The notes under the pieces were generated by a model that worked only from the letters and a program-made list of their open reading frames with translations, was not told the origin of the DNA and made no database searches. This document shows positions 1-64,000 of a stretch of 64,000 nt of DNA, one piece after another; position 1 is the first letter of the stretch, and every line of letters begins with the position of its first letter. Position numbers and translations under genes: made by a program. Source of the DNA: Melioribacteraceae bacterium (lineage in GTDB: Bacteria > Bacteroidota > Ignavibacteria > Ignavibacteriales > Melioribacteraceae); contig JAEINS010000004.1 in the NCBI GenBank assembly GCA_016342755.1, forward strand, positions 186,001 to 250,000, given 5' to 3'.

Positions 1-452
1 GTTTCGGCACCGGCACTGCTTCCGGCAATAAAAATTTTAGCAGTATCTATATTTATTTCACCTGCTTTGCCAATAAGATATGCTGTTGCCTGCCAAAGCT
101 GATTTGCAGCAATCTGCATTGCCTTAACCTTCTCAGATGTAACTCCGTCGCAGCTAAAACTTTTCCCTTTCATGTAAAGAGTATATGATATTGACGCACA
201 TGCAATATTTTCACTAATTAAGTGTTTCGCAAAACTGTGTCCTGCTGTTCTATTTCCTAAGGCAAACCCGCCGCCATGAACAAATATTACAAGAGGTGTT
301 TTTACATTTAAATTAGCGTCAGGTAAAAACAAATCCATATAAAGACTTAAAGAGTCTTCTGAAAAATACGTGTATGTTTTAAATTCCTGGGCAGTAACAT
401 TAAATGAAATAAATAGAATTAAAATTACTAATGTGTTTTTGAACTTTGTCAT
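1..452 (-). CDS. Alpha/beta hydrolase (carboxylesterase/HSL-like), 3' end outside window
   Basis: Read from an ATG at 452 towards the left edge; about 150 residues are present with no stop. The N-terminus is a hydrophobic signal peptide ending in a VTAQ-like cleavage region, so the enzyme is probably exported. Two hallmarks of the carboxylesterase/hormone-sensitive-lipase branch are visible: an HGGG oxyanion-hole motif (in VIFVHGGGFALG) and the nucleophile elbow GSSAG close to the left edge. The catalytic Asp and His lie beyond the window. It starts 27 bases after the stop of the serine hydrolase at 480-1589 on the same strand, so the two are probably co-transcribed. Substrate unknown. Confidence 0.8.
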   Translation of the reverse strand, partial: MTKFKNTLVILILFISFNVTAQEFKTYTYFSEDSLSLYMDLFLPDANLNVKTPLVIFVHGGGFALGNRTAGHSFAKHLISENIACASISYTLYMKGKSFSCDGVTSEKVKAMQIAANQLWQATAYLIGKAGEINIDTAKIFIAGSSAGAE

Positions 453-479
453 TTTTAAAATCCTTTGGTTTATAAATTA

Positions 480-1589
480 TTAGTCCGGGATTGAACCGAG
501 ACCTGGTATAAACGTATGAAGCACAGCATACTTTAATTTGTGGCTGTTTACACGATATCTATTCATAAATACAATTACACAGATTTCCTCTTCCGGGAAT
601 CTTGCAAAATTTGCCACAAAACCGGCAACCTGACCGCTATGACTTTGAGCTTTTAATCCCATATAAGAACGCACGCTCCAGCCAAATCCATAATTTGTAT
701 TTACTCCGTTTGGTAAAACTGTTGAAGTCCACATTTCTTGTTTCGATTTTTCATTCAGAATTTTATCGGAGTACAAAGCTTCATCCCATTTAGCCATATC
801 ATAAACTGAAGATAACAATCCTCCGGCACCAAGAGTGGAAGAAGTTTCCGTAGGAAATCTGTTTATTAGTTCACCGGTTTTGTTTTCCCAGTATCCTGAA
901 GCACGTTTAGGAATAATATCTTCGGGATTAGCCATTCTGGTCTGGTGCATGTTTAACGGGGCAAATATTCTGGATTCTAAAATCTGACCAAGAGGTTTTC
1001 CTTCAATTCGTTCTACTATCATACTCAACAAATAAAAGGCGGTATTGCTGTAATAGTATCCTGTTCCCGGTTTAAAATCCATTGGCCGCGAATGCGCAAT
1101 TTTAATAACATCTTCGGGAGTTAACCGGAATCTATAAACATCGTAAGTTCTAATTTCCTCATAATCGGGAATGCCTGATGTATGATTCATAAGGTGTTTA
1201 ACGGTTACACCAAGCCATTCGCCCGGTAAAAAGGGGAGATAATCGTGTATGGAATCTTCCAGTTTTAGTTTGCCATCTTCTTTTAATAACAGAACCGCGG
1301 CAACTACAAACTGTTTGCTTATCGAACCAATCTCAAAAACAGTACTGTCAGATACCGGCACAGATAATTCAACATTTGCCATTCCATAAGGTTTTACATG
1401 AACTATTTTTCCTTTGGAGGCAACCGCGGCAAGTCCGCCCGGAACATTATTTATATTTAAATAATTGTTAATCCATTTATCAAGTTTTATTAATGCACTG
1501 TCCGAAGGTTCGGCAATTTGCGCAGTAACAAAAGAAGTAAAAACCAATATTAAGATAAAAACTCGTTTAATAAATTTACAGATAATCAT
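480..1589 (-). CDS. Serine hydrolase, class C beta-lactamase / PBP4* fold
   Basis: 369 residues with a signal peptide (about residues 1-24, ending VTAQ). The penicillin-binding/AmpC-fold catalytic residues are visible: SxxK at S89-K92 (GSISK), YxN at Y180-N182 (YYYSN), and an HSG triad substitute near residue 317. This family (Pfam Beta-lactamase, COG1680) includes esterases, D-amino-acid peptidases and few true beta-lactamases, so resistance should not be assumed. A GGAG ribosome-binding site precedes the ATG at 1589. It lies just upstream of the partial esterase gene. Probably periplasmic. Confidence 0.85.
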   Translation of the reverse strand: MIICKFIKRVFILILVFTSFVTAQIAEPSDSALIKLDKWINNYLNINNVPGGLAAVASKGKIVHVKPYGMANVELSVPVSDSTVFEIGSISKQFVVAAVLLLKEDGKLKLEDSIHDYLPFLPGEWLGVTVKHLMNHTSGIPDYEEIRTYDVYRFRLTPEDVIKIAHSRPMDFKPGTGYYYSNTAFYLLSMIVERIEGKPLGQILESRIFAPLNMHQTRMANPEDIIPKRASGYWENKTGELINRFPTETSSTLGAGGLLSSVYDMAKWDEALYSDKILNEKSKQEMWTSTVLPNGVNTNYGFGWSVRSYMGLKAQSHSGQVAGFVANFARFPEEEICVIVFMNRYRVNSHKLKYAVLHTFIPGLGSIPD

Positions 1590-1663
1590 TCCATCTCCAT
1601 TTTATAACCCTAACTGAAAATGAAATTTAAAAAAAGGAATAAAGGAAAACAAATTATGATAAG

Positions 1664-1696
1664 AATAAGTCATATCGGGTTAGGATATGACTTATT
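1664..1696 (-). terminator. Hairpin after the receiver-kinase gene
   Basis: Thirteen-base arms (AATAAGTCATATC and its complement) enclose a 7-base loop, just 3' of the gene ending at 1706. The U-tract on the minus transcript is weak, so it may act as a transcript-stabilising hairpin as much as a terminator. Confidence 0.5.
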
Positions 1697-1705
1697 AAAT
1701 TATAC

Positions 1706-2878
1706 TTAAATTTCCCGGTTTGGCAATGTAAATATAAACCGCGTTCCCTGTCCAAGTTCACTTTCAATTGAAAGTTTACCTTTGTTTTTCTTTATGAACT
1801 CCTGGCATAAAATTAAACCAAGTCCGGTTCCGGATTCGTTATTAGTACCGGAAGTTGATTTTTTCTTTTCAATATCAAAAACGTTATTTACCTGCTCCCG
1901 GCTCATTCCAATTCCAGAATCAATAACAGATATTTCTGTTCCTTCAGCAACTGACTTAATATTAATTGAAATTGGCATATTGGGATTACTGAACTTAATA
2001 GCGTTAGAAATTATATTTCTAATTATTGTATTAAACATATATTCATCGGCAAATACTGTTGCAGAACTATCGCCGTAAATATTAAACTCTATCCCTTTCG
2101 ATTTCATTATTTCTCTGAACAAAGAACCAGATTCAGTAATTTTTTGTTTACAGTTCATAATTTCAGGGTCTTTTTTAATTTTGCCGGTTTGTAACCTGGC
2201 CCAGTCTAAAAGGTTGGTTATCAAATTGGAAATATTTTTACCAATGCTGCCAATTGAGGATATAAATTCTTTTATCTCTTCCTTCGAAAGATCATCAAAC
2301 TCCTTCAATAAAATTTCGGCATAACCAAGCAGGGAACTTATCGGGCTTCTTAGATCATGACCAATAATTGAGAACAGAATATCCTTATCATAATTAAGTT
2401 CTTTTAATTGCTGTTCCGATTCATTTAATTTTTCATTTAATATTAATAGTTCTCTGTTCTTTTCTTCCTTTATCTGATTCTGCTTTTGTAGATCTTTTTT
2501 TTGCAAATAATATTCAACAAAAACCTTTACTTTACCGTGTAAAATTTCAGGAATAATGGGTTTTGTCATAAAATCGACAGCACCGGTTTCAATACCCCTT
2601 ATTAAATAGTGGTTTTCCGAGTAGATTGCTGAAACAAATATTACGGGTGTATCTTTGTTTTTATTTTCCTGTCTCATTAATTCAATAGTTTCGTAACCGT
2701 CCATTTCCGGCATTTGAACATCAACAAGAACTAATGCAAACTCATGTTCTAAAGAAAGTGTAATTGCTTCGTTACCCGATAAGGCACGAATAGTTTCAAT
2801 ATCCATATCTTTTAATATAGATTCAATTACTATTAGATTTTCAAGTTTATCATCAACAATTAATACTTTTGGTTTCAT
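1706..2878 (-). CDS. Receiver-histidine kinase (REC-HisKA-HATPase)
   Basis: 390 residues without membrane segments. Domains in order: an N-terminal receiver with phospho-acceptor Asp53 (LVDVQMPEMDG) and Lys107; a coiled-coil linker around 118-165; a dimerisation/H-box helix with His174 (SIIGHDLRSP); and an ATPase domain from about 280 with N, G1 (DSGIGMS) and G2 (GTGLGL) boxes. Cytosolic. It is the last gene of the operon that starts with cheR at 8400, 11 bases after the large hybrid kinase, and probably takes phosphate from it. GAGGAA precedes the ATG. No DNA-binding output domain is present. Confidence 0.9.
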   Translation of the reverse strand: MKPKVLIVDDKLENLIVIESILKDMDIETIRALSGNEAITLSLEHEFALVLVDVQMPEMDGYETIELMRQENKNKDTPVIFVSAIYSENHYLIRGIETGAVDFMTKPIIPEILHGKVKVFVEYYLQKKDLQKQNQIKEEKNRELLILNEKLNESEQQLKELNYDKDILFSIIGHDLRSPISSLLGYAEILLKEFDDLSKEEIKEFISSIGSIGKNISNLITNLLDWARLQTGKIKKDPEIMNCKQKITESGSLFREIMKSKGIEFNIYGDSSATVFADEYMFNTIIRNIISNAIKFSNPNMPISINIKSVAEGTEISVIDSGIGMSREQVNNVFDIEKKKSTSGTNNESGTGLGLILCQEFIKKNKGKLSIESELGQGTRFIFTLPNREI

Positions 2879-2889
2879 TATTTCCTCAA

Positions 2890-5800
2890 TTATTTATATA
2901 GCCAGATGCGTAAAAGTGATAATAGCTTTTCAACTTCTAAAGGTTTTGGCAGATAATCATTTGCACCGGCTGCAATACATTTTTCTCTATCATCTTTCAT
3001 TGCCTTGGCAGTTAAGGCAATAATAGGCAGGTTCGTAAATTTATTGTTTTTTCTTATATTTATCATTGCTTCATAACCATCCATAACCGGCATCATTATA
3101 TCCATCAGAACAAGATCAACTTCATTTTCATCTTCAAGATATTCAACAGCTTTTTTACCGTTTGCAGCTTTCGAAGGAATCATACCATGTTCTTCTAAAA
3201 CTTTTGAAACAGCAAAAACGTTACGCATATCATCGTCAACAACAAGAATTTTTTTACCCTGTAGCAAAGTATCTTTGTCATGAAGCATAGAAATAATATC
3301 TTTTTTATTCTCAGGAAGTTTATCAACCACCTGATGCAGGAACATCGAAGTTTCGTCTAAAAGTCTTTCCTCCGATTTAACACCCTTAATAATAATTGAA
3401 CTCGCATGTTTATTAAGCTCGTATTCTTCCTCGTGTGTAAGTTCTTTGCCGGTATATATAATTACCGGAGGAAGTTCAACACCGCTAATTTTTTCCATTT
3501 CTTCAATTACTTCAAAACCAGAAAGATCAGGTAAAGTTAGATCAAGAATTATACAATCGTATCCGCCCTTAGAAATTTCCTGTATCGCCTTTTTGCCTGT
3601 ACTTACCGCGGTTGCGTTTATATCTTCGCCGCCAACAAGTTTTAAAATTGTTTTGCGAAGGTTCTCGTCGTCTTCAACAATTAATAATCGTTTTTCAGTT
3701 TCCTCCATCATTTTGGTCATTTTAACAAAAGCACTATTTAGATCCTCAATTTTAACCGGTTTTGTTAACTGACCCATTGCGCCTTTTTTGTAAGCGTCAA
3801 TTGTAGATTCTTCGGCAGACATAATATGCACCGGTATATGGCGTGTTTTTATGTTTTCTTTTAACTGATCAAGAACTGACCAGCCTTCAATTCCCGGCAG
3901 TCTTATATCTAATATAATTGCATCCGGAATATATTTGAACGCAAGCTCAAGTCCGGTTTCACCATCACCGGCATGTATACATTTAAAATCCTTTTTATGG
4001 CAATACTGATATAAAGTTTTAGCAAAATTAATATCATCCTCAATAACCAGTATTACTCTGTCGTCTTCCAATATAGATTCCCTGTCATCTTCTATTGTAG
4101 GAGTTGATTGAGGTCTTCTGATTTTAACACTTTTAATTGGATCTGTTTTTTTCTGATAAGTTCTTTCAACATCTTTCCCGTTTTCAGCCGATTCATGTAA
4201 TTCCGATTTTAAAGGAATATAAAGAGTAAATGTTGAACCACTATTAAGCTTACTTTCCAATTGAATTTCACCGCCAAGAAGTTTTGCAAGTTCGCGCGAA
4301 ATTGAAAGTCCTAAACCTGTTCCTCCAAATTTTCTTGATGAACTGCCGTCAACCTGCTGAAAAGCTTCAAATATTTCTAACTGTTTTGATTCTGGAATTC
4401 CAATTCCCGTATCAGTTACTGATATTGCAAGTGTTGAATCATGTTCAAGTTTACTATGATTAAAATGTACATTTGGTTCAGGCTTATGAAGCGAAATTGT
4501 AACACTGCCTTCCTCAGTAAATTTAATAGCGTTCGAAATTAAGTTTTTAAGAATCTGGTTTACTTTTTGGAGATCAGAAAAGACAACATTCGGAATATCG
4601 GCTTCCGTTCTAATATTTAAATTAATTCCTTTTTCGTCTGCAACATGACCAAATTGCTGTCTAAGTATAGCCACAATTTCTGTGACCGTAATATTTTCCA
4701 AATTAACAGTCATTTTGCCAGCTTCAATTTTTGAAAGATCAAGAATGTCATTAATCAGATTTAATAAATCAATACCGCTATTATGTATAATTTCAGACGA
4801 TTCAATTTCGTCATTATCAAGATGGCCGGTTTTATTATCAGCTAAATTTTTAGATAAAATTAAAAGACTGTTAAGAGGAGTTCTTAATTCGTGAGACATA
4901 TTAGCTAAAAATTCTGATTTGTATTTGCTCGATATTTCTAACTCTTTTGCTTTTTCTTCTAAAACATTCTTTGCTTCTTCAAGGGCACTATTTTTCTTTT
5001 TTATCTCATCCTGCTGCTTTTCAAGAGATTCAGTTTTTTCTTCAAGTTCTTCATTTATTACCTGCAGTTCTTCCTGCTGCGATTTTAATTCAGCTTCAGA
5101 ATGTTTTAGTTTTGCAGTATGTTCTTCAAGTTCTTCGTTGGTTGCTCTTAGTTCTTCCTGCTGTTCTAAAAGTTCCTTAGTCTGTGTTTGAGTTTGTTCT
5201 AAAAGCTTGTTTGTTTTATCGCTTATTAAAGCTGAGTTAATTGCTATTGCAATACTGGATGAAACATTTTTCAAAAACTCAATTTCCAAATCAGTAAATT
5301 CTTTAATAGTTCCAAGTTCAATTACACCAAATACTTTATCCTCAAATACTAAGGGAACAACTATTATGTTTTTAGGTAAAGAATCTCCTAACGATGATGA
5401 AATACGGACATAATCATCAGGTACTTTTTCAAGACATATCAGTTCTTTTTCAAATGCCGATTGTCCTACTAATCCTTCGCCAAACTTAATTTTGTTGTTC
5501 AGATTTTTTCTTACAGAATACGCAAATGCTCCCGTTAAAGTTAATTCAGTCTGTTCTTCGTTTGCCAGATATATAGTTCCCAATTGGGCATTAAGCCGTT
5601 TTGAAATATAATTAATTACACCTTTTGCAAGAGTTGTTAAATTTTGTCCGCCACGCATTTTTTCCATTATCTGATGCTGTCCGGATTTAATCCAGTCGGT
5701 TCTTTCATTACTTGTTTTAGAATCAAGTAATTTTTCAGACATTGAATTTAATACCTTTGCCAATCTGTCTTCATCCGATCTGACTTTAATCTTAGAAGAA

Positions 5801-6978
5801 AAATCGTCTTGTGAAATTCTTTCAGCCATATCAATTATTTTAGTTTCATCAGAAATATCAATAATGTATTCAATAGCACCATAAATTTTTCCTTCCTTAT
5901 CCTTTAAAGGGCTGCTTATATAGCGAATAGGAATTTCTGAATTGCCAATTGGATTGCAAAAAGTATCGCCGGTACATTTTTCATCAGTCCGCATAGCCTG
6001 ATCAGCTCGGCATTTTGAAGTTCTGCAATGCTGAGTGTTAAAAAGATTATAACACTTAGCATTTTTCCAACTGTTATCAGACTTATTGGTCATTTCTTCA
6101 GCGGCTTTATTAATGAACAAAACATTAAAATCAGTATCTATAACATGTATAGGAGTCGGGATATTATTTAAATAATCAATTTTACTTTCTACATCCAGCC
6201 TGTACTCTATTAATCCGTTTTTCATTGTATCAAATGATTTTGCCAGAATTCCAATTTCATCTTTCGAGTCATAACTGATTTTTGCGGTTAAATCGCCTTT
6301 GGTAATTTTTCTAAGTCCAGAAGCAACTTCTAACACAGGGTTCCGAATTGATCTTGTTATAAAATATGCAATAGAACCGGTTGCAATAAACGCAAGAGCA
6401 AATAAAATCATCAATTGCAGTTTACTGTTATTTGCGGAAGTTTCGGCGTTAGAATAAAAATCATCGGCTTTATTACTTGCAAAATCAATTATATAATCCA
6501 TTTCGCCAATTAATTCATCAACAATCTTATCATCGCCGTTTTTCATTCTGTCAAGAGCTTCTTCCTTTTTATCATCCAACATTAATCTGTAAGTTATTTC
6601 TCTAAATTCCTGACTCTCTTTTATTTTGGAATATGCAATTTCAATTTTAGTTTTCTCGCCTAAAAATCTTTCAAAAACAATTTGAAATAATGTATCAATG
6701 TTCTTAAATCTTTCAACAGCAATAGAGTTAAGTTTTTCAATTTCTGCTTTTGTGTTAGCATTTACCATATCAGTCATTACTTTCTGGGTAATTATAATCT
6801 CTGCTTTAATATCACGAACAGCATTACTTACAACCAGGGGATGGCTATAAAGATTTTCCATTTCCCCGGCTATATTATAGACCTGTAAAATTGCATTTAT
6901 TCCCATTATAGATGAGAATAAAATCACAATTCCAAATCCCAATGCCAGCTTTTTTCCAAGCTTCATGTTTTTAATCAT
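2890..6978 (-). CDS. Hybrid sensor histidine kinase, 4HB-HAMP-PAS-GAF-HK-REC-REC-REC
   Basis: 1362 residues. Two membrane helices (about 12-32 and 188-208) bracket a periplasmic four-helix-bundle region like that of chemoreceptors. Then follow HAMP (about 209-262), PAS (about 265-375), a second HAMP-like stretch (about 380-420), GAF (about 445-590), a long Glu/Gln-rich coiled coil (about 595-685), HisKA with His696 (MSHELRTP), HATPase (about 800-925) and three receivers with Asp1024, Asp1146 and Asp1293. The PAS domain carries five cysteines (309, 318, 323, 335, 341). It sits between cheB and the receiver-kinase, each junction about 11 bases. The design matches kinases that merge the receptor and CheA roles. 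The signal is unknown. Confidence 0.9.
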   Translation of the reverse strand: MIKNMKLGKKLALGFGIVILFSSIMGINAILQVYNIAGEMENLYSHPLVVSNAVRDIKAEIIITQKVMTDMVNANTKAEIEKLNSIAVERFKNIDTLFQIVFERFLGEKTKIEIAYSKIKESQEFREITYRLMLDDKKEEALDRMKNGDDKIVDELIGEMDYIIDFASNKADDFYSNAETSANNSKLQLMILFALAFIATGSIAYFITRSIRNPVLEVASGLRKITKGDLTAKISYDSKDEIGILAKSFDTMKNGLIEYRLDVESKIDYLNNIPTPIHVIDTDFNVLFINKAAEEMTNKSDNSWKNAKCYNLFNTQHCRTSKCRADQAMRTDEKCTGDTFCNPIGNSEIPIRYISSPLKDKEGKIYGAIEYIIDISDETKIIDMAERISQDDFSSKIKVRSDEDRLAKVLNSMSEKLLDSKTSNERTDWIKSGQHQIMEKMRGGQNLTTLAKGVINYISKRLNAQLGTIYLANEEQTELTLTGAFAYSVRKNLNNKIKFGEGLVGQSAFEKELICLEKVPDDYVRISSSLGDSLPKNIIVVPLVFEDKVFGVIELGTIKEFTDLEIEFLKNVSSSIAIAINSALISDKTNKLLEQTQTQTKELLEQQEELRATNEELEEHTAKLKHSEAELKSQQEELQVINEELEEKTESLEKQQDEIKKKNSALEEAKNVLEEKAKELEISSKYKSEFLANMSHELRTPLNSLLILSKNLADNKTGHLDNDEIESSEIIHNSGIDLLNLINDILDLSKIEAGKMTVNLENITVTEIVAILRQQFGHVADEKGINLNIRTEADIPNVVFSDLQKVNQILKNLISNAIKFTEEGSVTISLHKPEPNVHFNHSKLEHDSTLAISVTDTGIGIPESKQLEIFEAFQQVDGSSSRKFGGTGLGLSISRELAKLLGGEIQLESKLNSGSTFTLYIPLKSELHESAENGKDVERTYQKKTDPIKSVKIRRPQSTPTIEDDRESILEDDRVILVIEDDINFAKTLYQYCHKKDFKCIHAGDGETGLELAFKYIPDAIILDIRLPGIEGWSVLDQLKENIKTRHIPVHIMSAEESTIDAYKKGAMGQLTKPVKIEDLNSAFVKMTKMMEETEKRLLIVEDDENLRKTILKLVGGEDINATAVSTGKKAIQEISKGGYDCIILDLTLPDLSGFEVIEEMEKISGVELPPVIIYTGKELTHEEEYELNKHASSIIIKGVKSEERLLDETSMFLHQVVDKLPENKKDIISMLHDKDTLLQGKKILVVDDDMRNVFAVSKVLEEHGMIPSKAANGKKAVEYLEDENEVDLVLMDIMMPVMDGYEAMINIRKNNKFTNLPIIALTAKAMKDDREKCIAAGANDYLPKPLEVEKLLSLLRIWLYK

Positions 6979-6988
6979 AACATGTTCC

Positions 6989-7576
6989 TTATATATTAAT
7001 TTCTGCTAATTTATTTAGTTTTTCTGCAATCTGATTCGGGTTCAAAATAAAATCCACTTCACAAATATCAATTACAGACTGAGGCATAACTTCTATGTAC
7101 GCCGTAGCGGGATCTTGAACTATAACCAATCCGCCATTTTTTTTAATATACCGCGCTCCCTTAGCTCCGTCTGAATTGGCACCGGTTAGCACAACTGAAA
7201 TTATTCTGGATTTATATACATCGGATGCTGAGTAAAATAATACATCTATTGATGGCCGTGCGTAGTTTATTCGCTGATCGACTGAAAGACAAAAGGTTTT
7301 ATCAGACTCTATCAATAAATGGTAATTTGGCGGTGATGTATAAATTACACTGTTTTCAATTAATTCTTTCTCATCAGCTTCTTTAACTTTAAGTTTGCAT
7401 TTTTCCTGAAGCAGCATTGCAAAATAATTATCCGATGAGGGAGCAATATGGTTTACAATAATTACCGGCAAGGGGAAATTATCTTTTATTCCAGATAATA
7501 TTTCTGGAAGAATCTGCATTCCGCCGGCAGAAACACCAATTACTACAATCTCATATTTTTTTTTATTAAAACTCAT
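6989..7576 (-). CDS. cheB: CheB-type protein-glutamate methylesterase (no receiver domain)
   Basis: 195 residues, covering only the CheB catalytic domain. The Ser-His-Asp triad is visible: Ser16 in GVSAGG, His43 in VNHIAP and Asp136 in LTGANSDGAKG. The usual N-terminal receiver is absent, so activity is not controlled by in-cis phosphorylation. Its start overlaps the cheR stop as TAATG, indicating translational coupling. In such operons, CheR/CheB are thought to methylate and demethylate a partner signalling protein; here the neighbouring hybrid kinase or a distant chemoreceptor are candidates. Confidence 0.9.
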   Translation of the reverse strand: MSFNKKKYEIVVIGVSAGGMQILPEILSGIKDNFPLPVIIVNHIAPSSDNYFAMLLQEKCKLKVKEADEKELIENSVIYTSPPNYHLLIESDKTFCLSVDQRINYARPSIDVLFYSASDVYKSRIISVVLTGANSDGAKGARYIKKNGGLVIVQDPATAYIEVMPQSVIDICEVDFILNPNQIAEKLNKLAEINI

Positions 7577-8400
7577 TAGCTCAGTTTCTGATATACCCTT
7601 TCTTTTAGTCCCAGAGTATTATACTTTTCTTCTATGGTAGAAAACTTCAACGATTCTTTAGATCCGAGACACAAAAAGCCCCGTGGTATAAGGCTTTTAT
7701 CAAATAGGTCAAAAACTTTCCCCTGCAGTTCTTTGTTAAAATAGATCATAACATTGCGGCAAAAAATTAAATGCATTTCACCAAAAACTGTATCAGTAAT
7801 AAGATTATGATTTGCGAAAGTTATATTCTTCTTCAATTCATTATTCATCATTACAGAATCATATTTAGAATGATAATATGAAGAGAGCGAATCCTTACCG
7901 CCGGCATCTCTGTAATTGACAGAATATTTTTTAATATTCTTGATATCGAAAATCCCTTCCTTTGCTTTGTTTAGCGCAATGTTATTAAAATCGGTTGCAT
8001 AGATTTGTGTCCTTTCTAAAAGTCCTTCTTCTTTTAGCAATATAGCAAGCGAATAAACTTCTTCGCCGGAAGCACATCCGGCATGCCAGACCTTTATAAA
8101 CGGATAGGTCCTAAGAATATCAATTACATTTTCACGAATAAATTTATAAACAAAAGGATCGCGGAACATTTCTGTTACGGTAATTGATAAGCGCTTTATA
8201 AATAAATTGAATGTTTTTTTATTATGAAGTACTAGCGGAATTAATTCTGAAATCTTTTCGATCTTATGTATTTCCATAAAACTGAGTATCCTTCGTCTTA
8301 CAGATGCCATTGCATAATCACGAAAATCGTATCCATATTTTTCGAAAACCGCTTCAAGCAGAAGCCGTATTTCTAACTCTTCAAGCTTTGAATCAGACAT
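7576..8400 (-). CDS. cheR: CheR-type protein-glutamate O-methyltransferase
   Basis: 274 residues. An N-terminal helical CheR_N domain (about 5-75) precedes a SAM-binding methyltransferase domain with motif I as AGCASGEEVYS near residue 120, and the CheR-typical FCRNVMIYF and LCLGSKESL segments. It transfers methyl groups from S-adenosylmethionine to receptor glutamates. It is the first gene of the operon cheR-cheB-hybrid kinase-receiver kinase, with no obvious gene in the 140 bases upstream before the cytochrome terminator. No pentapeptide-tether TPR region is fused to it. Confidence 0.9.
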   Translation of the reverse strand: MSDSKLEELEIRLLLEAVFEKYGYDFRDYAMASVRRRILSFMEIHKIEKISELIPLVLHNKKTFNLFIKRLSITVTEMFRDPFVYKFIRENVIDILRTYPFIKVWHAGCASGEEVYSLAILLKEEGLLERTQIYATDFNNIALNKAKEGIFDIKNIKKYSVNYRDAGGKDSLSSYYHSKYDSVMMNNELKKNITFANHNLITDTVFGEMHLIFCRNVMIYFNKELQGKVFDLFDKSLIPRGFLCLGSKESLKFSTIEEKYNTLGLKERVYQKLS

Positions 8401-8496
8401 TTAGTTCCCTTATTTAACTAACACTAAATTATCGGCTAAATATGGATTCTTTAAAGAATAATTATGCTTTTTTTTGCTCTTTGGGAGTGGAATAAA

Positions 8497-8532
8497 AAAG
8501 AACCAAGAGACGTAATTAAACGTCTCTTGGTT
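8497..8532 (-). terminator. Intrinsic terminator of the cytochrome operon
   Basis: Twelve-base arms (ACCAAGAGACGT and complement) with an AT loop, followed on the minus transcript by a run of U (CTTTTTT). It lies ten bases after the stop of the gene at 8542-11220 and closes that operon. Confidence 0.85.
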
Positions 8533-8541
8533 TAAACAAAA

Positions 8542-11220
8542 CTACATTAGACCTTCTTTTTTTACCAATTCAGCATTTCTAAATTTTCTCATCATGTTTT
8601 CGTGGTGTATTGGATCTTCCATGCTTTTTTTATGGCATACATAACAAGATTGTTCCGAACCGATTGGCAAAGGGTTTCCCTGGTATTGCACGGGCTGAAT
8701 ATTATCCCGGTTTACTCCCCAGATATTTCTTGCCGGAAATTCAGCATGAGGAGCGTTGTGGCATAATACACATCTAATACCCGCATCGTCAGTTCTGTAT
8801 CTAAATATTTCTGGTTTATTAGGCGACCATTTATTAAAGCTTGTAAAACCTTTCTCCGGTTTTTCGTAATCTTCATGGCAGCTTAAACATTCAGGTTCAT
8901 TTTCCCATGGAATCCGGGGATCAATTTCATCTTGCGAAGAAAATCTAACAGGCTTAATTATATCTAAATATTTTTTGGAAGCTGTTTTATATGATTGTCC
9001 TTTTAACACCGAGATTGCATGATCATTTATATGTCCGTGGCAATCAACACAAGTCATACCCAGAACATCATGAATTGACCTGCTGCATTTTGTGCTTCCG
9101 TCCGGGCTATCAGGATGACATAATCTACAGGCGTTTTCATTTTCAAAAGGCATATAGTTTGAGTGCCAGCCATGCATAGCAGCCGCTAAATCAAGAGTCT
9201 GGTTTGGATCTTTATTTTCAAGATCAGGATGAAGGTGACATGCCTTACAGTTTTGAGGTTTTCCGTCTTTTGCTTCTTCATATAGATTTGTACCGCTTAT
9301 TCTATCGTGAGCATGAAGTACATTTATAGCCGTCTGATCGCTAATACCAGAAACCCCTTCATACCTCCATCCTCCGGCATGGCAGTTTTTACATCCGGCT
9401 TCTGTTGAATTAGGCGCAACAACTTTAGTTTTCATAAGCAATTTACCGGTTTCCATATCCTTAGCCTCAATATCAAATAACGCATAAGGATTATAAGGCA
9501 TATCATCCGGATATGGTGTTATAGGAATGGCAGATGCTATGAATACAACTTTGTCTTCATTGTAAGTAAATTTACCGGACATTCCATTTCCGGTTAAACC
9601 AATATTTTTTTCAAGTTCTTTTCCATAATTTGATTTAGAATATTCCCAGAATTGCGGATCACGGTTTACAGGCTCCTCAAATCCCTTTTCAACTTTATAA
9701 GTAAGTTCAACTCCTTCTGTTATTATCTCAGGAGTTTCACCACGCTTAATAAGTGTAGCCTCAAAAGTATTTTTGGGTGGAAGAATTACCCACCATGGAT
9801 CACTATCAAAGGTACAAGACATTCCTAAATCGTTCCATACAAAAAGAACGTAGTCATCATTTTTTTTATCAAACGCAGGAACTTCATGGTTCAGTTTTTT
9901 TAGATGTGTAAATTTCTCAGGCACTCTTTCAATCTTTCTCTTATGAAGATCGCCAATTATAAATTCTGCAAGTGCTTCTTTCTCTTTTACTGTTCCAAAT
10001 ACCGGAGGCATATATTTTAAAATCCTGCCTTGTCCTTCAAGATGCGAAAGCATACCCATATAGGTTAGATTTTTAGTTTTCTTAAGAATATCATTTTTTA
10101 CACCGTCTATTGTATGGCAGCATAAACATTGAATGTTGAAAAGTTCTCTTCCGGCTTCTCTTATATTATCATTTGTAACTTCTTTTATTGGTGTCCACTT
10201 TGCATGTTTTAAGACACCTTCTTTATTCAGCAAATCAGCATCTTTCAAAAGAATTGAAGTTGAGTACATGTGATCTGTTATTATAAAGGGTTTTCTTGCA
10301 TACTCTCTTAAATATTCAAATCCGCCGTACCATGCCTGACCAATAATAAGAATTACAAATATTAGTATTTTCTGATAAACTGGTTTAATTTTAAGATTAA
10401 TAAATAACCCAAAAACAAATATTAAGATTGAAGAAACTATAAAAATTAAGATAACAGATGATGCCTGAGAATTCATGGTAAAATTTGTAATTCTAAGTGT
10501 TTCGGGAATTGAATATAAATACCAAATTCCACCAATTATAATAAAGGGAACAGGATACAATAACCATTTAGTACAATATTTAAGCATCTTAGATCTAAAC
10601 TTACTTTTGAGCGAGAATACAACGGTTACATATCCAAACATTCCGGCAATCATTGCCGCGGCAGCAGATCTAAATAATAGTGATGGAAAATATGTTGGAT
10701 TAAAAAATCCGTCCCAAAACTCTCCTGTTTCTAACCACTTGCCAGGTGTAAGCATATAAGCCAGAATTCCATTTATAACAACCATACTTAGCCAAGCGAA
10801 TAAAAAATAAAGGAACGCGACATTTAATCTTTGTTTCTGTTTCATTACATCAAATCGATAATGATAAATTAACAATGCAACAATTTCTCCAATAAAGAAA
10901 ACCCATTCAATTGCCCAGCCAAAAACAAAGTTGTGGATTAAAGAAGAAGTAGCTGCAGGATTGGCAAGCGCAATAATAAACCATATTCCAACACCAGTAA
11001 CGCCGCCAGCCACCATTGTTAATAACAAAAAGAATTTTGTATGTTTTCGTACATATTGTGTTAATTCTAAATTGTTTTCTTTTGTACTTTTGAGATCGGT
11101 TAACCATAAAAACAAACCTCCGCCAACAGCTAAGTGAGCTATAAACGCGTGAAAGACTGATATTATAGCAACTAAAGTACCACTTGTTAATTCGTATAAT
11201 TCCCATATTGGATAATTCAT
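8542..11220 (-). CDS. CydA-like membrane domain fused to eight-haem cytochrome c
   Basis: 892 residues. Residues 1-310 form about eight to nine membrane helices resembling cytochrome bd oxidase subunit I: FHAFIAH at 23-29, VTGVGIW at 74-80 and AIEWVFFIGE at 103-112. A single-haem segment follows with CLCCH at 365-369. Then comes a mostly beta region (about 450-600) with the WNDLGMSC motif also known from other multiheme proteins. Seven more CxxCH sites follow at 610, 658, 698, 724, 778, 817 and 859. The soluble part is probably periplasmic. Its ATG overlaps the stop of the small subunit (TAATG). I infer a quinol:cytochrome oxidoreductase passing electrons outward along the haem chain. O2 reduction is not demonstrated, and the family is close to the CydA-A' (OR-C type) proteins. 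Confidence 0.8.
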   Translation of the reverse strand: MNYPIWELYELTSGTLVAIISVFHAFIAHLAVGGGLFLWLTDLKSTKENNLELTQYVRKHTKFFLLLTMVAGGVTGVGIWFIIALANPAATSSLIHNFVFGWAIEWVFFIGEIVALLIYHYRFDVMKQKQRLNVAFLYFLFAWLSMVVINGILAYMLTPGKWLETGEFWDGFFNPTYFPSLLFRSAAAAMIAGMFGYVTVVFSLKSKFRSKMLKYCTKWLLYPVPFIIIGGIWYLYSIPETLRITNFTMNSQASSVILIFIVSSILIFVFGLFINLKIKPVYQKILIFVILIIGQAWYGGFEYLREYARKPFIITDHMYSTSILLKDADLLNKEGVLKHAKWTPIKEVTNDNIREAGRELFNIQCLCCHTIDGVKNDILKKTKNLTYMGMLSHLEGQGRILKYMPPVFGTVKEKEALAEFIIGDLHKRKIERVPEKFTHLKKLNHEVPAFDKKNDDYVLFVWNDLGMSCTFDSDPWWVILPPKNTFEATLIKRGETPEIITEGVELTYKVEKGFEEPVNRDPQFWEYSKSNYGKELEKNIGLTGNGMSGKFTYNEDKVVFIASAIPITPYPDDMPYNPYALFDIEAKDMETGKLLMKTKVVAPNSTEAGCKNCHAGGWRYEGVSGISDQTAINVLHAHDRISGTNLYEEAKDGKPQNCKACHLHPDLENKDPNQTLDLAAAMHGWHSNYMPFENENACRLCHPDSPDGSTKCSRSIHDVLGMTCVDCHGHINDHAISVLKGQSYKTASKKYLDIIKPVRFSSQDEIDPRIPWENEPECLSCHEDYEKPEKGFTSFNKWSPNKPEIFRYRTDDAGIRCVLCHNAPHAEFPARNIWGVNRDNIQPVQYQGNPLPIGSEQSCYVCHKKSMEDPIHHENMMRKFRNAELVKKEGLM

Positions 11221-12287
11221 TACACAGCCTCCCCGTTTGTTTTAGGAAAACCAATTTTTAACATATAACCAATTGCAACAAGACCTAACAAAAGAACAAA
11301 TAAAAATAAAGCCAAAACACCATATTGGGGAACAAGTATTAGTTGATTAAGTGTAAAATTATCTTCAAGATACATCATTCGTAAATTATGTCTCGTTGTA
11401 ATCATCGCTACCATAGTAATAAAAAGGGTGATAATTGTAAGATTAAAATTGCCTTTGAACGCAACTATTATTGAAATAATTCCAAATAAAAAGCCTATTA
11501 ACAGAACTAAAGAACTAACTATATCTTTTCCCATAAAGTTGGGAATAAATTCCGACGGAATTGCCAGTAAATACCAGGTTCCAACTAAAACCTGAAAAGA
11601 AGTTGCAATGGCAAAGATTTTTAGTGAATTCTTAATAAGTACTTCAGAGTTTTCATGCTTCTTGAATTTATAAATAAAAGCAAAGAACAAAGATCCTACG
11701 GCAATAGAAGCTGTTATAAAATGTAAATATCTAGGAAATATTGCCGGATCAGAGAAATTAAGAATGGTTCCGCCTCTATTTTCAAAATAAGCAGACCATT
11801 TTTCTGGCTGTACCATTAAAGAATTGTTGGTAACAAGCATAAGACCTATATATAACATAATTAAAATTGAACAAGCAATGGCAGCTTTTGAAAATCTGGG
11901 AGATGAAGTTAATTTTGCTGAATGAATGTAAAATCCATAATAAGCAATTACCAGTAATGGAATAATCATAATCCAGTAAACAGCCATTAAAACTGAACTT
12001 GAATAGAACAGATTACCAAAAACCACTTGTAAAAAGAGTAATGGCGGAATTGCAAAATTAATTCCCAATGCAATTAAAATAGGAAGTTTAACGGCGGCGG
12101 GTTTATACAAAGCGGTATATTCCTCATCTTTCATTTTAAACCGTTTTACTAACGTGATTATTGCTCCTCCAAGCGCGGCATTAATTACTATTATGTGCAG
12201 AAGGAATAGCAACTGCTCAAGTAAAATAAATACCCACGATGGTGCTGGAATTGTATCGGGAGAAGGAATAAGAGAATTAGGATCCAT
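11220..12287 (-). CDS. CydA-like membrane small subunit (CydA'-type)
   Basis: 355 residues with about nine predicted membrane helices and no haem c motif. It is distantly like cytochrome bd subunit I: LLHIIVINAALGG near residue 30, FAIPPLLFLQ near 80 and RYLHFITASIAVG near 190, whose His aligns with the region of the b558 ligand in CydA. No CydB gene is nearby, so the complex is probably a CydA-CydA' heterodimer rather than CydAB. It is translationally coupled to the multiheme subunit (TAATG). Assignment rests on motif resemblance, and an NrfD-like origin is the alternative I considered less likely. Confidence 0.7.
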   Translation of the reverse strand: MDPNSLIPSPDTIPAPSWVFILLEQLLFLLHIIVINAALGGAIITLVKRFKMKDEEYTALYKPAAVKLPILIALGINFAIPPLLFLQVVFGNLFYSSSVLMAVYWIMIIPLLVIAYYGFYIHSAKLTSSPRFSKAAIACSILIMLYIGLMLVTNNSLMVQPEKWSAYFENRGGTILNFSDPAIFPRYLHFITASIAVGSLFFAFIYKFKKHENSEVLIKNSLKIFAIATSFQVLVGTWYLLAIPSEFIPNFMGKDIVSSLVLLIGFLFGIISIIVAFKGNFNLTIITLFITMVAMITTRHNLRMMYLEDNFTLNQLILVPQYGVLALFLFVLLLGLVAIGYMLKIGFPKTNGEAV

Positions 12288-12299
12288 ACTTACCTCTGT

Positions 12300-12734
12300 T
12301 TATTTAATTTGATGTTTTCTAAGTAACACTATTGATAATACAAATATGAATACAAGAATTATTAAAACTCCAGTTTCAATCATGTAACTTGTAAATAACT
12401 CATGAACATAAGCAGTTTCAACACTTATAATAAGTATTCTTCTAATTGCAGCTATTAAACCTACCATTAAAAAAGGCTCAGCGCTAAGTGTATGTTCTTT
12501 GATCGAAATTTTAATTGTCGCTAATATTTCAATTATCATTAGTAATAGAAGGGTTTTAGCGATTAATTCTATTATTACTTTTATACTTGAAGTATTTTCA
12601 GTAAAATGAAAAATAGTTATAACTTCATTATAAATTAGCAGTGCGGCACTTATAAATAGAAAAAAAGCAATAATTACATATATAGCGGATTCACCTTTTG
12701 AAATAAGGCTTTCGAGGTTTATCTTAGTTTTCAT
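12300..12734 (-). CDS. PsiE-like four-helix membrane protein
   Basis: About 144 residues from the ATG at 12734, which has an AGGTG ribosome-binding site; a TTG four codons upstream is less likely. There are four hydrophobic helices, with the conserved-looking stretch VGLIAAIRRILIIS between helices 2 and 3, as in the PsiE (phosphate-starvation-inducible E) family. Its molecular function is unknown. It lies 12 bases upstream of the CydA'-type gene and is likely the first gene of the respiratory operon, which makes an accessory or assembly role possible. Confidence 0.65.
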   Translation of the reverse strand: MKTKINLESLISKGESAIYVIIAFFLFISAALLIYNEVITIFHFTENTSSIKVIIELIAKTLLLLMIIEILATIKISIKEHTLSAEPFLMVGLIAAIRRILIISVETAYVHELFTSYMIETGVLIILVFIFVLSIVLLRKHQIK

Positions 12735-12908
12735 TTTCACCTGCAAATTTATGAAATACCATTAGGCAAATGCCATAATAAGATGCTTAAATCAATTTAA
12801 CGAAAGAGAAAATTAAACTCAAAACCATGAGTCGTCTTTTTTAAAAAATTATTTTACATTTTTAAATAATGTCAGTTTTTGCATAATTTTAAAAACATTT
12901 TTGAAGAC

Positions 12909-15572
12909 TTATTTCATAAGAATCATTTTTCTTATTTGAGATTTTCCATTAAAAATTAGTTTATAAAAATATGTTCCGCTCGAAAGATCTGAAGCGTTAA
13001 ATATTACTTTATGGTTTCCTGATGATTGGACTTCGTTTACAAGCGTCCTGATTTTTCTGCCAAGAATATCGAAAATTTCTAACCGTAAAGACGAGGCATG
13101 CCCCGCTTTTATATTTGGTAATGTATATTCAATTGTTGTAGCCGGGTTAAACGGATTCGGATAGTTTTGCAACAGATTATAACTTGTTAATTCTGGTTCG
13201 GGGTTTTCAGTTGATACAGCATGTTCATCAAAATATTGTATTACACTATTAATTGTTTTTTCAAATTCAAGATCATTTGCGGTAGTCTCAAGCGGAAAGG
13301 CTAAATAAATTACACTTCCAATTTTAAGTGAGTTTCCAAACGATCCGGTATAATTAATACCGGCACCTTTACCATTTGAGTATTTCATGCAAATAGAACT
13401 GCCGCCAAACGCCGAAATTTCATCTGGATAATCTTCTTCATAACTTTGCCCAATAGCAAAATTACAATCCATAAGCGGAGTGTTTACAACTCCCGCCACA
13501 TTTGATGATGAAGCATCGTCTGAAACAAAAGATGCTTTTAAATAATTATTGTAAAAATCTTTATCTGTCGAAGAGCCTTTATAATCAAGATCCCAGCCAA
13601 TCTCACTGCCAGAGACAAAGAATTTACCGCCATTTTCTAAGTACTCTTTTATTCTGCTTTGTTCATCATTGCTAAAGGCTTCATCTATTGTACTTTCATC
13701 ACCGGAAATCCATACTAGCGCATTATAACTGCTTATATCAATATCAGAGCTAATCAGTTCACTGCTTTTTATTGATTCAAAAGATTTGTCGTTATAAAAC
13801 AAGGCTTCTCCGTAACTACCAATAAATCTATGTCCGTCACCTCGCCAGCTTCCGGATTCTCTATCAAATCCATCCACAATCAGATACTTGTCCGCGGAAT
13901 CTACTTTTCCAATTGCCAATTCATTTGAATAATCACTTTCAGAAAAATGGGGAGAGTTATTCTTAATACTTGTTACACGGTAATAATTTATTCCAGACGA
14001 TATATTATCAATTGCAGAATTAGTTTTAAGAGTTGATTCATCCTGAATAAGCATCCAGTTTTCCCGGTCAATTGACGAGTATAATCTGTAGCCAAGTAAT
14101 TGTGTATCGTCACAAATCCATTTTATTTGAACCGCATCGCCATTATCGTTCAGAACAGATTGTAATCGTGGTTGATTTTCGTAATATTCATTTTCCATAC
14201 CGGTGTAATACCTAGGTGTATAAGCAGTTAAATCTGAAGGCGCAAAACTCCAGTAACAAACGCCCCATCCGTGTGCACTTGTGGATTCTACAGTTTTAAT
14301 ACTACCATTAGAATTTGTAGAAATATATAAGCGAACATGACCAATTTTATGAATGGCATCTCCTGGTTTTAGATTACTCCAATCATTATAAAGCCTAGTG
14401 ATACCGGGCATCATACTGGTTGAATATTGAGAAGATAATTTCCAGCATCGGCTAACAAATCCGGAACAATCAACACCAACAGCTTCTCTTGAAACTCCGT
14501 CTGTGTTAATATCGCCGGCATACTTTCCGTCAAGCAATCCTTTATCAAACTGCGAAAGCGTATTAAATCCGCCCCATTTGTAAGGAACTCTGGCATTCAT
14601 CCCGACAATAAGTCTTTCCGGAGTTCTAACAACATCGCCGTCTTTTGCGGTTGTATTTGTAACGGCTAAATTATTTGCGCCGCAATAATACTGGTGATAG
14701 ACGTAGCTTTCACCGATTCTTAGTGCTTCAGCTCTTGACGCTGAAGTGATTTTACTTAATACCTTTTTTGTTTCAATTTCTTTGGTTGTTGTAAAGTTAT
14801 TAAAGTGAATTTCATTTTTATATTTCTGCGGATATTCAATTACTTTATTAAAATTCTTTTTTAATCCGCTCCATTTTATAATTTCAATTTCATCATGAGA
14901 ACTAAGTAAGTGAAAAAGATTTCCATCTTCATCAATTTGTAGATCGGAAAGTGTAAATAAGTATTTTTGATTAGGCAGATTCAATATAGATTTAATAGTA
15001 CCATGACTATCTGCAACATATACGTGCCGACTTATTTTAAGCGGAACCTGGCGAAGATATTTTTCTACAATTAAAAAAACGATATCATCCTTATCAATGC
15101 CGATTAAATTTGCGTATGCAAGATCATTGTTAAACATGATTGAAAAATTGCCAAAATCATTTCCTCTAACATTTAATTCATTCCTAGAGAGAATTTCGAT
15201 TTCAAAAGAATCTCCATTTTGTTTTTTTAAAGTCCCATCCTCAAAATTATAAGTGTACTCGTTTTCACTTTTAGAAGTGATTTTTAATTGGGAAAATTTG
15301 TCAGCGGAGTTTTTCTTAAGACTTTTATTTGCTGAGACAGAGTTTATTAATTGATTGTTTTTATATGTATAAATAAAGTCACTGTTGAAATCATGTAGAT
15401 ATAATTTATCCTTTTCTACCTCGAAGTGTGAAACGCAATATATACCGGAGTTAACAACTCTTTTTACGATAGGAAGTTTTTCATAATTTATTTTTAGAAC
15501 TGTTTCATTTTGTACTTGTGCGTTGCCTGAATAAGTAAGTATTAAAAATAATACTAGTATGATTTTTTTCAT
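12909..15572 (-). CDS. Secreted NlpC/P60-like protein with T9SS sorting domain
   Basis: 887 residues. Signal peptide (about 1-19), then an N-terminal beta region of unknown type. An NlpC/P60-type cysteine hydrolase segment follows, with Cys369 in GVDCSGFVSR, His412 in GHVRLYI and a second His near 434. Next come a fibronectin-III-like stretch (about 468-555) and a class-I-amidotransferase-like fold (about 565-780, starting YLIVDGFDR). The C-terminus is a PNPFNPATTIEY-type sorting domain ending KMILMK, the tag for type IX secretion. A peptidoglycan or peptide substrate is suggested, but secretion to the cell surface argues for a foreign wall or other target. GGGG precedes the ATG. Confidence 0.8.
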   Translation of the reverse strand: MKKIILVLFLILTYSGNAQVQNETVLKINYEKLPIVKRVVNSGIYCVSHFEVEKDKLYLHDFNSDFIYTYKNNQLINSVSANKSLKKNSADKFSQLKITSKSENEYTYNFEDGTLKKQNGDSFEIEILSRNELNVRGNDFGNFSIMFNNDLAYANLIGIDKDDIVFLIVEKYLRQVPLKISRHVYVADSHGTIKSILNLPNQKYLFTLSDLQIDEDGNLFHLLSSHDEIEIIKWSGLKKNFNKVIEYPQKYKNEIHFNNFTTTKEIETKKVLSKITSASRAEALRIGESYVYHQYYCGANNLAVTNTTAKDGDVVRTPERLIVGMNARVPYKWGGFNTLSQFDKGLLDGKYAGDINTDGVSREAVGVDCSGFVSRCWKLSSQYSTSMMPGITRLYNDWSNLKPGDAIHKIGHVRLYISTNSNGSIKTVESTSAHGWGVCYWSFAPSDLTAYTPRYYTGMENEYYENQPRLQSVLNDNGDAVQIKWICDDTQLLGYRLYSSIDRENWMLIQDESTLKTNSAIDNISSGINYYRVTSIKNNSPHFSESDYSNELAIGKVDSADKYLIVDGFDRESGSWRGDGHRFIGSYGEALFYNDKSFESIKSSELISSDIDISSYNALVWISGDESTIDEAFSNDEQSRIKEYLENGGKFFVSGSEIGWDLDYKGSSTDKDFYNNYLKASFVSDDASSSNVAGVVNTPLMDCNFAIGQSYEEDYPDEISAFGGSSICMKYSNGKGAGINYTGSFGNSLKIGSVIYLAFPLETTANDLEFEKTINSVIQYFDEHAVSTENPEPELTSYNLLQNYPNPFNPATTIEYTLPNIKAGHASSLRLEIFDILGRKIRTLVNEVQSSGNHKVIFNASDLSSGTYFYKLIFNGKSQIRKMILMK

Positions 15573-15593
15573 TTTATCCCCATAAAATTGAAA

Positions 15594-16055
15594 CTACGGT
15601 ATATAAATTTCTTCTATTTTAACTATATAATTTCCCATTATATCAATAATAAACGGAAGTTTTGAAATATATTCATTTGAATTAAACACAGCGGCAAAAC
15701 TGCTTAAGCTGTTTTTATCATCTATTTCAAAGGTCTTTGTTTTAATTTTAATAGTATCCGAAACGTTATATTTAACCGGATCTAATTTTCTATTCCTAAT
15801 ATAAAAGGTTTCTTCATCCGGGCTTTTCCCGGTGTCAGCTTTATATTCATTAATTGCGTTTTCGCCTGTCAAAAACTCAATTTCATCAATAATAATAACG
15901 TTATTCTGTGGAGTTGTTTCAAAGCCATTTATAAATGCATGTTTAGAAACGATCACTTGTTTAGTTGAAATTTCGGGCGATTGTTCCTTCGGTTTTTCTT
16001 TAGTGCACGATATTAAAACAAAAGTAAAAACAGCTATGAATATTATTCTGGGCAT
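15594..16055 (-). CDS. Lipoprotein of unknown function
   Basis: 153 residues with a type II signal peptide and lipobox LISC (Cys17). The mature part is hydrophilic with alternating beta-like segments; no family is recognised. It lies 22 bases upstream of the secreted NlpC/P60 protein on the same strand, so the pair is probably one transcript. The lipoprotein could be a partner, inhibitor or immunity-type factor for that hydrolase, but nothing in the sequence proves this. Confidence 0.6.
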   Translation of the reverse strand: MPRIIFIAVFTFVLISCTKEKPKEQSPEISTKQVIVSKHAFINGFETTPQNNVIIIDEIEFLTGENAINEYKADTGKSPDEETFYIRNRKLDPVKYNVSDTIKIKTKTFEIDDKNSLSSFAAVFNSNEYISKLPFIIDIMGNYIVKIEEIYIP

Positions 16056-16227
16056 TTTTAACCACTATATATTGTCAATAATTACAAATTTAAGAAAAGA
16101 GTTCTAATTTAACTTAATAATGTTAAAATGAAATATTTTAGACTGGAATAAAAAATAACTGTGCCCGACTGTTGATAAAATGTGCAATTAAATTTGTGAT
16201 ATCACGCTGAGCCTGGTGAATAGCGAG

Positions 16228-16261
16228 AATATCCCGACTTTAGCAGAGTCGGGCTGATATT
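16228..16261. repeat. Intergenic hairpin (CCCGACT/AGTCGGG stem)
   Basis: Arms AATATCCCGACT and AGTCGGG...GATATT around a 7-base loop. It follows the frameshifted alkylation-repair gene on the minus strand, but the U-run is on the plus side. A ten-base palindrome GTGATATCAC lies about 30 bases to the left. It may be a terminator or a genome-wide repeat unit. Confidence 0.45.
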
Positions 16262-16269
16262 TTTCAGAA

Positions 16270-17384
16270 TTAAACATTCAATTCAAATTCAATTTCTTTG
16301 TATACTTTTCCATTAATCATTAAATCTAATTTATGTTTGCCGCTATAATATTTTCTTGTGCTTATATTTTTAATCCGGTGTTTCTTTAATAATATTTTAT
16401 TTGTTTCGGCATTTAAATCGAAATTTTTCAATTTGAAAACTTTGCCGCTCATTCTTCCATTCTGTTTCATAAAGTGAATAATATAATCTACAACTAATTT
16501 TTGCTTTATTTTAGCTTTTGAAACAACCTCGAAACTAAATATAAGTTCTTCGCCTAAATCAAGTTTATCACTTGCAATTAAAAAGTCTGCCACCTCAATT
16601 TTAGGGTCTTTGGCAAAACCAAGTAATTCTAACGCATTGGAATATCCCTTTTTAACAAGACCTCTGGTTGCATGTTTCGCAATCCATTCACGCTCTTTAT
16701 TCGGTTTAGCAAGCCACTTTTTACAAACTTCCGTTACAAGTTCCGGATGATCTTTGGAAATATCATTTAAATTATTTGCAACAGACCTGCGGACAAACTC
16801 ATTTTCATCATCTTTTAGATTTTCTAAAATTTTTAAGATTGGCTTAGGATCATCAATAAACTGATTTAATCTTTCACCCCAGGGCAAACGTGGTCTTATA
16901 CCTTCCGATGAAAGTCTGCGTACGTGTTCGTCTTTATCTTTAGACCATTCAAGCATCGTATTATAAGTAATTTTAAAGTGCTGCTGCAAAAATGGTCTTA
17001 TAGCAAACTCGGCAGAAAATAGCGGAGTTAAGGTTTTTAAAACTTCTAAACTTTTTTCGGGATGTTCTAAACCGTAAACTCCAACGTAATCTACAATAGG
17101 CCAGATAGCAAAACCATACGATTTATCATCTTCCCCATTTTTCCAATCTGCTTTTGTTTTAATCAATATATCAGATGTCTCCATAAAATCGGACGGCAGA
17201 TAATCAGCTAAAACTTTATAATATGATGTACACGTTGTTTAAGCTCAAGTTTTTCAATTCCTTCTAATGCATCTTTTTTGAATGATTTTTCCTTGAATTC
17301 TTTTACCAGAGGTTTAAGTATTCTTGCTATTTTTTCAATTGCCTTAGAACCTAAACTATTTTTCAATTGCACATTTTGTTCCAT
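16270..17384 (-). pseudogene. DNA alkylation repair protein (AlkD-like), single-base frameshift
   Basis: The frame from 17184 to 16270 (304 residues) has the HEAT-repeat pattern of AlkD-type alkylpurine DNA glycosylases (DNA_alkylation family): repeated DEHVRRLSSEG and ENEFVRRSVANN helices. It lacks the usual N-terminus. That N-terminus is encoded just upstream, from an ATG at 17384 (MEQNVQLKNS... to LKQRVHHI), but it ends at a TAG (17208-17210). Reading LKQRVHHI on into ...VLADYLPSDF needs one extra A in an A-run at about 17211-17218. So this is one gene of about 371 codons broken by a one-base deletion, either real or a sequencing error. It starts 18 bases after the histidine kinase stop, same strand. 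Confidence 0.75.
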
Positions 17385-17402
17385 TTTTAACCAGTTAATT
17401 TG

Positions 17403-19274
17403 TTATTGTATTTTATTTGGGAAAGAAATTATAATGCTGGTTCCTTCGTTTATTTTACTCTTTACTTCAATAGTTCCATTATGAACCTGTACAAAATCCT
17501 TACAGATCATTAAACCAATTCCTATACCTTTTTCCAGGTCAGTACCCATTTCGGATTTGTTAACTGCACCGCTGAATAATTGGGCTGCTTTTTCATCCGA
17601 CATGCCAATGCCTTCATCCGATATAATTATTTTAGTAAAATCTTTTTCAGAATATGCTTCAATAGTAATTTTTGATTGTCTTTTAGAAAACTTGATAGCA
17701 TTTGATAAAACATTTGTAATAACTGCCGAGAGCATAAAAATATCGGCCTGTAAAGTTAATTCTCTAGTGAATTTCTTTTCAAGTTCAATTTCTTTTTCCT
17801 GAAACATATGCTCAATATGGCAATATACTTCATCAACAATTATATAAAGAGCTAATTCTTTTTTAGTAACACTTATTCTGTCTTTCTGTGCTCTGGACCA
17901 CGCAAGAATATTCTCTAATAAATTATATAAGTTTTGTGAAGATGAATATATCTTAAATATATAACGCTTTTTATCTTCTTCGGTTAAATTTTCGTAGTCC
18001 TGATATAATAAATCGGAAAAGCCTAAAACTGAACTGAAAGGATTTCTAATATCGTGCCCGATTATGGAAATAAGTTTATCCTTTGTCTCATTAACTTCGC
18101 GCATTTCATCATTAAGTTTTTCTAGCTTTTTGTTTTGTAAACTTATCTCAACATTTTTCTTTTTATTTAATCTAAACTGAATAACAACTAAACTTAGTAC
18201 TATGGCTATTAGGGTTAAAAATAATATAAGCCAGTTTCTAAATGATTTTTCCAGATCCAAATCTTTTTTCTGAGATTGATTTTCGACCTTTAATAATGTG
18301 TTTTCGTTTTCTGTCTGTTTTATCTGATAAAGAGTTTTGTACTGATTTAACCTGGTTGTTTTTTCTTCATTAAAAATTGAATCTTTAATATCGGATAATT
18401 TTTGCTGATAAATAAAAGCTTCTTTATGATTAATCAATTTTGCATAAATCTCGCTTAATAGTTTGTAGTTATCTACAAGAATTAATTTAGAAGATATTGT
18501 TTCGGCCAATTTTATCGATTTTTTAGACTGACTTACTGCTTTAGAATAGTTTTTTGTCTTATATGAAAGTTCAGCAAGTTTATAAAGAATTTCAGCATTG
18601 CCAAATGTATTATCCAGTTCATTATAAATCCGGTATGCTTTTGTTAAATAGTTTCTTGCTTTTTTATAACCGCCTCTTTGTAATTCAAGCGTACCTAAAT
18701 TATTATAACCGCTTCCAATTAAATTAATATTTTTTAATTTCTCATTTATTCTAATTACTTCTTCAAAATTTATAACCGCCGTTGCATATTCACCAATTTC
18801 GCTTTGTACCATACCAATTTTATTAAGTGTATATGATACTTGAAATTCATCCTTTAATGCTTTTTTCATTTCTAAAGAATTATTATAAAACAGGAGGGCA
18901 CTTTCAAATTCTTTTAACTGTCGGTAAACATTGCCAATGTTGCTTAAGGCAAAGGCAATACCAAGTGAATCATTTAATTCTTCATATATAGCTAATGCTT
19001 CTTTGTGATGAAATAGAGCCTGATCGTAATCAGCCAGCTTTTTATAATTTACCCCAATTTCATCCAGCAGATCGGCTTTCCCTTTTTTATATCCAATTGC
19101 ATCGGCTTCTTCCATCATTTTTTTTCCAAGAAGAATTGCATAAGCAGGATCATTATTTCTAAGAGTCTTAACACTATCAATTACAAAGCGAATTGTTTTG
19201 ATACTTTCTTCTTGCCCTAACATAGCTATCGAAAAGAGAAGACCAAAAATTACTATTTTAGAAAAACTTTTCAT
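17403..19274 (-). CDS. TPR-containing sensor histidine kinase
   Basis: 623 residues. Signal peptide (about 1-20), a periplasmic array of about six to seven tetratricopeptide repeats (about 50-300, for example ALSNIGNVYRQLKEFESALLFY), a coiled coil, one membrane helix (about 346-367), then HisKA with His407 (SIIGHDIRNP) and a HATPase domain with DEGIGMSDEK and GIGIGLM boxes. Ligand probably a protein or peptide bound by the TPRs, as in other Bacteroidota TPR kinases; this is inference. No response regulator gene is adjacent. The broken AlkD-like gene follows 18 bases downstream. Confidence 0.9.
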   Translation of the reverse strand: MKSFSKIVIFGLLFSIAMLGQEESIKTIRFVIDSVKTLRNNDPAYAILLGKKMMEEADAIGYKKGKADLLDEIGVNYKKLADYDQALFHHKEALAIYEELNDSLGIAFALSNIGNVYRQLKEFESALLFYNNSLEMKKALKDEFQVSYTLNKIGMVQSEIGEYATAVINFEEVIRINEKLKNINLIGSGYNNLGTLELQRGGYKKARNYLTKAYRIYNELDNTFGNAEILYKLAELSYKTKNYSKAVSQSKKSIKLAETISSKLILVDNYKLLSEIYAKLINHKEAFIYQQKLSDIKDSIFNEEKTTRLNQYKTLYQIKQTENENTLLKVENQSQKKDLDLEKSFRNWLILFLTLIAIVLSLVVIQFRLNKKKNVEISLQNKKLEKLNDEMREVNETKDKLISIIGHDIRNPFSSVLGFSDLLYQDYENLTEEDKKRYIFKIYSSSQNLYNLLENILAWSRAQKDRISVTKKELALYIIVDEVYCHIEHMFQEKEIELEKKFTRELTLQADIFMLSAVITNVLSNAIKFSKRQSKITIEAYSEKDFTKIIISDEGIGMSDEKAAQLFSGAVNKSEMGTDLEKGIGIGLMICKDFVQVHNGTIEVKSKINEGTSIIISFPNKIQ

Positions 19275-19397
19275 GTATTAAACTAATTTTTGAGAATTAA
19301 AATAATATAATAAAATAAACTATTGATAACATTGTGTTATTATCGGATAGAACTGAATTGTTTAAAGCAGAATTGATTTATTTTAGGAAGGAAAATT

Positions 19398-19424
19398 AAA
19401 CCAGGCATTGATTATGCCCGGTTT
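19398..19424 (-). terminator. Hairpin terminator of sodB
   Basis: Eleven-base arms (AAACCAGGCAT / ATGCCCGGTTT, one mismatch) with a 5-base loop, followed on the minus transcript by AATTTT. It lies nine bases after the superoxide dismutase stop. Confidence 0.65.
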
Positions 19425-19432
19425 ATATAAAA

Positions 19433-20026
19433 CTAGCCTAGATTTTTGTTTACGAATTCCCAATTAACCAGGTTTTCCATAAACATAGACAGGTAATCAG
19501 GACGTCTGTTTTGGAAATCTAAATAATAAGCATGTTCCCAAACATCAACCGTTAATAATACTTTTTCACCGTGCGCAAAAGGAGTATCAGCATTAGCGGT
19601 TTTTCTAATTTCCAATTTTCCGTCTTTTAATACTAACCATGCCCAGCCGCTGCCAAATTGAGTAGCTCCGGCTCCTTTAAATTCAGTCATAAATTTTTCA
19701 AAGCTACCAAAATCAGCAACAATTTTATCTTTAATATTTCCAGTCGGCTCGCCGCCGCCATTAGGTTTAATACAGTTCCAGTAAAAACTGTGATTCCAAA
19801 CTTGTGCCGCATTGTTAAATAAACCTGCTTTTGAAGAATCGCCTGCGGATGCTTTTATAATATCTTCTAAAGATGCCTGCGCTAAATCCGTTCCTTCAAT
19901 AAGGTTGTTTGTATTTGTTACATATGCGTTGTGATGTTTCCCATGATGAAAATCTAATGTTTTTTCACTAATGTGCGGTGCTAACGAATCTTTTGGGAAA
20001 GGTAAATCTGGAAGTATAATTGCCAT
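19433..20026 (-). CDS. sodB: Superoxide dismutase, iron type
   Basis: 197 residues, the normal length of Fe/Mn-SOD. Metal ligands are visible: His27 (HHGKHH), His79 (AAQVWNHSFYW), Asp161 and His165 (DVWEHAYY). The AAQVWNH context, with Gln75 in the second shell, and FGSGWAWL match Fe-SOD rather than Mn-SOD. It converts superoxide to H2O2 and O2. No signal peptide, so cytosolic. A strong AAAGGAG ribosome-binding site precedes the ATG at 20026. It is monocistronic, with its own terminator. Its presence shows the organism meets oxygen. Confidence 0.95.
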   Translation of the reverse strand: MAIILPDLPFPKDSLAPHISEKTLDFHHGKHHNAYVTNTNNLIEGTDLAQASLEDIIKASAGDSSKAGLFNNAAQVWNHSFYWNCIKPNGGGEPTGNIKDKIVADFGSFEKFMTEFKGAGATQFGSGWAWLVLKDGKLEIRKTANADTPFAHGEKVLLTVDVWEHAYYLDFQNRRPDYLSMFMENLVNWEFVNKNLG

Positions 20027-20211
20027 TTTAATTCTCCTTTATTTATTCTTTTAATATGTACAATAAAAATAATAAGACATATAGTATTATAATATTTTAT
20101 TTCATCAGATGAAATAAAATTGTAATTCTTAATAAATAATTGGAATAGAAATTATTATACTTCCTTTAATAAAATTTACAATTTAATGATCACTTTTTAA
20201 GCAGGTTTAAG

Positions 20212-21678
20212 ATGTTAAAAGCCAGGTTGATAATTTTTTGTTTTTTAATAACAGCAGTATGCGCTGCCCAGGAAACAAACACATTTACTTCAATAATAAC
20301 AGAGTTTTATAATTCTTCTAAAATGGAACATGCACAGTGGAGTTTATATGCAAAGTATGTTGATACAAATGATGAAATAATAAATTATAATAGCAAAACG
20401 GCTTTGGCTCCGGCTTCCGGATTAAAAGTTTTTACTTCCGCAACTGCTTTGGACGCATTAGGTTCTGAATTCAAATTTGAAACGAAACTGTTTTATGACG
20501 GCATTATAACAGACGATTCCACTCTTGATGGAAATATTTACATTGTTGGCGGTGGTGATCCGACACTTGGTTCGGACTTAACTCGGGGCTCGCTTTCTCT
20601 AGAAAAGTTAATTAATTCTTGGATCGCTAAAATTAAAAATGTTGGGATAAAAAAAATAAACGGGAAAGTTATAGCTGATGATCTTCTTTTCGAATCGGCT
20701 CCAATTCCCCGTCTGTGGTTTTGGGAAGATATGGGTAATTATTACGGAGCGTCGGTAAGTGCTTTGTGTTTAAATGATAATCTATATCATCTATATTTCA
20801 AACCAAATTTAAAGGTTGGCGAAAAAGCTGAATTACTACGAACAGAACCTGTAGTTGAAAACCTGACATTTGATAACCTGATGAAAACGGGTAAAAAAGG
20901 CTCAGGAGATAATGGATATGTATTTTGCGCGCCAAGACAATTTAACGCGACATTACGAGGAACAATTCCGGCTGGCGTAAAAGAATTTTCCATAAAAGGA
21001 GCAATCCCGGATCCGGCTTTATTTGCCGCGCAGTATTTAACAAAAGAGTTAATCAGAAATAATATAGAAGTAACTGATTACGCTTCCAGACAAACAACTA
21101 AGATTATTTATGAGGAAAACAAACTTATATTAACTCATCAATCGCCTCCGCTAAAAGATATTGTATATGTAATTAATAAAAAAAGCTTTAATCTTTATAC
21201 TGAAATGATTTTACGAATGGCTTCACTTGTTAGTTCTAATAATTCAAAATTGAATGCCGGGATTGATCTGATAGAATTATTCCTTACCAAAAATAAAATT
21301 AATACTGACGCTCTTAATCTTTTTGATGCTTGCGGACTTTCAAGAGCAAATACTATTACCACAAAAATGATGTCAGATCTTTTAGCGTCAATGACCATAC
21401 ACAAGGAATTTGAATCATATTATAATTCATTTGCCGTTGCAGGTGATTCAGATGATTTTGGCGGATTTAAGTCTTTTGGCAAAAGAACAAGTATTGAAAA
21501 AAACGCCCGGATAAAAAGCGGTTATATTACAGGAGTCCGAAGTCACTCTGGCTATGTAAAAGACAAATCCGGAAGAATGATAGTATTCTCATTTATTGCA
21601 AATAATTTTAAAGGAAGTACTGCCGCAATTAATGAAGCGCATAAAAAGTTGATGATAGAACTTGCTAATATTGAATGA
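20212..21678 (+). CDS. dacB: D-alanyl-D-alanine carboxypeptidase/endopeptidase (PBP4 family)
   Basis: 488 residues with a signal peptide (about 1-19). S13-family catalytic motifs: SxxK at S69-K72 (ASGLK), SxN in KKSFNLYTE near residue 327 and a KSG form of the KTG box (IKSGYITG) near residue 440. The enzyme trims or cleaves D-Ala-containing peptidoglycan crosslinks in the periplasm. It is monocistronic and convergent with the gene at 21740. A second member of the family is cut by the right edge of the window. Confidence 0.9.
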   Translation: MLKARLIIFCFLITAVCAAQETNTFTSIITEFYNSSKMEHAQWSLYAKYVDTNDEIINYNSKTALAPASGLKVFTSATALDALGSEFKFETKLFYDGIITDDSTLDGNIYIVGGGDPTLGSDLTRGSLSLEKLINSWIAKIKNVGIKKINGKVIADDLLFESAPIPRLWFWEDMGNYYGASVSALCLNDNLYHLYFKPNLKVGEKAELLRTEPVVENLTFDNLMKTGKKGSGDNGYVFCAPRQFNATLRGTIPAGVKEFSIKGAIPDPALFAAQYLTKELIRNNIEVTDYASRQTTKIIYEENKLILTHQSPPLKDIVYVINKKSFNLYTEMILRMASLVSSNNSKLNAGIDLIELFLTKNKINTDALNLFDACGLSRANTITTKMMSDLLASMTIHKEFESYYNSFAVAGDSDDFGGFKSFGKRTSIEKNARIKSGYITGVRSHSGYVKDKSGRMIVFSFIANNFKGSTAAINEAHKKLMIELANIE

Positions 21679-21692
21679 ATAAAAATGTAAAT

Positions 21693-21719
21693 AAAAAAGG
21701 CGAATCATACGATTCGCCT
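21693..21719 (-). terminator. Intrinsic terminator between convergent genes
   Basis: Nine-base arms (AGGCGAATC / GATTCGCCT) with a 4-base loop, followed by TTTTTT on the minus transcript. It ends the gene at 21740 and may also slow plus-strand read-through from dacB. Confidence 0.85.
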
Positions 21720-21739
21720 GAAAGGGATGTGAGAACTAA

Positions 21740-22504
21740 CTATCGAACGAACTTCCACCAGTAAAAATACTTATCTTCAAGCTCAGCTTCGGAAGGCATT
21801 GGGAAGAATTTTAATTTTTCTCCCTTAGCAAACCAGAATCCATGCCTGAGAAATTTATAAGAAATATCACCTAACAAACCGCCAAGACTAATTGTCTTGT
21901 TAAGTTTTTCAGGTTTATCTATAAGTTCCATAATACAATCGTAAAATCTATACGGGTTAACATCAGGTAATTCAATCTGGAAAATTTCTTTGTTTTTATT
22001 CATATCAAAGAAACGCTGAATATCAAAATCAACCTGTGTAAAACAAATTTTTGGCGCGCCCTTTGATTTTGTTCCCGTAGTAATAAATCTTCCAAATTCT
22101 CTCTGATCTTTTGTTGACGCAACAAGATTATCAAGAGGTGTAATTTCCTGATAAATTCTAATTAGACCAGGTTCATTAACAGCAGTATAATCTTTTGATT
22201 CAATTGGTAAAACTTTTCCGTTTGTAGTACATAGGAAAAGAGTTTTAATTGCATCTAAATCAACGTATTCAAGAACATTGTACGAAGCAATATATTTTGT
22301 TTTTTTTGGAGAACCATCGGTATGAGGATTACATTGTTCTAAGTACTCATCAATATCGAAATAATCATTTCTGTAATTTATATCTATCTCAGCAAATATA
22401 ACTTTCCCGCTAAAATGTTTTGCACTTCCAATTGTATAATGCTCTCCAAATTTATCAGGTTCCAACTGCGATGCAATTAATGCATTTGTTGGAAAAAGAG
22501 TCAT
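21740..22504 (-). CDS. Conserved-looking protein of unknown function
   Basis: About 254 residues from the ATG at 22504. The open frame extends to a TTG at 22606 (288 residues), but the extra 34 residues look non-conserved. No signal peptide, membrane helix or cysteine motif. Charged and aromatic residues are frequent (LGDISYKFLRHGFWFAKG; YFYWWKFVR at the C-terminus). I recognise no domain. It is monocistronic with a clear terminator, and convergent with dacB. Probably a cytosolic globular protein. Confidence 0.6.
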   Translation of the reverse strand: MTLFPTNALIASQLEPDKFGEHYTIGSAKHFSGKVIFAEIDINYRNDYFDIDEYLEQCNPHTDGSPKKTKYIASYNVLEYVDLDAIKTLFLCTTNGKVLPIESKDYTAVNEPGLIRIYQEITPLDNLVASTKDQREFGRFITTGTKSKGAPKICFTQVDFDIQRFFDMNKNKEIFQIELPDVNPYRFYDCIMELIDKPEKLNKTISLGGLLGDISYKFLRHGFWFAKGEKLKFFPMPSEAELEDKYFYWWKFVR

Positions 22505-22674
22505 GTATAAATGTTTTGGATATTCAGACAAAATGAAATTTCTCCAGTTAGCAATGATTGTACAATAATGTAGTCTAAAATTATTAAATTGAATTATAAA
22601 GAGCAAGATTTATACTGCATCTTTTTTTATTTTATTACATCCAATAGTAAAAAAAATGAATTATTGAGAGTTAT

Positions 22675-22884
22675 ATGGAAAAATTAAAAAAATATAAAAA
22701 CAAAATATTAGCCGTTGCTGCCGGAGCCGTGTTGGGATATTCATATTACTATTTTATTGGCTGTACAAGCGGATCGTGCCCAATAACAAGTAATCCCCTT
22801 ATTTCAACGGTTTACGGAGCTGCAATTGGTTTTGTGTTTTCAATGTCATCAAAAAAAGAGAAAAACGATGGAAAAGATAACTAA
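22675..22884 (+). CDS. DUF6132 family small membrane protein
   Basis: 69 residues with two hydrophobic helices (about 10-28 and 45-60). The linker CTSGSCPITSNP matches the conserved Cys-containing loop of the DUF6132 (YtxH-like, rhodanese-neighbour) small membrane proteins of Bacteroidota. The two loop cysteines suggest a redox or sulfur role, unproven. Its 3' end overlaps the DUF1858 gene by 17 bases, and a thioredoxin-like gene follows, so the three form a putative redox operon. Confidence 0.75.
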   Translation: MEKLKKYKNKILAVAAGAVLGYSYYYFIGCTSGSCPITSNPLISTVYGAAIGFVFSMSSKKEKNDGKDN

Positions 22885-23080
22885 AGATATTGAGATAGAA
22901 GATCTAGTTGATCTTTTACCTGAAGCTGTTTCCTATTTAAGAGATCAGAAAATTAGATGCCTAAGGTGCGGAGAACCAATTTGGGGAACTTTAGAAAAGG
23001 CTTCTGAAGAAAAAGGATATAGCCGGGAAGATATTGATAGATTTGTTGACGAATTAAATTCAATTCTGGAAAAGAAATAA
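22868..23080 (+). CDS. DUF1858 (hybrid-cluster-associated redox disulfide) protein
   Basis: 70 residues from the ATG at 22868; a longer frame upstream lies inside the previous gene and is unlikely. The fold signature is ITKDIEIEDLVDLLPEAV followed by a CLRCG redox motif and a C-terminal helix, as in DUF1858 domains found fused or next to hybrid cluster proteins and sulfur or redox enzymes. Cytosolic. It overlaps the DUF6132 gene and lies 63 bases before the TlpA-like thioredoxin. Confidence 0.8.
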   Translation: MEKITKDIEIEDLVDLLPEAVSYLRDQKIRCLRCGEPIWGTLEKASEEKGYSREDIDRFVDELNSILEKK

Positions 23081-23143
23081 ATACTATAATATCAAACTTT
23101 GATTTTTTAACTTTAGGGGAACAAAATTTTAATTGGAGATAAA

Positions 23144-23782
23144 ATGAGCAAAAAAAAGCCGGAAAGAAAATTCGGGAATCAAGAGGAAGTTAAAACAGGT
23201 CTGGATCAGGAAACCCGAAGTAAAATTTATTGGACTGTTTTAATAATAATGATAATCGGTTTTTTTATTATTAATAATCTTAACGGCGACGGTGAACAGG
23301 GTCCTTATCCTCCACATTATCAGCCAACATCACAAAATGAGAGAGTTGAAGCATTTGATTTTAATTTAAATACTCCTGATGGAAAAGAAGTTAAACTTTC
23401 TGATTACCGGGGAAAAGTTGTAATTCTGGATTTTTGGGCCACCTGGTGTCCTCCATGCAGAAAAGGAATTCCTGATCTTGTTGAGCTTAAAAAGGAATAT
23501 GGTTCAGAGGAATTTGAAGTAATCGGAATTTCACTGGATTTAGAAGTCCCTGACAATCCCGGCAGAAATACCAAAAAAGATGTAGTTCCGTTTATTGAAA
23601 AACATGCAATTAATTATCCGGTTGTTTTTGGAAATTTAGAAGTAACTAAAAAGTATGGTGGAATTGAAAGTATTCCTACAACAATAATTATTGATAAAGA
23701 CGGTAAAATTTCAGATCAGCATGTTGGATTGGTTCCTATTCAGACTTATAAAAAAGAAATTGAAAGACTTTTAGCTGAGTAA
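23144..23782 (+). CDS. TlpA/ResA-like membrane-anchored thioredoxin
   Basis: 212 residues. An N-terminal charged tail and one membrane helix (about 27-46) anchor a thioredoxin domain facing the periplasm. The active site is FWATWCPPCRKG, with the cis-Pro later in IPTTIII. The AhpC/TSA-type insert NTPDGKEVKLSDYRGK is typical of TlpA/ResA, which reduce disulfides for cytochrome c maturation or other exported proteins. GGAG precedes the ATG. It closes the DUF6132-DUF1858-TlpA group. A role in haem attachment to the eight-haem protein is possible but only inferred. Confidence 0.9.
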   Translation: MSKKKPERKFGNQEEVKTGLDQETRSKIYWTVLIIMIIGFFIINNLNGDGEQGPYPPHYQPTSQNERVEAFDFNLNTPDGKEVKLSDYRGKVVILDFWATWCPPCRKGIPDLVELKKEYGSEEFEVIGISLDLEVPDNPGRNTKKDVVPFIEKHAINYPVVFGNLEVTKKYGGIESIPTTIIIDKDGKISDQHVGLVPIQTYKKEIERLLAE

Positions 23783-24195
23783 TAAATATCAGAAAACATT
23801 AAAATACCGAAAACACTTAGACAAGTTGTTATGTAAAAAAAAAAGTAGAATAAAAAATGAGGGTGTAAAGTTTTTAGTGTAAACGGTATTTTTTTGTTAA
23901 AGTTAAAAAAAACTATTCTCAAAGCAGATTGAAAATCAGAAATGTCAGGCACCCGGTTTTAATTGGGATAGCTCATTTTTTAGATAAATCTCTGTAAGCT
24001 AAGAATAATGTTTTTTTAAGCATCATCAGTGGGGATTTGGATTTGTAACTTTTCTGAATTGACGAGACACGGCTTCAACAAGCATTTGTAGTTTAAAATA
24101 TTTTGTATCCACTTGGGTAATCATTTCAAACAGCCTTTCTAAACATTTTTAATTATCTTTACAGCTGCTAAATTTCTTTAATAATAGTTTAATCA
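23783..24195. other. Intergenic region, no gene recognised
   Basis: About 410 bases of AT-rich sequence between the TlpA-like gene and the glycosyltransferase. Both strands lack a convincing coding frame; the longest minus-strand frame has a low-complexity aromatic composition and overlaps the thioredoxin gene. I see no strong hairpin or recognised riboswitch. It must contain the promoter of the glycosyltransferase. Confidence 0.5.
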
Positions 24196-25293
24196 TTGAG
24201 TGAACCGAAGAAAAATATTTGTTTTGTAAACACAACCAAATCATGGGGCGGCGGTGAAAAGTGGCATTTTGATGCCGCATTAAATCTCGCGCAAAATGGA
24301 AATAAAGTGTTTTTTATTGGTCAGATAGGGGGAGTTTTACAAAGCCGGTTATCTGAGCACAAAATAAATACAGAGTTATACGATGTAAGCAATTTAAGTT
24401 TTTTAAATCCGTTAAAAATTATAAAACTCAGAACATATTTTAAAAAGAACAATATTCAGATAGTTGTTTTAAATCTTCCTTCTGATTTAAAACTTGCCGG
24501 GATAGCTGCTAAATTAGCCGGTGTGAAAAAAATAATCTATAGACGCGGAAGCGCAATTCCTATCAAGAACAGATTCTTAAACAGAGTTTTATTAAAAAAT
24601 GTAACAACACATATTTTGGCTAATTCAGAAAAAACAAAGCAGACAATCCTTTCTATAAAAGAGAACTTTTTGAACCCGGATAAAATTACTGTCATTTATA
24701 ACGGCATTGATCTTAAGAATTTTGAGATACGAAAATCGGGGGAAACTGATTTTGAATCAAGAGACATAATAATTGGCAATGTTGGCCGGATGGTTTATCA
24801 GAAGGGGCAGGAATACTTAATAGAATTAGGGCGGATTTTAAGTGAGAAGAAAATTCCTTTTAAAATAATTATTGCCGGAGATGGATCGTTAAAAAACAGA
24901 CTTGAAAGGGAGGTTAGTAAATTAGGTCTGGAAGATAAAATATTATTTCCCGGGTTCTGTAAAGATGTTCCATCATTTATGGGTTCTATAGACATATTTG
25001 TATTATCGAGCAGGTGGGAAGGTTTTGGGTACGTAATAACTGAAGCTATGGCTTGCCGTAAACCTGTTATAGCGTTTAATCTAAGCAGTAATCCTGAACT
25101 TGTTGAAGACGGGAAAACCGGCTTCTTAATTACTCCTTTTAATATTATTTTAATGGCTGATAAGATTATTGAGTTATATAAAAACAAAAGTGAAATTGAA
25201 CGGCTTGGAAACAACGGACGGAAAAAAGTAGAATCTCAATTTGATTCTAGAATAATTATGAACGAGATTGGAAAATATTTATTGGGAAACTAA
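24196..25293 (+). CDS. Glycosyltransferase family 4 (GT-B)
   Basis: 365 residues from a TTG start; no better ATG lies near, and the first residues (KNICFVNTTKSWGGGEKWH) already match the GT4 N-terminal glycine-rich acceptor loop. The C-terminal nucleotide-sugar domain shows GNVGRMVYQKGQEYLI and the E-x7-E element in EGFGYVITEAMA. It probably adds a sugar to lipopolysaccharide, exopolysaccharide or a lipid carrier; donor and acceptor cannot be told. It stands alone and converges on the 7TM kinase, overlapping its 3' end by 4 bases. Confidence 0.85.
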   Translation: MSEPKKNICFVNTTKSWGGGEKWHFDAALNLAQNGNKVFFIGQIGGVLQSRLSEHKINTELYDVSNLSFLNPLKIIKLRTYFKKNNIQIVVLNLPSDLKLAGIAAKLAGVKKIIYRRGSAIPIKNRFLNRVLLKNVTTHILANSEKTKQTILSIKENFLNPDKITVIYNGIDLKNFEIRKSGETDFESRDIIIGNVGRMVYQKGQEYLIELGRILSEKKIPFKIIIAGDGSLKNRLEREVSKLGLEDKILFPGFCKDVPSFMGSIDIFVLSSRWEGFGYVITEAMACRKPVIAFNLSSNPELVEDGKTGFLITPFNIILMADKIIELYKNKSEIERLGNNGRKKVESQFDSRIIMNEIGKYLLGN

Positions 25294-27098
25294 TTCAGTT
25301 TAGCTGCTTCTATCTTATCAAACTGAACAACAAATTTGGTTCCTTTGCCTTCCTTACTTTCAACCGAAATTTTGGCTTTATTCAAATCACAGTAATTTTT
25401 AACTAAGGCTAATCCTAATCCGTTTCCGTCATACTGTCTTGTATAACCTTGTTCTCCCTGGCTAAAGGGCTGAAAAAGATTCTTCTGATATTCATTTGAA
25501 ATTCCAATACCTGAATCTTCAACCTCAACAAAAATTTTATCGGCTTTGGTTTTCAGAACTATTTTTATGCTTCCTTTTTTAGTAAACTTAATTGCGTTAT
25601 CTATAAGGTTGTCGAATATCTGTGTCACTGTATATTCATCACAATATACCATTGCATTGTCCATATCGGTATCGTAGCTTAGCTTAAGCGAATTTGCTTT
25701 TGCCTCTGGGCTAAACTCTTTTACTAATTTTTGTATAATCTCAGTATTAAGTTCTATGTTCTGGTAATTAACGTTATATGTTTTAGTTTGATATTGTGAC
25801 ATATTTAAAATTAAATCGATAGTTCTTATCATGCGTTTACTAGCATTGGCAATAGAATTGAAATATGAATTGGAACTTTCAAATTCTTTTAATTCCCAAT
25901 CATATTTTAGAAGCTGCGAATAATTTATTATTGTATTAATCGGAGTTCTAATTTCATGAGACATCTGGGCTAAAAATTCTGTTTTTAATCTGTCAGATTT
26001 TTCGGCTTCTTCTTTAGCTTTAATTAACAATAGCACCGCATTTTTCTTTTCTGTTATATCCTCAAAAGATCCTTCAATAATAATTTCGCCATTATTATTC
26101 TTAATTAAACGGGCATGTTCCCTTACAAATATTTTTTCACCGTCCAGTTTTTTAAGCTCTACTTCATAGTTATAAATGTTTCTATTTAGTAAAAGTACAC
26201 TCTTGAATGTTTCCCTATCTTGCAGGTTTTGAAAAATATCATTAGCATAATTTGTCTTATTAATTTCATCGTTTTCGGAAAGTCCCAATATTTTTTTACC
26301 CGAAGAATTTAACATAATAATCCGGCCGTCGAAAGTAGATTGATAAATACCAAGAGCCGAATTTTCTATTAATCTTTTATATTTTTCTTCGCTGTTGTTA
26401 AATGCTTTTTCAAAACTATATGCGTTTATCAGTTTACCAACAAGTCTTAAACTCATTAGAATAAGTAATAAGACGAATGCAAATTCCTCGTGAAAATTAT
26501 AAACATATTCATCTACTAATGTGGCTACAACAATAATTATTATTGAAAATAAATATTGAATTCCCTCAGAATATCTTTTTTCTTGAAATATTTTTGCTGA
26601 AGCATAAATAATAAACACAAGGTATAAAAGTGAGTAAATCATTAATAAATCTTGCCATGCACTTTTTATTCCGTTTAAATCCCTATATTCAGCTTTCCAG
26701 TAACCATCCCATTTTAAGTTCATATCAACTGATTGAAACATTAAACCATATGGCTGGGATATAGCTATAAAAATTATGAATACCGCTAATAAAACCGGAA
26801 TAACTAAAACAATTTTATTTAAGGAACCGGCATAGTAATAACTGTAAACAATAAAGGCGATTGATGTTAATAATATAGATGTGTCTAGTACTTTTGCATA
26901 AAAAATTATTTCATTTACGTCGTGCGCAAAATATATACACAAATTGGAAATAAAGAATGATAAAATTCCAATTCCTACAGCAACAATTGAATAATTCAAT
27001 TGCTTCTGAAAATCCTTTACCGCAAGAATAAAATTCAACAAGAGAATTATTATTGCAAGACCAGAAACTATACCGTAAGAAAGTAAAATTATATCCAT
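25290..27098 (-). CDS. 7TM-PAS sensor histidine kinase
   Basis: 602 residues. Seven predicted membrane helices (about 5-225) form a 7TM sensor. A PAS domain (about 237-350), HisKA with His381 (QMSHEIRTP) and a HATPase domain with DSGIGIS and GNGLGLALV boxes follow. No receiver domain and no adjacent response regulator. The transmitter core is strikingly similar to that of the NMT1-sensor kinase at 45389 (RTIDLILNMSQ; KNYCDLNKA), so the two are paralogues with different sensor modules. Confidence 0.9.
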   Translation of the reverse strand: MDIILLSYGIVSGLAIIILLLNFILAVKDFQKQLNYSIVAVGIGILSFFISNLCIYFAHDVNEIIFYAKVLDTSILLTSIAFIVYSYYYAGSLNKIVLVIPVLLAVFIIFIAISQPYGLMFQSVDMNLKWDGYWKAEYRDLNGIKSAWQDLLMIYSLLYLVFIIYASAKIFQEKRYSEGIQYLFSIIIIVVATLVDEYVYNFHEEFAFVLLLILMSLRLVGKLINAYSFEKAFNNSEEKYKRLIENSALGIYQSTFDGRIIMLNSSGKKILGLSENDEINKTNYANDIFQNLQDRETFKSVLLLNRNIYNYEVELKKLDGEKIFVREHARLIKNNNGEIIIEGSFEDITEKKNAVLLLIKAKEEAEKSDRLKTEFLAQMSHEIRTPINTIINYSQLLKYDWELKEFESSNSYFNSIANASKRMIRTIDLILNMSQYQTKTYNVNYQNIELNTEIIQKLVKEFSPEAKANSLKLSYDTDMDNAMVYCDEYTVTQIFDNLIDNAIKFTKKGSIKIVLKTKADKIFVEVEDSGIGISNEYQKNLFQPFSQGEQGYTRQYDGNGLGLALVKNYCDLNKAKISVESKEGKGTKFVVQFDKIEAAKLN

Positions 27099-27236
27099 AA
27101 ATTAAAAAAGAATATATTATTAAAAAATTTAACGGTATTATCGGTTTAAAAAGGAAAAACTTTATATTTTTTTATAGTGTATTGAAAAGGATTTACTAAA
27201 GGAAAAGACTTATATTTCAATAAAAAAAATGAATTT

Positions 27237-27968
27237 ATGATAATTGCTGAAAATATTTATAAGAGTTTTGAAAGTAACCAGGTCTTAAGAGGGGTTAATT
27301 TAAAAATCACAAAGGGAGAATCGATAGCTATAATTGGACAAAGCGGCTGCGGTAAAAGTGTATTCTTAAAACTGCTTCTTGGTTTGCTTATTCCGGATAA
27401 AGGTTCAGTTTCAATTAACGGAACCAAAATATCAAGTTTATCAGAAAAAGATCTATATCAGCTACGAAGAAGATTCGGGTTTCTATTTCAGGGTGCTGCA
27501 CTGTTCGATTCCCTAACTGTCGCGGAAAACATTGGATTGCCGCTTGTTGAGAATAATGTAAGTCTGGCTGAATCTAAACTATCATCCTTAATTGCGGAAA
27601 AACTTGATCTTGTTGGATTAAGGGGAATTGAAGAATTAAAGCCTTCAGAACTTTCAGGCGGAATGAAAAAACGTGTTGGTTTGGCAAGAGCTTTAATTAC
27701 AGAACCTGAATTTATTTTATATGATGAACCAACAACCGGTCTCGATCCCATTTCATCGGATGTAATTGATGATCTAATTAAAAACCTTAGTAATAATCTG
27801 AACGTAACTTCTATTGTAGTAACACATGATATGTTTACGGTTAAAAATGTAGTTAAAAAAGTTGCAATGATGCATGAAGGAAAAATTTATTTTACCGGAT
27901 CATCGGAAGAACTGGTTAAAAGTAAAGATCCTATAATTACCAATTTTATAAAAAGAACGGAAGTTTAG
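27237..27968 (+). CDS. ABC transporter ATP-binding protein, MlaF-like
   Basis: 243 residues. Walker A GQSGCGKSV, signature LSGGMKKRVGLARAL and Walker B ILYDEPTTGLDP are intact. The GGMKKRV signature and general layout fit the MlaF/Ttg2A group that energises phospholipid transport across the envelope. No MlaE permease or MlaD MCE protein gene is adjacent; they may be elsewhere. The stop TAG is followed directly by the radA ATG, so the two are co-transcribed. Confidence 0.85.
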   Translation: MIIAENIYKSFESNQVLRGVNLKITKGESIAIIGQSGCGKSVFLKLLLGLLIPDKGSVSINGTKISSLSEKDLYQLRRRFGFLFQGAALFDSLTVAENIGLPLVENNVSLAESKLSSLIAEKLDLVGLRGIEELKPSELSGGMKKRVGLARALITEPEFILYDEPTTGLDPISSDVIDDLIKNLSNNLNVTSIVVTHDMFTVKNVVKKVAMMHEGKIYFTGSSEELVKSKDPIITNFIKRTEV

Positions 27969-29324
27969 ATGGCTAAGAGTCGGACTAAATATGTTTGCAG
28001 CGGATGCGGTTATGACTCGGCAAAGTGGCTGGGTAAATGTCCTAATTGTGATGAATGGAATACATTTACAGAAGAAGTTGAAGAGACTGGTAAAAACGCG
28101 CGGCGGAAAATTAATACATCTATAAAAGCGGATGTAGTTAAATTAAGCGGTGTTCCGGTAACGGAGCATAAAAGAATTGCAACCAATATTAATGAGTTTG
28201 ATAGAGTTCTTGGAAACGGGATAATGCCGGGAAGTGTTATTCTAATTGGAGGTGATCCGGGAATTGGGAAATCGACGCTTGTAATGCAGGCTTCATCAAG
28301 TATAAAAGAAAAAGTTCTTTATATAACTGGTGAAGAATCTATTAATCAGATAAATCTTAGAGCTAAACGACTTAAAGTTAATACTGATAATTTTTATGTT
28401 TTAGCTGAAACAAGACTGGATATAATTTCTGCCGCTATTGAACAGACTGAACCTGACGTAGTTATAATCGATTCGATACAGACAATGTACAGGCCAGAGC
28501 TTGATAACGCGCCCGGAACAGTTACACAAATTAGGGAAACTACAACCGAACTGATGCAGAATGCCAAGAAAAATCATTTTGCGGTAATTATAGTCGGCCA
28601 TGTTACAAAAGAGGGAAATATTGCCGGTCCCAAAATTCTTGAACATATTGTAGATACTGTATTGCAATTTGAAGGTGAACGAAATTATTCATATAGAATT
28701 TTGCGTGCCCAGAAAAACAGATTTGGCAGTACAAATGAAATTGGCATTTTTGAGATGCACGATACCGGGCTAAGCGAAGTTACAAATCCCAGTGAAATAT
28801 TTTTAAGCGAACGTGACGAAAACGCGACCGGTTCTATTGTTACATCAAGTATGGAAGGAACAAGACCGGTATTACTTGAGGTTCAGGCTTTGGTAACTCC
28901 AAGTAATTTTGGAAATCCGCAAAGAGTAGCTACGGGATTTGATTACAGAAGATTATCAATACTCCTGGCCGTTTTAGAAAAAAGAGTAAAGCTTAGACTT
29001 TCTGCAAACAATGTTTTCTTAAATATGGCTGGCGGATTAAGAATTTCGGAACCTGCGGTTGATCTGGCAGTCTGCTGTAGTATTGCTTCAAGTCTTTTAG
29101 ATAAATCGTTAAAAACCGGTCACGTTGTAATTGGTGAAGTTGGTTTAGGCGGAGAGGTGAGAAGCGTTTCTCATATTGAAAAAAGAATACAGGAAGCTGA
29201 AAAACTGGGATTTGAAACAATAATAATTCCTAAAAATAATTCGAAAATAAATATTAAAAATCACGGGATTAAAATTATTCAAGTACGTAATGTAAGCGAT
29301 GTTATTAATAAATTATTAGGGTAA
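27969..29324 (+). CDS. radA: DNA repair protein RadA
   Basis: 451 residues, full length. N-terminal C4 zinc finger (Cys10, 13, 27, 30; CSGCG and CPNC), RecA-like ATPase with Walker A GGDPGIGKST, the RadA-specific KNRFG motif near residue 255, and a Lon-protease-like C-terminal domain. It processes branched recombination intermediates and promotes branch migration. Cytosolic. It follows the MlaF-like gene without a gap. Confidence 0.95.
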   Translation: MAKSRTKYVCSGCGYDSAKWLGKCPNCDEWNTFTEEVEETGKNARRKINTSIKADVVKLSGVPVTEHKRIATNINEFDRVLGNGIMPGSVILIGGDPGIGKSTLVMQASSSIKEKVLYITGEESINQINLRAKRLKVNTDNFYVLAETRLDIISAAIEQTEPDVVIIDSIQTMYRPELDNAPGTVTQIRETTTELMQNAKKNHFAVIIVGHVTKEGNIAGPKILEHIVDTVLQFEGERNYSYRILRAQKNRFGSTNEIGIFEMHDTGLSEVTNPSEIFLSERDENATGSIVTSSMEGTRPVLLEVQALVTPSNFGNPQRVATGFDYRRLSILLAVLEKRVKLRLSANNVFLNMAGGLRISEPAVDLAVCCSIASSLLDKSLKTGHVVIGEVGLGGEVRSVSHIEKRIQEAEKLGFETIIIPKNNSKINIKNHGIKIIQVRNVSDVINKLLG

Positions 29325-29347
29325 TAATTATTGTTAACCGGATTTCT

Positions 29348-30280
29348 ATGAAGCAAATTCAATTTAACATAAAGCTTGTAATTATTTGTTTGCTGCTCAT
29401 TTCTATCAGGACTCTTAATGCACAACCGCAAAGTCTGGCTGTTATGCGCAATCATTCTAACATTGCCGATGAAAAATCCATTAACTGGGTAAAAGCCGGA
29501 GTTGCCGGTTCGGTTATTATGGCGGCTAATATTGGTTTATGGATTCACTATAACAATAACTGGTACACAGATTCACAATCCAAATTTCATTTTAAAGATG
29601 ACTGGTATGATTATAATTTAAATATGGATAAGGTTGGACATGTTTTTACCGGAATGTTTTTAACACAAAACTATTATAAACTTTTAAGAGGCGGAAATTT
29701 TTCTCACTATCAGTCAATATGGATAAGCTCCGGATTAACCTTTGCCCAATTATTTCAAATTGAACTTTTTGATGCCTTTGATAAAAAGTATGGCGCAAGC
29801 TGGGGCGATATTGGTTCCAATACTTTGGGAATACTTTGTGGAGTTCTTCAGTTAAACTATAGATCCGCAAATATGATAAATCTAAAACTAAGTCACGATA
29901 TAAATCATATTTCATTTAGCAGTGATGTTCATGATGAAGTGATTACAGATTATTCTAAGAGAACATTCTGGCTCACATTCCATTATGATGAATTGCTCCC
30001 GGAATCAATTAGAAATATTCATCCTGATTGGCTGGGCATTGCGCTTGGATACGGAACCAGCGAAGTTTTTAAAGACGGGCGTTATAATATGGATTCGAAG
30101 GGAAAAGGTTTAGGAAAACAAAATTTTTATCTCGCTTTGGATATTGATTTAAACAGACTTTTTAAACCTGAACCGGAAACGTTTTTCTGGCATCTGTTCG
30201 ATTTTATTGGCTATATTCATATTCCAATGCCGACTATAGAATTAACACCTAAAATGAAATTCCATGCACTTTATTTTTAG
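29348..30280 (+). CDS. DUF2279 family exported protein
   Basis: 310 residues with a signal peptide (about 1-25, ending LNAQ). The central segment DKVGHVFTGMFLTQNYY and the downstream SWGDIGSNTLG are characteristic of DUF2279 (YfiM-like) envelope proteins of unknown function. There is one internal hydrophobic helix (about 50-68). It starts 23 bases after radA and may share its transcript. Probably outer-membrane or periplasmic. Confidence 0.75.
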   Translation: MKQIQFNIKLVIICLLLISIRTLNAQPQSLAVMRNHSNIADEKSINWVKAGVAGSVIMAANIGLWIHYNNNWYTDSQSKFHFKDDWYDYNLNMDKVGHVFTGMFLTQNYYKLLRGGNFSHYQSIWISSGLTFAQLFQIELFDAFDKKYGASWGDIGSNTLGILCGVLQLNYRSANMINLKLSHDINHISFSSDVHDEVITDYSKRTFWLTFHYDELLPESIRNIHPDWLGIALGYGTSEVFKDGRYNMDSKGKGLGKQNFYLALDIDLNRLFKPEPETFFWHLFDFIGYIHIPMPTIELTPKMKFHALYF

Positions 30281-30331
30281 AAAGGATTTTTAATTATCGG
30301 GGAAATAACTGAGAGTGTAGATGAATTACCA

Positions 30332-30363
30332 AAACCTTCGAAATATTTAAATTCCGAAGGTTT
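30332..30363. terminator. Hairpin between convergent genes
   Basis: Nine-base arms (AAACCTTCG / CGAAGGTTT) with an AT-rich 14-base loop, between the convergent DUF2279 gene and zinc-ribbon gene. The U-tract is poor on both strands, so it is only a moderate terminator candidate. Confidence 0.5.
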
Positions 30364-30385
30364 CAAATAACTATTGAGCGTAAAA

Positions 30386-31123
30386 TTATATTGTAAATTT
30401 AGATTTAACTTCTTCAGCAACATCAGCAGAAATTATCATTCTACCACATGCTTCACAAGAATAAATTCTTTTGTTTTGCTTTATCTCTAACTGTCTTTGA
30501 GGTGGAACCATGCTATGGCAGCCACTGCAAGCACCGCGGTTTATTGTTGAAACGGCCATACCGCCTTTGGCTTTGCGTATTCTCATATAAGTATTCAAAT
30601 CAGGCTTACGTACTTTTTCTGCCATTGATTCTCTTCGCGATTCAAGCTTAACTTCTTCTCTTTCGTTTGCGCTAACAATTGTCTTAAGATCTTCTTCTTT
30701 AATTTGTAACTCTTCGTTTAGCTTATCAACTTCAGGAGTTATTTCGTCAATTTCGGCAAGTATTTTTTGCGAACCTTCTTCAAGCTCTTTATTTTGACTT
30801 TGAAGTGCCAAAATAGTTTCTTCAGAATGATCAATTTCCTTTGTTAAAGCATCATATTCTTTGTTATTGCGAACTTGAAATAACTGGGCTTTGTACTTTG
30901 TAAGATTAGTATTTAAACGCGCAGATTCTTCTTCGTTTTCTTTAATCTTTTCTAAATTATCTTTTTTAATTTTTTCTTTTTCATTAATAAGATCTTGTTT
31001 CTCATCAATTAAAGATTTTAATTCATTTACAGCTCTTGGTAAGTCTCCTCTAAGTTCTTCTAACTCATCAAGATGATTATCAATCAACTGTAGTTCATAT
31101 AGAGTTTTTACACGATTAACCAA
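30386..31123 (-). CDS. Coiled-coil protein with C4 zinc ribbon (CT398/DUF164 type)
   Basis: 245 residues. A long antiparallel coiled coil (about 10-180, Glu/Lys-rich) is followed by a C-terminal zinc ribbon with CSGCH and CEACG pairs. This architecture is the zf-RING_7/CT398 family, linked to RNA polymerase or flagellar export factors in other phyla but without a firm role. The TTG start at 31123 is supported by an AAGGAG ribosome-binding site nine bases upstream. The Nif3-like gene lies 25 bases upstream, the usual neighbour of this family. Confidence 0.9.
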   Translation of the reverse strand: MVNRVKTLYELQLIDNHLDELEELRGDLPRAVNELKSLIDEKQDLINEKEKIKKDNLEKIKENEEESARLNTNLTKYKAQLFQVRNNKEYDALTKEIDHSEETILALQSQNKELEEGSQKILAEIDEITPEVDKLNEELQIKEEDLKTIVSANEREEVKLESRRESMAEKVRKPDLNTYMRIRKAKGGMAVSTINRGACSGCHSMVPPQRQLEIKQNKRIYSCEACGRMIISADVAEEVKSKFTI

Positions 31124-31148
31124 TTTAAAGTCTCCTTAAATTTATCTA

Positions 31149-32267
31149 TTACACATAATTATAAAATTTTCTGGGATTTGTAGAGCCTGCCGATTTAATA
31201 ACCTTTACATCGTTATTATTTTTTTTAATAAATAATTCCAGCTTCTCTTTAACAGCATTTAATGAAAAAATCTCTGTTTCATAATGTCCGGCATCAATAA
31301 GCAAAATGTTTTTTTCCGCATCGTGATAAGTATGATACTTAATATCAGCGGTAATAAACGCATCTGCCTTAAGAGCCATAGCTTTGTCTAAAAGCTCCGA
31401 TCCGCTTCCTCCGCATACAGCAACATTTTTAATTTTTGAAGATTTCCCGTTTGTATAAACTAAATTTTTAATTTTTAGTTTTGAACAAATATGAGATAAA
31501 AATTGATCGGCCGACAAGCTTTTATCTAAACAGCCAATAGCTCCGGCACCATAATTTACATTTATATTTTGCACGGAATAAATATCAAACGCCGGTTCTT
31601 CATAAGGGTGCGAATCTTTTATAGCACTAATAACTTTATTTAGATTCCATTTATTAACTAAAACTTCTAATCTGATCTCGGTTGTTTTCTCAAATAAATT
31701 TTTCTTGCCAACTACCGGATTTGAATTATCTGAACCTTCAAATGTTCCTATTCCGGCTGATTGAAAACTGCATTTTTGATATTCGCCAATTATTCCTCCG
31801 CCAGCATTAAATATAGAATCCGCAACATTTTTAACAGAATCGGCTGGAACAAAAACTACTACTTTACTCTTATTTTCTTTTTCATTATCCAAAAACTTAA
31901 TGTTTTTTAATCCTAAAACTTTGGCTAATTCAAAACTAACGCCGTCTTTTGTAAAATCTAAATTAGTATGAGCGGAAAAAACAGAGATGTTATTCTGTAT
32001 TATATCTTTAATTAGTTTGGAATTTTGGCTTTTTGAGAAATCGAGTTTTTTTATTGGTCTGAAAATTAGAGGATGGTGCGTTACAATTAGATTACATTGT
32101 TTTTTAATGGCTTCCTTTAAGGCATTTGCAGTTAACTCCAAACAGAGGAAAATGCCCGTAACATCGGACTCGGAAGATCCAATTTGGAGTCCAACGTTGT
32201 CTTTATCCCAGGCAACTCCCGGAGGAGCCCATTTTTCAATATAATTTATTATTTCTTTAATCTTCAT
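31149..32267 (-). CDS. Nif3-like dinuclear metal centre protein
   Basis: 372 residues, the long form with a CutA/PII-like insert in the middle (about 130-235). Metal-binding motifs are visible: VTHHPLIF, SAHTNLDF and the C-terminal GHYETE. Family members form hexamers with two metal ions per subunit; some are described as GTP cyclohydrolase I type 2 homologues, but the function is not settled. Operon with the zinc-ribbon protein. A strong terminator lies just upstream (32276-32312), so it has its own promoter or weak read-through. Confidence 0.9.
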   Translation of the reverse strand: MKIKEIINYIEKWAPPGVAWDKDNVGLQIGSSESDVTGIFLCLELTANALKEAIKKQCNLIVTHHPLIFRPIKKLDFSKSQNSKLIKDIIQNNISVFSAHTNLDFTKDGVSFELAKVLGLKNIKFLDNEKENKSKVVVFVPADSVKNVADSIFNAGGGIIGEYQKCSFQSAGIGTFEGSDNSNPVVGKKNLFEKTTEIRLEVLVNKWNLNKVISAIKDSHPYEEPAFDIYSVQNINVNYGAGAIGCLDKSLSADQFLSHICSKLKIKNLVYTNGKSSKIKNVAVCGGSGSELLDKAMALKADAFITADIKYHTYHDAEKNILLIDAGHYETEIFSLNAVKEKLELFIKKNNNDVKVIKSAGSTNPRKFYNYV

Positions 32268-32275
32268 ATAGAATC

Positions 32276-32311
32276 AAAAAAAAAGCACTTCTGGTTTTTA
32301 GAAGTGCTTTT
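32276..32311 (-). terminator. Strong intrinsic terminator
   Basis: Twelve-base perfect arms (AAAAGCACTTCT and complement) with a 7-base loop, followed by at least five further U on the minus transcript. It closes the ispG/TonB-receptor transcript and the small frame at 32319-32459. Confidence 0.9.
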
Positions 32312-32318
32312 AATGGTT

Positions 32319-32459
32319 TTATTTTAATTTTGAATTTTTACTAACTCTGTTAATCTCTTTCTTTTCTATTCGTTTTAAAATTGGTCTTTTCAACGTATTC
32401 CTAAATTTTAATAAACAAATATAATACTTAGTAAGTATATTTTCAACTTGAACAAACAT
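32319..32459 (-). CDS. Possible small basic protein (46 residues)
   Basis: A frame from an ATG at 32459 to a TAA at 32319-32321 encodes 46 residues. The C-terminal half is very basic (KRPILKRIEKKEINRVSK). It stops eight bases before a strong terminator, which fits the end of a real gene. I find no clear ribosome-binding site and recognise no family, so it could also be an untranslated 3' region or small RNA. Confidence 0.3.
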   Translation of the reverse strand: MFVQVENILTKYYICLLKFRNTLKRPILKRIEKKEINRVSKNSKLK

Positions 32460-32547
32460 CATAAATTATTCCAACAAACAATTTAATTTTCTTACTAACT
32501 CTATTATCGGAAAAAATACCATCTCCTTTAATTAATTTGTAATCAAA

Positions 32548-34770
32548 TCATAAATTATAATATAGTTTGTAAGTTAGTTTAAAATTTCTTCCTGCTTCTG
32601 GCAAAATTGATTTGATCCTTGAAAGATGATTATAATATTCTTTATCAAAAATATTATCAACAGAGAACGATAAATTGTGAACAATTGAATTTTTAGAAAT
32701 AGAAAATTGCATAAATGTATTAAATATAATGTAAGATGCAGTTGGGTCTTCAAATTCATCAACCTTATTCTGTTTGGATGCCCATTCAGTTTCTAATCCT
32801 CCTGATAAAAAACTATTATAATAGTTTATAACGAAATTCCCCTTTAAAGGCGGAATTTGAGGTAATGAAGTCTCAGAGTTCTTAAATTTTCCTCTTGTGT
32901 AAGAAATAGAATTTGAAATTCTTAAATTATTCGAAGGTTTCCATTCAAACATTTTTTCTATTCCATAAAACAAAGCTTCTGTACCAATAGTTTTATAAAT
33001 TGGTAAAAAGGTTTGGTAGTTTATTTCCCCAGTGGCACGTGGAATTATATAATAGGAAAAATCATTTCTAAACAAATTAATGTTAAAGTATAAATTATCC
33101 AACTTATGATAAATAAATAATTCCGCTCCAATACCATGTTCGTTTTCTAGATCTGGATTTCCAATTTCGTATGAATATGCGGCAAGATGAGGTCCTTTTG
33201 AGTAAAGCTCTTCAATGGTTGGCACTCTTGAGGATTTATTAATATTAAATCCGAGGTGAACTTTCTTTGTCAATTCGTATAATGTTGAAAAAGAGAATGA
33301 ATATGTTTGAAAATCTCTTTTTCTAATATTACCGATTTGTGAGCTGAATGTTTTGTTTTCGGGATTAATAATAGAAAAATTATATCTTGATGAAAATTCA
33401 AATGTAAAATTGTTTAGAGTAAAATATTCATATAGATAAGCAGAACTATTTATTGAAATAGCTGGGGAAGTAAATACAAAACCTCCAATATCAAAATCCC
33501 GGTGCTCAAAAGAAATTCCAATTAAACCATTATTTAAAAAACCAAATTTAGTATGAGATAGATTGATAAATCCGTTGTTATTTACAATTCTAAATTCTGA
33601 ACCGATTGTACCCTTATTTTCAAATTCTTTGTGGCGATAAAGTGCATGAACAAATGAAAATTCGATTTTTTCAATTATTGAATGGTTGAACTTTAATTGA
33701 GACTTAAATTTAAGTTGTTCACGAAACATAGATATATCAACACCATTGGGATGTGCTCCTATAAATCCACCAGGAACTCCGTAATCTAGATCAAATTTTT
33801 TAAATGAAACTCCGATAAATCCATTGTTAAGAAAATAGCTTCCTCCAAAAGAAAAATTTAAATTTTCTGAAGATGAATTGTTTAATTTCCCCAATGGAGT
33901 ATTTAAATTAAAGGATTTTCGTTCACTAATTTCACCTCGTAATGCAAAATTATTAAATGGGATTTCAAGCAATCCGGACATTAAAAAACCTCTGTTAACA
34001 GACTCTCCATAAGTACCAAGAGCAACTATTGGATGTCCATGTTGCTCAACCGGAATCTCATTCTTAACAACATTAATAATTCCACCGGTAGAAACAGAAG
34101 TTTTCGTTAAAACTTTTGGTCCTCTCAATATTTCAATTCTATTTAAATTAAATGGATCAATTGTAACAGCATGATCTGGCGATGTAGCTGAAAGATCAAT
34201 CGTTTTATTCCCATCCTCACTTATAAAAACACGGTTAGAACCCATGCCTCTAATTACAGGTCTTGCCGGAGCCGGTCCCATCGATCTTATCGCTAAACCA
34301 ATTTCATTTTTAAGAGTACTTGCAAGGGTAATTCCCAAGTGTCTTTGAAGTTCTTTCCCTTTCAAAACCATACTAATTTCTTTTAGGTCATCGAATTTTG
34401 AGAAAATTTTGTAGTCTGAAACTAGTACTTTATCAAGTTCGAGAGTTTTGGGAAGCAGATAAATTAAAACCTTTTCTTCTTCACTTTGACTCTTCGAAAT
34501 TTGGAATATACTTTCTTTATAGGCTAAGTGAGTTGTTTCTAGAGTTAAAGTTGAGAAATTAGAATTAACTAACAATTTGAATTTCCCTTCAAAGTCAGTT
34601 GTTGTAAACCGTTCAATTTCAACAGATTTAACTACAGCTTCTGAAACTGGCTCATTGGTGTAATAATCAACCACAAGTCCGGTAATTGTGCTTTTTTGTG
34701 CAAATCCACTTTGAACTAATATTAAAAAGAAGAGTGTAATAAACACTCTTCTTTTAAGAATATAAATCAT
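32548..34770 (-). CDS. TonB-dependent receptor, ZnuD-like (probable metal uptake)
   Basis: 740 residues. Signal peptide (about 1-24), a carboxypeptidase-regulatory-like beta domain (about 27-110), a plug domain (about 120-235) and a beta barrel ending in an aromatic-rich strand (LTYKLYYNL). The plug contains RPVIRGMGSNRV, SPDHAVTIDPF and RIEILRGP, which resemble the neisserial zinc receptor ZnuD plug (RPVIRG and SPDHA). It imports a substrate through the outer membrane using TonB energy. The two His-rich genes immediately upstream support zinc or copper. The signature is from memory, so the substrate is inferred. Confidence 0.8.
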   Translation of the reverse strand: MIYILKRRVFITLFFLILVQSGFAQKSTITGLVVDYYTNEPVSEAVVKSVEIERFTTTDFEGKFKLLVNSNFSTLTLETTHLAYKESIFQISKSQSEEEKVLIYLLPKTLELDKVLVSDYKIFSKFDDLKEISMVLKGKELQRHLGITLASTLKNEIGLAIRSMGPAPARPVIRGMGSNRVFISEDGNKTIDLSATSPDHAVTIDPFNLNRIEILRGPKVLTKTSVSTGGIINVVKNEIPVEQHGHPIVALGTYGESVNRGFLMSGLLEIPFNNFALRGEISERKSFNLNTPLGKLNNSSSENLNFSFGGSYFLNNGFIGVSFKKFDLDYGVPGGFIGAHPNGVDISMFREQLKFKSQLKFNHSIIEKIEFSFVHALYRHKEFENKGTIGSEFRIVNNNGFINLSHTKFGFLNNGLIGISFEHRDFDIGGFVFTSPAISINSSAYLYEYFTLNNFTFEFSSRYNFSIINPENKTFSSQIGNIRKRDFQTYSFSFSTLYELTKKVHLGFNINKSSRVPTIEELYSKGPHLAAYSYEIGNPDLENEHGIGAELFIYHKLDNLYFNINLFRNDFSYYIIPRATGEINYQTFLPIYKTIGTEALFYGIEKMFEWKPSNNLRISNSISYTRGKFKNSETSLPQIPPLKGNFVINYYNSFLSGGLETEWASKQNKVDEFEDPTASYIIFNTFMQFSISKNSIVHNLSFSVDNIFDKEYYNHLSRIKSILPEAGRNFKLTYKLYYNL

Positions 34771-34779
34771 TTTAACTCC

Positions 34780-35262
34780 CTATTTAGAAACTACTTTTAG
34801 AGGAATTAAACCTGAGCGATAATCATTATGATCATCATGTTTTACAAAAATTTCAATTGTGGTAATGCCTGTTTTAAGCCCATCTATATGAAACTCAAAT
34901 TCTCCTTCTTCTCCTTCATGTTGCCATCCTGTAGCAATTTGTGAATCTTCAATTTCATAAGCCATAGATGAGTGTTCTTCGTCTGGTGGCTCAATTATAT
35001 TTTCATTCTCATCATAAAATTTTACTTCAAAATGATCTGATCTCTCACCAACAACAGCATATAAGGTATCTGTTGTTGTCCCTCGTAAAATTGATACGTC
35101 AATTGCTCCAGTTGCATTATATATAACTGTGCCAATCGCTTCAAAGTGATGTTCTTCCGGTGCAATTGGGTCGTCATCATCAGAACATGCAGTAATATTG
35201 ATTAAAATTAGGCTAATTAAAACAATTTTTAAATAAACAGTTGTTTTATTAAGTAAAGTCAT
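34780..35262 (-). CDS. His/Asp-rich lipoprotein, putative metal-binding
   Basis: About 160 residues from the ATG at 35262, which has a GGAG site; a TTG four codons upstream is the only alternative. The lipobox is ITAC, followed by an Asp run. The mature part is acidic and rich in histidines (EEHHFEA, DEEHSS, WQHEGEEG, KHDDHND), a composition typical of metal-scavenging surface proteins. Probably outer-membrane anchored. Nine bases before the TonB receptor gene, so it is likely its partner. No catalytic motif. Confidence 0.7.
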   Translation of the reverse strand: MTLLNKTTVYLKIVLISLILINITACSDDDDPIAPEEHHFEAIGTVIYNATGAIDVSILRGTTTDTLYAVVGERSDHFEVKFYDENENIIEPPDEEHSSMAYEIEDSQIATGWQHEGEEGEFEFHIDGLKTGITTIEIFVKHDDHNDYRSGLIPLKVVSK

Positions 35263-35311
35263 ACATTTCTCCAATCTTAAATATTTAATTAATTTTTTAT
35301 TCGATATTTAA

Positions 35312-35641
35312 TTAGAGAAGTGGCGGACCTCTTGAGGTGATATCTGATAGTTGATGAGAATTTAAACTATGTGAATGAACTGAAAAAACATTAGTCTCAG
35401 AAAAATTTGAAAAAGTTTTTTCAATTAAAATATTATAAGAAACACTACTATGATTAATCTGTAGAAGGGGACAATCCTCGTTACTTGTAATATGTGAATG
35501 TTCATGATGACATGAATTATCTATTTCATGTAAAAAATGGGTGACCAAATTTGTATAATGAAAATGGAACGCAGAAAACATGATCATAAAAAGATATGTG
35601 ATCAGCAAAAATTTTGTAATATGTTTTTCTCTAGCTAACAT
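35312..35641 (-). CDS. Small His-rich membrane protein
   Basis: 109 residues. One N-terminal hydrophobic helix (about 10-30), then HFHYTN, CHHEHSH and CPLL, and a C-terminal RGPPLL. Small His/Cys-rich proteins ending in a PP motif (HYC_CC_PP-like) occur beside TonB receptors in Bacteroidota; this one is a divergent candidate. Its ATG follows the ispG TAA with no gap, and the His-rich lipoprotein follows 49 bases later. Suggested role: metal sensing or handling at the inner membrane, inferred from composition and context. Confidence 0.65.
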   Translation of the reverse strand: MLAREKHITKFLLITYLFMIMFSAFHFHYTNLVTHFLHEIDNSCHHEHSHITSNEDCPLLQINHSSVSYNILIEKTFSNFSETNVFSVHSHSLNSHQLSDITSRGPPLL

Positions 35642-37561
35642 TTACTTTTGGTTAGTCCAATTACCATCTTCTTTTATTAATTCAATTAATTCATCTACCG
35701 CATTTTCAGATGATAATCCTTTTTTTACCACAGTTTGTCCGCGGTATAATGAAATCTTTCCAGCTCCGGCTCCTACGTATCCGTAATCTGCATCCGCCAT
35801 TTCGCCAGGGCCATTAACTATGCAGCCCATAATTCCAATCTTTACACCAACTAAATGATTTGTTCTTTCTTTGATTTTAGTAGTAACTTCAACAAGATCA
35901 AATTGAGTTCTTCCGCAGGATGGACACGAAATATACTCAGTTTTAGAAACCCTTACTCGAGCTGCCTGCAAAATTCCAAATAATGTTCTATTAACAAATT
36001 CTTTTTCAAGATTAGAGTATATAAAAACTCCATCACCAAATCCATCTGTTAAAAGTGAACCCAAATCTGTTGAGGCATATAACTGTAATAACTCTTTAGA
36101 AAGAGAACTATAATTTTTACTTAAAACTATTGGGTTATAAATATCTTTTGCCATTAGTTCAAACATGGTTCTGCGTATATCTGCAACACTGTTTTTATTT
36201 TCACTTGTAAGTATTAATACTACATTTGTTTTATTAGCAACATTGGTAAATTTTCCTAAATAAATATCTTTTGTAGAAACAGTTACAAAATTTAGAGAAT
36301 TTGAAAATTTTTCAGCTTTAATAAATTCATTAAAACTAAATAGGGGATAAGAATTTGGTTGTTCCGAAATCTTCCAAACATCATAATCTTGAACTATTTT
36401 TACCACGGGAGGAAATTCAATATTTGCGGATTCTTTTCCTAGATAAATATAATCGGCGGCTGCAACTTCAATGTTCCATTTATCATCAGTATAATTAAAA
36501 CTATAGCCAATTTTTGCTAAATCATTTTTAGAAATATTTTTAACATTGCTTAAATCAGCGAATACAACTGGTAAATTCTTTTCACCAATATTTTCAACTA
36601 AAACAGATTTTCTTTTATTATATGTGTAAGGATTGTGAACGTTTTTTTCTATTGGAACAATTGCTTCATGATCATTTCTGTTTTTATATCGGTTGGCTAA
36701 ATCAATTGCTACTGGTGCTTCAAACTCTGGTGGCTCAGTTAAAGAAATTCTTATAGTATCTCCAATTCCGTCTTCCAGCAAAGTTCCTATTCCAACGGCA
36801 GATTTTATTCGCGCGTCTTCGCCATCACCTGCTTCTGTAACTCCCAAATGTATTGGGTAATTCATGTTGTTTGCTATCATTTTACTAACAAGAAGTCTAT
36901 ATGCCTGAACCATAACCCTTGTATTACTTGCTTTCATAGAAAAAACTAAATCGTAGTATTTAAGATCCTCACAAATACGTGCAAACTCTAAAGCCGATTC
37001 AACCATTCCTAACGGAGTGTCGCCATATCTGCTCATAATTCTATCCGAGAGTGAACCATGATTTGTCCCTATTCTCATTGCCGTTCCGTGATCTTTACAA
37101 ATTTTTACAAGCGGAGAAAATCTTTCGTAAATTCTTTCGAGCTCCGCATTATATTCAGCATCTGTATATTCAATCTGATTAAATTTTTTCTTATCAACGT
37201 AATTACCCGGATTTACACGTACTTTCTCAACAATTCTTGCGGCAACTTCAGCGGCATTCGGGGTAAAATGAATATCAGCAACCAAAGGAACATTACAGTT
37301 TAATTTTTTTAATTCGTTTTTTATAACCGCAAGATTTTCAGCATCCTTAATACTTGGAGCTGTCAGGCGTACAATTTCACAGCCAGAATCAACCATTCTA
37401 ATTATCTGATCGACCGAAGCCTTTGTATCTAAAGTATTAGTATTAGTCATTGATTGAATTCTAACAGGATTTTTGCCTCCCATGGCAACATCACCAATAT
37501 TTACAACACGGGTATTAAATCTTTTATATTCAGTTAAACTATTGCAATACAATTTTTCCAT
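35642..37561 (-). CDS. ispG: 4-hydroxy-3-methylbut-2-enyl diphosphate synthase, long form
   Basis: About 639 residues from the ATG at 37561; an upstream in-frame TTG is less likely. N-terminal TIM barrel begins PVRIQSMTNTNT. A middle insert of about 200-250 residues gives the long form known from Bacteroidota/Chlorobi, Chlamydia and plants. The C-terminal [4Fe-4S] domain has CPSCGRTQ and GCIVNGPGEMADAD cluster cysteines. It catalyses the penultimate step of the methylerythritol phosphate pathway, supplying prenyl units for the menaquinone tail among others. Directly followed, without a gap, by the His-rich genes. Confidence 0.95.
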   Translation of the reverse strand: MEKLYCNSLTEYKRFNTRVVNIGDVAMGGKNPVRIQSMTNTNTLDTKASVDQIIRMVDSGCEIVRLTAPSIKDAENLAVIKNELKKLNCNVPLVADIHFTPNAAEVAARIVEKVRVNPGNYVDKKKFNQIEYTDAEYNAELERIYERFSPLVKICKDHGTAMRIGTNHGSLSDRIMSRYGDTPLGMVESALEFARICEDLKYYDLVFSMKASNTRVMVQAYRLLVSKMIANNMNYPIHLGVTEAGDGEDARIKSAVGIGTLLEDGIGDTIRISLTEPPEFEAPVAIDLANRYKNRNDHEAIVPIEKNVHNPYTYNKRKSVLVENIGEKNLPVVFADLSNVKNISKNDLAKIGYSFNYTDDKWNIEVAAADYIYLGKESANIEFPPVVKIVQDYDVWKISEQPNSYPLFSFNEFIKAEKFSNSLNFVTVSTKDIYLGKFTNVANKTNVVLILTSENKNSVADIRRTMFELMAKDIYNPIVLSKNYSSLSKELLQLYASTDLGSLLTDGFGDGVFIYSNLEKEFVNRTLFGILQAARVRVSKTEYISCPSCGRTQFDLVEVTTKIKERTNHLVGVKIGIMGCIVNGPGEMADADYGYVGAGAGKISLYRGQTVVKKGLSSENAVDELIELIKEDGNWTNQK

Positions 37562-37752
37562 GAAACTCTCTTTCAAGTAATTAATAATTGTTTAGCACAC
37601 ACATTCAGATTTACTTCCAGAACTAAACTACTAACGCAAATATAATAATTAGGATAGGATATATTAAATTATTAAACAAAGTATTTGAATAGATAGATTG
37701 AATACGTAAGTTTACATTGTTTTTAATTAATGCCTTGCTTAGTTTAAATTTA

Positions 37753-39630
37753 ATGCGAATACCTGAACAAAAAATAGATGAAATAAGAAGTGGTGCCGAT
37801 ATTGTTGATATAATATCTGCACATGTTCAACTCCGTAAAAAAGGGAAAAACTTCCAGGGGCTGTGTCCTTTCCATCAGGAAAAAACTCCTTCGTTTGTAG
37901 TAAGTCCCGAAAAACAAATTTTCCATTGTTTTGGCTGTCATGCCGGCGGTAATGTTTATAAATTTCTTATGGATTTTAAGAGCATCTCTTTTGTTGAATC
38001 TGTACAGGAAGTTGCCGCGCAAATTGGTATTCCCATTGAGTTTGAAAAAGAATTTGATCCGGAAATCCAGACAGAACATGAACAGATGTTTGATCTTAAT
38101 GTTCTAGCCGCACGATTTTTTGTAGATAATCTTTATAAATCGGAAGAAGGTAAAAGTGCGCTTGAATACTTAAAAAACCGGAGACTAAACGAAAAAACTC
38201 TTAAAACATTTGGGGTTGGATTAGCAAAAAGCGGCTGGGATAATTTTATGAATTATGCCAGTGATAACTCTGTCGATTTGTCCAGAGCCCAGGCACTTGG
38301 ATTAATTGATAAAAAAGATTCGGGCGGTTATTACGATAAATTTAGAGGAAGAATAATTTTTCCTATTATGTCTCCAAACGGGAGGGTTGTTGCATTTGGC
38401 GGACGTATACTTGAGAACAACGATAATGTGGCAAAATATTTAAACTCTCCGGAATCACTTATCTACCAAAAAAGGAAATCACTTTACGGGCTTTATCATT
38501 CTAAAGAAGAAATACGTAAATATGATAAAGCAATTTTGGTTGAAGGCTACATGGATCTTATTTCTCTTTACCAGAGCGGAGTTAAGAATGTAATAGCTTC
38601 TTCGGGAACAGCTTTAACAGATGAACAAACCCAGCTCCTTTCCCGTTTTACAAAAAACATTGTTGTTCTTTTTGATGCTGATACTGCCGGACAAAAAGCG
38701 GCAATGCGAAGTATTGAGATATTACTAAAACAAGATTTTGATGTTAAGATTTTAAGTCTGCCTGATGGTGAAGATCCTGATTCATTTATTCATAAATTTG
38801 GCAAAGAGTTATTTAATGAAAAATTAGAGTCTGCCCAGAATTTCCTAGAATATCAGGTTACCAGTTTTAAAGAACAGGGTAAACTTGATGATCCTGAACA
38901 AATGACTGAAGCAATAAGAGAACTTGTTAAAACATCGGCCCTTGTTAAAGATGAACTAAAAAGAAATCTTCTATTCAAATCTATTGCGACCAAATTTAAT
39001 TTGCGGGAAAAATTAATTGAACAGGAGGCTATTAATTTTTTTGAGCAGACTAAAAAGAAAGAAGTACGTGAAGAACATTTCCAGAAACAGCGTGAACAAA
39101 GAGAAGTTGAAGTAAATAAGAATATTGAAGATTTAAAAGAAAATCCTCTTGAAAGAGAATTAATTGGTCTTATGTTTGAAGGTGATGAATCTGTTATTGG
39201 TCATATTTTTGATAATATTCTTCCAGATGATTTTAATAACAAAATATACAGATCAATTGCCGGGGTTGTTTATAACGCGTATCGCGATCATGTTCATGAA
39301 ACCTCTGCTATGATTGATAAAATTGAGGATGAAACACTTAAAAGTTTTGTATTCCGATTAGCAATTGAACAGGAGAGTATAAGCAAGAAATGGGATGATT
39401 ATACCGGAAGTTATACAAAGGAGTATGTAATTAAACAATCTGCAGATGATCTTGTAAAAAAATACCGTATTGAACAGCTAAATAAGATTATAAAAAGAAA
39501 TAACAAAACTATTGAAGATCTGGATGATGAATTAGCTAAACTTGAACTGATGAAAGAAAATAATGAGTTGAATTTGGAGAAGTCTGAAATTATAAAGGCT
39601 AAACCATTTTATGAAAATGATGAAAGTTAG
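37753..39630 (+). CDS. dnaG: DNA primase
   Basis: About 625 residues from the ATG at 37753 (MRIPEQKIDEIR); the longer TTG frame adds 12 unlikely residues. CHC2 zinc domain with Cys38, His41, Cys59 and Cys62; TOPRIM core with EGYMDLISL and DADTAGQKAA; and a C-terminal DnaB-binding helical domain. It makes RNA primers at the replication fork. Divergent from ispG with about 190 bases of shared upstream region. No sigma factor gene follows, unlike the classical macromolecular-synthesis operon. Confidence 0.95.
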   Translation: MRIPEQKIDEIRSGADIVDIISAHVQLRKKGKNFQGLCPFHQEKTPSFVVSPEKQIFHCFGCHAGGNVYKFLMDFKSISFVESVQEVAAQIGIPIEFEKEFDPEIQTEHEQMFDLNVLAARFFVDNLYKSEEGKSALEYLKNRRLNEKTLKTFGVGLAKSGWDNFMNYASDNSVDLSRAQALGLIDKKDSGGYYDKFRGRIIFPIMSPNGRVVAFGGRILENNDNVAKYLNSPESLIYQKRKSLYGLYHSKEEIRKYDKAILVEGYMDLISLYQSGVKNVIASSGTALTDEQTQLLSRFTKNIVVLFDADTAGQKAAMRSIEILLKQDFDVKILSLPDGEDPDSFIHKFGKELFNEKLESAQNFLEYQVTSFKEQGKLDDPEQMTEAIRELVKTSALVKDELKRNLLFKSIATKFNLREKLIEQEAINFFEQTKKKEVREEHFQKQREQREVEVNKNIEDLKENPLERELIGLMFEGDESVIGHIFDNILPDDFNNKIYRSIAGVVYNAYRDHVHETSAMIDKIEDETLKSFVFRLAIEQESISKKWDDYTGSYTKEYVIKQSADDLVKKYRIEQLNKIIKRNNKTIEDLDDELAKLELMKENNELNLEKSEIIKAKPFYENDES

Positions 39631-39693
39631 TTAAAAAAAATACTTTCAAGTCGATAATATGATGATTTAAATTAAAGATTAGATGAGGAAACA

Positions 39694-41169
39694 ATGAAAA
39701 ACAATCCTACAATTTATGAGATAAATACAAGAGTCTGGATAAAAAGATTTTCGTCAAACAATGGAAACCTAAAACTAGATCAGGTTCCTGAAATATTTTG
39801 GAAAAATCTTGCAGATAAAGGAATAGATTATGTATGGCTAATGGGAATCTGGCAAAATTGTTCAGGTTCCATTGAAAAATATTGTTTTGAAGATTATTTA
39901 ATTAAAGAATATAAGTCTGCATTAAAAGATTTTAAGCACGAAGACGTTATTGGATCGCCCTATGCAATAAATAATTACAAAATAAATCCAGATCTTGGTG
40001 ATCTTGAAACGATAAAAAGATTAAGAACAATTCTTAAAAAATATGATATAAAACTTATTCTAGATTTTATACCAAATCATTTTAATGCTGAAAGTGAATT
40101 AATTGAAACTAATCCCGAAATATTTTTAAACGCTGATGAAAGTTATCACACCGATGATTCCTACACTTTTTATATACCATACAACAATAAAGAAGTTATT
40201 CTGGCTCATGGAAGAGATCCATTTTTTCCGGCTTGGGAAGATACTGCACAGGTAAATTATTTTAGTAACGCAGCCCGCGAGTTTATGATTGGGAATCTGA
40301 TTGATATTGCGGAAATCTGTGATGGTGTTAGATGTGATATGGCAATGCTTGCTCTTAATAATATTTTTAAAAATACATGGGGCGGTGTTCTAAAAAAAAT
40401 GGATTATGCTAAACCGGAAACTGAATTTTGGGCTGTTGCTATTCAGTTAGTAAAAAATGAATTTCCGGAATTTCTTTTTATAGGAGAAGCTTATTGGGAT
40501 TTAGAATGGAATCTTCAGCAGCTTGGTTTTGATTTTACTTACGATAAGAGACTTACGGACCGATTAAAAAGTGGAAATGTAAGAGGAATTTCAGAACACT
40601 TAACTGCCGATTCCCTTTTTCAGACAAAATCTTTAAGATTTATTGAAAACCATGATGAACAAAGGATTGCAAAAGAATTAGGCAAAGAAGCGTCTCAGGC
40701 ATCAGCAGTTATAATGAGCACAATTCAGGGAATGAGATTTTATCACGAAGGTCAGTTTGAAGGAAAGAGAATTAAGCTTCCGGTTCAGTTGGGCAGAGAG
40801 CCTGTAGAACCTCCGCAACCATGTTTTGTTAATTTTTACAATAAACTATTTAGCATAACAAAACATGAACTTTTTAATAATGGTATCTGGAAACAGTTAA
40901 AGTCGGAAGCTGTTGGAAGTAGCGATTCAACTTTCCAAAATATACTTTGCTGGCAGATAAATTATAAAGATGAAATTAGAGTTGTGATTATAAACTATTC
41001 GCAAGAAGAATCTCGTGGCAGAATAAGATTAGATGTAAAAGGTGATAACGAAATTCAGCTTTTTGATATGCTGAATGATCAGCTATATATAAGGGAAGCG
41101 TTAGAGGTTCGTGAAGATGGTTTGTACATTGAACTTCAGCCGTTTCATAGCCATATTTTTTCTTTGTAG
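39694..41169 (+). CDS. GH13 alpha-amylase family enzyme
   Basis: 491 residues without a signal peptide, so cytosolic. The four GH13 conserved regions are visible: DFIPNHF (I), GVRCDMAML with nucleophile Asp (II), FIGEAYW with the Glu acid/base (III) and FIENHDEQR with the transition-state Asp (IV). The C-terminal beta domain is short. Substrate is an alpha-glucan such as glycogen or maltodextrin; the exact specificity is unknown. A GAGGAA site precedes the ATG. Located 63 bases after dnaG. Confidence 0.9.
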   Translation: MKNNPTIYEINTRVWIKRFSSNNGNLKLDQVPEIFWKNLADKGIDYVWLMGIWQNCSGSIEKYCFEDYLIKEYKSALKDFKHEDVIGSPYAINNYKINPDLGDLETIKRLRTILKKYDIKLILDFIPNHFNAESELIETNPEIFLNADESYHTDDSYTFYIPYNNKEVILAHGRDPFFPAWEDTAQVNYFSNAAREFMIGNLIDIAEICDGVRCDMAMLALNNIFKNTWGGVLKKMDYAKPETEFWAVAIQLVKNEFPEFLFIGEAYWDLEWNLQQLGFDFTYDKRLTDRLKSGNVRGISEHLTADSLFQTKSLRFIENHDEQRIAKELGKEASQASAVIMSTIQGMRFYHEGQFEGKRIKLPVQLGREPVEPPQPCFVNFYNKLFSITKHELFNNGIWKQLKSEAVGSSDSTFQNILCWQINYKDEIRVVIINYSQEESRGRIRLDVKGDNEIQLFDMLNDQLYIREALEVREDGLYIELQPFHSHIFSL

Positions 41170-41218
41170 AAATGTTCTGATGAGTAGAAACTGTTTGATA
41201 AGGTAAGAATTTAAGATC

Positions 41219-41304
41219 TTGTCATTTCGACCATAGGGAGAAATCTTTGTTTTAGGTCGTAATAAAGATTTTTCACACTCATTTCATTCGGTTCGAAATG
41301 ACAA
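41219..41304. repeat. GTCATTTCGACC-type inverted repeat
   Basis: Outer arms TTGTCATTTCGACC and GGTTCGAAATGACAA frame about 57 bases that themselves contain AAATCTTT/AAAGATTT. Elements with this GTCATTTCGA...AGGGAGAAATCT signature are widespread multicopy intergenic repeats in Bacteroidota-related genomes. Probably a non-autonomous MITE or REP-like element. Confidence 0.75.
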
Positions 41305-41360
41305 ACAGACCAACCTCGTATCACATCCTTTTTTTTGTGAATAAAAAACTTAAATAAATG

Positions 41361-41420
41361 GTGGTCGAGCAGCGTCGAGACCACTAAGTTAAACTAAAAA
41401 AACATCTCGGCGCTGCTCGA
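41361..41420. repeat. TCGAGCAGCG-type inverted repeat
   Basis: Sixteen-base arms (41365-41380 and 41405-41420, one mismatch; TCGAGCAGCG core) separated by 24 AT-rich bases. The left arm also forms its own GTGGTC/GACCAC stem. Its base composition is richer in GC than the flanks, suggesting an inserted repeat unit. Confidence 0.65.
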
Positions 41421-41531
41421 TGTCCGTTGTTAGATTTCCACAATTCGAAACTTCTTCTGTAAACGCAACATCCTTTTAACTTTATAAAAAAGCAAAAATT
41501 AACCAAATAAAAATATTTTTTATTAAAATTT

Positions 41532-41549
41532 ATTAGGGTATACCCTAAT
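41532..41549. promoter_or_regulatory. 18-base perfect palindrome, putative operator
   Basis: ATTAGGGTATACCCTAAT reads the same on both strands. The half site TTAGGG recurs in the inverted repeat 55 bases downstream. Two related dyads ahead of one secreted-protein gene suggest binding sites for a dimeric regulator; the regulator is unknown. Confidence 0.4.
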
Positions 41550-41603
41550 TTGTGTTTTTGCCATTTTTAGAACCTAATTAAAGAATATAACCTTTTTACT
41601 AGG

Positions 41604-41641
41604 GGAATCCCTAATTTGAGTAGGAAAAAATTAGGGATTCC
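41604..41641. promoter_or_regulatory. Inverted repeat sharing the TTAGGG half site
   Basis: Fourteen-base arms (GGAATCCCTAATTT and its complement) flank ten bases. The TTAGGG-containing half sites match those of the palindrome at 41532-41549. It lies about 210 bases before the gene at 41854. Confidence 0.4.
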
Positions 41642-41853
41642 TCCAATTGTTTTAGGTTTATAAATTTCATATAATCTTTTTGTAAAATAAAAAGACTTTG
41701 ATGTCTCTAGTTTTTTTTTAAGTTTGTAAGCAGTTGCAATGCAACAACATAAATCTGGTTAAGGGCAACTTTGTTAACCGAGAAATAAAATATTTAGCGC
41801 GAAATGTTTAAAAATAATATATGATTTTTACTTGGCTATTTAGGAGGCTATTT

Positions 41854-42759
41854 ATGAAAAAAGTATTTGTTGTAGTTTTTTTTATAAGTAATGTAATGTT
41901 TACTCAGACAACTGAAAATCCTTTGGATTATTTTCCTCATTCTGTTGGGGATTATTGGGAATATTCAGTTCCTGGAGGAACTCATCATTATCAAATTTAT
42001 AAGGACTCTATTGATAATAATGGGAATAAATATCTTTTTTATAAATGGTGGTCTCATGACGTTGAACCTATAGTTTTTAAGAACCCAAGATGGATGATTG
42101 ACACGAATTATAATGTTTATTTGTACCATCCAATATGGTTAACTACCATTTTTTACAAATTAGATGCAAAAACCGGAGATGAATGGTGGTATAACAAACT
42201 TGAAAATAAAAAAGCAACAATTACGGAAACTTATAATTTTAGTGTATTAGGACATGAAACAACTCTTAAAAGAATTGAGTATTATCAATTAACTGATACT
42301 GTCGATACAACGATTAATGAAAATTCATATTATTTGGGTGAAACAATAATTGCAAAAGATTTGGGAATGATATACGATGAGAACGGTGGAGGAGCACAAC
42401 CCGACTTTTTAACTGCATGTATTATTGGTGGCGATACTCTTGGAATTATTACTGATATAGTAGATAAACCTGTTGTATTTCCTGAAAATATTATCCTTAA
42501 GCAAAATTACCCAAATCCATTTAATCCGTCAACTGTAATAGAATTTGAACTTAAGGAAGCGGATAATATAAAACTAGAAATATTTGATGTACTTGGGAAG
42601 AAAATAGTTACTCTTTTTGATGATTATAAAAGTAAAGGTAAGCATAAAGTGCAATTTAAGGCACATAGTAATGATTATAGTCTTTCATCAGGCATTTATC
42701 TGTATGTATTAAAAACGAGTAACAAAGTTGCTCTAAAAAAAATGATCTTAACTAAATAA
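41854..42759 (+). CDS. Secreted protein with T9SS sorting domain, function unknown
   Basis: About 301 residues from the ATG at 41854, supported by an AGGAGG site seven bases upstream. Signal peptide about 1-18 (ending MFTQ). The mature domain (about 20-205) is Tyr/Trp-rich with no recognised family. A C-terminal sorting domain follows (ILKQNYPNPFNPSTVIEF to KKMILTK), about 80 residues, as in the NlpC/P60 protein at 12909. So the protein is exported and probably surface-attached or released. It is flanked by repeats on both sides. Confidence 0.8.
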   Translation: MKKVFVVVFFISNVMFTQTTENPLDYFPHSVGDYWEYSVPGGTHHYQIYKDSIDNNGNKYLFYKWWSHDVEPIVFKNPRWMIDTNYNVYLYHPIWLTTIFYKLDAKTGDEWWYNKLENKKATITETYNFSVLGHETTLKRIEYYQLTDTVDTTINENSYYLGETIIAKDLGMIYDENGGGAQPDFLTACIIGGDTLGIITDIVDKPVVFPENIILKQNYPNPFNPSTVIEFELKEADNIKLEIFDVLGKKIVTLFDDYKSKGKHKVQFKAHSNDYSLSSGIYLYVLKTSNKVALKKMILTK

Positions 42760-42765
42760 TTTTAC

Positions 42766-42796
42766 CTGTAGCGTCAGGACCTCAGTCCTTGACGCG
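42766..42796. repeat. Left REP hairpin
   Basis: Imperfect palindrome with the loop CTCA between AGGAC and GTCCT. Inverted partner of 43363-43393. Confidence 0.85.
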
Positions 42797-42813
42797 GGAA
42801 GACCTAAAAAACA

Positions 42814-43356
42814 ATGAGTAGAAGAAAACGTGACATATTAGAATTATACAATTGCTATTTTGTAACAACAACCTTCAACAACTGGCTTGAACTACTGCTA
42901 AATGATGACTACTATAAAATACTTCAAGATTCAATAAACTTTTACTCAGAGAAATATTCAGCAGAAATTATATCCTATGTAATAATGCCAAATCATATAC
43001 ATTTCATAATATTTTTCAATGAAGACGTTAATTTATCCGGTTATTTAAGAGATTTTAAAAAGTTTACATCATTCAAGATTCGAGAAAGATTGCAAATGGA
43101 AAGGAGAAGTGAATTACTACATCAGATTGAATATGAGAAGTATGGTCAAAAATATAAAGTTTGGAAAGATAGGTTTGATGCTGTTATAATACTAAGTAAG
43201 AATATAATGTTTACTAAGATTAATTATATACATAACAATCCGGTAAAGAAGAATCTGGTGGCAGAAGATCACCTTTGGGAATATTCTAGTGCAAAGTTTT
43301 ATAGGTTTGATGTTGAAGGAACAGTTAAGGTTACTAATGCCGGAGCAATTGTTTAG
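42814..43356 (+). CDS. REP-associated tyrosine transposase (RAYT, Y1/IS200-like)
   Basis: 180 residues. The HUH metal-binding pair is His61/His63 in IMPNHIHFII and the candidate catalytic tyrosine is Tyr138 in NYIHNNPVK, all intact. WEYSSA near the C-terminus is also typical of the family. RAYTs cut and join REP sequences as single strands. The gene sits within two REP hairpins, 18 bases after the left one. Its intact motifs suggest it may still be functional. Confidence 0.9.
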   Translation: MSRRKRDILELYNCYFVTTTFNNWLELLLNDDYYKILQDSINFYSEKYSAEIISYVIMPNHIHFIIFFNEDVNLSGYLRDFKKFTSFKIRERLQMERRSELLHQIEYEKYGQKYKVWKDRFDAVIILSKNIMFTKINYIHNNPVKKNLVAEDHLWEYSSAKFYRFDVEGTVKVTNAGAIV

Positions 43357-43362
43357 CGAAAA

Positions 43363-43393
43363 CGCGCCAAGGACTGAGGTCCTGACGCTACAG
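43363..43393. repeat. Right REP hairpin
   Basis: Inverted copy of 42766-42796 with one base changed (GCGCC for GCGTC). It begins six bases after the transposase stop. Confidence 0.85.
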
Positions 43394-43396
43394 ATA

Positions 43397-43690
43397 ATGG
43401 TTAATCTTGTTGCAGAACTGCAAACCGCAGAAACAGATTTTGCAACCACCAGAGTAGCCTATGAAACGGCAGTAGTTAATGACAACAAAAAGGAAAATGC
43501 AACTACCCTAAAAAAAGAAACAGCGTTGATAATTAATGAACAACTGGTAGTTTATTTAAAGGCAATGGCGCAGGTTGATAAAACCAAATATGAAAATTTT
43601 GCTCTTTTAATTGGTCAAATAATAGACGAAACCAACGAGCAGGTAAAAAGACGAAGAGAAAATAATAAGCCTGACGCAGAAGAGGGTTAG
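43397..43690 (+). CDS. Hypothetical protein, possibly a truncated gene remnant
   Basis: 97 residues from an ATG four bases after the right REP. Composition is helical and Glu/Thr/Ala-rich (LQTAETDFATTRVAYE), ending in a charged tail. The open frame continues leftwards through the REP into the transposase gene, which is accidental. The position directly at the REP boundary and the lack of a ribosome-binding site suggest the 5' part of a longer gene was lost. No function recognised. Confidence 0.4.
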   Translation: MVNLVAELQTAETDFATTRVAYETAVVNDNKKENATTLKKETALIINEQLVVYLKAMAQVDKTKYENFALLIGQIIDETNEQVKRRRENNKPDAEEG

Positions 43691-43708
43691 CGATAATTAT
43701 TGGTGGTA

Positions 43709-43764
43709 GATCCTCGCAATTTTTACTTGTCAGACGATTTGTTTGGCGGGAAATTGCGGGGATC
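43709..43764. repeat. Inverted repeat GATCCTCGCAATTT
   Basis: Fourteen-base arms (43709-43722 and 43751-43764, one mismatch) around a 28-base spacer containing a CAGACGATTTG/GGCGGG segment. Probably another small multicopy element. Confidence 0.6.
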
Positions 43765-43789
43765 TTAATTGGAAGTATTTTAAAACTAA

Positions 43790-43916
43790 AGGGGGCTGTC
43801 CCACATGCACAATTTTGTCACCTTGAGCTTGTCGAAAGGTGAAAATTCAGCTCGAAATCCTAACTTCGATAAACTCAGTTTGACGGATTTCGACCTTTTG
43901 GGACAGCCTCTTTATA
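43790..43916. repeat. GGCTGTCCCA inverted repeat element
   Basis: Outer arms GGCTGTCCCA (43794-43803) and TGGGACAGCC (43899-43908) enclose about 95 bases with further internal complementarity (GAAATCC/GGATTTC). It lies 3' of dgt and could also serve as its transcript end. Confidence 0.65.
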
Positions 43917-43936
43917 AATAATAAAACATTATAATT

Positions 43937-45220
43937 CTAAACAAAATCTATAAGTGAACTAAAATCTGGATCAAATAATCTTCTATATGTTCTAACCGCA
44001 AAAGCGTCAGTCATACCAGAGATATAATCACAAATAATTCTTACACGTTTTTTTTCATCTTCTTCATTGCGCAAAAGTTTATCACTAAAATCAGCCAGTA
44101 ATTTTATATTGGATGTTTCAGTAACATAATTTTCAACCAATACATCAAAAACTTTTTTAATCATTGAATTACCCTTAAATTCCATCTGATGTAACTGTGC
44201 TGAACGGAAAACAAGTTCAATAGAAAGGCGTTTAAACATTTTTACCTTTTGTTTAATCTTTTCGTCAATAACAAGATTATATTTATATCTGTTTGTAAGT
44301 TCACTCATGAAATTTTCTGTTTCTTCCAATTTACATGATTCTATACATTTACCAATTTGAGAGCCAAAACGAGCTTTAAAATTACCAGATTTAATTGCGT
44401 CAATTACTTCATCAAAAACTTCCTGCTGATATTCAGTAAAAGTATTTTTATTTTCCTCTTCCCAGGTTCTTAATTTTGCAATTGTAAGAAATCCACCGGA
44501 AACGCTATCAACTAAATCGTTAATTGCGTAAGCAGTATCATCAGCCCAATCCATAATTTGGCATTCTATACTTTTAAAATTATTGATAGAATTTTCACCA
44601 TCACCAGGAGTTAATTTATTTGGAATATCATTCCCATTAAAAACAAAATCAATATATTCTTTCTGTTCATCATAGATGAAATGGTTTAAAGGATTATCTA
44701 ACTGATTATAAAAGCTTTTGTATTTTAGAACTCCGTCAACTAAAGCTCTTGTCGGATTCATACCTTTCCGGTCATCTTTGTCACGATAAAAAATTTCAGT
44801 AAGTAATCTTAGCGTCTGAGCGTTTCCTTCAAAACCACCATAATCTTTCATCAATTTATTTATAGTTCGCTCGCCAGCGTGTCCAAATGGAGGATTTCCA
44901 AGATCATGAGCTAGACAAGCAGATTCCACTAAATCCGATGAAATATGAAATTCATTATTTAAGAGACTATTTTCTTGGTGCTCCAAATAGTTACAAATAG
45001 AACGTCCAATTTGTGCAACTTCTATTGAATGTGTTAATCTTGTGCGGTAATAATCATATTCGCCAGGTAAAAATACCTGGGTTTTTCCCTGCAGTCTTCT
45101 AAATTCGGAAGAATGAATTACACGATCTCTATCAATTTGAAAAGGGGATCTATAATCATTAGTTCTTTTGCTTTTAGCAACTCGTTCAAAATCAAAATCG
45201 GAATAAAATGTGTTTTTCAT
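43937..45220 (-). CDS. dgt: dGTPase-like HD-domain triphosphohydrolase
   Basis: About 427 residues from the ATG at 45220; a TTG five codons upstream is less likely. HD metal motifs are visible in RLTHSIEVAQIGRSI and CLAHDLGNPPFGHAGE, with a later Asp in DWADDTAYAI. The enzyme hydrolyses dNTPs, classically dGTP, to the nucleoside and triphosphate. Length and motifs fit the dGTPase type 2/3 group. Cytosolic, single gene. The repeat at 43790-43916 is just downstream. Confidence 0.9.
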   Translation of the reverse strand: MKNTFYSDFDFERVAKSKRTNDYRSPFQIDRDRVIHSSEFRRLQGKTQVFLPGEYDYYRTRLTHSIEVAQIGRSICNYLEHQENSLLNNEFHISSDLVESACLAHDLGNPPFGHAGERTINKLMKDYGGFEGNAQTLRLLTEIFYRDKDDRKGMNPTRALVDGVLKYKSFYNQLDNPLNHFIYDEQKEYIDFVFNGNDIPNKLTPGDGENSINNFKSIECQIMDWADDTAYAINDLVDSVSGGFLTIAKLRTWEEENKNTFTEYQQEVFDEVIDAIKSGNFKARFGSQIGKCIESCKLEETENFMSELTNRYKYNLVIDEKIKQKVKMFKRLSIELVFRSAQLHQMEFKGNSMIKKVFDVLVENYVTETSNIKLLADFSDKLLRNEEDEKKRVRIICDYISGMTDAFAVRTYRRLFDPDFSSLIDFV

Positions 45221-45388
45221 ATAAATATCTATCAATTATTTTAATATTAAAGTAATTTAAGAAAATAGACGCGTTTGGCAAAATATTAAACTTTATAAAG
45301 AATATGCTGGTTGATATTTAATAATAAAAATACGATAATCAGTTATTCTTATATTTTTTATAAGCCGGTATAGGTTGTGGAATTTACT

Positions 45389-47602
45389 ATGGCAAAAAGA
45401 ACATTTAATATTCTTATATATGCAATAATTATTGTATTCAATTTTGCTTCTCTTAAGGCACAATCCGAAGATTCAGTTCCTTTAGAAAAAATAAAACTAC
45501 AATTAAAGTGGCGACATCAATTTCAGTTTGCCGGTTATTACGCTGCTCTGGAAAAGGGCTTTTATAAGGATGCAGGACTTGATGTAGAAATTTTACCTTC
45601 GGGGCCAGGTGCAAATGAACTTCAAGAGTTATTAAAGGGTAATGTTCAATATATAATTTCAAATTCTGAAGCAGTAGTAAATTATTTAAACGGTAAGCCA
45701 ATAGTGGTTTTAGGCGCAATATTTCAGCACTCTCCGGCTATTTTTCTTAGTAAAAAAGAATCGGGCATAACAACAGTACAAGATTTATTTGGAAAAAGAA
45801 TAATGATTCAGAGCAATATTGAATCAGCAGAACTAATAGCTACCATGAAATCTGAAGGAATTGATCTGGGTGAGTTTACTGCTGTTCCAATGACCTACGG
45901 TCTGGATGGATTATTAGCTGGAACAGTTGATGCAATTCATGCTTACGCAACAGATAAACCTTATGAACTTAGTAAGCTGGGGATAGAATACAATATAATT
46001 TATCCTCATAAGTATAGTGTCGATTTTTACGGCGATTGTCTTGTTACAACAAAAGATGAAGTTGAAAATAATTCGGAAAGAGCCGAAAAATTTAGAGATG
46101 CCAGTTTCAAAGGCTGGCAATATGCTATGAAACATGTTGACGAGATTATTGATCTTATATTAAATAAATACAATGCTAAGTTAGACGCTGATGTATTAAA
46201 GTTTGAAGCTGAAGCAATGAGAAGTTTAATTTTCCCGGATTTAATTGAAATTGGAATGATAAATCCCGGCAGGTGGGAAACAATTGCTCAGACTTATGTA
46301 GATTTAGGATTTGCGGAAAAAAAACAGAATTTGGATGATTTTATATATAAAAATAGATCGTTTCTTGATGAATGGCTGGAAATAATAATTATTGCGGTTG
46401 TTGCCGGTTTAGTGCTTTTTATATTCACATTGTTGTGGGTTATTCAGCTTAGAAAGATGGTTAACAGTAGAACTAAAGAGTTACAGGAAAGCGAAAAGAA
46501 ATATAGAACTGTTATTGAAAATGCCAGCGATGGAATTTTTATTCATCAAAATGGAGTGCTAGTTTTAGTGAATAAAAGTGCCTGTGAAATGGCCGGATAC
46601 AAAATTGATGAACTGATAGGAAAATCGATATTTGATTTACTGGAGAAAGATGAAATTGCTAAGATAGAAGAGAATTATAAAAGAAGACTGGCTGGTGAAA
46701 ATATTTCGCAAATTTATATAACAAGAATTGCTCGCAAGAATGGTGAATTCTTTGAAGCCGAAATAAACTCTACAGTAATTACGTTTGAGGGAAATTTAGC
46801 TATTTTAGTGATCATAAGAGACGTAACACAGAGAAAAGAAATTGAGTATAATCTTATTAAAGCCAAAGAGAAAGCAGAGTATTCGGAAAAACTAAAAACA
46901 GATTTTCTTGCACAAATGTCGCATGAAATCAGAACTCCGATTAATACAATTTTTAATTTCCTTAGCCTGATTAAGGAAGAAGTGTTTAATAAAGTTAGTG
47001 ACGATGTACAGCAGTGTTTTTATTTAATGAACGGAGCCGGAAAAAGAATAATTAGAACTATTGATCTAATTCTTAATATGTCACAATTTCAGGAGGGAAC
47101 TTATGAAGCAAAATTCTCTAAATTTGACCTCTATGAAAAAGTTCTACATAATTTATTTCTAGAGTATAAAAAACTGTCTAATGAAAAAGGTCTTCAATTT
47201 CTTTTTAATAATGATATTAGTAATTACCAGATATTTGCCGACGAATACACGATTGGCCAGATATTTCAAAATCTTGTTGATAATGCCGTAAAGTATACAG
47301 AGTCGGGTAAAATTGAAATAACTGTAAACAGGGATGGTGATTTTTTAGTGGTAGAGATTTCAGATACTGGTATAGGAATAGCTAATGAATATTTACCAAA
47401 TCTTTTTGATTCTTTTTCACAAGAAGAGAAAGGTTATACAAGAAAATATGAAGGGAATGGACTGGGTCTTGCATTAGTTAAAAGTTATTGTGACTTAAAT
47501 AAAGCCGAGATCAGTGTTAAAAGTGAAAAAAATGTCGGTACATCATTTACTGTGAAGTTTAATCAAGGGTTTAAATTAGAAAATTTTGATAAGTTAAATT
47601 GA
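45389..47602 (+). CDS. NMT1/THI5-like sensor - PAS - histidine kinase
   Basis: About 737 residues from the ATG at 45389; the GTG four codons upstream is less likely. Signal sequence (about 1-25), then a periplasmic NMT1/THI5-like substrate-binding domain (about 35-320, KLQLKWRHQFQFAGYYAA), a membrane helix (about 332-352), a PAS domain (about 370-485), HisKA with His512 (QMSHEIRTP) and a HATPase domain with DTGIGIA and GNGLGLALV boxes. NMT1 domains bind pyrimidine or sulfonate-like ligands, so the kinase probably senses a small solute. No transporter or regulator gene is adjacent, and no TPP riboswitch was seen. Confidence 0.9.
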   Translation: MAKRTFNILIYAIIIVFNFASLKAQSEDSVPLEKIKLQLKWRHQFQFAGYYAALEKGFYKDAGLDVEILPSGPGANELQELLKGNVQYIISNSEAVVNYLNGKPIVVLGAIFQHSPAIFLSKKESGITTVQDLFGKRIMIQSNIESAELIATMKSEGIDLGEFTAVPMTYGLDGLLAGTVDAIHAYATDKPYELSKLGIEYNIIYPHKYSVDFYGDCLVTTKDEVENNSERAEKFRDASFKGWQYAMKHVDEIIDLILNKYNAKLDADVLKFEAEAMRSLIFPDLIEIGMINPGRWETIAQTYVDLGFAEKKQNLDDFIYKNRSFLDEWLEIIIIAVVAGLVLFIFTLLWVIQLRKMVNSRTKELQESEKKYRTVIENASDGIFIHQNGVLVLVNKSACEMAGYKIDELIGKSIFDLLEKDEIAKIEENYKRRLAGENISQIYITRIARKNGEFFEAEINSTVITFEGNLAILVIIRDVTQRKEIEYNLIKAKEKAEYSEKLKTDFLAQMSHEIRTPINTIFNFLSLIKEEVFNKVSDDVQQCFYLMNGAGKRIIRTIDLILNMSQFQEGTYEAKFSKFDLYEKVLHNLFLEYKKLSNEKGLQFLFNNDISNYQIFADEYTIGQIFQNLVDNAVKYTESGKIEITVNRDGDFLVVEISDTGIGIANEYLPNLFDSFSQEEKGYTRKYEGNGLGLALVKSYCDLNKAEISVKSEKNVGTSFTVKFNQGFKLENFDKLN

Positions 47603-47647
47603 ACTTGAGCGAGGATCAGCATATAACTAATCCTACTCATAAAAAAA

Positions 47648-47920
47648 TTAACGGCGTTTTCCGCCTCGACGATCATTGCGCTGGGGTCTTGCCTCATTAA
47701 CAATAATTTTTTTGCCTTTAAGATCATGCAGATTTAATTCTTTAATAGCTGTAGTAGCTTCAGTATTATTCATCATTTCAATAAATCCCATGCCTTTAGA
47801 TTGTTGTGTAAACATGTCTCTAACAATCTTTGTTGTTCTAACTTTACCATGTAGGGCAAATAAATCTTCTAGTTCCTGATCACTTACATCAGGCGAAAGA
47901 TTTCCTATATAAATATTCAT
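47648..47920 (-). CDS. RRM-type RNA-binding protein
   Basis: 90 residues forming a single RNA recognition motif: RNP2 IYIGNL at residues 3-8 and RNP1-like SKGMGFIEM near residue 45. The C-terminus is basic (RPQRNDRRGGKRR). Such proteins act as cold- or stress-induced RNA chaperones in many bacteria. A GGAG site precedes the ATG. Single gene, convergent with the NMT1 kinase. Confidence 0.9.
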   Translation of the reverse strand: MNIYIGNLSPDVSDQELEDLFALHGKVRTTKIVRDMFTQQSKGMGFIEMMNNTEATTAIKELNLHDLKGKKIIVNEARPQRNDRRGGKRR

Positions 47921-48082
47921 TTATTCTCCTTGTAATTATTTTTTGCAAGTCTCTAATGTCGTCCCTATCAAAAAGAATACTGTACCTTTATAATTAGGGA
48001 AAGATAATGAGAAGTGATTTTGAGATACAAAGATAGCTAAAATATATATGAAATGTTTAGCTAATTAATTTACCCTTTATAT

Positions 48083-48511
48083 CTATTCATTATCATCAGT
48101 TGAGGTTGAAAGTCCTTTAAGCGAGCTTAAAAACAAACCAATTCCGCCTACAAGTAAAATTAATATCATAATAAGTTCAAATGCAGACATTGGTCTGAAT
48201 GTGAAGTTAATACTTGTAATTACTCCAAAACCCAGCATTAGCAGTGAGCCGCCTGCTAAGATCCAGCCGATAATATTTTTATAATTATAGAAGATAAATC
48301 CAATACCAAAAATAAATGGAATTAAAACAAATCCGGAAGTTATTCCAAACCCGCCAACATGAAAAAGACTATGCCCGAATCCAAATCTTATATTATGCCC
48401 GACATGAATATTATTTAAGAATAAATATCCTCCAGCCACCAGCATTACCAATCCAATAAAAAATCTTCCTGTTCCTCCTTCAGTTCCGCCAGCACCAACT
48501 GGTTGTTTCAT
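48083..48511 (-). CDS. Membrane protein of unknown function (four helices)
   Basis: 142 residues. A short Gly-rich N-terminus precedes four hydrophobic helices, with His-containing loops (NIHVGHN, GHSLFHVGG). The first helix pair resembles the DUF5668/LiaF-type transmembrane domain, but no clear family match is claimed. GGAG precedes the ATG. It lies 62 bases after clpB on the same strand and may be co-transcribed with it. Confidence 0.6.
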   Translation of the reverse strand: MKQPVGAGGTEGGTGRFFIGLVMLVAGGYLFLNNIHVGHNIRFGFGHSLFHVGGFGITSGFVLIPFIFGIGFIFYNYKNIIGWILAGGSLLMLGFGVITSINFTFRPMSAFELIMILILLVGGIGLFLSSLKGLSTSTDDNE

Positions 48512-48573
48512 AATAACTCCTTTAAATAATAAACTTATTAATTTAGAAAATTCAAAATAAAGATGACATCTTT

Positions 48574-51192
48574 TTATTGCTTGCTAAATCTAAGTCTGCC
48601 GTCTCCTGAATATTTAACCATTATTGTATCGCCGGAATTGTATTTATTCATAAGTAATTCAGTTGATAAAGGGTTTGTAATCTGCTTCTGTATTGTTCTT
48701 TTAAGAGGTCTGGCTCCAAATGTAACATCATAACCAAGCTGTAATAAAAAGTCTTTTGCCTCATCTGTAATTTCCAAAAGCATATTTTTTTTGGCTAACA
48801 TATCTTTTACTCTTGCAATCTGGATATCAATTATTCCGCTAAGTTCACTTTTTAATAATGGTTTGAATAAAACTATTTCGTCTATACGGTTTAAGAATTC
48901 CGGTCTGATATTGTTTTTTAACAATTCACTCAATTTCATTCTTAATTCACCAAGAATACTATCCATATTCTCTTCATCAAAAGTTGAAAGTTTTTCCCGT
49001 ATTATTTGTGAACCAAGATTTGAAGTCATTATTATTATTGTGTTTTTGAAATCGATAGTTCTGCCCTGATTATCCGTAAGTCTTCCATCATCAAGAACCT
49101 GCAGAAGAATATTAAATACATCGTGATGCGCTTTTTCAATTTCGTCTAGCAGCACAACAGAGTAAGGTCTTCTTTTAACAGCTTCGGTTAACTGTCCGCC
49201 TTCTTCATAACCAATATATCCCGGAGGCGCGCCAATTAATCTTGATACAGAATGTTTTTCCATATATTCCGACATATCTATTCTGATCATTGCATGTTCA
49301 TCATTAAAAAGAAATGTTGCAAGAGCTTTGGCTAACTCAGTTTTCCCAACTCCGGTTGTGCCAATAAAAATGAAAGAACCAATAGGCCGATTCTCATCCT
49401 GAAGTCCGGCACGCGATCTTCTAATTGCGTTTGCCACAGCTGTTACAGCATCATCCTGACCAATAACCCTTTTATGCAGTTCATCTTCTAATCTTACTAA
49501 TTTATTCCTTTCACTTTCCAGCATTTTAGAAATAGGAATTCCGGTCCACTTAGCTATAACTTCAGCAATATCTTCCGCATCAACTTCTTCCTTAAGCATG
49601 CGTTTATCGGTCTGAATTTCCTGAAGTTTTTTTGTCTCTTCAATAATCCCTTTTTCAAAATTTGCAATAACACCATATCGTAACTCAGCAACTTTCCCAA
49701 AGTTTCCATCACGTTCAAATTGTTCTGCTTTTGTTTTAGAAGATTCAATCTGACTTTTCATATCACGAATTCTTTGAATTAATCCTTTTTCTAAGGTCCA
49801 ATGATTTTTTAACTGATTATTTATTTCGGAAAGATCATTTAACTCTTTAGATATATCATTAAGTCTTAAAGCTGAGTCAGAATCTTTTTCACGTTTTAAC
49901 GCTTCACGTTCAATTTCAAGCTGTTTAATTTTTCGTCCAAGCTGATCAAGTTCTTCGGGCATCGAACCAATTTCTATTCGCAGCTTTGAGGCAGCTTCAT
50001 CTATTAAATCAATAGCTTTATCAGGTAGGAACCGATCGGAAATATACCTGTTTGAAAGCTGTACAGCCGCAACGATTGCTCCATCAGTTATTCTAACTCC
50101 GTGATGTACTTCGTATCTTTCTTTTAATCCGCGAAGTATAGAAATTGAATCTTCTTCATTTGGTTCAGTTATAAGTACAGGCTGAAAACGCCTTTCGAGA
50201 GCGGCATCTTTTTCAATATATTTTTTGTATTCGTTAAGTGTTGTAGCTCCCACAGTATGAAGTTCGCCTCTTGCTAAAGCTGGTTTTAGAATATTTGCCG
50301 CGTCCATTGCGCCATCGGTTTTTCCGGCTCCCACAAGCTGATGAAGTTCATCAATAAACAGTATTATTTCGCCTTGTGCTGACTGAACTTCTTTTATAAC
50401 TGCTTTCATGCGTTCCTCAAACTGTCCTCTATATTGCGCCCCGGCAACAAGTGCTCCTAAATCCAGCGCAATAATTTTTTTTGTCTGAAGTGAATCAGGC
50501 ACATCATTAGAAATTATTCTTTGAGCAATACCTTCGGCAATTGCGGTTTTTCCAACCCCGGGTTCACCAATCAGCACAGGATTATTTTTAGTCCTTCTGG
50601 AAAGCACCTGCAATACACGCCTAATTTCTTCATCGCGCCCAATTACCGGATCCAGTTTACCTGCTCTGGCAAGTTCGTTAAGATCGCGCCCATATTTTTT
50701 TAGAGCCTGATAAGTATCTTCCGGATTCTGTGAAGTAACTCTCTGGTTTCCGCGAATATCCTGCAAAGCTTTTAATACAGCTTCATAAGTAATTCCATTC
50801 TTCTTAAAAAGAGTACCGCAGTTTCCGCCTTCTTTTGTAAACGCTAACAATATATGTTCAGTTGAAACATATTCGTCTTTAAGTTTTTTTGTTTCATCGG
50901 CCGATAAATCAAATAAACGTGAAGTATTTATAGACAGCTCCTGATTGCCAATTCCGCTTCCTGTAACTTTAGGCTGCTTTTCTAATAATTCAGCAACTTT
51001 AAGTTTTAAAGAATTTAAATTCGCACCTATTTTTTGAATAATTGAGGAAGCTACATTATCAGAATCCTGAAGCATGGCGGCCAGCAGATGTTCAGGTTCA
51101 ATTAATTGATTATTATAATTCTGGGCAATCTCAACACCGTTTTGAACTAGTTCCTGAGCCTTTACCGTAAGTTTATTTAGATTAAATGCCAT
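48574..51192 (-). CDS. clpB: ATP-dependent disaggregase ClpB
   Basis: 872 residues, full length. N-terminal Clp repeat domain (about 1-145), AAA1 with Walker [14 protein letters not shown], a coiled-coil middle domain (about 405-525) that marks ClpB rather than ClpC, AAA2 with [13 protein letters not shown], and the C-terminal D2-small domain. It rescues aggregated proteins with DnaK. A GGAG site precedes the ATG. Probably heat-shock regulated, but I see no CIRCE element upstream. Confidence 0.97.
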
Positions 51193-51431
51193 TATATAAT
51201 CTCCAGATATATTTTCAAGTTCAAAATAATTTTAAAGTCTGAAAACAAAAAAGTTCCAGCACATTTAATTTACCAAAGTATATAATAATAAAAACAATCA
51301 GTAACACTTTAAATACAAAACATCTCTAAAGATAATTAAAGGAATCTGTTTTTTATTCTGGAGTTTTTGGAATAGATAAGTTTCGTTATAGAATTGTTAA
51401 AAAAGGGAAGTACATTGCCATCATAAAAAAC

Positions 51432-52727
51432 TTATTCAGGATTATATTGTTTGGTGTTTAGAAGCATTCCATTTTTATAATTGGCTTCACGGATAAGATT
51501 TCCTTCCGTATTATATGAATAATAGGTTCCATTGAGCAAGTTGTTTTTGTATTCCATAAACTCAGATACTTCTCCGCTTTCATGGTACCACGACGCAATA
51601 CCATCTCTAATTCCTTCCTTAAAATATTCTTTCGAAAGAATGTTTCCGCTTTTATAATAATATTTTGAAAGCCCGTTCATTTTATTGTGATTATAACGGC
51701 GTGTACATTTTAATTCCCCCGTTTGATAATACTCATTCTCAATATCTTCACGTACATCCGCAAGAAAATATTGTTCAAGAATTAAAATACCCTCTTTGTT
51801 ATATTCTTTGTAATGTCCGTTTTTCATTCCATTCGAAAAAGTTATCTGCTTATAAACAGTTCCGCTGTCATGATAGAAAAAACACAGGCTGTCTAAAACT
51901 CCGCTTTTATAGTTCTTAACCGATTCAAGATATCCGCTTTCAAAATATGATTTATTAATTCCGTTTAGAACTCCTTCCTTAAAGCTGGTTGCCGCTTTAA
52001 GAATTCCTATTTCATAGAACTCATCAAAACTTTCTTCTGTCTTTTCAAAATTTCCTACTACATCAAATCGGGTCCTTTTTATGACTTGTCCATGATTATA
52101 TTGGTCTATTACCTTAGTTGAGCCGTCTGCATAATAGATATAAGAGGTTCCGTGAAGTTTATCATTTGTGTAATTAGCTTCAATTGCCAGTTCGCCAAAA
52201 TCATAATAGACGCGGTTTATTCCTTCCCTTAAACCGTTTACATAGTTGCGTTCAACTTCTAATTTACCGTTTTCAAAAAAAGTTTTACATAGTCCGTTTA
52301 ATTTACCTTCTCTAAAAATAAAGATACTTTGAATTTTTCCGCTTTGGTAATAAGTTTTTGTGAAGCCGTCTTGCATATTGTTTTTATAACTCGGTTCTGA
52401 CCAAAGTTCACCGGTGCCGTAAAACCATTTAGAAATTCCCTCCAGCTTGTCATTTTCATAATTCCATATCATACTTATCTTACCATTTTCAAAGTACCAA
52501 TTCGAAATACCTTCAGCAATACCGTTTCTATAATTCCATTCTTTCCACAACGGACCGCTTTCATAGAATTCCTTATACTTGCCATGCCTAATCTCGTTAA
52601 CCAATTCTTCAACCGACTGTAATGCACCGCTTGGATAATAGTGTTTTTTAACTTCAACTTTTTGTGCAAGAATTATGTTAGTAAAAAATAACAGTAAGGC
52701 GAAAATTATTTTATATTTCAACTTCAT
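51432..52727 (-). CDS. YwqK/MORN-repeat exported protein
   Basis: 431 residues with a signal peptide (about 1-21, ending ILAQ). About 16 tandem repeats of 22-24 residues follow, each of the type YYESGxLxxxxxYKNGxxxG, the MORN-like pattern of the YwqK family. These are often named toxin-antitoxin 'antitoxin YwqK', but the export signal here points to an envelope or extracellular scaffold. Divergent from the thioesterase gene. No toxin-like gene is next to it. Confidence 0.85.
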   Translation of the reverse strand: MKLKYKIIFALLLFFTNIILAQKVEVKKHYYPSGALQSVEELVNEIRHGKYKEFYESGPLWKEWNYRNGIAEGISNWYFENGKISMIWNYENDKLEGISKWFYGTGELWSEPSYKNNMQDGFTKTYYQSGKIQSIFIFREGKLNGLCKTFFENGKLEVERNYVNGLREGINRVYYDFGELAIEANYTNDKLHGTSYIYYADGSTKVIDQYNHGQVIKRTRFDVVGNFEKTEESFDEFYEIGILKAATSFKEGVLNGINKSYFESGYLESVKNYKSGVLDSLCFFYHDSGTVYKQITFSNGMKNGHYKEYNKEGILILEQYFLADVREDIENEYYQTGELKCTRRYNHNKMNGLSKYYYKSGNILSKEYFKEGIRDGIASWYHESGEVSEFMEYKNNLLNGTYYSYNTEGNLIREANYKNGMLLNTKQYNPE

Positions 52728-52847
52728 TAAGTTTGTTCAGTATTATGATTTTAAAGTATCAAAACTAATAAAAGAATGTCTCTTTTGGATGGAATTTTTT
52801 TAACACTCTCCGTAAATTTGATTATTGCTAAAAAAAATGGAAGAAGC

Positions 52848-53249
52848 ATGTTTAAAACAAAAGAAAAAATTAGATTTCATGATTCCGATCCGGCTGGAAT
52901 TTTGTTTTATGGAAATATATTTAAACTTGTACATTCAGCATGCGAAGATATGATTTCCTCCTTTTCGATGAACTTAAATTATTATGCCGATGAAAAATTT
53001 GTATTCCCATTGGTTCACGCCGAAGCTGATTATATAAAGCCAATTAGAACGGGTGATAATGTTGAAATTGAAATTGGCGTTTATATATTAGGGGAAACTT
53101 CTTTCACTTTAGAATATGTAATTACAAATAATGCTGATGAAATTCTTGCTAATGTTAAAACTGTGCATGTTTGTGTATCGAAGGAAAATTTCAAAAAATC
53201 TTTATTGCCCGAAGAATTACGAAATAACCTGGAATTACATAAGATTTAA
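52848..53249 (+). CDS. Hotdog-fold acyl-CoA thioesterase, candidate DHNA-CoA hydrolase
   Basis: About 133 residues from the ATG at 52848, the normal length for this family; the longer frame upstream lacks conserved character. The 4-hydroxybenzoyl-CoA thioesterase signature is visible (RFHDSDPAGILFYGNIF, with the catalytic Asp/Pro-containing loop). It converges on menE, overlapping its 3' end by 15 bases. A 1,4-dihydroxy-2-naphthoyl-CoA hydrolase is needed between MenB and MenA, and no other candidate lies in the cluster. Function is inferred from position. Confidence 0.75.
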   Translation: MFKTKEKIRFHDSDPAGILFYGNIFKLVHSACEDMISSFSMNLNYYADEKFVFPLVHAEADYIKPIRTGDNVEIEIGVYILGETSFTLEYVITNNADEILANVKTVHVCVSKENFKKSLLPEELRNNLELHKI

Positions 53250-54641
53250 TTGTCGTTTAAGTTCTTCTTTTTGGGGTTTACCAAGAGAAGTTTTGGGAAT
53301 GAAATTGACAAAGAATATTTGTTTGGGAATTTTATAACCCGCCAATTCTGTTTTTAAAAAATTATATATTTGTGATTTTTCTAAGCTATAACTGCATTTA
53401 ATAGCAGCACAGACTATTTGTCCCCATTCTTCATCATTCAAAGAAAATACACAAGCCTCTTCTACTCCGCTATATTTTACTATTGCTGATTCAACTTCAT
53501 TCGGATTTACATTTTCACCACCGGTTATTATTAAATCTTCCCGCCTGGAATTAATATAGAGATAACCGTTTATATCAATGTATCCAAAATCACTAGTATG
53601 ATAAAATCCGTATTCATCAATATTAGAAGTCTGTTTGTTAATATATCCTTTAAAAAGAGATTCTGATTTTACAAGAATTTCACCATCCCGGCCATCAATA
53701 ATAACTTCAACATTTTCAAAAGCCTTTCCGGATGCCGATGGATACTTCCTTAATTCATTTAACCCAATTGCCGCAAGCATTGCTCCGGTTTCCGATGAAC
53801 CATAAACTTTAACCAAGGGCAATCCGGCTTCTAACCCTTTTATAATAAGCTCATCCAAAGAAGCACTTCCTCCGACAAATACACATTTTACGGATTCAGG
53901 AATTTCAAGGTTTTCATCTAATAATCTTTTAAGCATTGTTGGGACTAAAGAAATTACTGTTGGCTGATCTTGTTTAATTGAACTAAGCAGATCTTCTGTC
54001 GATAGAGATTGTGGAACAATTACCATGGAGCCGGTTAATAAAGCTCTTAAGAAGATTAAGAATCCGCCAATATGATAAAACGGCAAACTCACTAACCATT
54101 TATCATCAACCGTAGTTTTAGTAATAGAATCAGTATTTACAACACTTTTATAAAGCGAACTAAAAGTATGTATAATCCCTTTTGGAACACCGGTTGTGCC
54201 GGATGTAAACAGTATTAATGCAGTCCGGTTTTTGTTGAACTCAAATTTCTTTTTAGTTACTGCCGTGCCATTTAAAAGCGAACTATAATCGATAGTTGCC
54301 AGTTCCTTTATTTTAATACTTTTATCAACAATTACTCTGCTGGTTTTTAACTGTGTTAAAATGGTTTTTATTTCTGAAACTGAAAGACGTGTATTAATAG
54401 GTACAGGAACAGCATTAATAGACCATGCGGCATAAACAGTAGTTATGAAAGAGAGATTATCATTCAATAATATTGGCAGATAGTCATTCTCTCCGAAGCC
54501 ATTACCGGTTAATGAAGAAGCTATTATATTGGTTTGTTTTTTCAATTCACGATATGAATATTCATTGCCCGGGGTTTTTATCGCCAGTTTGTTTTCGTCA
54601 GTTTGGGCAAGCCAATCATTATTTAAGTCAATCTTAATCAT
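53235..54641 (-). CDS. menE: o-Succinylbenzoate-CoA ligase
   Basis: 468 residues of the ANL adenylate-forming superfamily. Core motifs: LFTSGTTGVPKG (P-loop), YGSSETGAM, YHTSDFG, and the C-terminal GGENVNPNEVE plus the Lys in TSLGKPQK. It activates o-succinylbenzoate with ATP and CoA. The menC stop overlaps its start by eight bases, so menA-menC-menE are translationally coupled. The position in the men cluster supports MenE over a fatty-acid ligase. Confidence 0.93.
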   Translation of the reverse strand: MIKIDLNNDWLAQTDENKLAIKTPGNEYSYRELKKQTNIIASSLTGNGFGENDYLPILLNDNLSFITTVYAAWSINAVPVPINTRLSVSEIKTILTQLKTSRVIVDKSIKIKELATIDYSSLLNGTAVTKKKFEFNKNRTALILFTSGTTGVPKGIIHTFSSLYKSVVNTDSITKTTVDDKWLVSLPFYHIGGFLIFLRALLTGSMVIVPQSLSTEDLLSSIKQDQPTVISLVPTMLKRLLDENLEIPESVKCVFVGGSASLDELIIKGLEAGLPLVKVYGSSETGAMLAAIGLNELRKYPSASGKAFENVEVIIDGRDGEILVKSESLFKGYINKQTSNIDEYGFYHTSDFGYIDINGYLYINSRREDLIITGGENVNPNEVESAIVKYSGVEEACVFSLNDEEWGQIVCAAIKCSYSLEKSQIYNFLKTELAGYKIPKQIFFVNFIPKTSLGKPQKEELKRQLNLM

Positions 54642-55680
54642 TAATTAAATGGGCTGGATTATTTAATAGTTTTCCGGTTCTGAAATTTATTTGTCCATTT
54701 TTAATTGGGAACAGATTTTTTGAAATTACTGGCGTTACTAAATCAATAGTTCCTAAACCATGGACAGTATTTGGTAAAAAGGAAGCCAGCAAAATTAAAT
54801 AGCTTGCAGCAACCGTATTTTCAAGGGCTGAAGAAATAACTGCTGTCATCCCCTTCGACTCAGTTTGTTCAATAATATCAAGTGTATTTGCCATTCCGCC
54901 GAATAAAGTTGGCTTAACAATAAAATGCTTAATATCACTTTGTTCACAGAGTAAATTAAAATCATTCATGTCTGCCAGTGATTCATCAGCCGCAATGGGA
55001 ATTGAGGAAACTTGAGAGAGTTTTATCAAATCATTTATTGAGGTACAAGGCTGTTCAATATACTCAATATTATACTGCGCCAGTTTTTTTATATTCATTA
55101 TCGCGTCATTAAGCGGCCAGGCTCCGTTTACATCCAGTTTAATTTTGATTCCATTATTTGCCGCACAAGAAACAGAATCAATTAATTTTAATTCATCGTT
55201 AAAACAATTCTGCCCGACTTTTATTTTAATTGTTTTAAATCCTTTTTCTATAAACTTTTTTGTTTTGTTAAGTGATTCCTCAATTGTGGTACTTCCAATT
55301 AATCCATTTACTAAAACAGTCTTTTCTGAAAAGTTTAAATCATTAGAACGAATTTTTATTTCAGTTAAACACTGCTCAACCGCGAATCTAACCGAAGGTG
55401 TTAAGTTATATCCGGCCAAAAAGTGAAAAGGGAATTTTGCGTTATTCAATTGTGTACCGGGTAAAATACTGTTCAGCAATAGAATGGATCGTTCAGTTTC
55501 TTCAAAAGTTTCTTTCCCGAAAAAGGGCAATGGACTTGCTTCTCCATATCCAACCATTCTGCTGTCGGTTTTTATCTGAATTAGAAATCCTTTGCGGGTT
55601 TTAATAATTCCTTTTGAGTTTATCAGAGGAGTGTTCAGGTTATAATCAAAGATTTTCCATTTTACAGATTCAATCTTCAT
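54634..55680 (-). CDS. menC: o-Succinylbenzoate synthase
   Basis: 348 residues of the enolase superfamily. Catalytic residues are visible: KxK in KTIKIKVG, metal ligands in KLDVNGAW, YIEQPC and ADESLAD, and the second base in IVKPTLFGG. It dehydrates SHCHC to o-succinylbenzoate. It overlaps menA by four bases (ATGA) and menE by eight bases. Confidence 0.93.
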   Translation of the reverse strand: MKIESVKWKIFDYNLNTPLINSKGIIKTRKGFLIQIKTDSRMVGYGEASPLPFFGKETFEETERSILLLNSILPGTQLNNAKFPFHFLAGYNLTPSVRFAVEQCLTEIKIRSNDLNFSEKTVLVNGLIGSTTIEESLNKTKKFIEKGFKTIKIKVGQNCFNDELKLIDSVSCAANNGIKIKLDVNGAWPLNDAIMNIKKLAQYNIEYIEQPCTSINDLIKLSQVSSIPIAADESLADMNDFNLLCEQSDIKHFIVKPTLFGGMANTLDIIEQTESKGMTAVISSALENTVAASYLILLASFLPNTVHGLGTIDLVTPVISKNLFPIKNGQINFRTGKLLNNPAHLIND

Positions 55681-56570
55681 AATAAAAAACCGAGTGATAA
55701 TAGTATTCCAAACAGTGCGCTAAATTTTGCGGTCGATTCCAAAAGAAAATTTAAGTCTGTTCCCTTTAGGCGGTTTAATTGTAAAATTTGTTTAATAGCT
55801 AATGGAATGGAAACCAAAGGCAGCAGTATGTAAATTGACTGAGAGAAATAATAAATGGAAATAACAGCAATATAACTTAATATTATGGATGAAATATATT
55901 GTGCCTTTGTAAAGGTTCTACCAAATTTAACGGCAAGTGTATTTTTATTATTAAGTTTATCTTCATCAATATCCCTAAAATTATTGATGACTAAGATATT
56001 TGTTATCAGCAATCCTGCGGGAATTGAAGCGAGTAAAATTATACTATTTATTTCTAGGGTTTGTACATAGTAGGTTCCGCAGGTAGCAACCAGACCAAAA
56101 AATATAAATACAAATATATCACCAAGTCCGTTATACGCTAAAGGAAATGGTCCGGCTGTGTAAGAAATACCTGTAAGAATTGAAACTATTCCTATAATCA
56201 GAATGAAAGATCCGCCGATATAAACAAGATAAAGTCCGGCTAGGAATGCTATTCCAAAGGTCAGATATATTCCTAATTTCATTTCCTTTTTTGAAATCCA
56301 TCCGGCGGCTAAAGCTCTTGTCGGCCCTTTTCTTTCTTCGGTATCTTTGCCGGAAAGGAAGTCGTATAAGTCGTTAACAAAGTTTGTCCCAATCTGAATA
56401 AGTATTGAACATAGTAATGCAATTGTGGCTGCGGCAAAATTATGCGAATCATTTTTAACAGCAACAGAAGTTCCAATTAATACCGGAACAACAGCAGCTA
56501 AAAGTGTTTTGGGCCGACTGGCTAAAATCCAGCTTCTAAACTTTGACGGTCTATTTAAAGATTCATTCAT
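55677..56570 (-). CDS. menA: 1,4-Dihydroxy-2-naphthoate polyprenyltransferase
   Basis: About 297 residues from the ATG at 56570; a TTG three codons upstream is the longer option. UbiA-type membrane prenyltransferase with about eight to nine helices and the Asp-rich motif NFVNDLYDFLSGKDTE, plus the second motif NNFRDIDED. It joins DHNA to an octaprenyl-type side chain in the inner membrane. First gene of the coupled menA-menC-menE set, preceded by the terminator behind menB. Confidence 0.93.
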   Translation of the reverse strand: MNESLNRPSKFRSWILASRPKTLLAAVVPVLIGTSVAVKNDSHNFAAATIALLCSILIQIGTNFVNDLYDFLSGKDTEERKGPTRALAAGWISKKEMKLGIYLTFGIAFLAGLYLVYIGGSFILIIGIVSILTGISYTAGPFPLAYNGLGDIFVFIFFGLVATCGTYYVQTLEINSIILLASIPAGLLITNILVINNFRDIDEDKLNNKNTLAVKFGRTFTKAQYISSIILSYIAVISIYYFSQSIYILLPLVSIPLAIKQILQLNRLKGTDLNFLLESTAKFSALFGILLSLGFLL

Positions 56571-56604
56571 AAAAAACAATCTTACTTTTCTAATAAATTG
56601 ATAA

Positions 56605-56642
56605 AATAAAAAAGCGGTTAACCTATATAAAGGTATAACCGC
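56605..56642 (-). terminator. Intrinsic terminator between menB and menA
   Basis: Stem GCGGTTA/TAACCGC extended by ACCT/AGGT around an AT loop, followed on the minus transcript by CTTTTTTATTTTAT. It separates menB from menA, so menB is at least partly expressed as its own unit. Confidence 0.8.
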
Positions 56643-56663
56643 CCTGCTAAACTAAATTCTGTT

Positions 56664-57497
56664 CTACGGAACACGTGGAAACTTTGAGAAGTCAGGTTTG
56701 CGCTTTTCATTGTAAGCGTTACGTCCTTCCTGAGCTTCTTCCGACATATAATACAACAACGTTGAATTACCAGCTAACTCCTGAATTCCGGCTTGCCCGT
56801 CTAACTCAGCATTAAAAGCCGATTTTAAGAGTCTAAGCGAAAGAGGACTGTTTTGCAGCATCTCTTTTGCCCATTGTACACCTTCTTCTTCTAACTTATC
56901 GATTGGTACAACCTTATTTACAAGTCCCATTTTTTCAGCTTCATCAGCATTATATTGCCGGCATAGGTACCAGATCTCCCGGGCTTTTTTCTGTCCGACT
57001 AATCTTGCAAGATAACTAGATCCAAATCCACCGTCAAAACTGCCTACTTTAGGACCAGTCTGTCCAAACACCGCATTATCAGCGGCAATAGTAAGATCAC
57101 AAATAACATGAAGAACATGCCCGCCGCCAATAGCGTAACCGGCAACTAACGCAACAACAGGTTTTGGAATGCTGCGGATAAGTTTTTGAAGATCAAGAAC
57201 ATTTAGTCTTGGAACACCATCTTGCCCGACATACCCTTTATCACCGCGTATTTTCTGATCACCGCCCGAACAGAAAGCATATTTGCCATCTTTTGCGGGT
57301 CCGTTTCCTGTTAATAAAATAACGCCAATTTCCGGATCTTCCCTTGCATCGATAAATGCTTCATACATTTGAAGAACAGTATCCGGCCGAAACGCATTCC
57401 TGACTTCGGGTCTATTGATAGATATCTTAGCAATGCCATCCATCTTTTCATAGATTATATCGGAATAATCTTTTACGCTAATCCAATTAAAACTCAT
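56664..57497 (-). CDS. menB: 1,4-Dihydroxy-2-naphthoyl-CoA synthase
   Basis: 277 residues of the crotonase fold. Very close to classical Men[40 protein letters not shown] and a C-terminus PDFSKFPR. It closes the second naphthoquinone ring from o-succinylbenzoyl-CoA. Own terminator downstream and a lipoprotein gene divergent upstream. The [11 protein letters not shown] loop is that of the bicarbonate-dependent MenB type. Confidence 0.97.
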
Positions 57498-57597
57498 TTT
57501 TAATACCTTATTTTTATAATTTTATTTTGTATGCAAAAATAATAAATAATTCGGATTTTTTATCTATTTATGGAAAGATTAAAAATTAGGAGTGATA

Positions 57598-58113
57598 ATG
57601 TATAAAATTTTATGTCTGATAATTTTAATTGGTTTAGCATGTTGTGGGAAGGGAATTGAAAAGTTTCCTCAGACTGAAATAATTCCCGATGGGATTTATT
57701 TAGTTCTTGATGAATTTGAAATTGATTATACACCTAATTTGGAAAACGACAGTTTAGTAATAATAAATTATAGCGATCTGGTTGATGAGAATGAAAATAG
57801 CCAGTTATTGCTGGACAAATACAAATTTGTTCCACTCTCATTAATGAAAAAACCTGTAACTCAGGATCAGGAAGACGGCCGAAAAAAACTCCTCCTTGAA
57901 CTTACAGATACAGCCAACGATAGATTAAAGTTCTTCACGGAAAAATGTTTAAATCGGGAGGCGGCTATTGTAATTGGAAACAGGGCAATGACCGTTCATA
58001 AGGTTAGATCGGTTATAGAAGACGGGAAACTGCAAATTACAGGCTGTACAGATAACGCATGTGAAGTCTTATATATGGAACTAAAAGATAATATTATCGG
58101 GATGCCGAAATAG
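57598..58113 (+). CDS. Lipoprotein with SecD P1-head-like domain
   Basis: About 171 residues from the ATG at 57598, supported by an AGGAG site. Type II signal peptide with lipobox LACC or LAC (Cys near residue 15). The C-terminal half (about 95-165) has the pattern AAIVIGNRAMTVHKVRSVI...GKLQITG, which resembles the P1 head subdomain of SecD/SecDF. No membrane helices of SecD are present. It interrupts the men cluster on the opposite strand and overlaps menH by 20 bases at the 3' ends. Function unknown. Confidence 0.65.
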   Translation: MYKILCLIILIGLACCGKGIEKFPQTEIIPDGIYLVLDEFEIDYTPNLENDSLVIINYSDLVDENENSQLLLDKYKFVPLSLMKKPVTQDQEDGRKKLLLELTDTANDRLKFFTEKCLNREAAIVIGNRAMTVHKVRSVIEDGKLQITGCTDNACEVLYMELKDNIIGMPK

Positions 58114-58927
58114 ATTCCAAAAATTTATTTATAGATTGCAAAAGAATATCAGGCTTTTCAAAATGGATATTATGCCCGGCTGAACTTATTATTTCATGTG
58201 TTGACTTTTTAATTACAGTATTCATCTCTAAATTTATTGCTGTAAACTTACTATCCAGTTCTCCGCTTAATAAAAGCGTTTGACAGCTTATGTTCTGTAA
58301 ATTCCCTTTGTACGAAGGCATTATACCTGTACCAAATCCTCTTAGAGAATTAGATAAACCGGTTGAACAGTTTTTATATTTTTGCTTTTTTAGAACCTTT
58401 ATTTTTTCGGGATCAAGCAACTGTAATGATTCAAATAACGGAATCTTAATCCAATCATCAATAAAAGTTCTAACACCGATTTTATCTATTCTATCAGCCA
58501 ACAGATTATCAGAGAAAATCCTTTTTCCCCTTTCAACAGGATCCGATAAACCAGCAGTTGAACTTTCCAAAATAAGAGCTTTAACAAGAGCAGGATACTT
58601 ACTTGCAAACGCTAAAGCTGCTCTTCCACCCATTGAATAACCGTATATAACAGCCTTATCAATATTTAACTTTTTCATGATTACTTTTAAGGCAGCTATA
58701 ATTGATTCAATTGAATAGTGTTTTAATTCCTTGGGACTATCCGTTTGTCCGTGACCGATAAGATCAATAGTAATCGGGAGAAAATTTTTATGCAGTTTAT
58801 CAAGAAATGTCCAGTCTTCAGAAGAACCGGTAAATCCGTGTAAAAATATAATCGGAGTTCGTTTAATATTATCTGAAAAAGATTTGATCTCAACATTATA
58901 TGAAATTGAATTAACAATTATTTTCAT
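58094..58927 (-). CDS. menH: SHCHC synthase, alpha/beta hydrolase
   Basis: 277 residues with the alpha/beta-hydrolase pattern: HGFTGSSEDW near the N-terminus, nucleophile elbow GYSMGGR and the late His in SAGHNIHFEKP. Triad Ser-Asp-His is consistent with MenH. It eliminates pyruvate from SEPHCHC. Its ATG overlaps the menD stop by four bases (ATGA), which supports the assignment over a generic hydrolase. Confidence 0.9.
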   Translation of the reverse strand: MKIIVNSISYNVEIKSFSDNIKRTPIIFLHGFTGSSEDWTFLDKLHKNFLPITIDLIGHGQTDSPKELKHYSIESIIAALKVIMKKLNIDKAVIYGYSMGGRAALAFASKYPALVKALILESSTAGLSDPVERGKRIFSDNLLADRIDKIGVRTFIDDWIKIPLFESLQLLDPEKIKVLKKQKYKNCSTGLSNSLRGFGTGIMPSYKGNLQNISCQTLLLSGELDSKFTAINLEMNTVIKKSTHEIISSAGHNIHFEKPDILLQSINKFLESISASR

Positions 58928-60693
58928 AGTGTGTTATCAATTTCTTTAACTACATTTGCCCGGCATTTTAATCGCTGGGATTTAGATTTATGCGAGTCCG
59001 TTTGTATTTCAAGAACTGTTAAATTTCTGAGATTCGATTTTCTTCTCAGTTCTTTTGTTAACTCATCCCAACTTTTAATGAGTTTATATTTCCCTTTGTA
59101 ACCCTTAACAATAGGTTTGAAATCGAGGTTATGCGGAGTTGTAAAGTATTTTTCAAATGCTTTTTTATTGGATGAAGAAATAGGGAGCATCTCAAAAAGT
59201 CCGCCGCCGTTGTTGTTTATCAATATGATAGTTAAATCAATATTATGAATTGAGCTTGCTAATAGTCCGTTTAGATCATGGTAAAATGCTAAATCGCCAG
59301 TAATTAGAAAAGTTTTAGTTTTACTCTGAGCAGAAATACCGATAGCCGTTGAGATAATTCCGTCTATTCCGCTTGCCCCTCGATTTGAAAAAACATTAAT
59401 ATTCTTTTTAAATCTGTCTGAAAAAGAATCCAAATCTCTGATAGGAGAACTATTTGACACCATTATATTTGAGTTCCCGGGCACGGCATCTAAAACATAG
59501 TTATAGATCGAGCCTTCAAAAGGGAACTTTGCTCTGGTTAAAAAACGATAAATTATTTTTTTAGATTTAATGTCAGCAGAAATAAACAGATTAAGCCAAT
59601 CGTTTTTCCTTTCTTTTCCGGGAGGCAAACAACTTATCTGCTTTATCAATTCTTTGCAAAACTCTTTATCACCGGCTTTAATAATTTCTTTTGCCGTGTT
59701 TGACGGATCTTTCCACTCGTCGTATTTATTTACTAAGTATTTATCAGCTTCAGCATGTTTAAAGTAATCGAGCATAACTTTAGAAGTTGGAGCAGAACCA
59801 AAATGAATAATAATTTTAGGATGATTAGAATCTCTAAACTTGTTTGATCTTAGAAAAGCGGTATGGTTAATAATTATATTCTCTGTTGCCTGATTCCCAA
59901 ATTTAAGCGAACTTGCGGCATCAGAAAAAATTGGGTAACCTAATTTTAATGACAGATTAATAATATCCGCTTTTGAATTTCTGTAATCACCAGATCCGCA
60001 GATTATAATTCCTTCCGAAATATTAATAATATTTCCAGCCAGATTTGAAATTTGCCGGTAAGGAATATGTTCCTCTTTGAGATCGGACAAATCATTAAAT
60101 CTTTGGGAACCAGAAATGATTTTTTGCTGAATTGTATCAGTAAAACTATCAGGCTCAAGCGGTTTACTAAAAGGGAAGTTCAAATGAACCGGACCGCGAT
60201 TAGCGAGAAACGAACTTATGAATGCCTTTTCGGCAATACTGCGCAAGTGATTTAACCTGACTTCATTTAATTCCGGTAATCCTAAATCGTAAAACCAGTT
60301 TATATGATTCGCGAATATATTATTCTGATCAATAGTCTGGTTTGCGCCACAGTTTTTTAGTTCGGGCGGTCTGTCGGCTGTACATATTATTAATGGTACT
60401 TTTTGCTGGTAAGCCTCAATAATTGCCGGGTATAATTCAGCTACAGCGGTTCCCGAAGTTGTAACAACCGCGACAGGTGAATCTGATTCCATCGCAAGTC
60501 CGAGCGCAAAAAACCCGCTGCTCCTTTCATCTATATTAACAAAAGTTTTTATTCTTTCTTCATTGTGAAAAGCCAGATTTAATGGTGTGTTTCGTGAACC
60601 GGGAGATATGCAGACATATTTAACACCTAACTCTGCAAGTTTTTGTACAAATTGCTGCGACCAGATGTAATTTCTATTTACTCTGTTATCCAT
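58924..60693 (-). CDS. menD: SEPHCHC synthase, thiamine-diphosphate enzyme
   Basis: 589 residues. N-terminal SPGSRNTPL and the catalytic Glu region TTSGTAVAELYPAI, and a C-terminal ThDP-binding motif from GDLAFYHDLNGLL to INNNGGGLF. It condenses 2-oxoglutarate with isochorismate. The ATG at 60693 overlaps the menF end by eight bases. Middle gene of the coupled menF-menD-menH set. Confidence 0.95.
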   Translation of the reverse strand: MDNRVNRNYIWSQQFVQKLAELGVKYVCISPGSRNTPLNLAFHNEERIKTFVNIDERSSGFFALGLAMESDSPVAVVTTSGTAVAELYPAIIEAYQQKVPLIICTADRPPELKNCGANQTIDQNNIFANHINWFYDLGLPELNEVRLNHLRSIAEKAFISSFLANRGPVHLNFPFSKPLEPDSFTDTIQQKIISGSQRFNDLSDLKEEHIPYRQISNLAGNIINISEGIIICGSGDYRNSKADIINLSLKLGYPIFSDAASSLKFGNQATENIIINHTAFLRSNKFRDSNHPKIIIHFGSAPTSKVMLDYFKHAEADKYLVNKYDEWKDPSNTAKEIIKAGDKEFCKELIKQISCLPPGKERKNDWLNLFISADIKSKKIIYRFLTRAKFPFEGSIYNYVLDAVPGNSNIMVSNSSPIRDLDSFSDRFKKNINVFSNRGASGIDGIISTAIGISAQSKTKTFLITGDLAFYHDLNGLLASSIHNIDLTIILINNNGGGLFEMLPISSSNKKAFEKYFTTPHNLDFKPIVKGYKGKYKLIKSWDELTKELRRKSNLRNLTVLEIQTDSHKSKSQRLKCRANVVKEIDNTL

Positions 60694-62086
60694 TTTCGAA
60701 AAGAGATAATATTGGCTGTAATTTTAATTCTGTTTCCTTAAACTCCAACTCAGGATCAGATCCTTCAACAATACCGCAGCCCGCAAAAGCATATAACATT
60801 TCATCCTTCAGCAATCCTGATCTTATTGCAACGGCAAATTCGCCTTCGTTTTCAAAATTACCCCAGCCAATCATGCCGGCAAATAAACCTCTTTCGTAAT
60901 TCTCAATGTCGTTTATAGAATTTAAGGCAAGATTACAAGGTTCTCCGCAAATTGCCGGAGTTGGATGAATATTACGGAGTATATCTATTAAAGAACGATC
61001 TGTACTAAGTTTTGCTTTAATTGGTGTCCATAAATGCTGAATATTAGGCAGTTTTCTAATTGTTGGTTTTTCTTCATAAACTATTTCGGAGGAATATTCC
61101 TTAAATGAACTGGCAATAAAATCGACCACGGTTTTTTGTTCAATCAAATTCTTTTTACTCAGAAGAAGTTCATCGGCAAAACCGGAATCTTCAGCCTCAG
61201 TTTTTCCGCGCGGAATTGAACCTGCCAACGCATCCGCTTCTATCCAGCCGTTTTTAACCTTTGCAAGTTTTTCAGGAGAAGCACCAAAGAAAACCGAACC
61301 TCCGTTTTTATAGGCAAAAACATAACATTGCGAATATCGTTCACTCAGTTTTTCAAGCAAAAATGTTATCTGCGGCACTGATGAAATTTCAAACTCAACC
61401 TGGCGGGATATAACAATTTTCTGAAATTCTTCTCTGGTAATCAGGTCAAGAGCTTTATCAATATTTTCTTTCCAATGCAGCTTATCGGCTTCTTCATTAC
61501 ATTTTGGAATAATATTTACTGTCTCTTCTTTTTTTCTTTCAGTAGAATTTGCCGAGGTAATTTGGGAAAAAGTTTTTAAAAATCTGTTTTTTACAAACTC
61601 TTTGTTGGTGTTATCCAGGTCAAAGTTAAAGACCAGAAAACTTTTACCAAATTTTTTAAGAAGAATAAATTCAGGAATAAACCAGTTCTCATTCCCGAAA
61701 TCATTCCATAAAACAGTTTTATCAGTATCAGTAAATTTTGAGGCACCAAAATAAACCGGTACGCCTTCAATACCGAATTCAGAAAAATTTGTAGTATATC
61801 TTTTTTTAAGATCAGTTAAAAACAGATTGAAGTTTTCTGTGGAGTTAAAATTTTCCGAGTTTAATTCCAGCAGTTTATCAAATGCGGTTAAAGCGCAGTC
61901 ATCATTGGGTTTTCGCCAGTAAAAGTAACTTAATGAATTATATGATTCGATTACTTTTTCTATATTAAGGTTTTCAACCGGCTGGGCAAAGCTTCCAAAA
62001 ATTGAGGTTGAAGCGTTATTGGTCTTTTGTATTTGATCAATAAAATCTATGAATTGGTCAAGAATTGTATTCAAATTTGTCTTCAA
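60686..62086 (-). CDS. menF: Isochorismate synthase
   Basis: 466 residues of the chorismate-binding family. Motifs: HPTPAICGEP, the ADALAGSIPRGKT segment and the C-terminal GCGIVEGSDPELEF. It converts chorismate to isochorismate, opening the pathway. The start is a TTG at 62086, with no better ATG nearby, so the N-terminus is uncertain. First gene of menF-menD-menH and divergent from the YgjP-like gene. Confidence 0.92.
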   Translation of the reverse strand: MKTNLNTILDQFIDFIDQIQKTNNASTSIFGSFAQPVENLNIEKVIESYNSLSYFYWRKPNDDCALTAFDKLLELNSENFNSTENFNLFLTDLKKRYTTNFSEFGIEGVPVYFGASKFTDTDKTVLWNDFGNENWFIPEFILLKKFGKSFLVFNFDLDNTNKEFVKNRFLKTFSQITSANSTERKKEETVNIIPKCNEEADKLHWKENIDKALDLITREEFQKIVISRQVEFEISSVPQITFLLEKLSERYSQCYVFAYKNGGSVFFGASPEKLAKVKNGWIEADALAGSIPRGKTEAEDSGFADELLLSKKNLIEQKTVVDFIASSFKEYSSEIVYEEKPTIRKLPNIQHLWTPIKAKLSTDRSLIDILRNIHPTPAICGEPCNLALNSINDIENYERGLFAGMIGWGNFENEGEFAVAIRSGLLKDEMLYAFAGCGIVEGSDPELEFKETELKLQPILSLFENG

Positions 62087-62190
62087 ATTAATGATAAATA
62101 GTTTTCAATTTACTAAAATTAGTTTTAAATCATTCTATAAAAAATTACCTTTGCACTGACAATTTTTATTCACAAAAATAAACATATATT

Positions 62191-62883
62191 TTGATATTAC
62201 GAAACATTGATATTGGTGATAAAAAAATCTCTTACAACTTAAAAAGAAGTAAGAGGGCAAAATATATACGGATTGAAATTGACAGAGAGGCGCAATTAAA
62301 TCTTATTGTACCAGAAAGGGCTTCTGTGGAAAACGCTGAAAAGTTTATCTATACAAAGCTAGACTGGATATTAAAACATCAGGATAAAGTTTTAACCAGA
62401 ACCAGAAAAAAAGCGGGCACTAAAATAGATTTTTTTCTGTTTGGGAAAAGACTAAATCACAGGTTTCTAAAAATAGATGAAGCCAAAAATTATAAGTTAA
62501 ATTTTATTAATGGTTCGCTTGTAATAGAAGGACCGGATAGTGACAGACTGATAATGCAGAAACTTTATGATGAATGGTTAAGGGCGCAGGCTAATGTTTA
62601 TATTCCGGCAAGAGTTAAATTTTACGCTGAGGAATATAATTTCAAGTATAACCGGGTTACAATTAAGAATATAAGCTCTAAGTGGGGAAGCTGCTCTAGT
62701 AAAGGTAATTTGAACTTTAATCTTAAATTAATGAAGTATAGAAAGGAAGTTGTAGATTATATAGTTGTACATGAACTTTGCCACTTAATAGAAATGAACC
62801 ATTCTCCCAAATTTTGGAAGTTAGTTTCGGCAATTATTCCAAATTATAAACAGCTTGATAAAGAGTTAAAGCTGATTTACTAG
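62191..62883 (+). CDS. YgjP-type M48-like metallopeptidase (DUF45)
   Basis: 230 residues. The zinc motif HELCHLIEMNHS (HExxH) near residue 193 and the upstream SSKWGSCSSKGNLNFN are hallmarks of the YgjP/DUF45 (WLM-related) family. Cytosolic. The start is probably the TTG at 62191, as no ATG fits. Its substrate is not established. Divergent from menF. Confidence 0.88.
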   Translation: MILRNIDIGDKKISYNLKRSKRAKYIRIEIDREAQLNLIVPERASVENAEKFIYTKLDWILKHQDKVLTRTRKKAGTKIDFFLFGKRLNHRFLKIDEAKNYKLNFINGSLVIEGPDSDRLIMQKLYDEWLRAQANVYIPARVKFYAEEYNFKYNRVTIKNISSKWGSCSSKGNLNFNLKLMKYRKEVVDYIVVHELCHLIEMNHSPKFWKLVSAIIPNYKQLDKELKLIY

Positions 62884-62891
62884 TTTTTGTT

Positions 62892-62921
62892 GTCAACCAA
62901 TGGATTAATCCATTGGTTGAC
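62892..62921. terminator. 30-base perfect palindrome between convergent genes
   Basis: Two fifteen-base arms (GTCAACCAATGGATT and complement) meet without a spacer. It lies between the YgjP-like gene and prmA and may end both transcripts; the plus side is followed by a U-rich ATGTATATATTTTA. Confidence 0.7.
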
Positions 62922-62932
62922 ATGTATATATT

Positions 62933-63781
62933 TTACTCAACTTTCATTACCAAAGCTATCCATTCATTCATTTGAGTTTTTTCAATAATTTTAAATCCAG
63001 CGGATTCATAGACTTTCCTAATATCTGTTTCATCTACATCTAACAAACCAGATAAAATTAATTTCCCGTTTTCAGCAACTTTTGATTTTAGAGCTTCCAC
63101 AATATCCAGCAAAATATGTCTGTTTATATTTGCTACAATAAGATCAAAATCTTTTTCTTCAATTCCACTAATTTCACAAAGTCTTACTTCAACCTTATCT
63201 TCAATTTTATTTAGTTTCGCGTTTTCTGTTCCGTTTAATAAACACCAGTCATCATTATCAAAAGCTATTGCTTTTCCCGCGCCTAATTTAACTGCGGCGA
63301 TTGCCAAAACTGCCGTTCCACAGCCAACATCAAGAACTTTTTCATTCCCTTTAATATGTTTATCTATCAGGGTTAAAACTAATTTTGTTGTTTCATGTTC
63401 TCCTGTTCCAAAAGACATTTTCGGATCAAGCTCAATAATAACCTGACCTTCTTTTGCGTCATAATCTCTGAAAGAAGGTTTGATAACAATCTTATCTGTA
63501 ACTTCAATAGGATTTATTTTTTTCTCCCACTCTTCATTCCAGTTTTGGTCTTCAACAACATCTTCAGTTATTGTAAAGTTTTCAATAACTTCCATGTCCA
63601 TAAGCTGTCTAAGTTTTTCTGAAATTTCTTTTGTGCCTATACTTTTTGTTTCAACTATAAACACAGACAAATTATCATCGTTCTCAGTTATGCCGTCAAT
63701 ATCAAGATCCCATAAGAAACTGCTTACCATTTCAACATTAAACGGCTCAGTGTAAATAGTAAATTTTTTATAACTTTTCAT
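62933..63781 (-). CDS. prmA: Ribosomal protein L11 methyltransferase
   Basis: About 282 residues from the ATG at 63781, whose AAGGATG site is well spaced; upstream TTG and ATG in frame are less likely. Family motifs: MSFGTGEHETTKL, SAM motif I DVGCGTAVLAIAA and ANINRHIL. It trimethylates residues of L11. It starts 11 bases after the DacB-type stop, same strand. Confidence 0.93.
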   Translation of the reverse strand: MKSYKKFTIYTEPFNVEMVSSFLWDLDIDGITENDDNLSVFIVETKSIGTKEISEKLRQLMDMEVIENFTITEDVVEDQNWNEEWEKKINPIEVTDKIVIKPSFRDYDAKEGQVIIELDPKMSFGTGEHETTKLVLTLIDKHIKGNEKVLDVGCGTAVLAIAAVKLGAGKAIAFDNDDWCLLNGTENAKLNKIEDKVEVRLCEISGIEEKDFDLIVANINRHILLDIVEALKSKVAENGKLILSGLLDVDETDIRKVYESAGFKIIEKTQMNEWIALVMKVE

Positions 63782-63792
63782 AATCATCCTTA

Positions 63793-64000
63793 TCAATTTA
63801 TATTACATAATATTTCGCAAATTTTATCATGATAATCCCTTGCGGTTTTAGAACTTCCCACAAAATTTTGAATCATAATTGAAAAAGCTATTTCATCACC
63901 ATTATCAGAGGTTAAATAGCCGGATAGACAGCTTACACCGCTAAGTGTACCGGTTTTTGCGTAAACGTTGTTCTCTGCCTTTGTGCCAATCATTCTATAT
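63793..64000 (-). CDS. D-alanyl-D-alanine carboxypeptidase (DacB-type), 5' part outside window
   Basis: Only the C-terminal 68 residues are present; the frame is open to the right edge. VYAKTGTLSGVSCLSGYL contains the KTG box of S13-family penicillin-binding proteins and the Ser/Gly-rich segment that follows. It is a second DacB-type protein besides that at 20212, with a canonical KTG instead of KSG. Continues beyond the window. Confidence 0.85.
   Translation of the reverse strand, partial: YRMIGTKAENNVYAKTGTLSGVSCLSGYLTSDNGDEIAFSIMIQNFVGSSKTARDYHDKICEILCNIN

Follow-up and report, generated by a model that had tools for sequence, protein, structure and literature searches.

Fusion of a CydA-like membrane subunit to a heptahaem cytochrome module in a Melioribacteraceae bacterium, a candidate cytochrome-fed relative of cytochrome bd

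Within the cytochrome bd superfamily, the families OR-N (CydAA') and OR-C have been described, and the accessible text of these reports names cytochrome c as the likely electron donor of OR-N (PMC10839748, PMC12342949, PMC13189123). By their description, these enzymes combine two CydA-like subunits, lack CydB and possess a CydA without the quinol site. The bd-like oxidase of Nitrospina and Nitrospira (PMC3578206) and the TO_3/TO_4 oxidases of Manganitrophus (PMC9040806) are likewise reported, in the portions available, to retain the N-terminal half of CydA with its haem ligands and to lack the Q-loop; a heptahaem fusion is not mentioned in those portions. The accessible account of the N. gracilis protein gives 14 helices, and its authors called the function of their bd-like oxidase 'enigmatic' (PMC3578206). 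The electron source of bd-like oxidases without a quinol site is a standing question. The Caldithrix abyssi genome paper names a cytochrome bd and, in its accessible text, no fusion of the type described below (PMC5317091). CydAA' enzymes and haem-c-bearing relatives are already known, and a literature search over titles and the opening lines of abstracts found no report of a CydA–heptahaem fusion, although an earlier mention in the 2021 classification by Murali, Gennis and Hemp is possible.

The locus described here lies in the window, i.e., the whole 64,000-nt stretch of DNA that was analysed (Table 1). An earlier note on this DNA had described a single 892-residue chain, subunit A, in which a CydA-like domain and one CxxCH are followed by a WNDLGMSC-bearing beta region and by another seven CxxCH, and which is coupled through TAATG to a second CydA-like subunit, A'. 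The open reading frame and the motif positions (CxxCH starting at residues 365, 610, 658, 698, 724, 778, 817 and 859) confirmed this architecture in one intact chain, and the two ORFs overlap at the shared base 11220 within TAATG. Upstream of the A' gene by 12 bp, a gene for a PsiE-family protein, listed with a TTG start and with an ATG four codons in, extends the tight gene run beyond 8542-12287. The earlier note had also raised a frameshift between two separate genes. The same fused frame of 886-896 aa with eight CxxCH was found in all four loci where the gene is whole (the window, L001, L024 and L025), so that A is one gene and a frameshift, a two-gene join, a chimera or a misassembly is unlikely and was rejected.

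Table 1. Features of the fused locus in the window
Feature	Position	Strand	Evidence
Subunit A, 892 aa (CydA-like membrane, cytochrome c, beta and heptahaem parts)	8542..11220	-	ORF; eight CxxCH; same frame in L001, L024, L025
Membrane domain of A with CydA fold (residues 9-316)	10273..11196	-	VIA-align; profile match to 5doq_A; eight modelled helices
Cytochrome c domain of A, residues ~353-425, motif C365-H369	9946..10164	-	Weak PF13442; profile matches; M404 aligned
WNDLGMSC-containing beta region of A (residues 455-604)	9409..9858	-	Low-confidence modelled strands; conserved M467, C469
Heptahaem domain (residues 606-892 of A) with seven CxxCH	8545..9405	-	Motif positions; PF14522, PF22113; seven-motif standalone relatives
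Subunit A' (355 aa), membrane protein of CydA-like type without c haem	11220..12287	-	VIA-align to CydA; profile relation to A
PsiE-family membrane protein, candidate third subunit	12300..12746	-	PF06146 2e-8; same place and family in L001, L025

The fused relatives come from a Caldithrix MAG, two other genomes and a Desulfovibrionales MAG, in which the gene runs off the contig end. In a tree of A, the fused rows form one clade of five with support of 95/92, one of the five (L002) stopping just past the start of the beta region. The tree set comprised 29 rows, with L054 and L056 (both of family f21) and the partial L057 left out; L054 and L056, which are degenerate like L068 and L069, entered the later counts and, like four plasmid rows, are absent from the tree. 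Those plasmid rows come from a search that returned four public records matching the A core only, each with query coverage below 80%, in which the A/A' pairs are annotated just as 'cytochrome c' or 'c-type cytochrome' together with 'hypothetical protein' or 'cytochrome C'. Among other hits, L059 proved to be a match to A', L007 was rejected as a short chance match within an ABC transporter gene, and a 453-aa ORF of the window's own genome, which lies next to genes resembling those of alternative complex III and looked like a second CydA type, gave no match to the A profile at E 10.

The kinship of A to CydA was established by structure and by profile. Over the membrane domain, VIA-align gave Z scores of 27.2-29.1 against CydA chains, while alternative complex III reached 17.0-18.5 and unrelated helical rows fell far below the A/A' scores. 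The A profile matches 5doq_A (E 1.7e-6), and hhalign of A against CydA gave E 3.1e-7; the Pfam family PF01654 matches the relative L061 (2.4e-16) but not the A of the window. The model places eight helices in A rather than the roughly nine counted previously. In three MAFFT modes, residues H24, E105, E112, E306 and R309 of A align with H19, E99, E107, E445 and R448 of E. coli CydA, of which we take the first four to be oxygen-site residues.

A shares the CydA fold and these oxygen-site residues with canonical cytochrome bd (CydAB). However, the Q-loop between helices 6 and 7 is absent, about 13 residues standing at that position in the structure model, and no histidine equivalent to H186, the haem b558 ligand, occurs in any of the 35 full-length A sequences, all of which have an arginine aligned at 184; R184 or its neighbour aligns with the H186 position. 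Moreover, no CydB adjoins the operon, so an ordinary cytochrome bd was ruled out; the c haems are a further difference from it. The earlier statement that CydB is missing holds beside A/A', whereas an ordinary CydAB is encoded elsewhere in the same genome, a host in which other oxidases are already present. In having two CydA-like subunits, no CydB and no quinol site in CydA, the locus resembles OR-N and OR-C as described in the accessible text; in the same comparison by description, it differs from them in the cytochrome c and heptahaem domains fused to A.

The cytochrome c part of A follows the membrane domain and shows a PF13442 match (E 0.0046) that is weak and below the family cut-off, while the A profile matches solved c-type cytochromes across it. 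The membrane-bound urate oxidase that carries a cytochrome c domain (PMC4562309) was considered as an architectural analogue; the Pfam tables of A contain no urate oxidase family. M404, the likely methionine ligand of the c haem, is aligned in 31 of the 35 full-length A sequences. In these 31 sequences H24, E105, E306, R309, the CxxCH and M404 are all kept, and in the other four, which constitute the single family f21, all are lost. The f21 operons still contain their Rieske/cytochrome b genes, which suggests that A might be a degenerate bd relative without oxygen chemistry, merely anchoring cytochromes to a respiratory complex, as f21 may do. For the fused protein this is improbable, since the A of the window and every other fused row covering these positions keep H24, E105, E306 and R309, together with the c haem.

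A' was assigned as a paralogous, CydA-related second subunit, a conclusion supported by VIA-align Z scores of 23.1-25.2 against CydA and by the relation of its profile to that of A (E 1.4e-6). Compared with CydA alone by sequence, A' gave no significant match (E 0.1), and a Pfam search of A' returned no family; the best Foldseek E-value belonged to a CydB chain, whereas VIA and the TM-score prefer CydA. All 23 rows of A' carry H31 and R186. H189, which lies close to the H186 position, is retained in 14 of the 18 rows that have no Rieske genes beside them and in none of the five that do (Fisher p 0.0037, uncorrected for kinship); one fused system, L025, has a lysine there. This pattern can be read, from the alignment, as a quinol-linked haem in A'. 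The PsiE-family gene (PF06146) occurs at the same place in L001 (2.1e-10) and L025 (1.3e-7), and none was seen at the fused locus L024; its product is a possible third subunit.

The heptahaem part was searched against multihaem families, as the earlier note had suggested, and matched PF14522 (30.1 bits, cut-off 24.8), PF22113, the MtrC/MtrF domain II/IV (30.8 bits against a cut-off of 30), and a separate standalone family. The MtrC/MtrF outer-membrane cytochromes have a decahaem fold, and A carries seven haem motifs in this part. The standalone family shows Cytochrome_C7, MtrC/MtrF II/IV and T9SS tails in Pfam; in a sample of one class, seven haem motifs were present in 24 of 24 standalone relatives, and a T9SS-like C-terminal tail, recognised by pattern, in 19 of the 24 and in none of three fused copies. 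Judged from sequence, what is fused to A as the heptahaem module makes up the body of this separate secreted cytochrome family with a W..(L/S)GMxC region: both forms share the beta region and the seven haem motifs, but the fused form lacks a signal peptide and a T9SS tail and is tied to A. The standalone relatives look exported, a feature that fits electron export as well. A literature search on multihaem cytochromes and type IX secretion found no paper.

WNDLGMSC occupies residues 462-469, inside beta strands modelled with low confidence at 457-602, and its M467 and C469 are conserved in all ten of the fused and standalone sequences compared; a weak similarity between this region and CrdA of H. 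pylori (Z 7.9) lay within noise and was discarded. The structure model is unusable for the heptahaem part, being mostly below pLDDT 50, with the whole region covered by just the window and L001 among seven alignment rows. Multihaem reductases are well known, and the heptahaem domain could itself be a catalytic reductase, e.g., of nitrogen or sulfur oxyanions, with A/A' as its membrane electron partner; the conservation of C469 and C712 in 10 of 10 sequences, otherwise unaccounted for, would be in keeping with this. However, all seven motifs are plain CxxCH, the eight conserved non-motif histidines of the fused heptahaem part would be enough for six-coordinate haems and suit bis-His transfer haems, and the sole match to a catalytic multihaem family is a sub-threshold NrfH (E 0.066). 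Such a catalytic role is thus very improbable.

Comparison of gene neighbourhoods, also proposed earlier, revealed likely electron suppliers beside the relatives of A. In the sister clade, cytochrome b adjoins A in all ten tree rows and a Rieske gene in nine, the tenth locus being cut; both proteins are Pfam-confirmed in five loci. In the genome G053, A and a c-haem-bearing A' adjoin two SoxA/TsdA-type cytochromes, two DsrE and one TauE. No surface partner or acceptor gene adjoins the operon in the window.

The earlier note had proposed a quinol oxidase or dehydrogenase sending electrons out through the haems, perhaps to an extracellular or nitrogen/sulfur acceptor rather than O2. The CydA homology of A, the paralogous subunit and the multihaem chain are supported, but 'quinol' is unsupported for A. 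Quinol could instead be oxidised at a site in A', with the electrons then travelling outwards along the c haem and heptahaem wire until they reach acceptors in the periplasm or at the cell surface, and the invariant H31 and R186, the retention of H189 mostly away from Rieske genes and the T9SS-type tails of the standalone relatives favour this. Nevertheless, the joint conservation of the oxygen-site residues with the c haem and the position of relatives beside electron suppliers weaken the export to a non-O2 acceptor, as do the missing Q-loop and H186 and the lack of an adjoining acceptor gene, leaving quinol-driven export unlikely.

We favour, with modest confidence, A/A' as a cytochrome-fed oxygen reductase of the bd family, into which electrons enter via the haems; the direction is our inference. 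A and A', possibly assembled with the PsiE-family protein, would form an inner-membrane enzyme that does not use quinol at the canonical site. The fused heptahaem domain would admit electrons from the periplasmic side and hand them to the His/Met c haem located after the last helix of A, from which they would reach a presumed haem pair at H24, E105 and E306, where O2 would be reduced; the heptahaem arm would thereby substitute for the Rieske/cytochrome b of the sister operons. Against this reading stand the other oxidases of the host and the possible quinol-linked haem in A'. Moreover, f21 may have lost its c haem together with the ligands in one event, and, as it keeps Rieske/cytochrome b despite that loss, the donor link is not proved by it.

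The comparison suggests a single CydA core with varied electron suppliers, namely Rieske/cytochrome b, SoxA/TsdA-type cytochromes and the heptahaem arm. It is conceivable, if rather doubtful, that the fusion captured a secreted-type heptahaem module and thereby hard-wired a bd-family oxygen reductase to electrons from outside the membrane. Reduced cytochromes in the periplasm or at the cell surface, or minerals lying behind these, would then power the reduction of O2 at the inner membrane, with neither the quinone pool nor a soluble cytochrome c involved. The fusion names a candidate electron-entry module, making the question of the donor testable in one polypeptide.

The earlier note's claim of a single chain joining a CydA-like membrane domain to eight haem-binding motifs is borne out, in that subunit A is encoded by one 892-residue ORF with eight CxxCH motifs, overlapping the gene of the second CydA-like subunit, A′, in TAATG. 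A genome search returned one copy of the fused gene in its own genome. At three of the four complete fused loci (the window, L001 and L025), A′ is closely preceded by a PsiE-family gene, possibly encoding a third subunit; none was seen at L024. CheR, CheB and a large hybrid histidine kinase are encoded directly downstream of A.

Features of the fused locus and of loci of relatives
Feature	Position	Strand	Basis or remark
Subunit A ORF, 892 residues	8542-11220	-	ORF reading
Subunit A′ ORF, 355 residues	11220-12287	-	ORF reading; overlaps A in TAATG
PsiE-family gene	12300-12746		PF06146, 2e-8; upstream of A′, with a gap of 12 bp
CheR, CheB, hybrid histidine kinase	2890-8400	same as A	
Eight CxxCH motifs of A	start residues 365, 610, 658, 698, 724, 778, 817, 859		
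WNDLGMSC of A	residues 462-469		
A′, Rieske protein, cytochrome b, CydA-with-haem-c	L061:6843-11075, L062:6241-10462, L063:4295-8514		
Degenerate CydA relatives	L068:4268-8401, L069:4041-8159		
A and A′, sulfur-looking locus	L028:3421-10779		genome G053
Tandem CydA-with-haem-c, then A′	L060:5160-8881		
Plasmid A/A′ pairs	L101:6235-8801, L102:8001-10564, L103:7983-10604, L104:5998-8564		annotations do not mention cytochrome bd
W..(L/S)GMxC heptahaem cytochromes	L029:8114-9589, L030:7997-10591, L031:8187-9689, L032:8578-10017, L033:7142-8914, L022:928-2367		

The profile of A matches Geobacillus CydA (5doq_A, 1.7e-6) and, by hhalign, E. coli CydA (3.1e-7). Residues 9-316 of the model of A superimpose on CydA chains with Z 27.2-29.1, the next-best structures being alternative complex III subunits (Z 17.0-18.2) and polysulfide reductase (Z 16.7). 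The Pfam scan gave no bd family match for the window's A, and a clear one for its relative L061 (2.4e-16). A′ is related to A in profile comparison (1.4e-6) and to CydA in structure comparison (Z 23.1-25.2). However, two results count against a CydA identity of A′, i.e., the non-significant match to canonical CydA alone (E 0.1) and the first rank, by E-value, of a CydB chain in Foldseek.

In three MAFFT modes, H24, E105, E112, E306 and R309 of A align with E. coli H19, E99, E107, E445 and R448, respectively, positions with haem roles in the E. coli enzyme. Of 35 full-length A sequences, 31 keep all of H24, E105, E306, R309, the CxxCH and M404 (27 from the initial set of 29 and four plasmid rows). 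The other four, all from one family, f21, lack every one of them. At position 112, 33 sequences have E and the two Thermus rows have D. No His counterpart of the haem b558 ligand H186 was found in A, all 35 sequences carrying R at 184, which hhalign places at the H186 position and MAFFT one place on. The position of the Q-loop, the canonical quinol site, spans about 13 residues in the model. Because the c haem is conserved along with the residues of the haem site, the quinol site is absent and electron suppliers occur in sister operons, we favour, by inference as to direction and substrate, a reading in which electrons would enter through the heptahaem arm and pass via the His/Met c haem and the haem pair of A to O2. 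The main evidence against such electron input comes from A′, in which H31 and R186 occur in all 23 rows and H189 in 14, i.e., in none of the five rows adjoined by Rieske genes vs. 14 of the 18 others (Fisher p 0.0037, uncorrected for kinship), a sequence pattern that may reflect a quinol-linked haem in A′. The host genome also encodes CydAB, a COX1-family oxidase with cbb3-like-looking neighbours and an alternative complex III-looking cluster (NrfD match, ORF sizes, haem counts).

In family f39, cytochrome b adjoins A at all eight loci and a Rieske protein follows at seven; it was not seen at L043, a short locus. Both are present at all four f21 loci. Pfam confirmed the two proteins at L061, L062, L063, L068 and L069, where A′ completes each run. 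At L061, L062 and L063 the genes for A′, Rieske protein, cytochrome b and CydA-with-haem-c together resemble a bc-type complex coupled to a bd-like oxidase. In the degenerate CydA relatives (L068, L069, L054, L056), both the c haem and the residues of the haem site are lost, yet Rieske/cytochrome b genes are still adjacent; at L068 and L069 there are neighbouring cytochrome c oxidase-looking genes as well. Published work describes Nitrospina bd-like proteins without the Q-loop and quinol residues (PMC3578206), OR-N CydAA′ as putative cytochrome c-oxidising O2 reductases (PMC10839748; see also PMC12342949) and Manganitrophus clusters in which complex III-like parts accompany bd-like proteins (PMC9040806).

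Other settings were also found. In G053, the neighbours of a CydA-with-haem-c A and of an A′ carrying two CxxCH are two DsrE, one TauE and a pair of proteins that contain a SoxA/TsdA cytochrome domain. A tandem pair of CydA-with-haem-c followed by one A′ lies near a cbb3-type-looking cluster. The A/A′ pair is carried by four plasmids, from Thermus thermophilus (two), Agrobacterium and Methylosinus.

The heptahaem part also occurs alone. Among 27 copies in the class sample, three are fused and 24 standalone, the latter having a signal-like stretch at the start, the beta region directly after it and seven haem motifs (24/24, counting CxxCH plus CX4CH). A PNPF-type tail was recognised by pattern in 19 of the 24, three ORFs reaching the locus end, and PF18962, the T9SS tail, scored above cut-off in five of six scanned copies; the sixth, L031, has a visible tail and a below-threshold FlgD_ig match. 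This family, with CX4CH as well as CxxCH motifs, is apparently T9SS-exported. Five non-motif His are kept in all ten sequences compared, fused or standalone, and the four whole fused chains share eight, which would suffice to give seven haems bis-His ligation. C469 and C712 are likewise conserved in 10/10.

In the genome scan, the six loci L001-L006 proved to be true relatives, and L007 a chance match within an ABC transporter gene. L001, from a Caldithrix MAG, is 56% identical to A over the whole chain, with the gene order PsiE-A′-A, and L002, from a Desulfovibrionales MAG (43%), is cut off within the beta region by the end of its contig. L003-L006 (Calditrichota, Omnitrophota, Planctomycetota, Acidobacteria) encode A with one or two CxxCH, the heptahaem part being absent. 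Genomes G054 and G323 carry a fused A with eight CxxCH. The whole-chain query matched 7 of 58 relatives (E 1e-3) and 8 of 164 in the order, most matches covering one half only. Of the 395 genomes in the phylum sample, 21 have the A core and 7 the heptahaem part, which is also present in 27 of 391 in the class sample. In the tree, one clade with support 95/92 holds the five fused rows, and another (98/96) the ten Rieske/cytochrome b rows. The fusion is real and rare, found in the window's phylum, in Calditrichota and, on the cut contig, in Thermodesulfobacteriota, and the fused enzyme would be a variant of the CydAA′ type.
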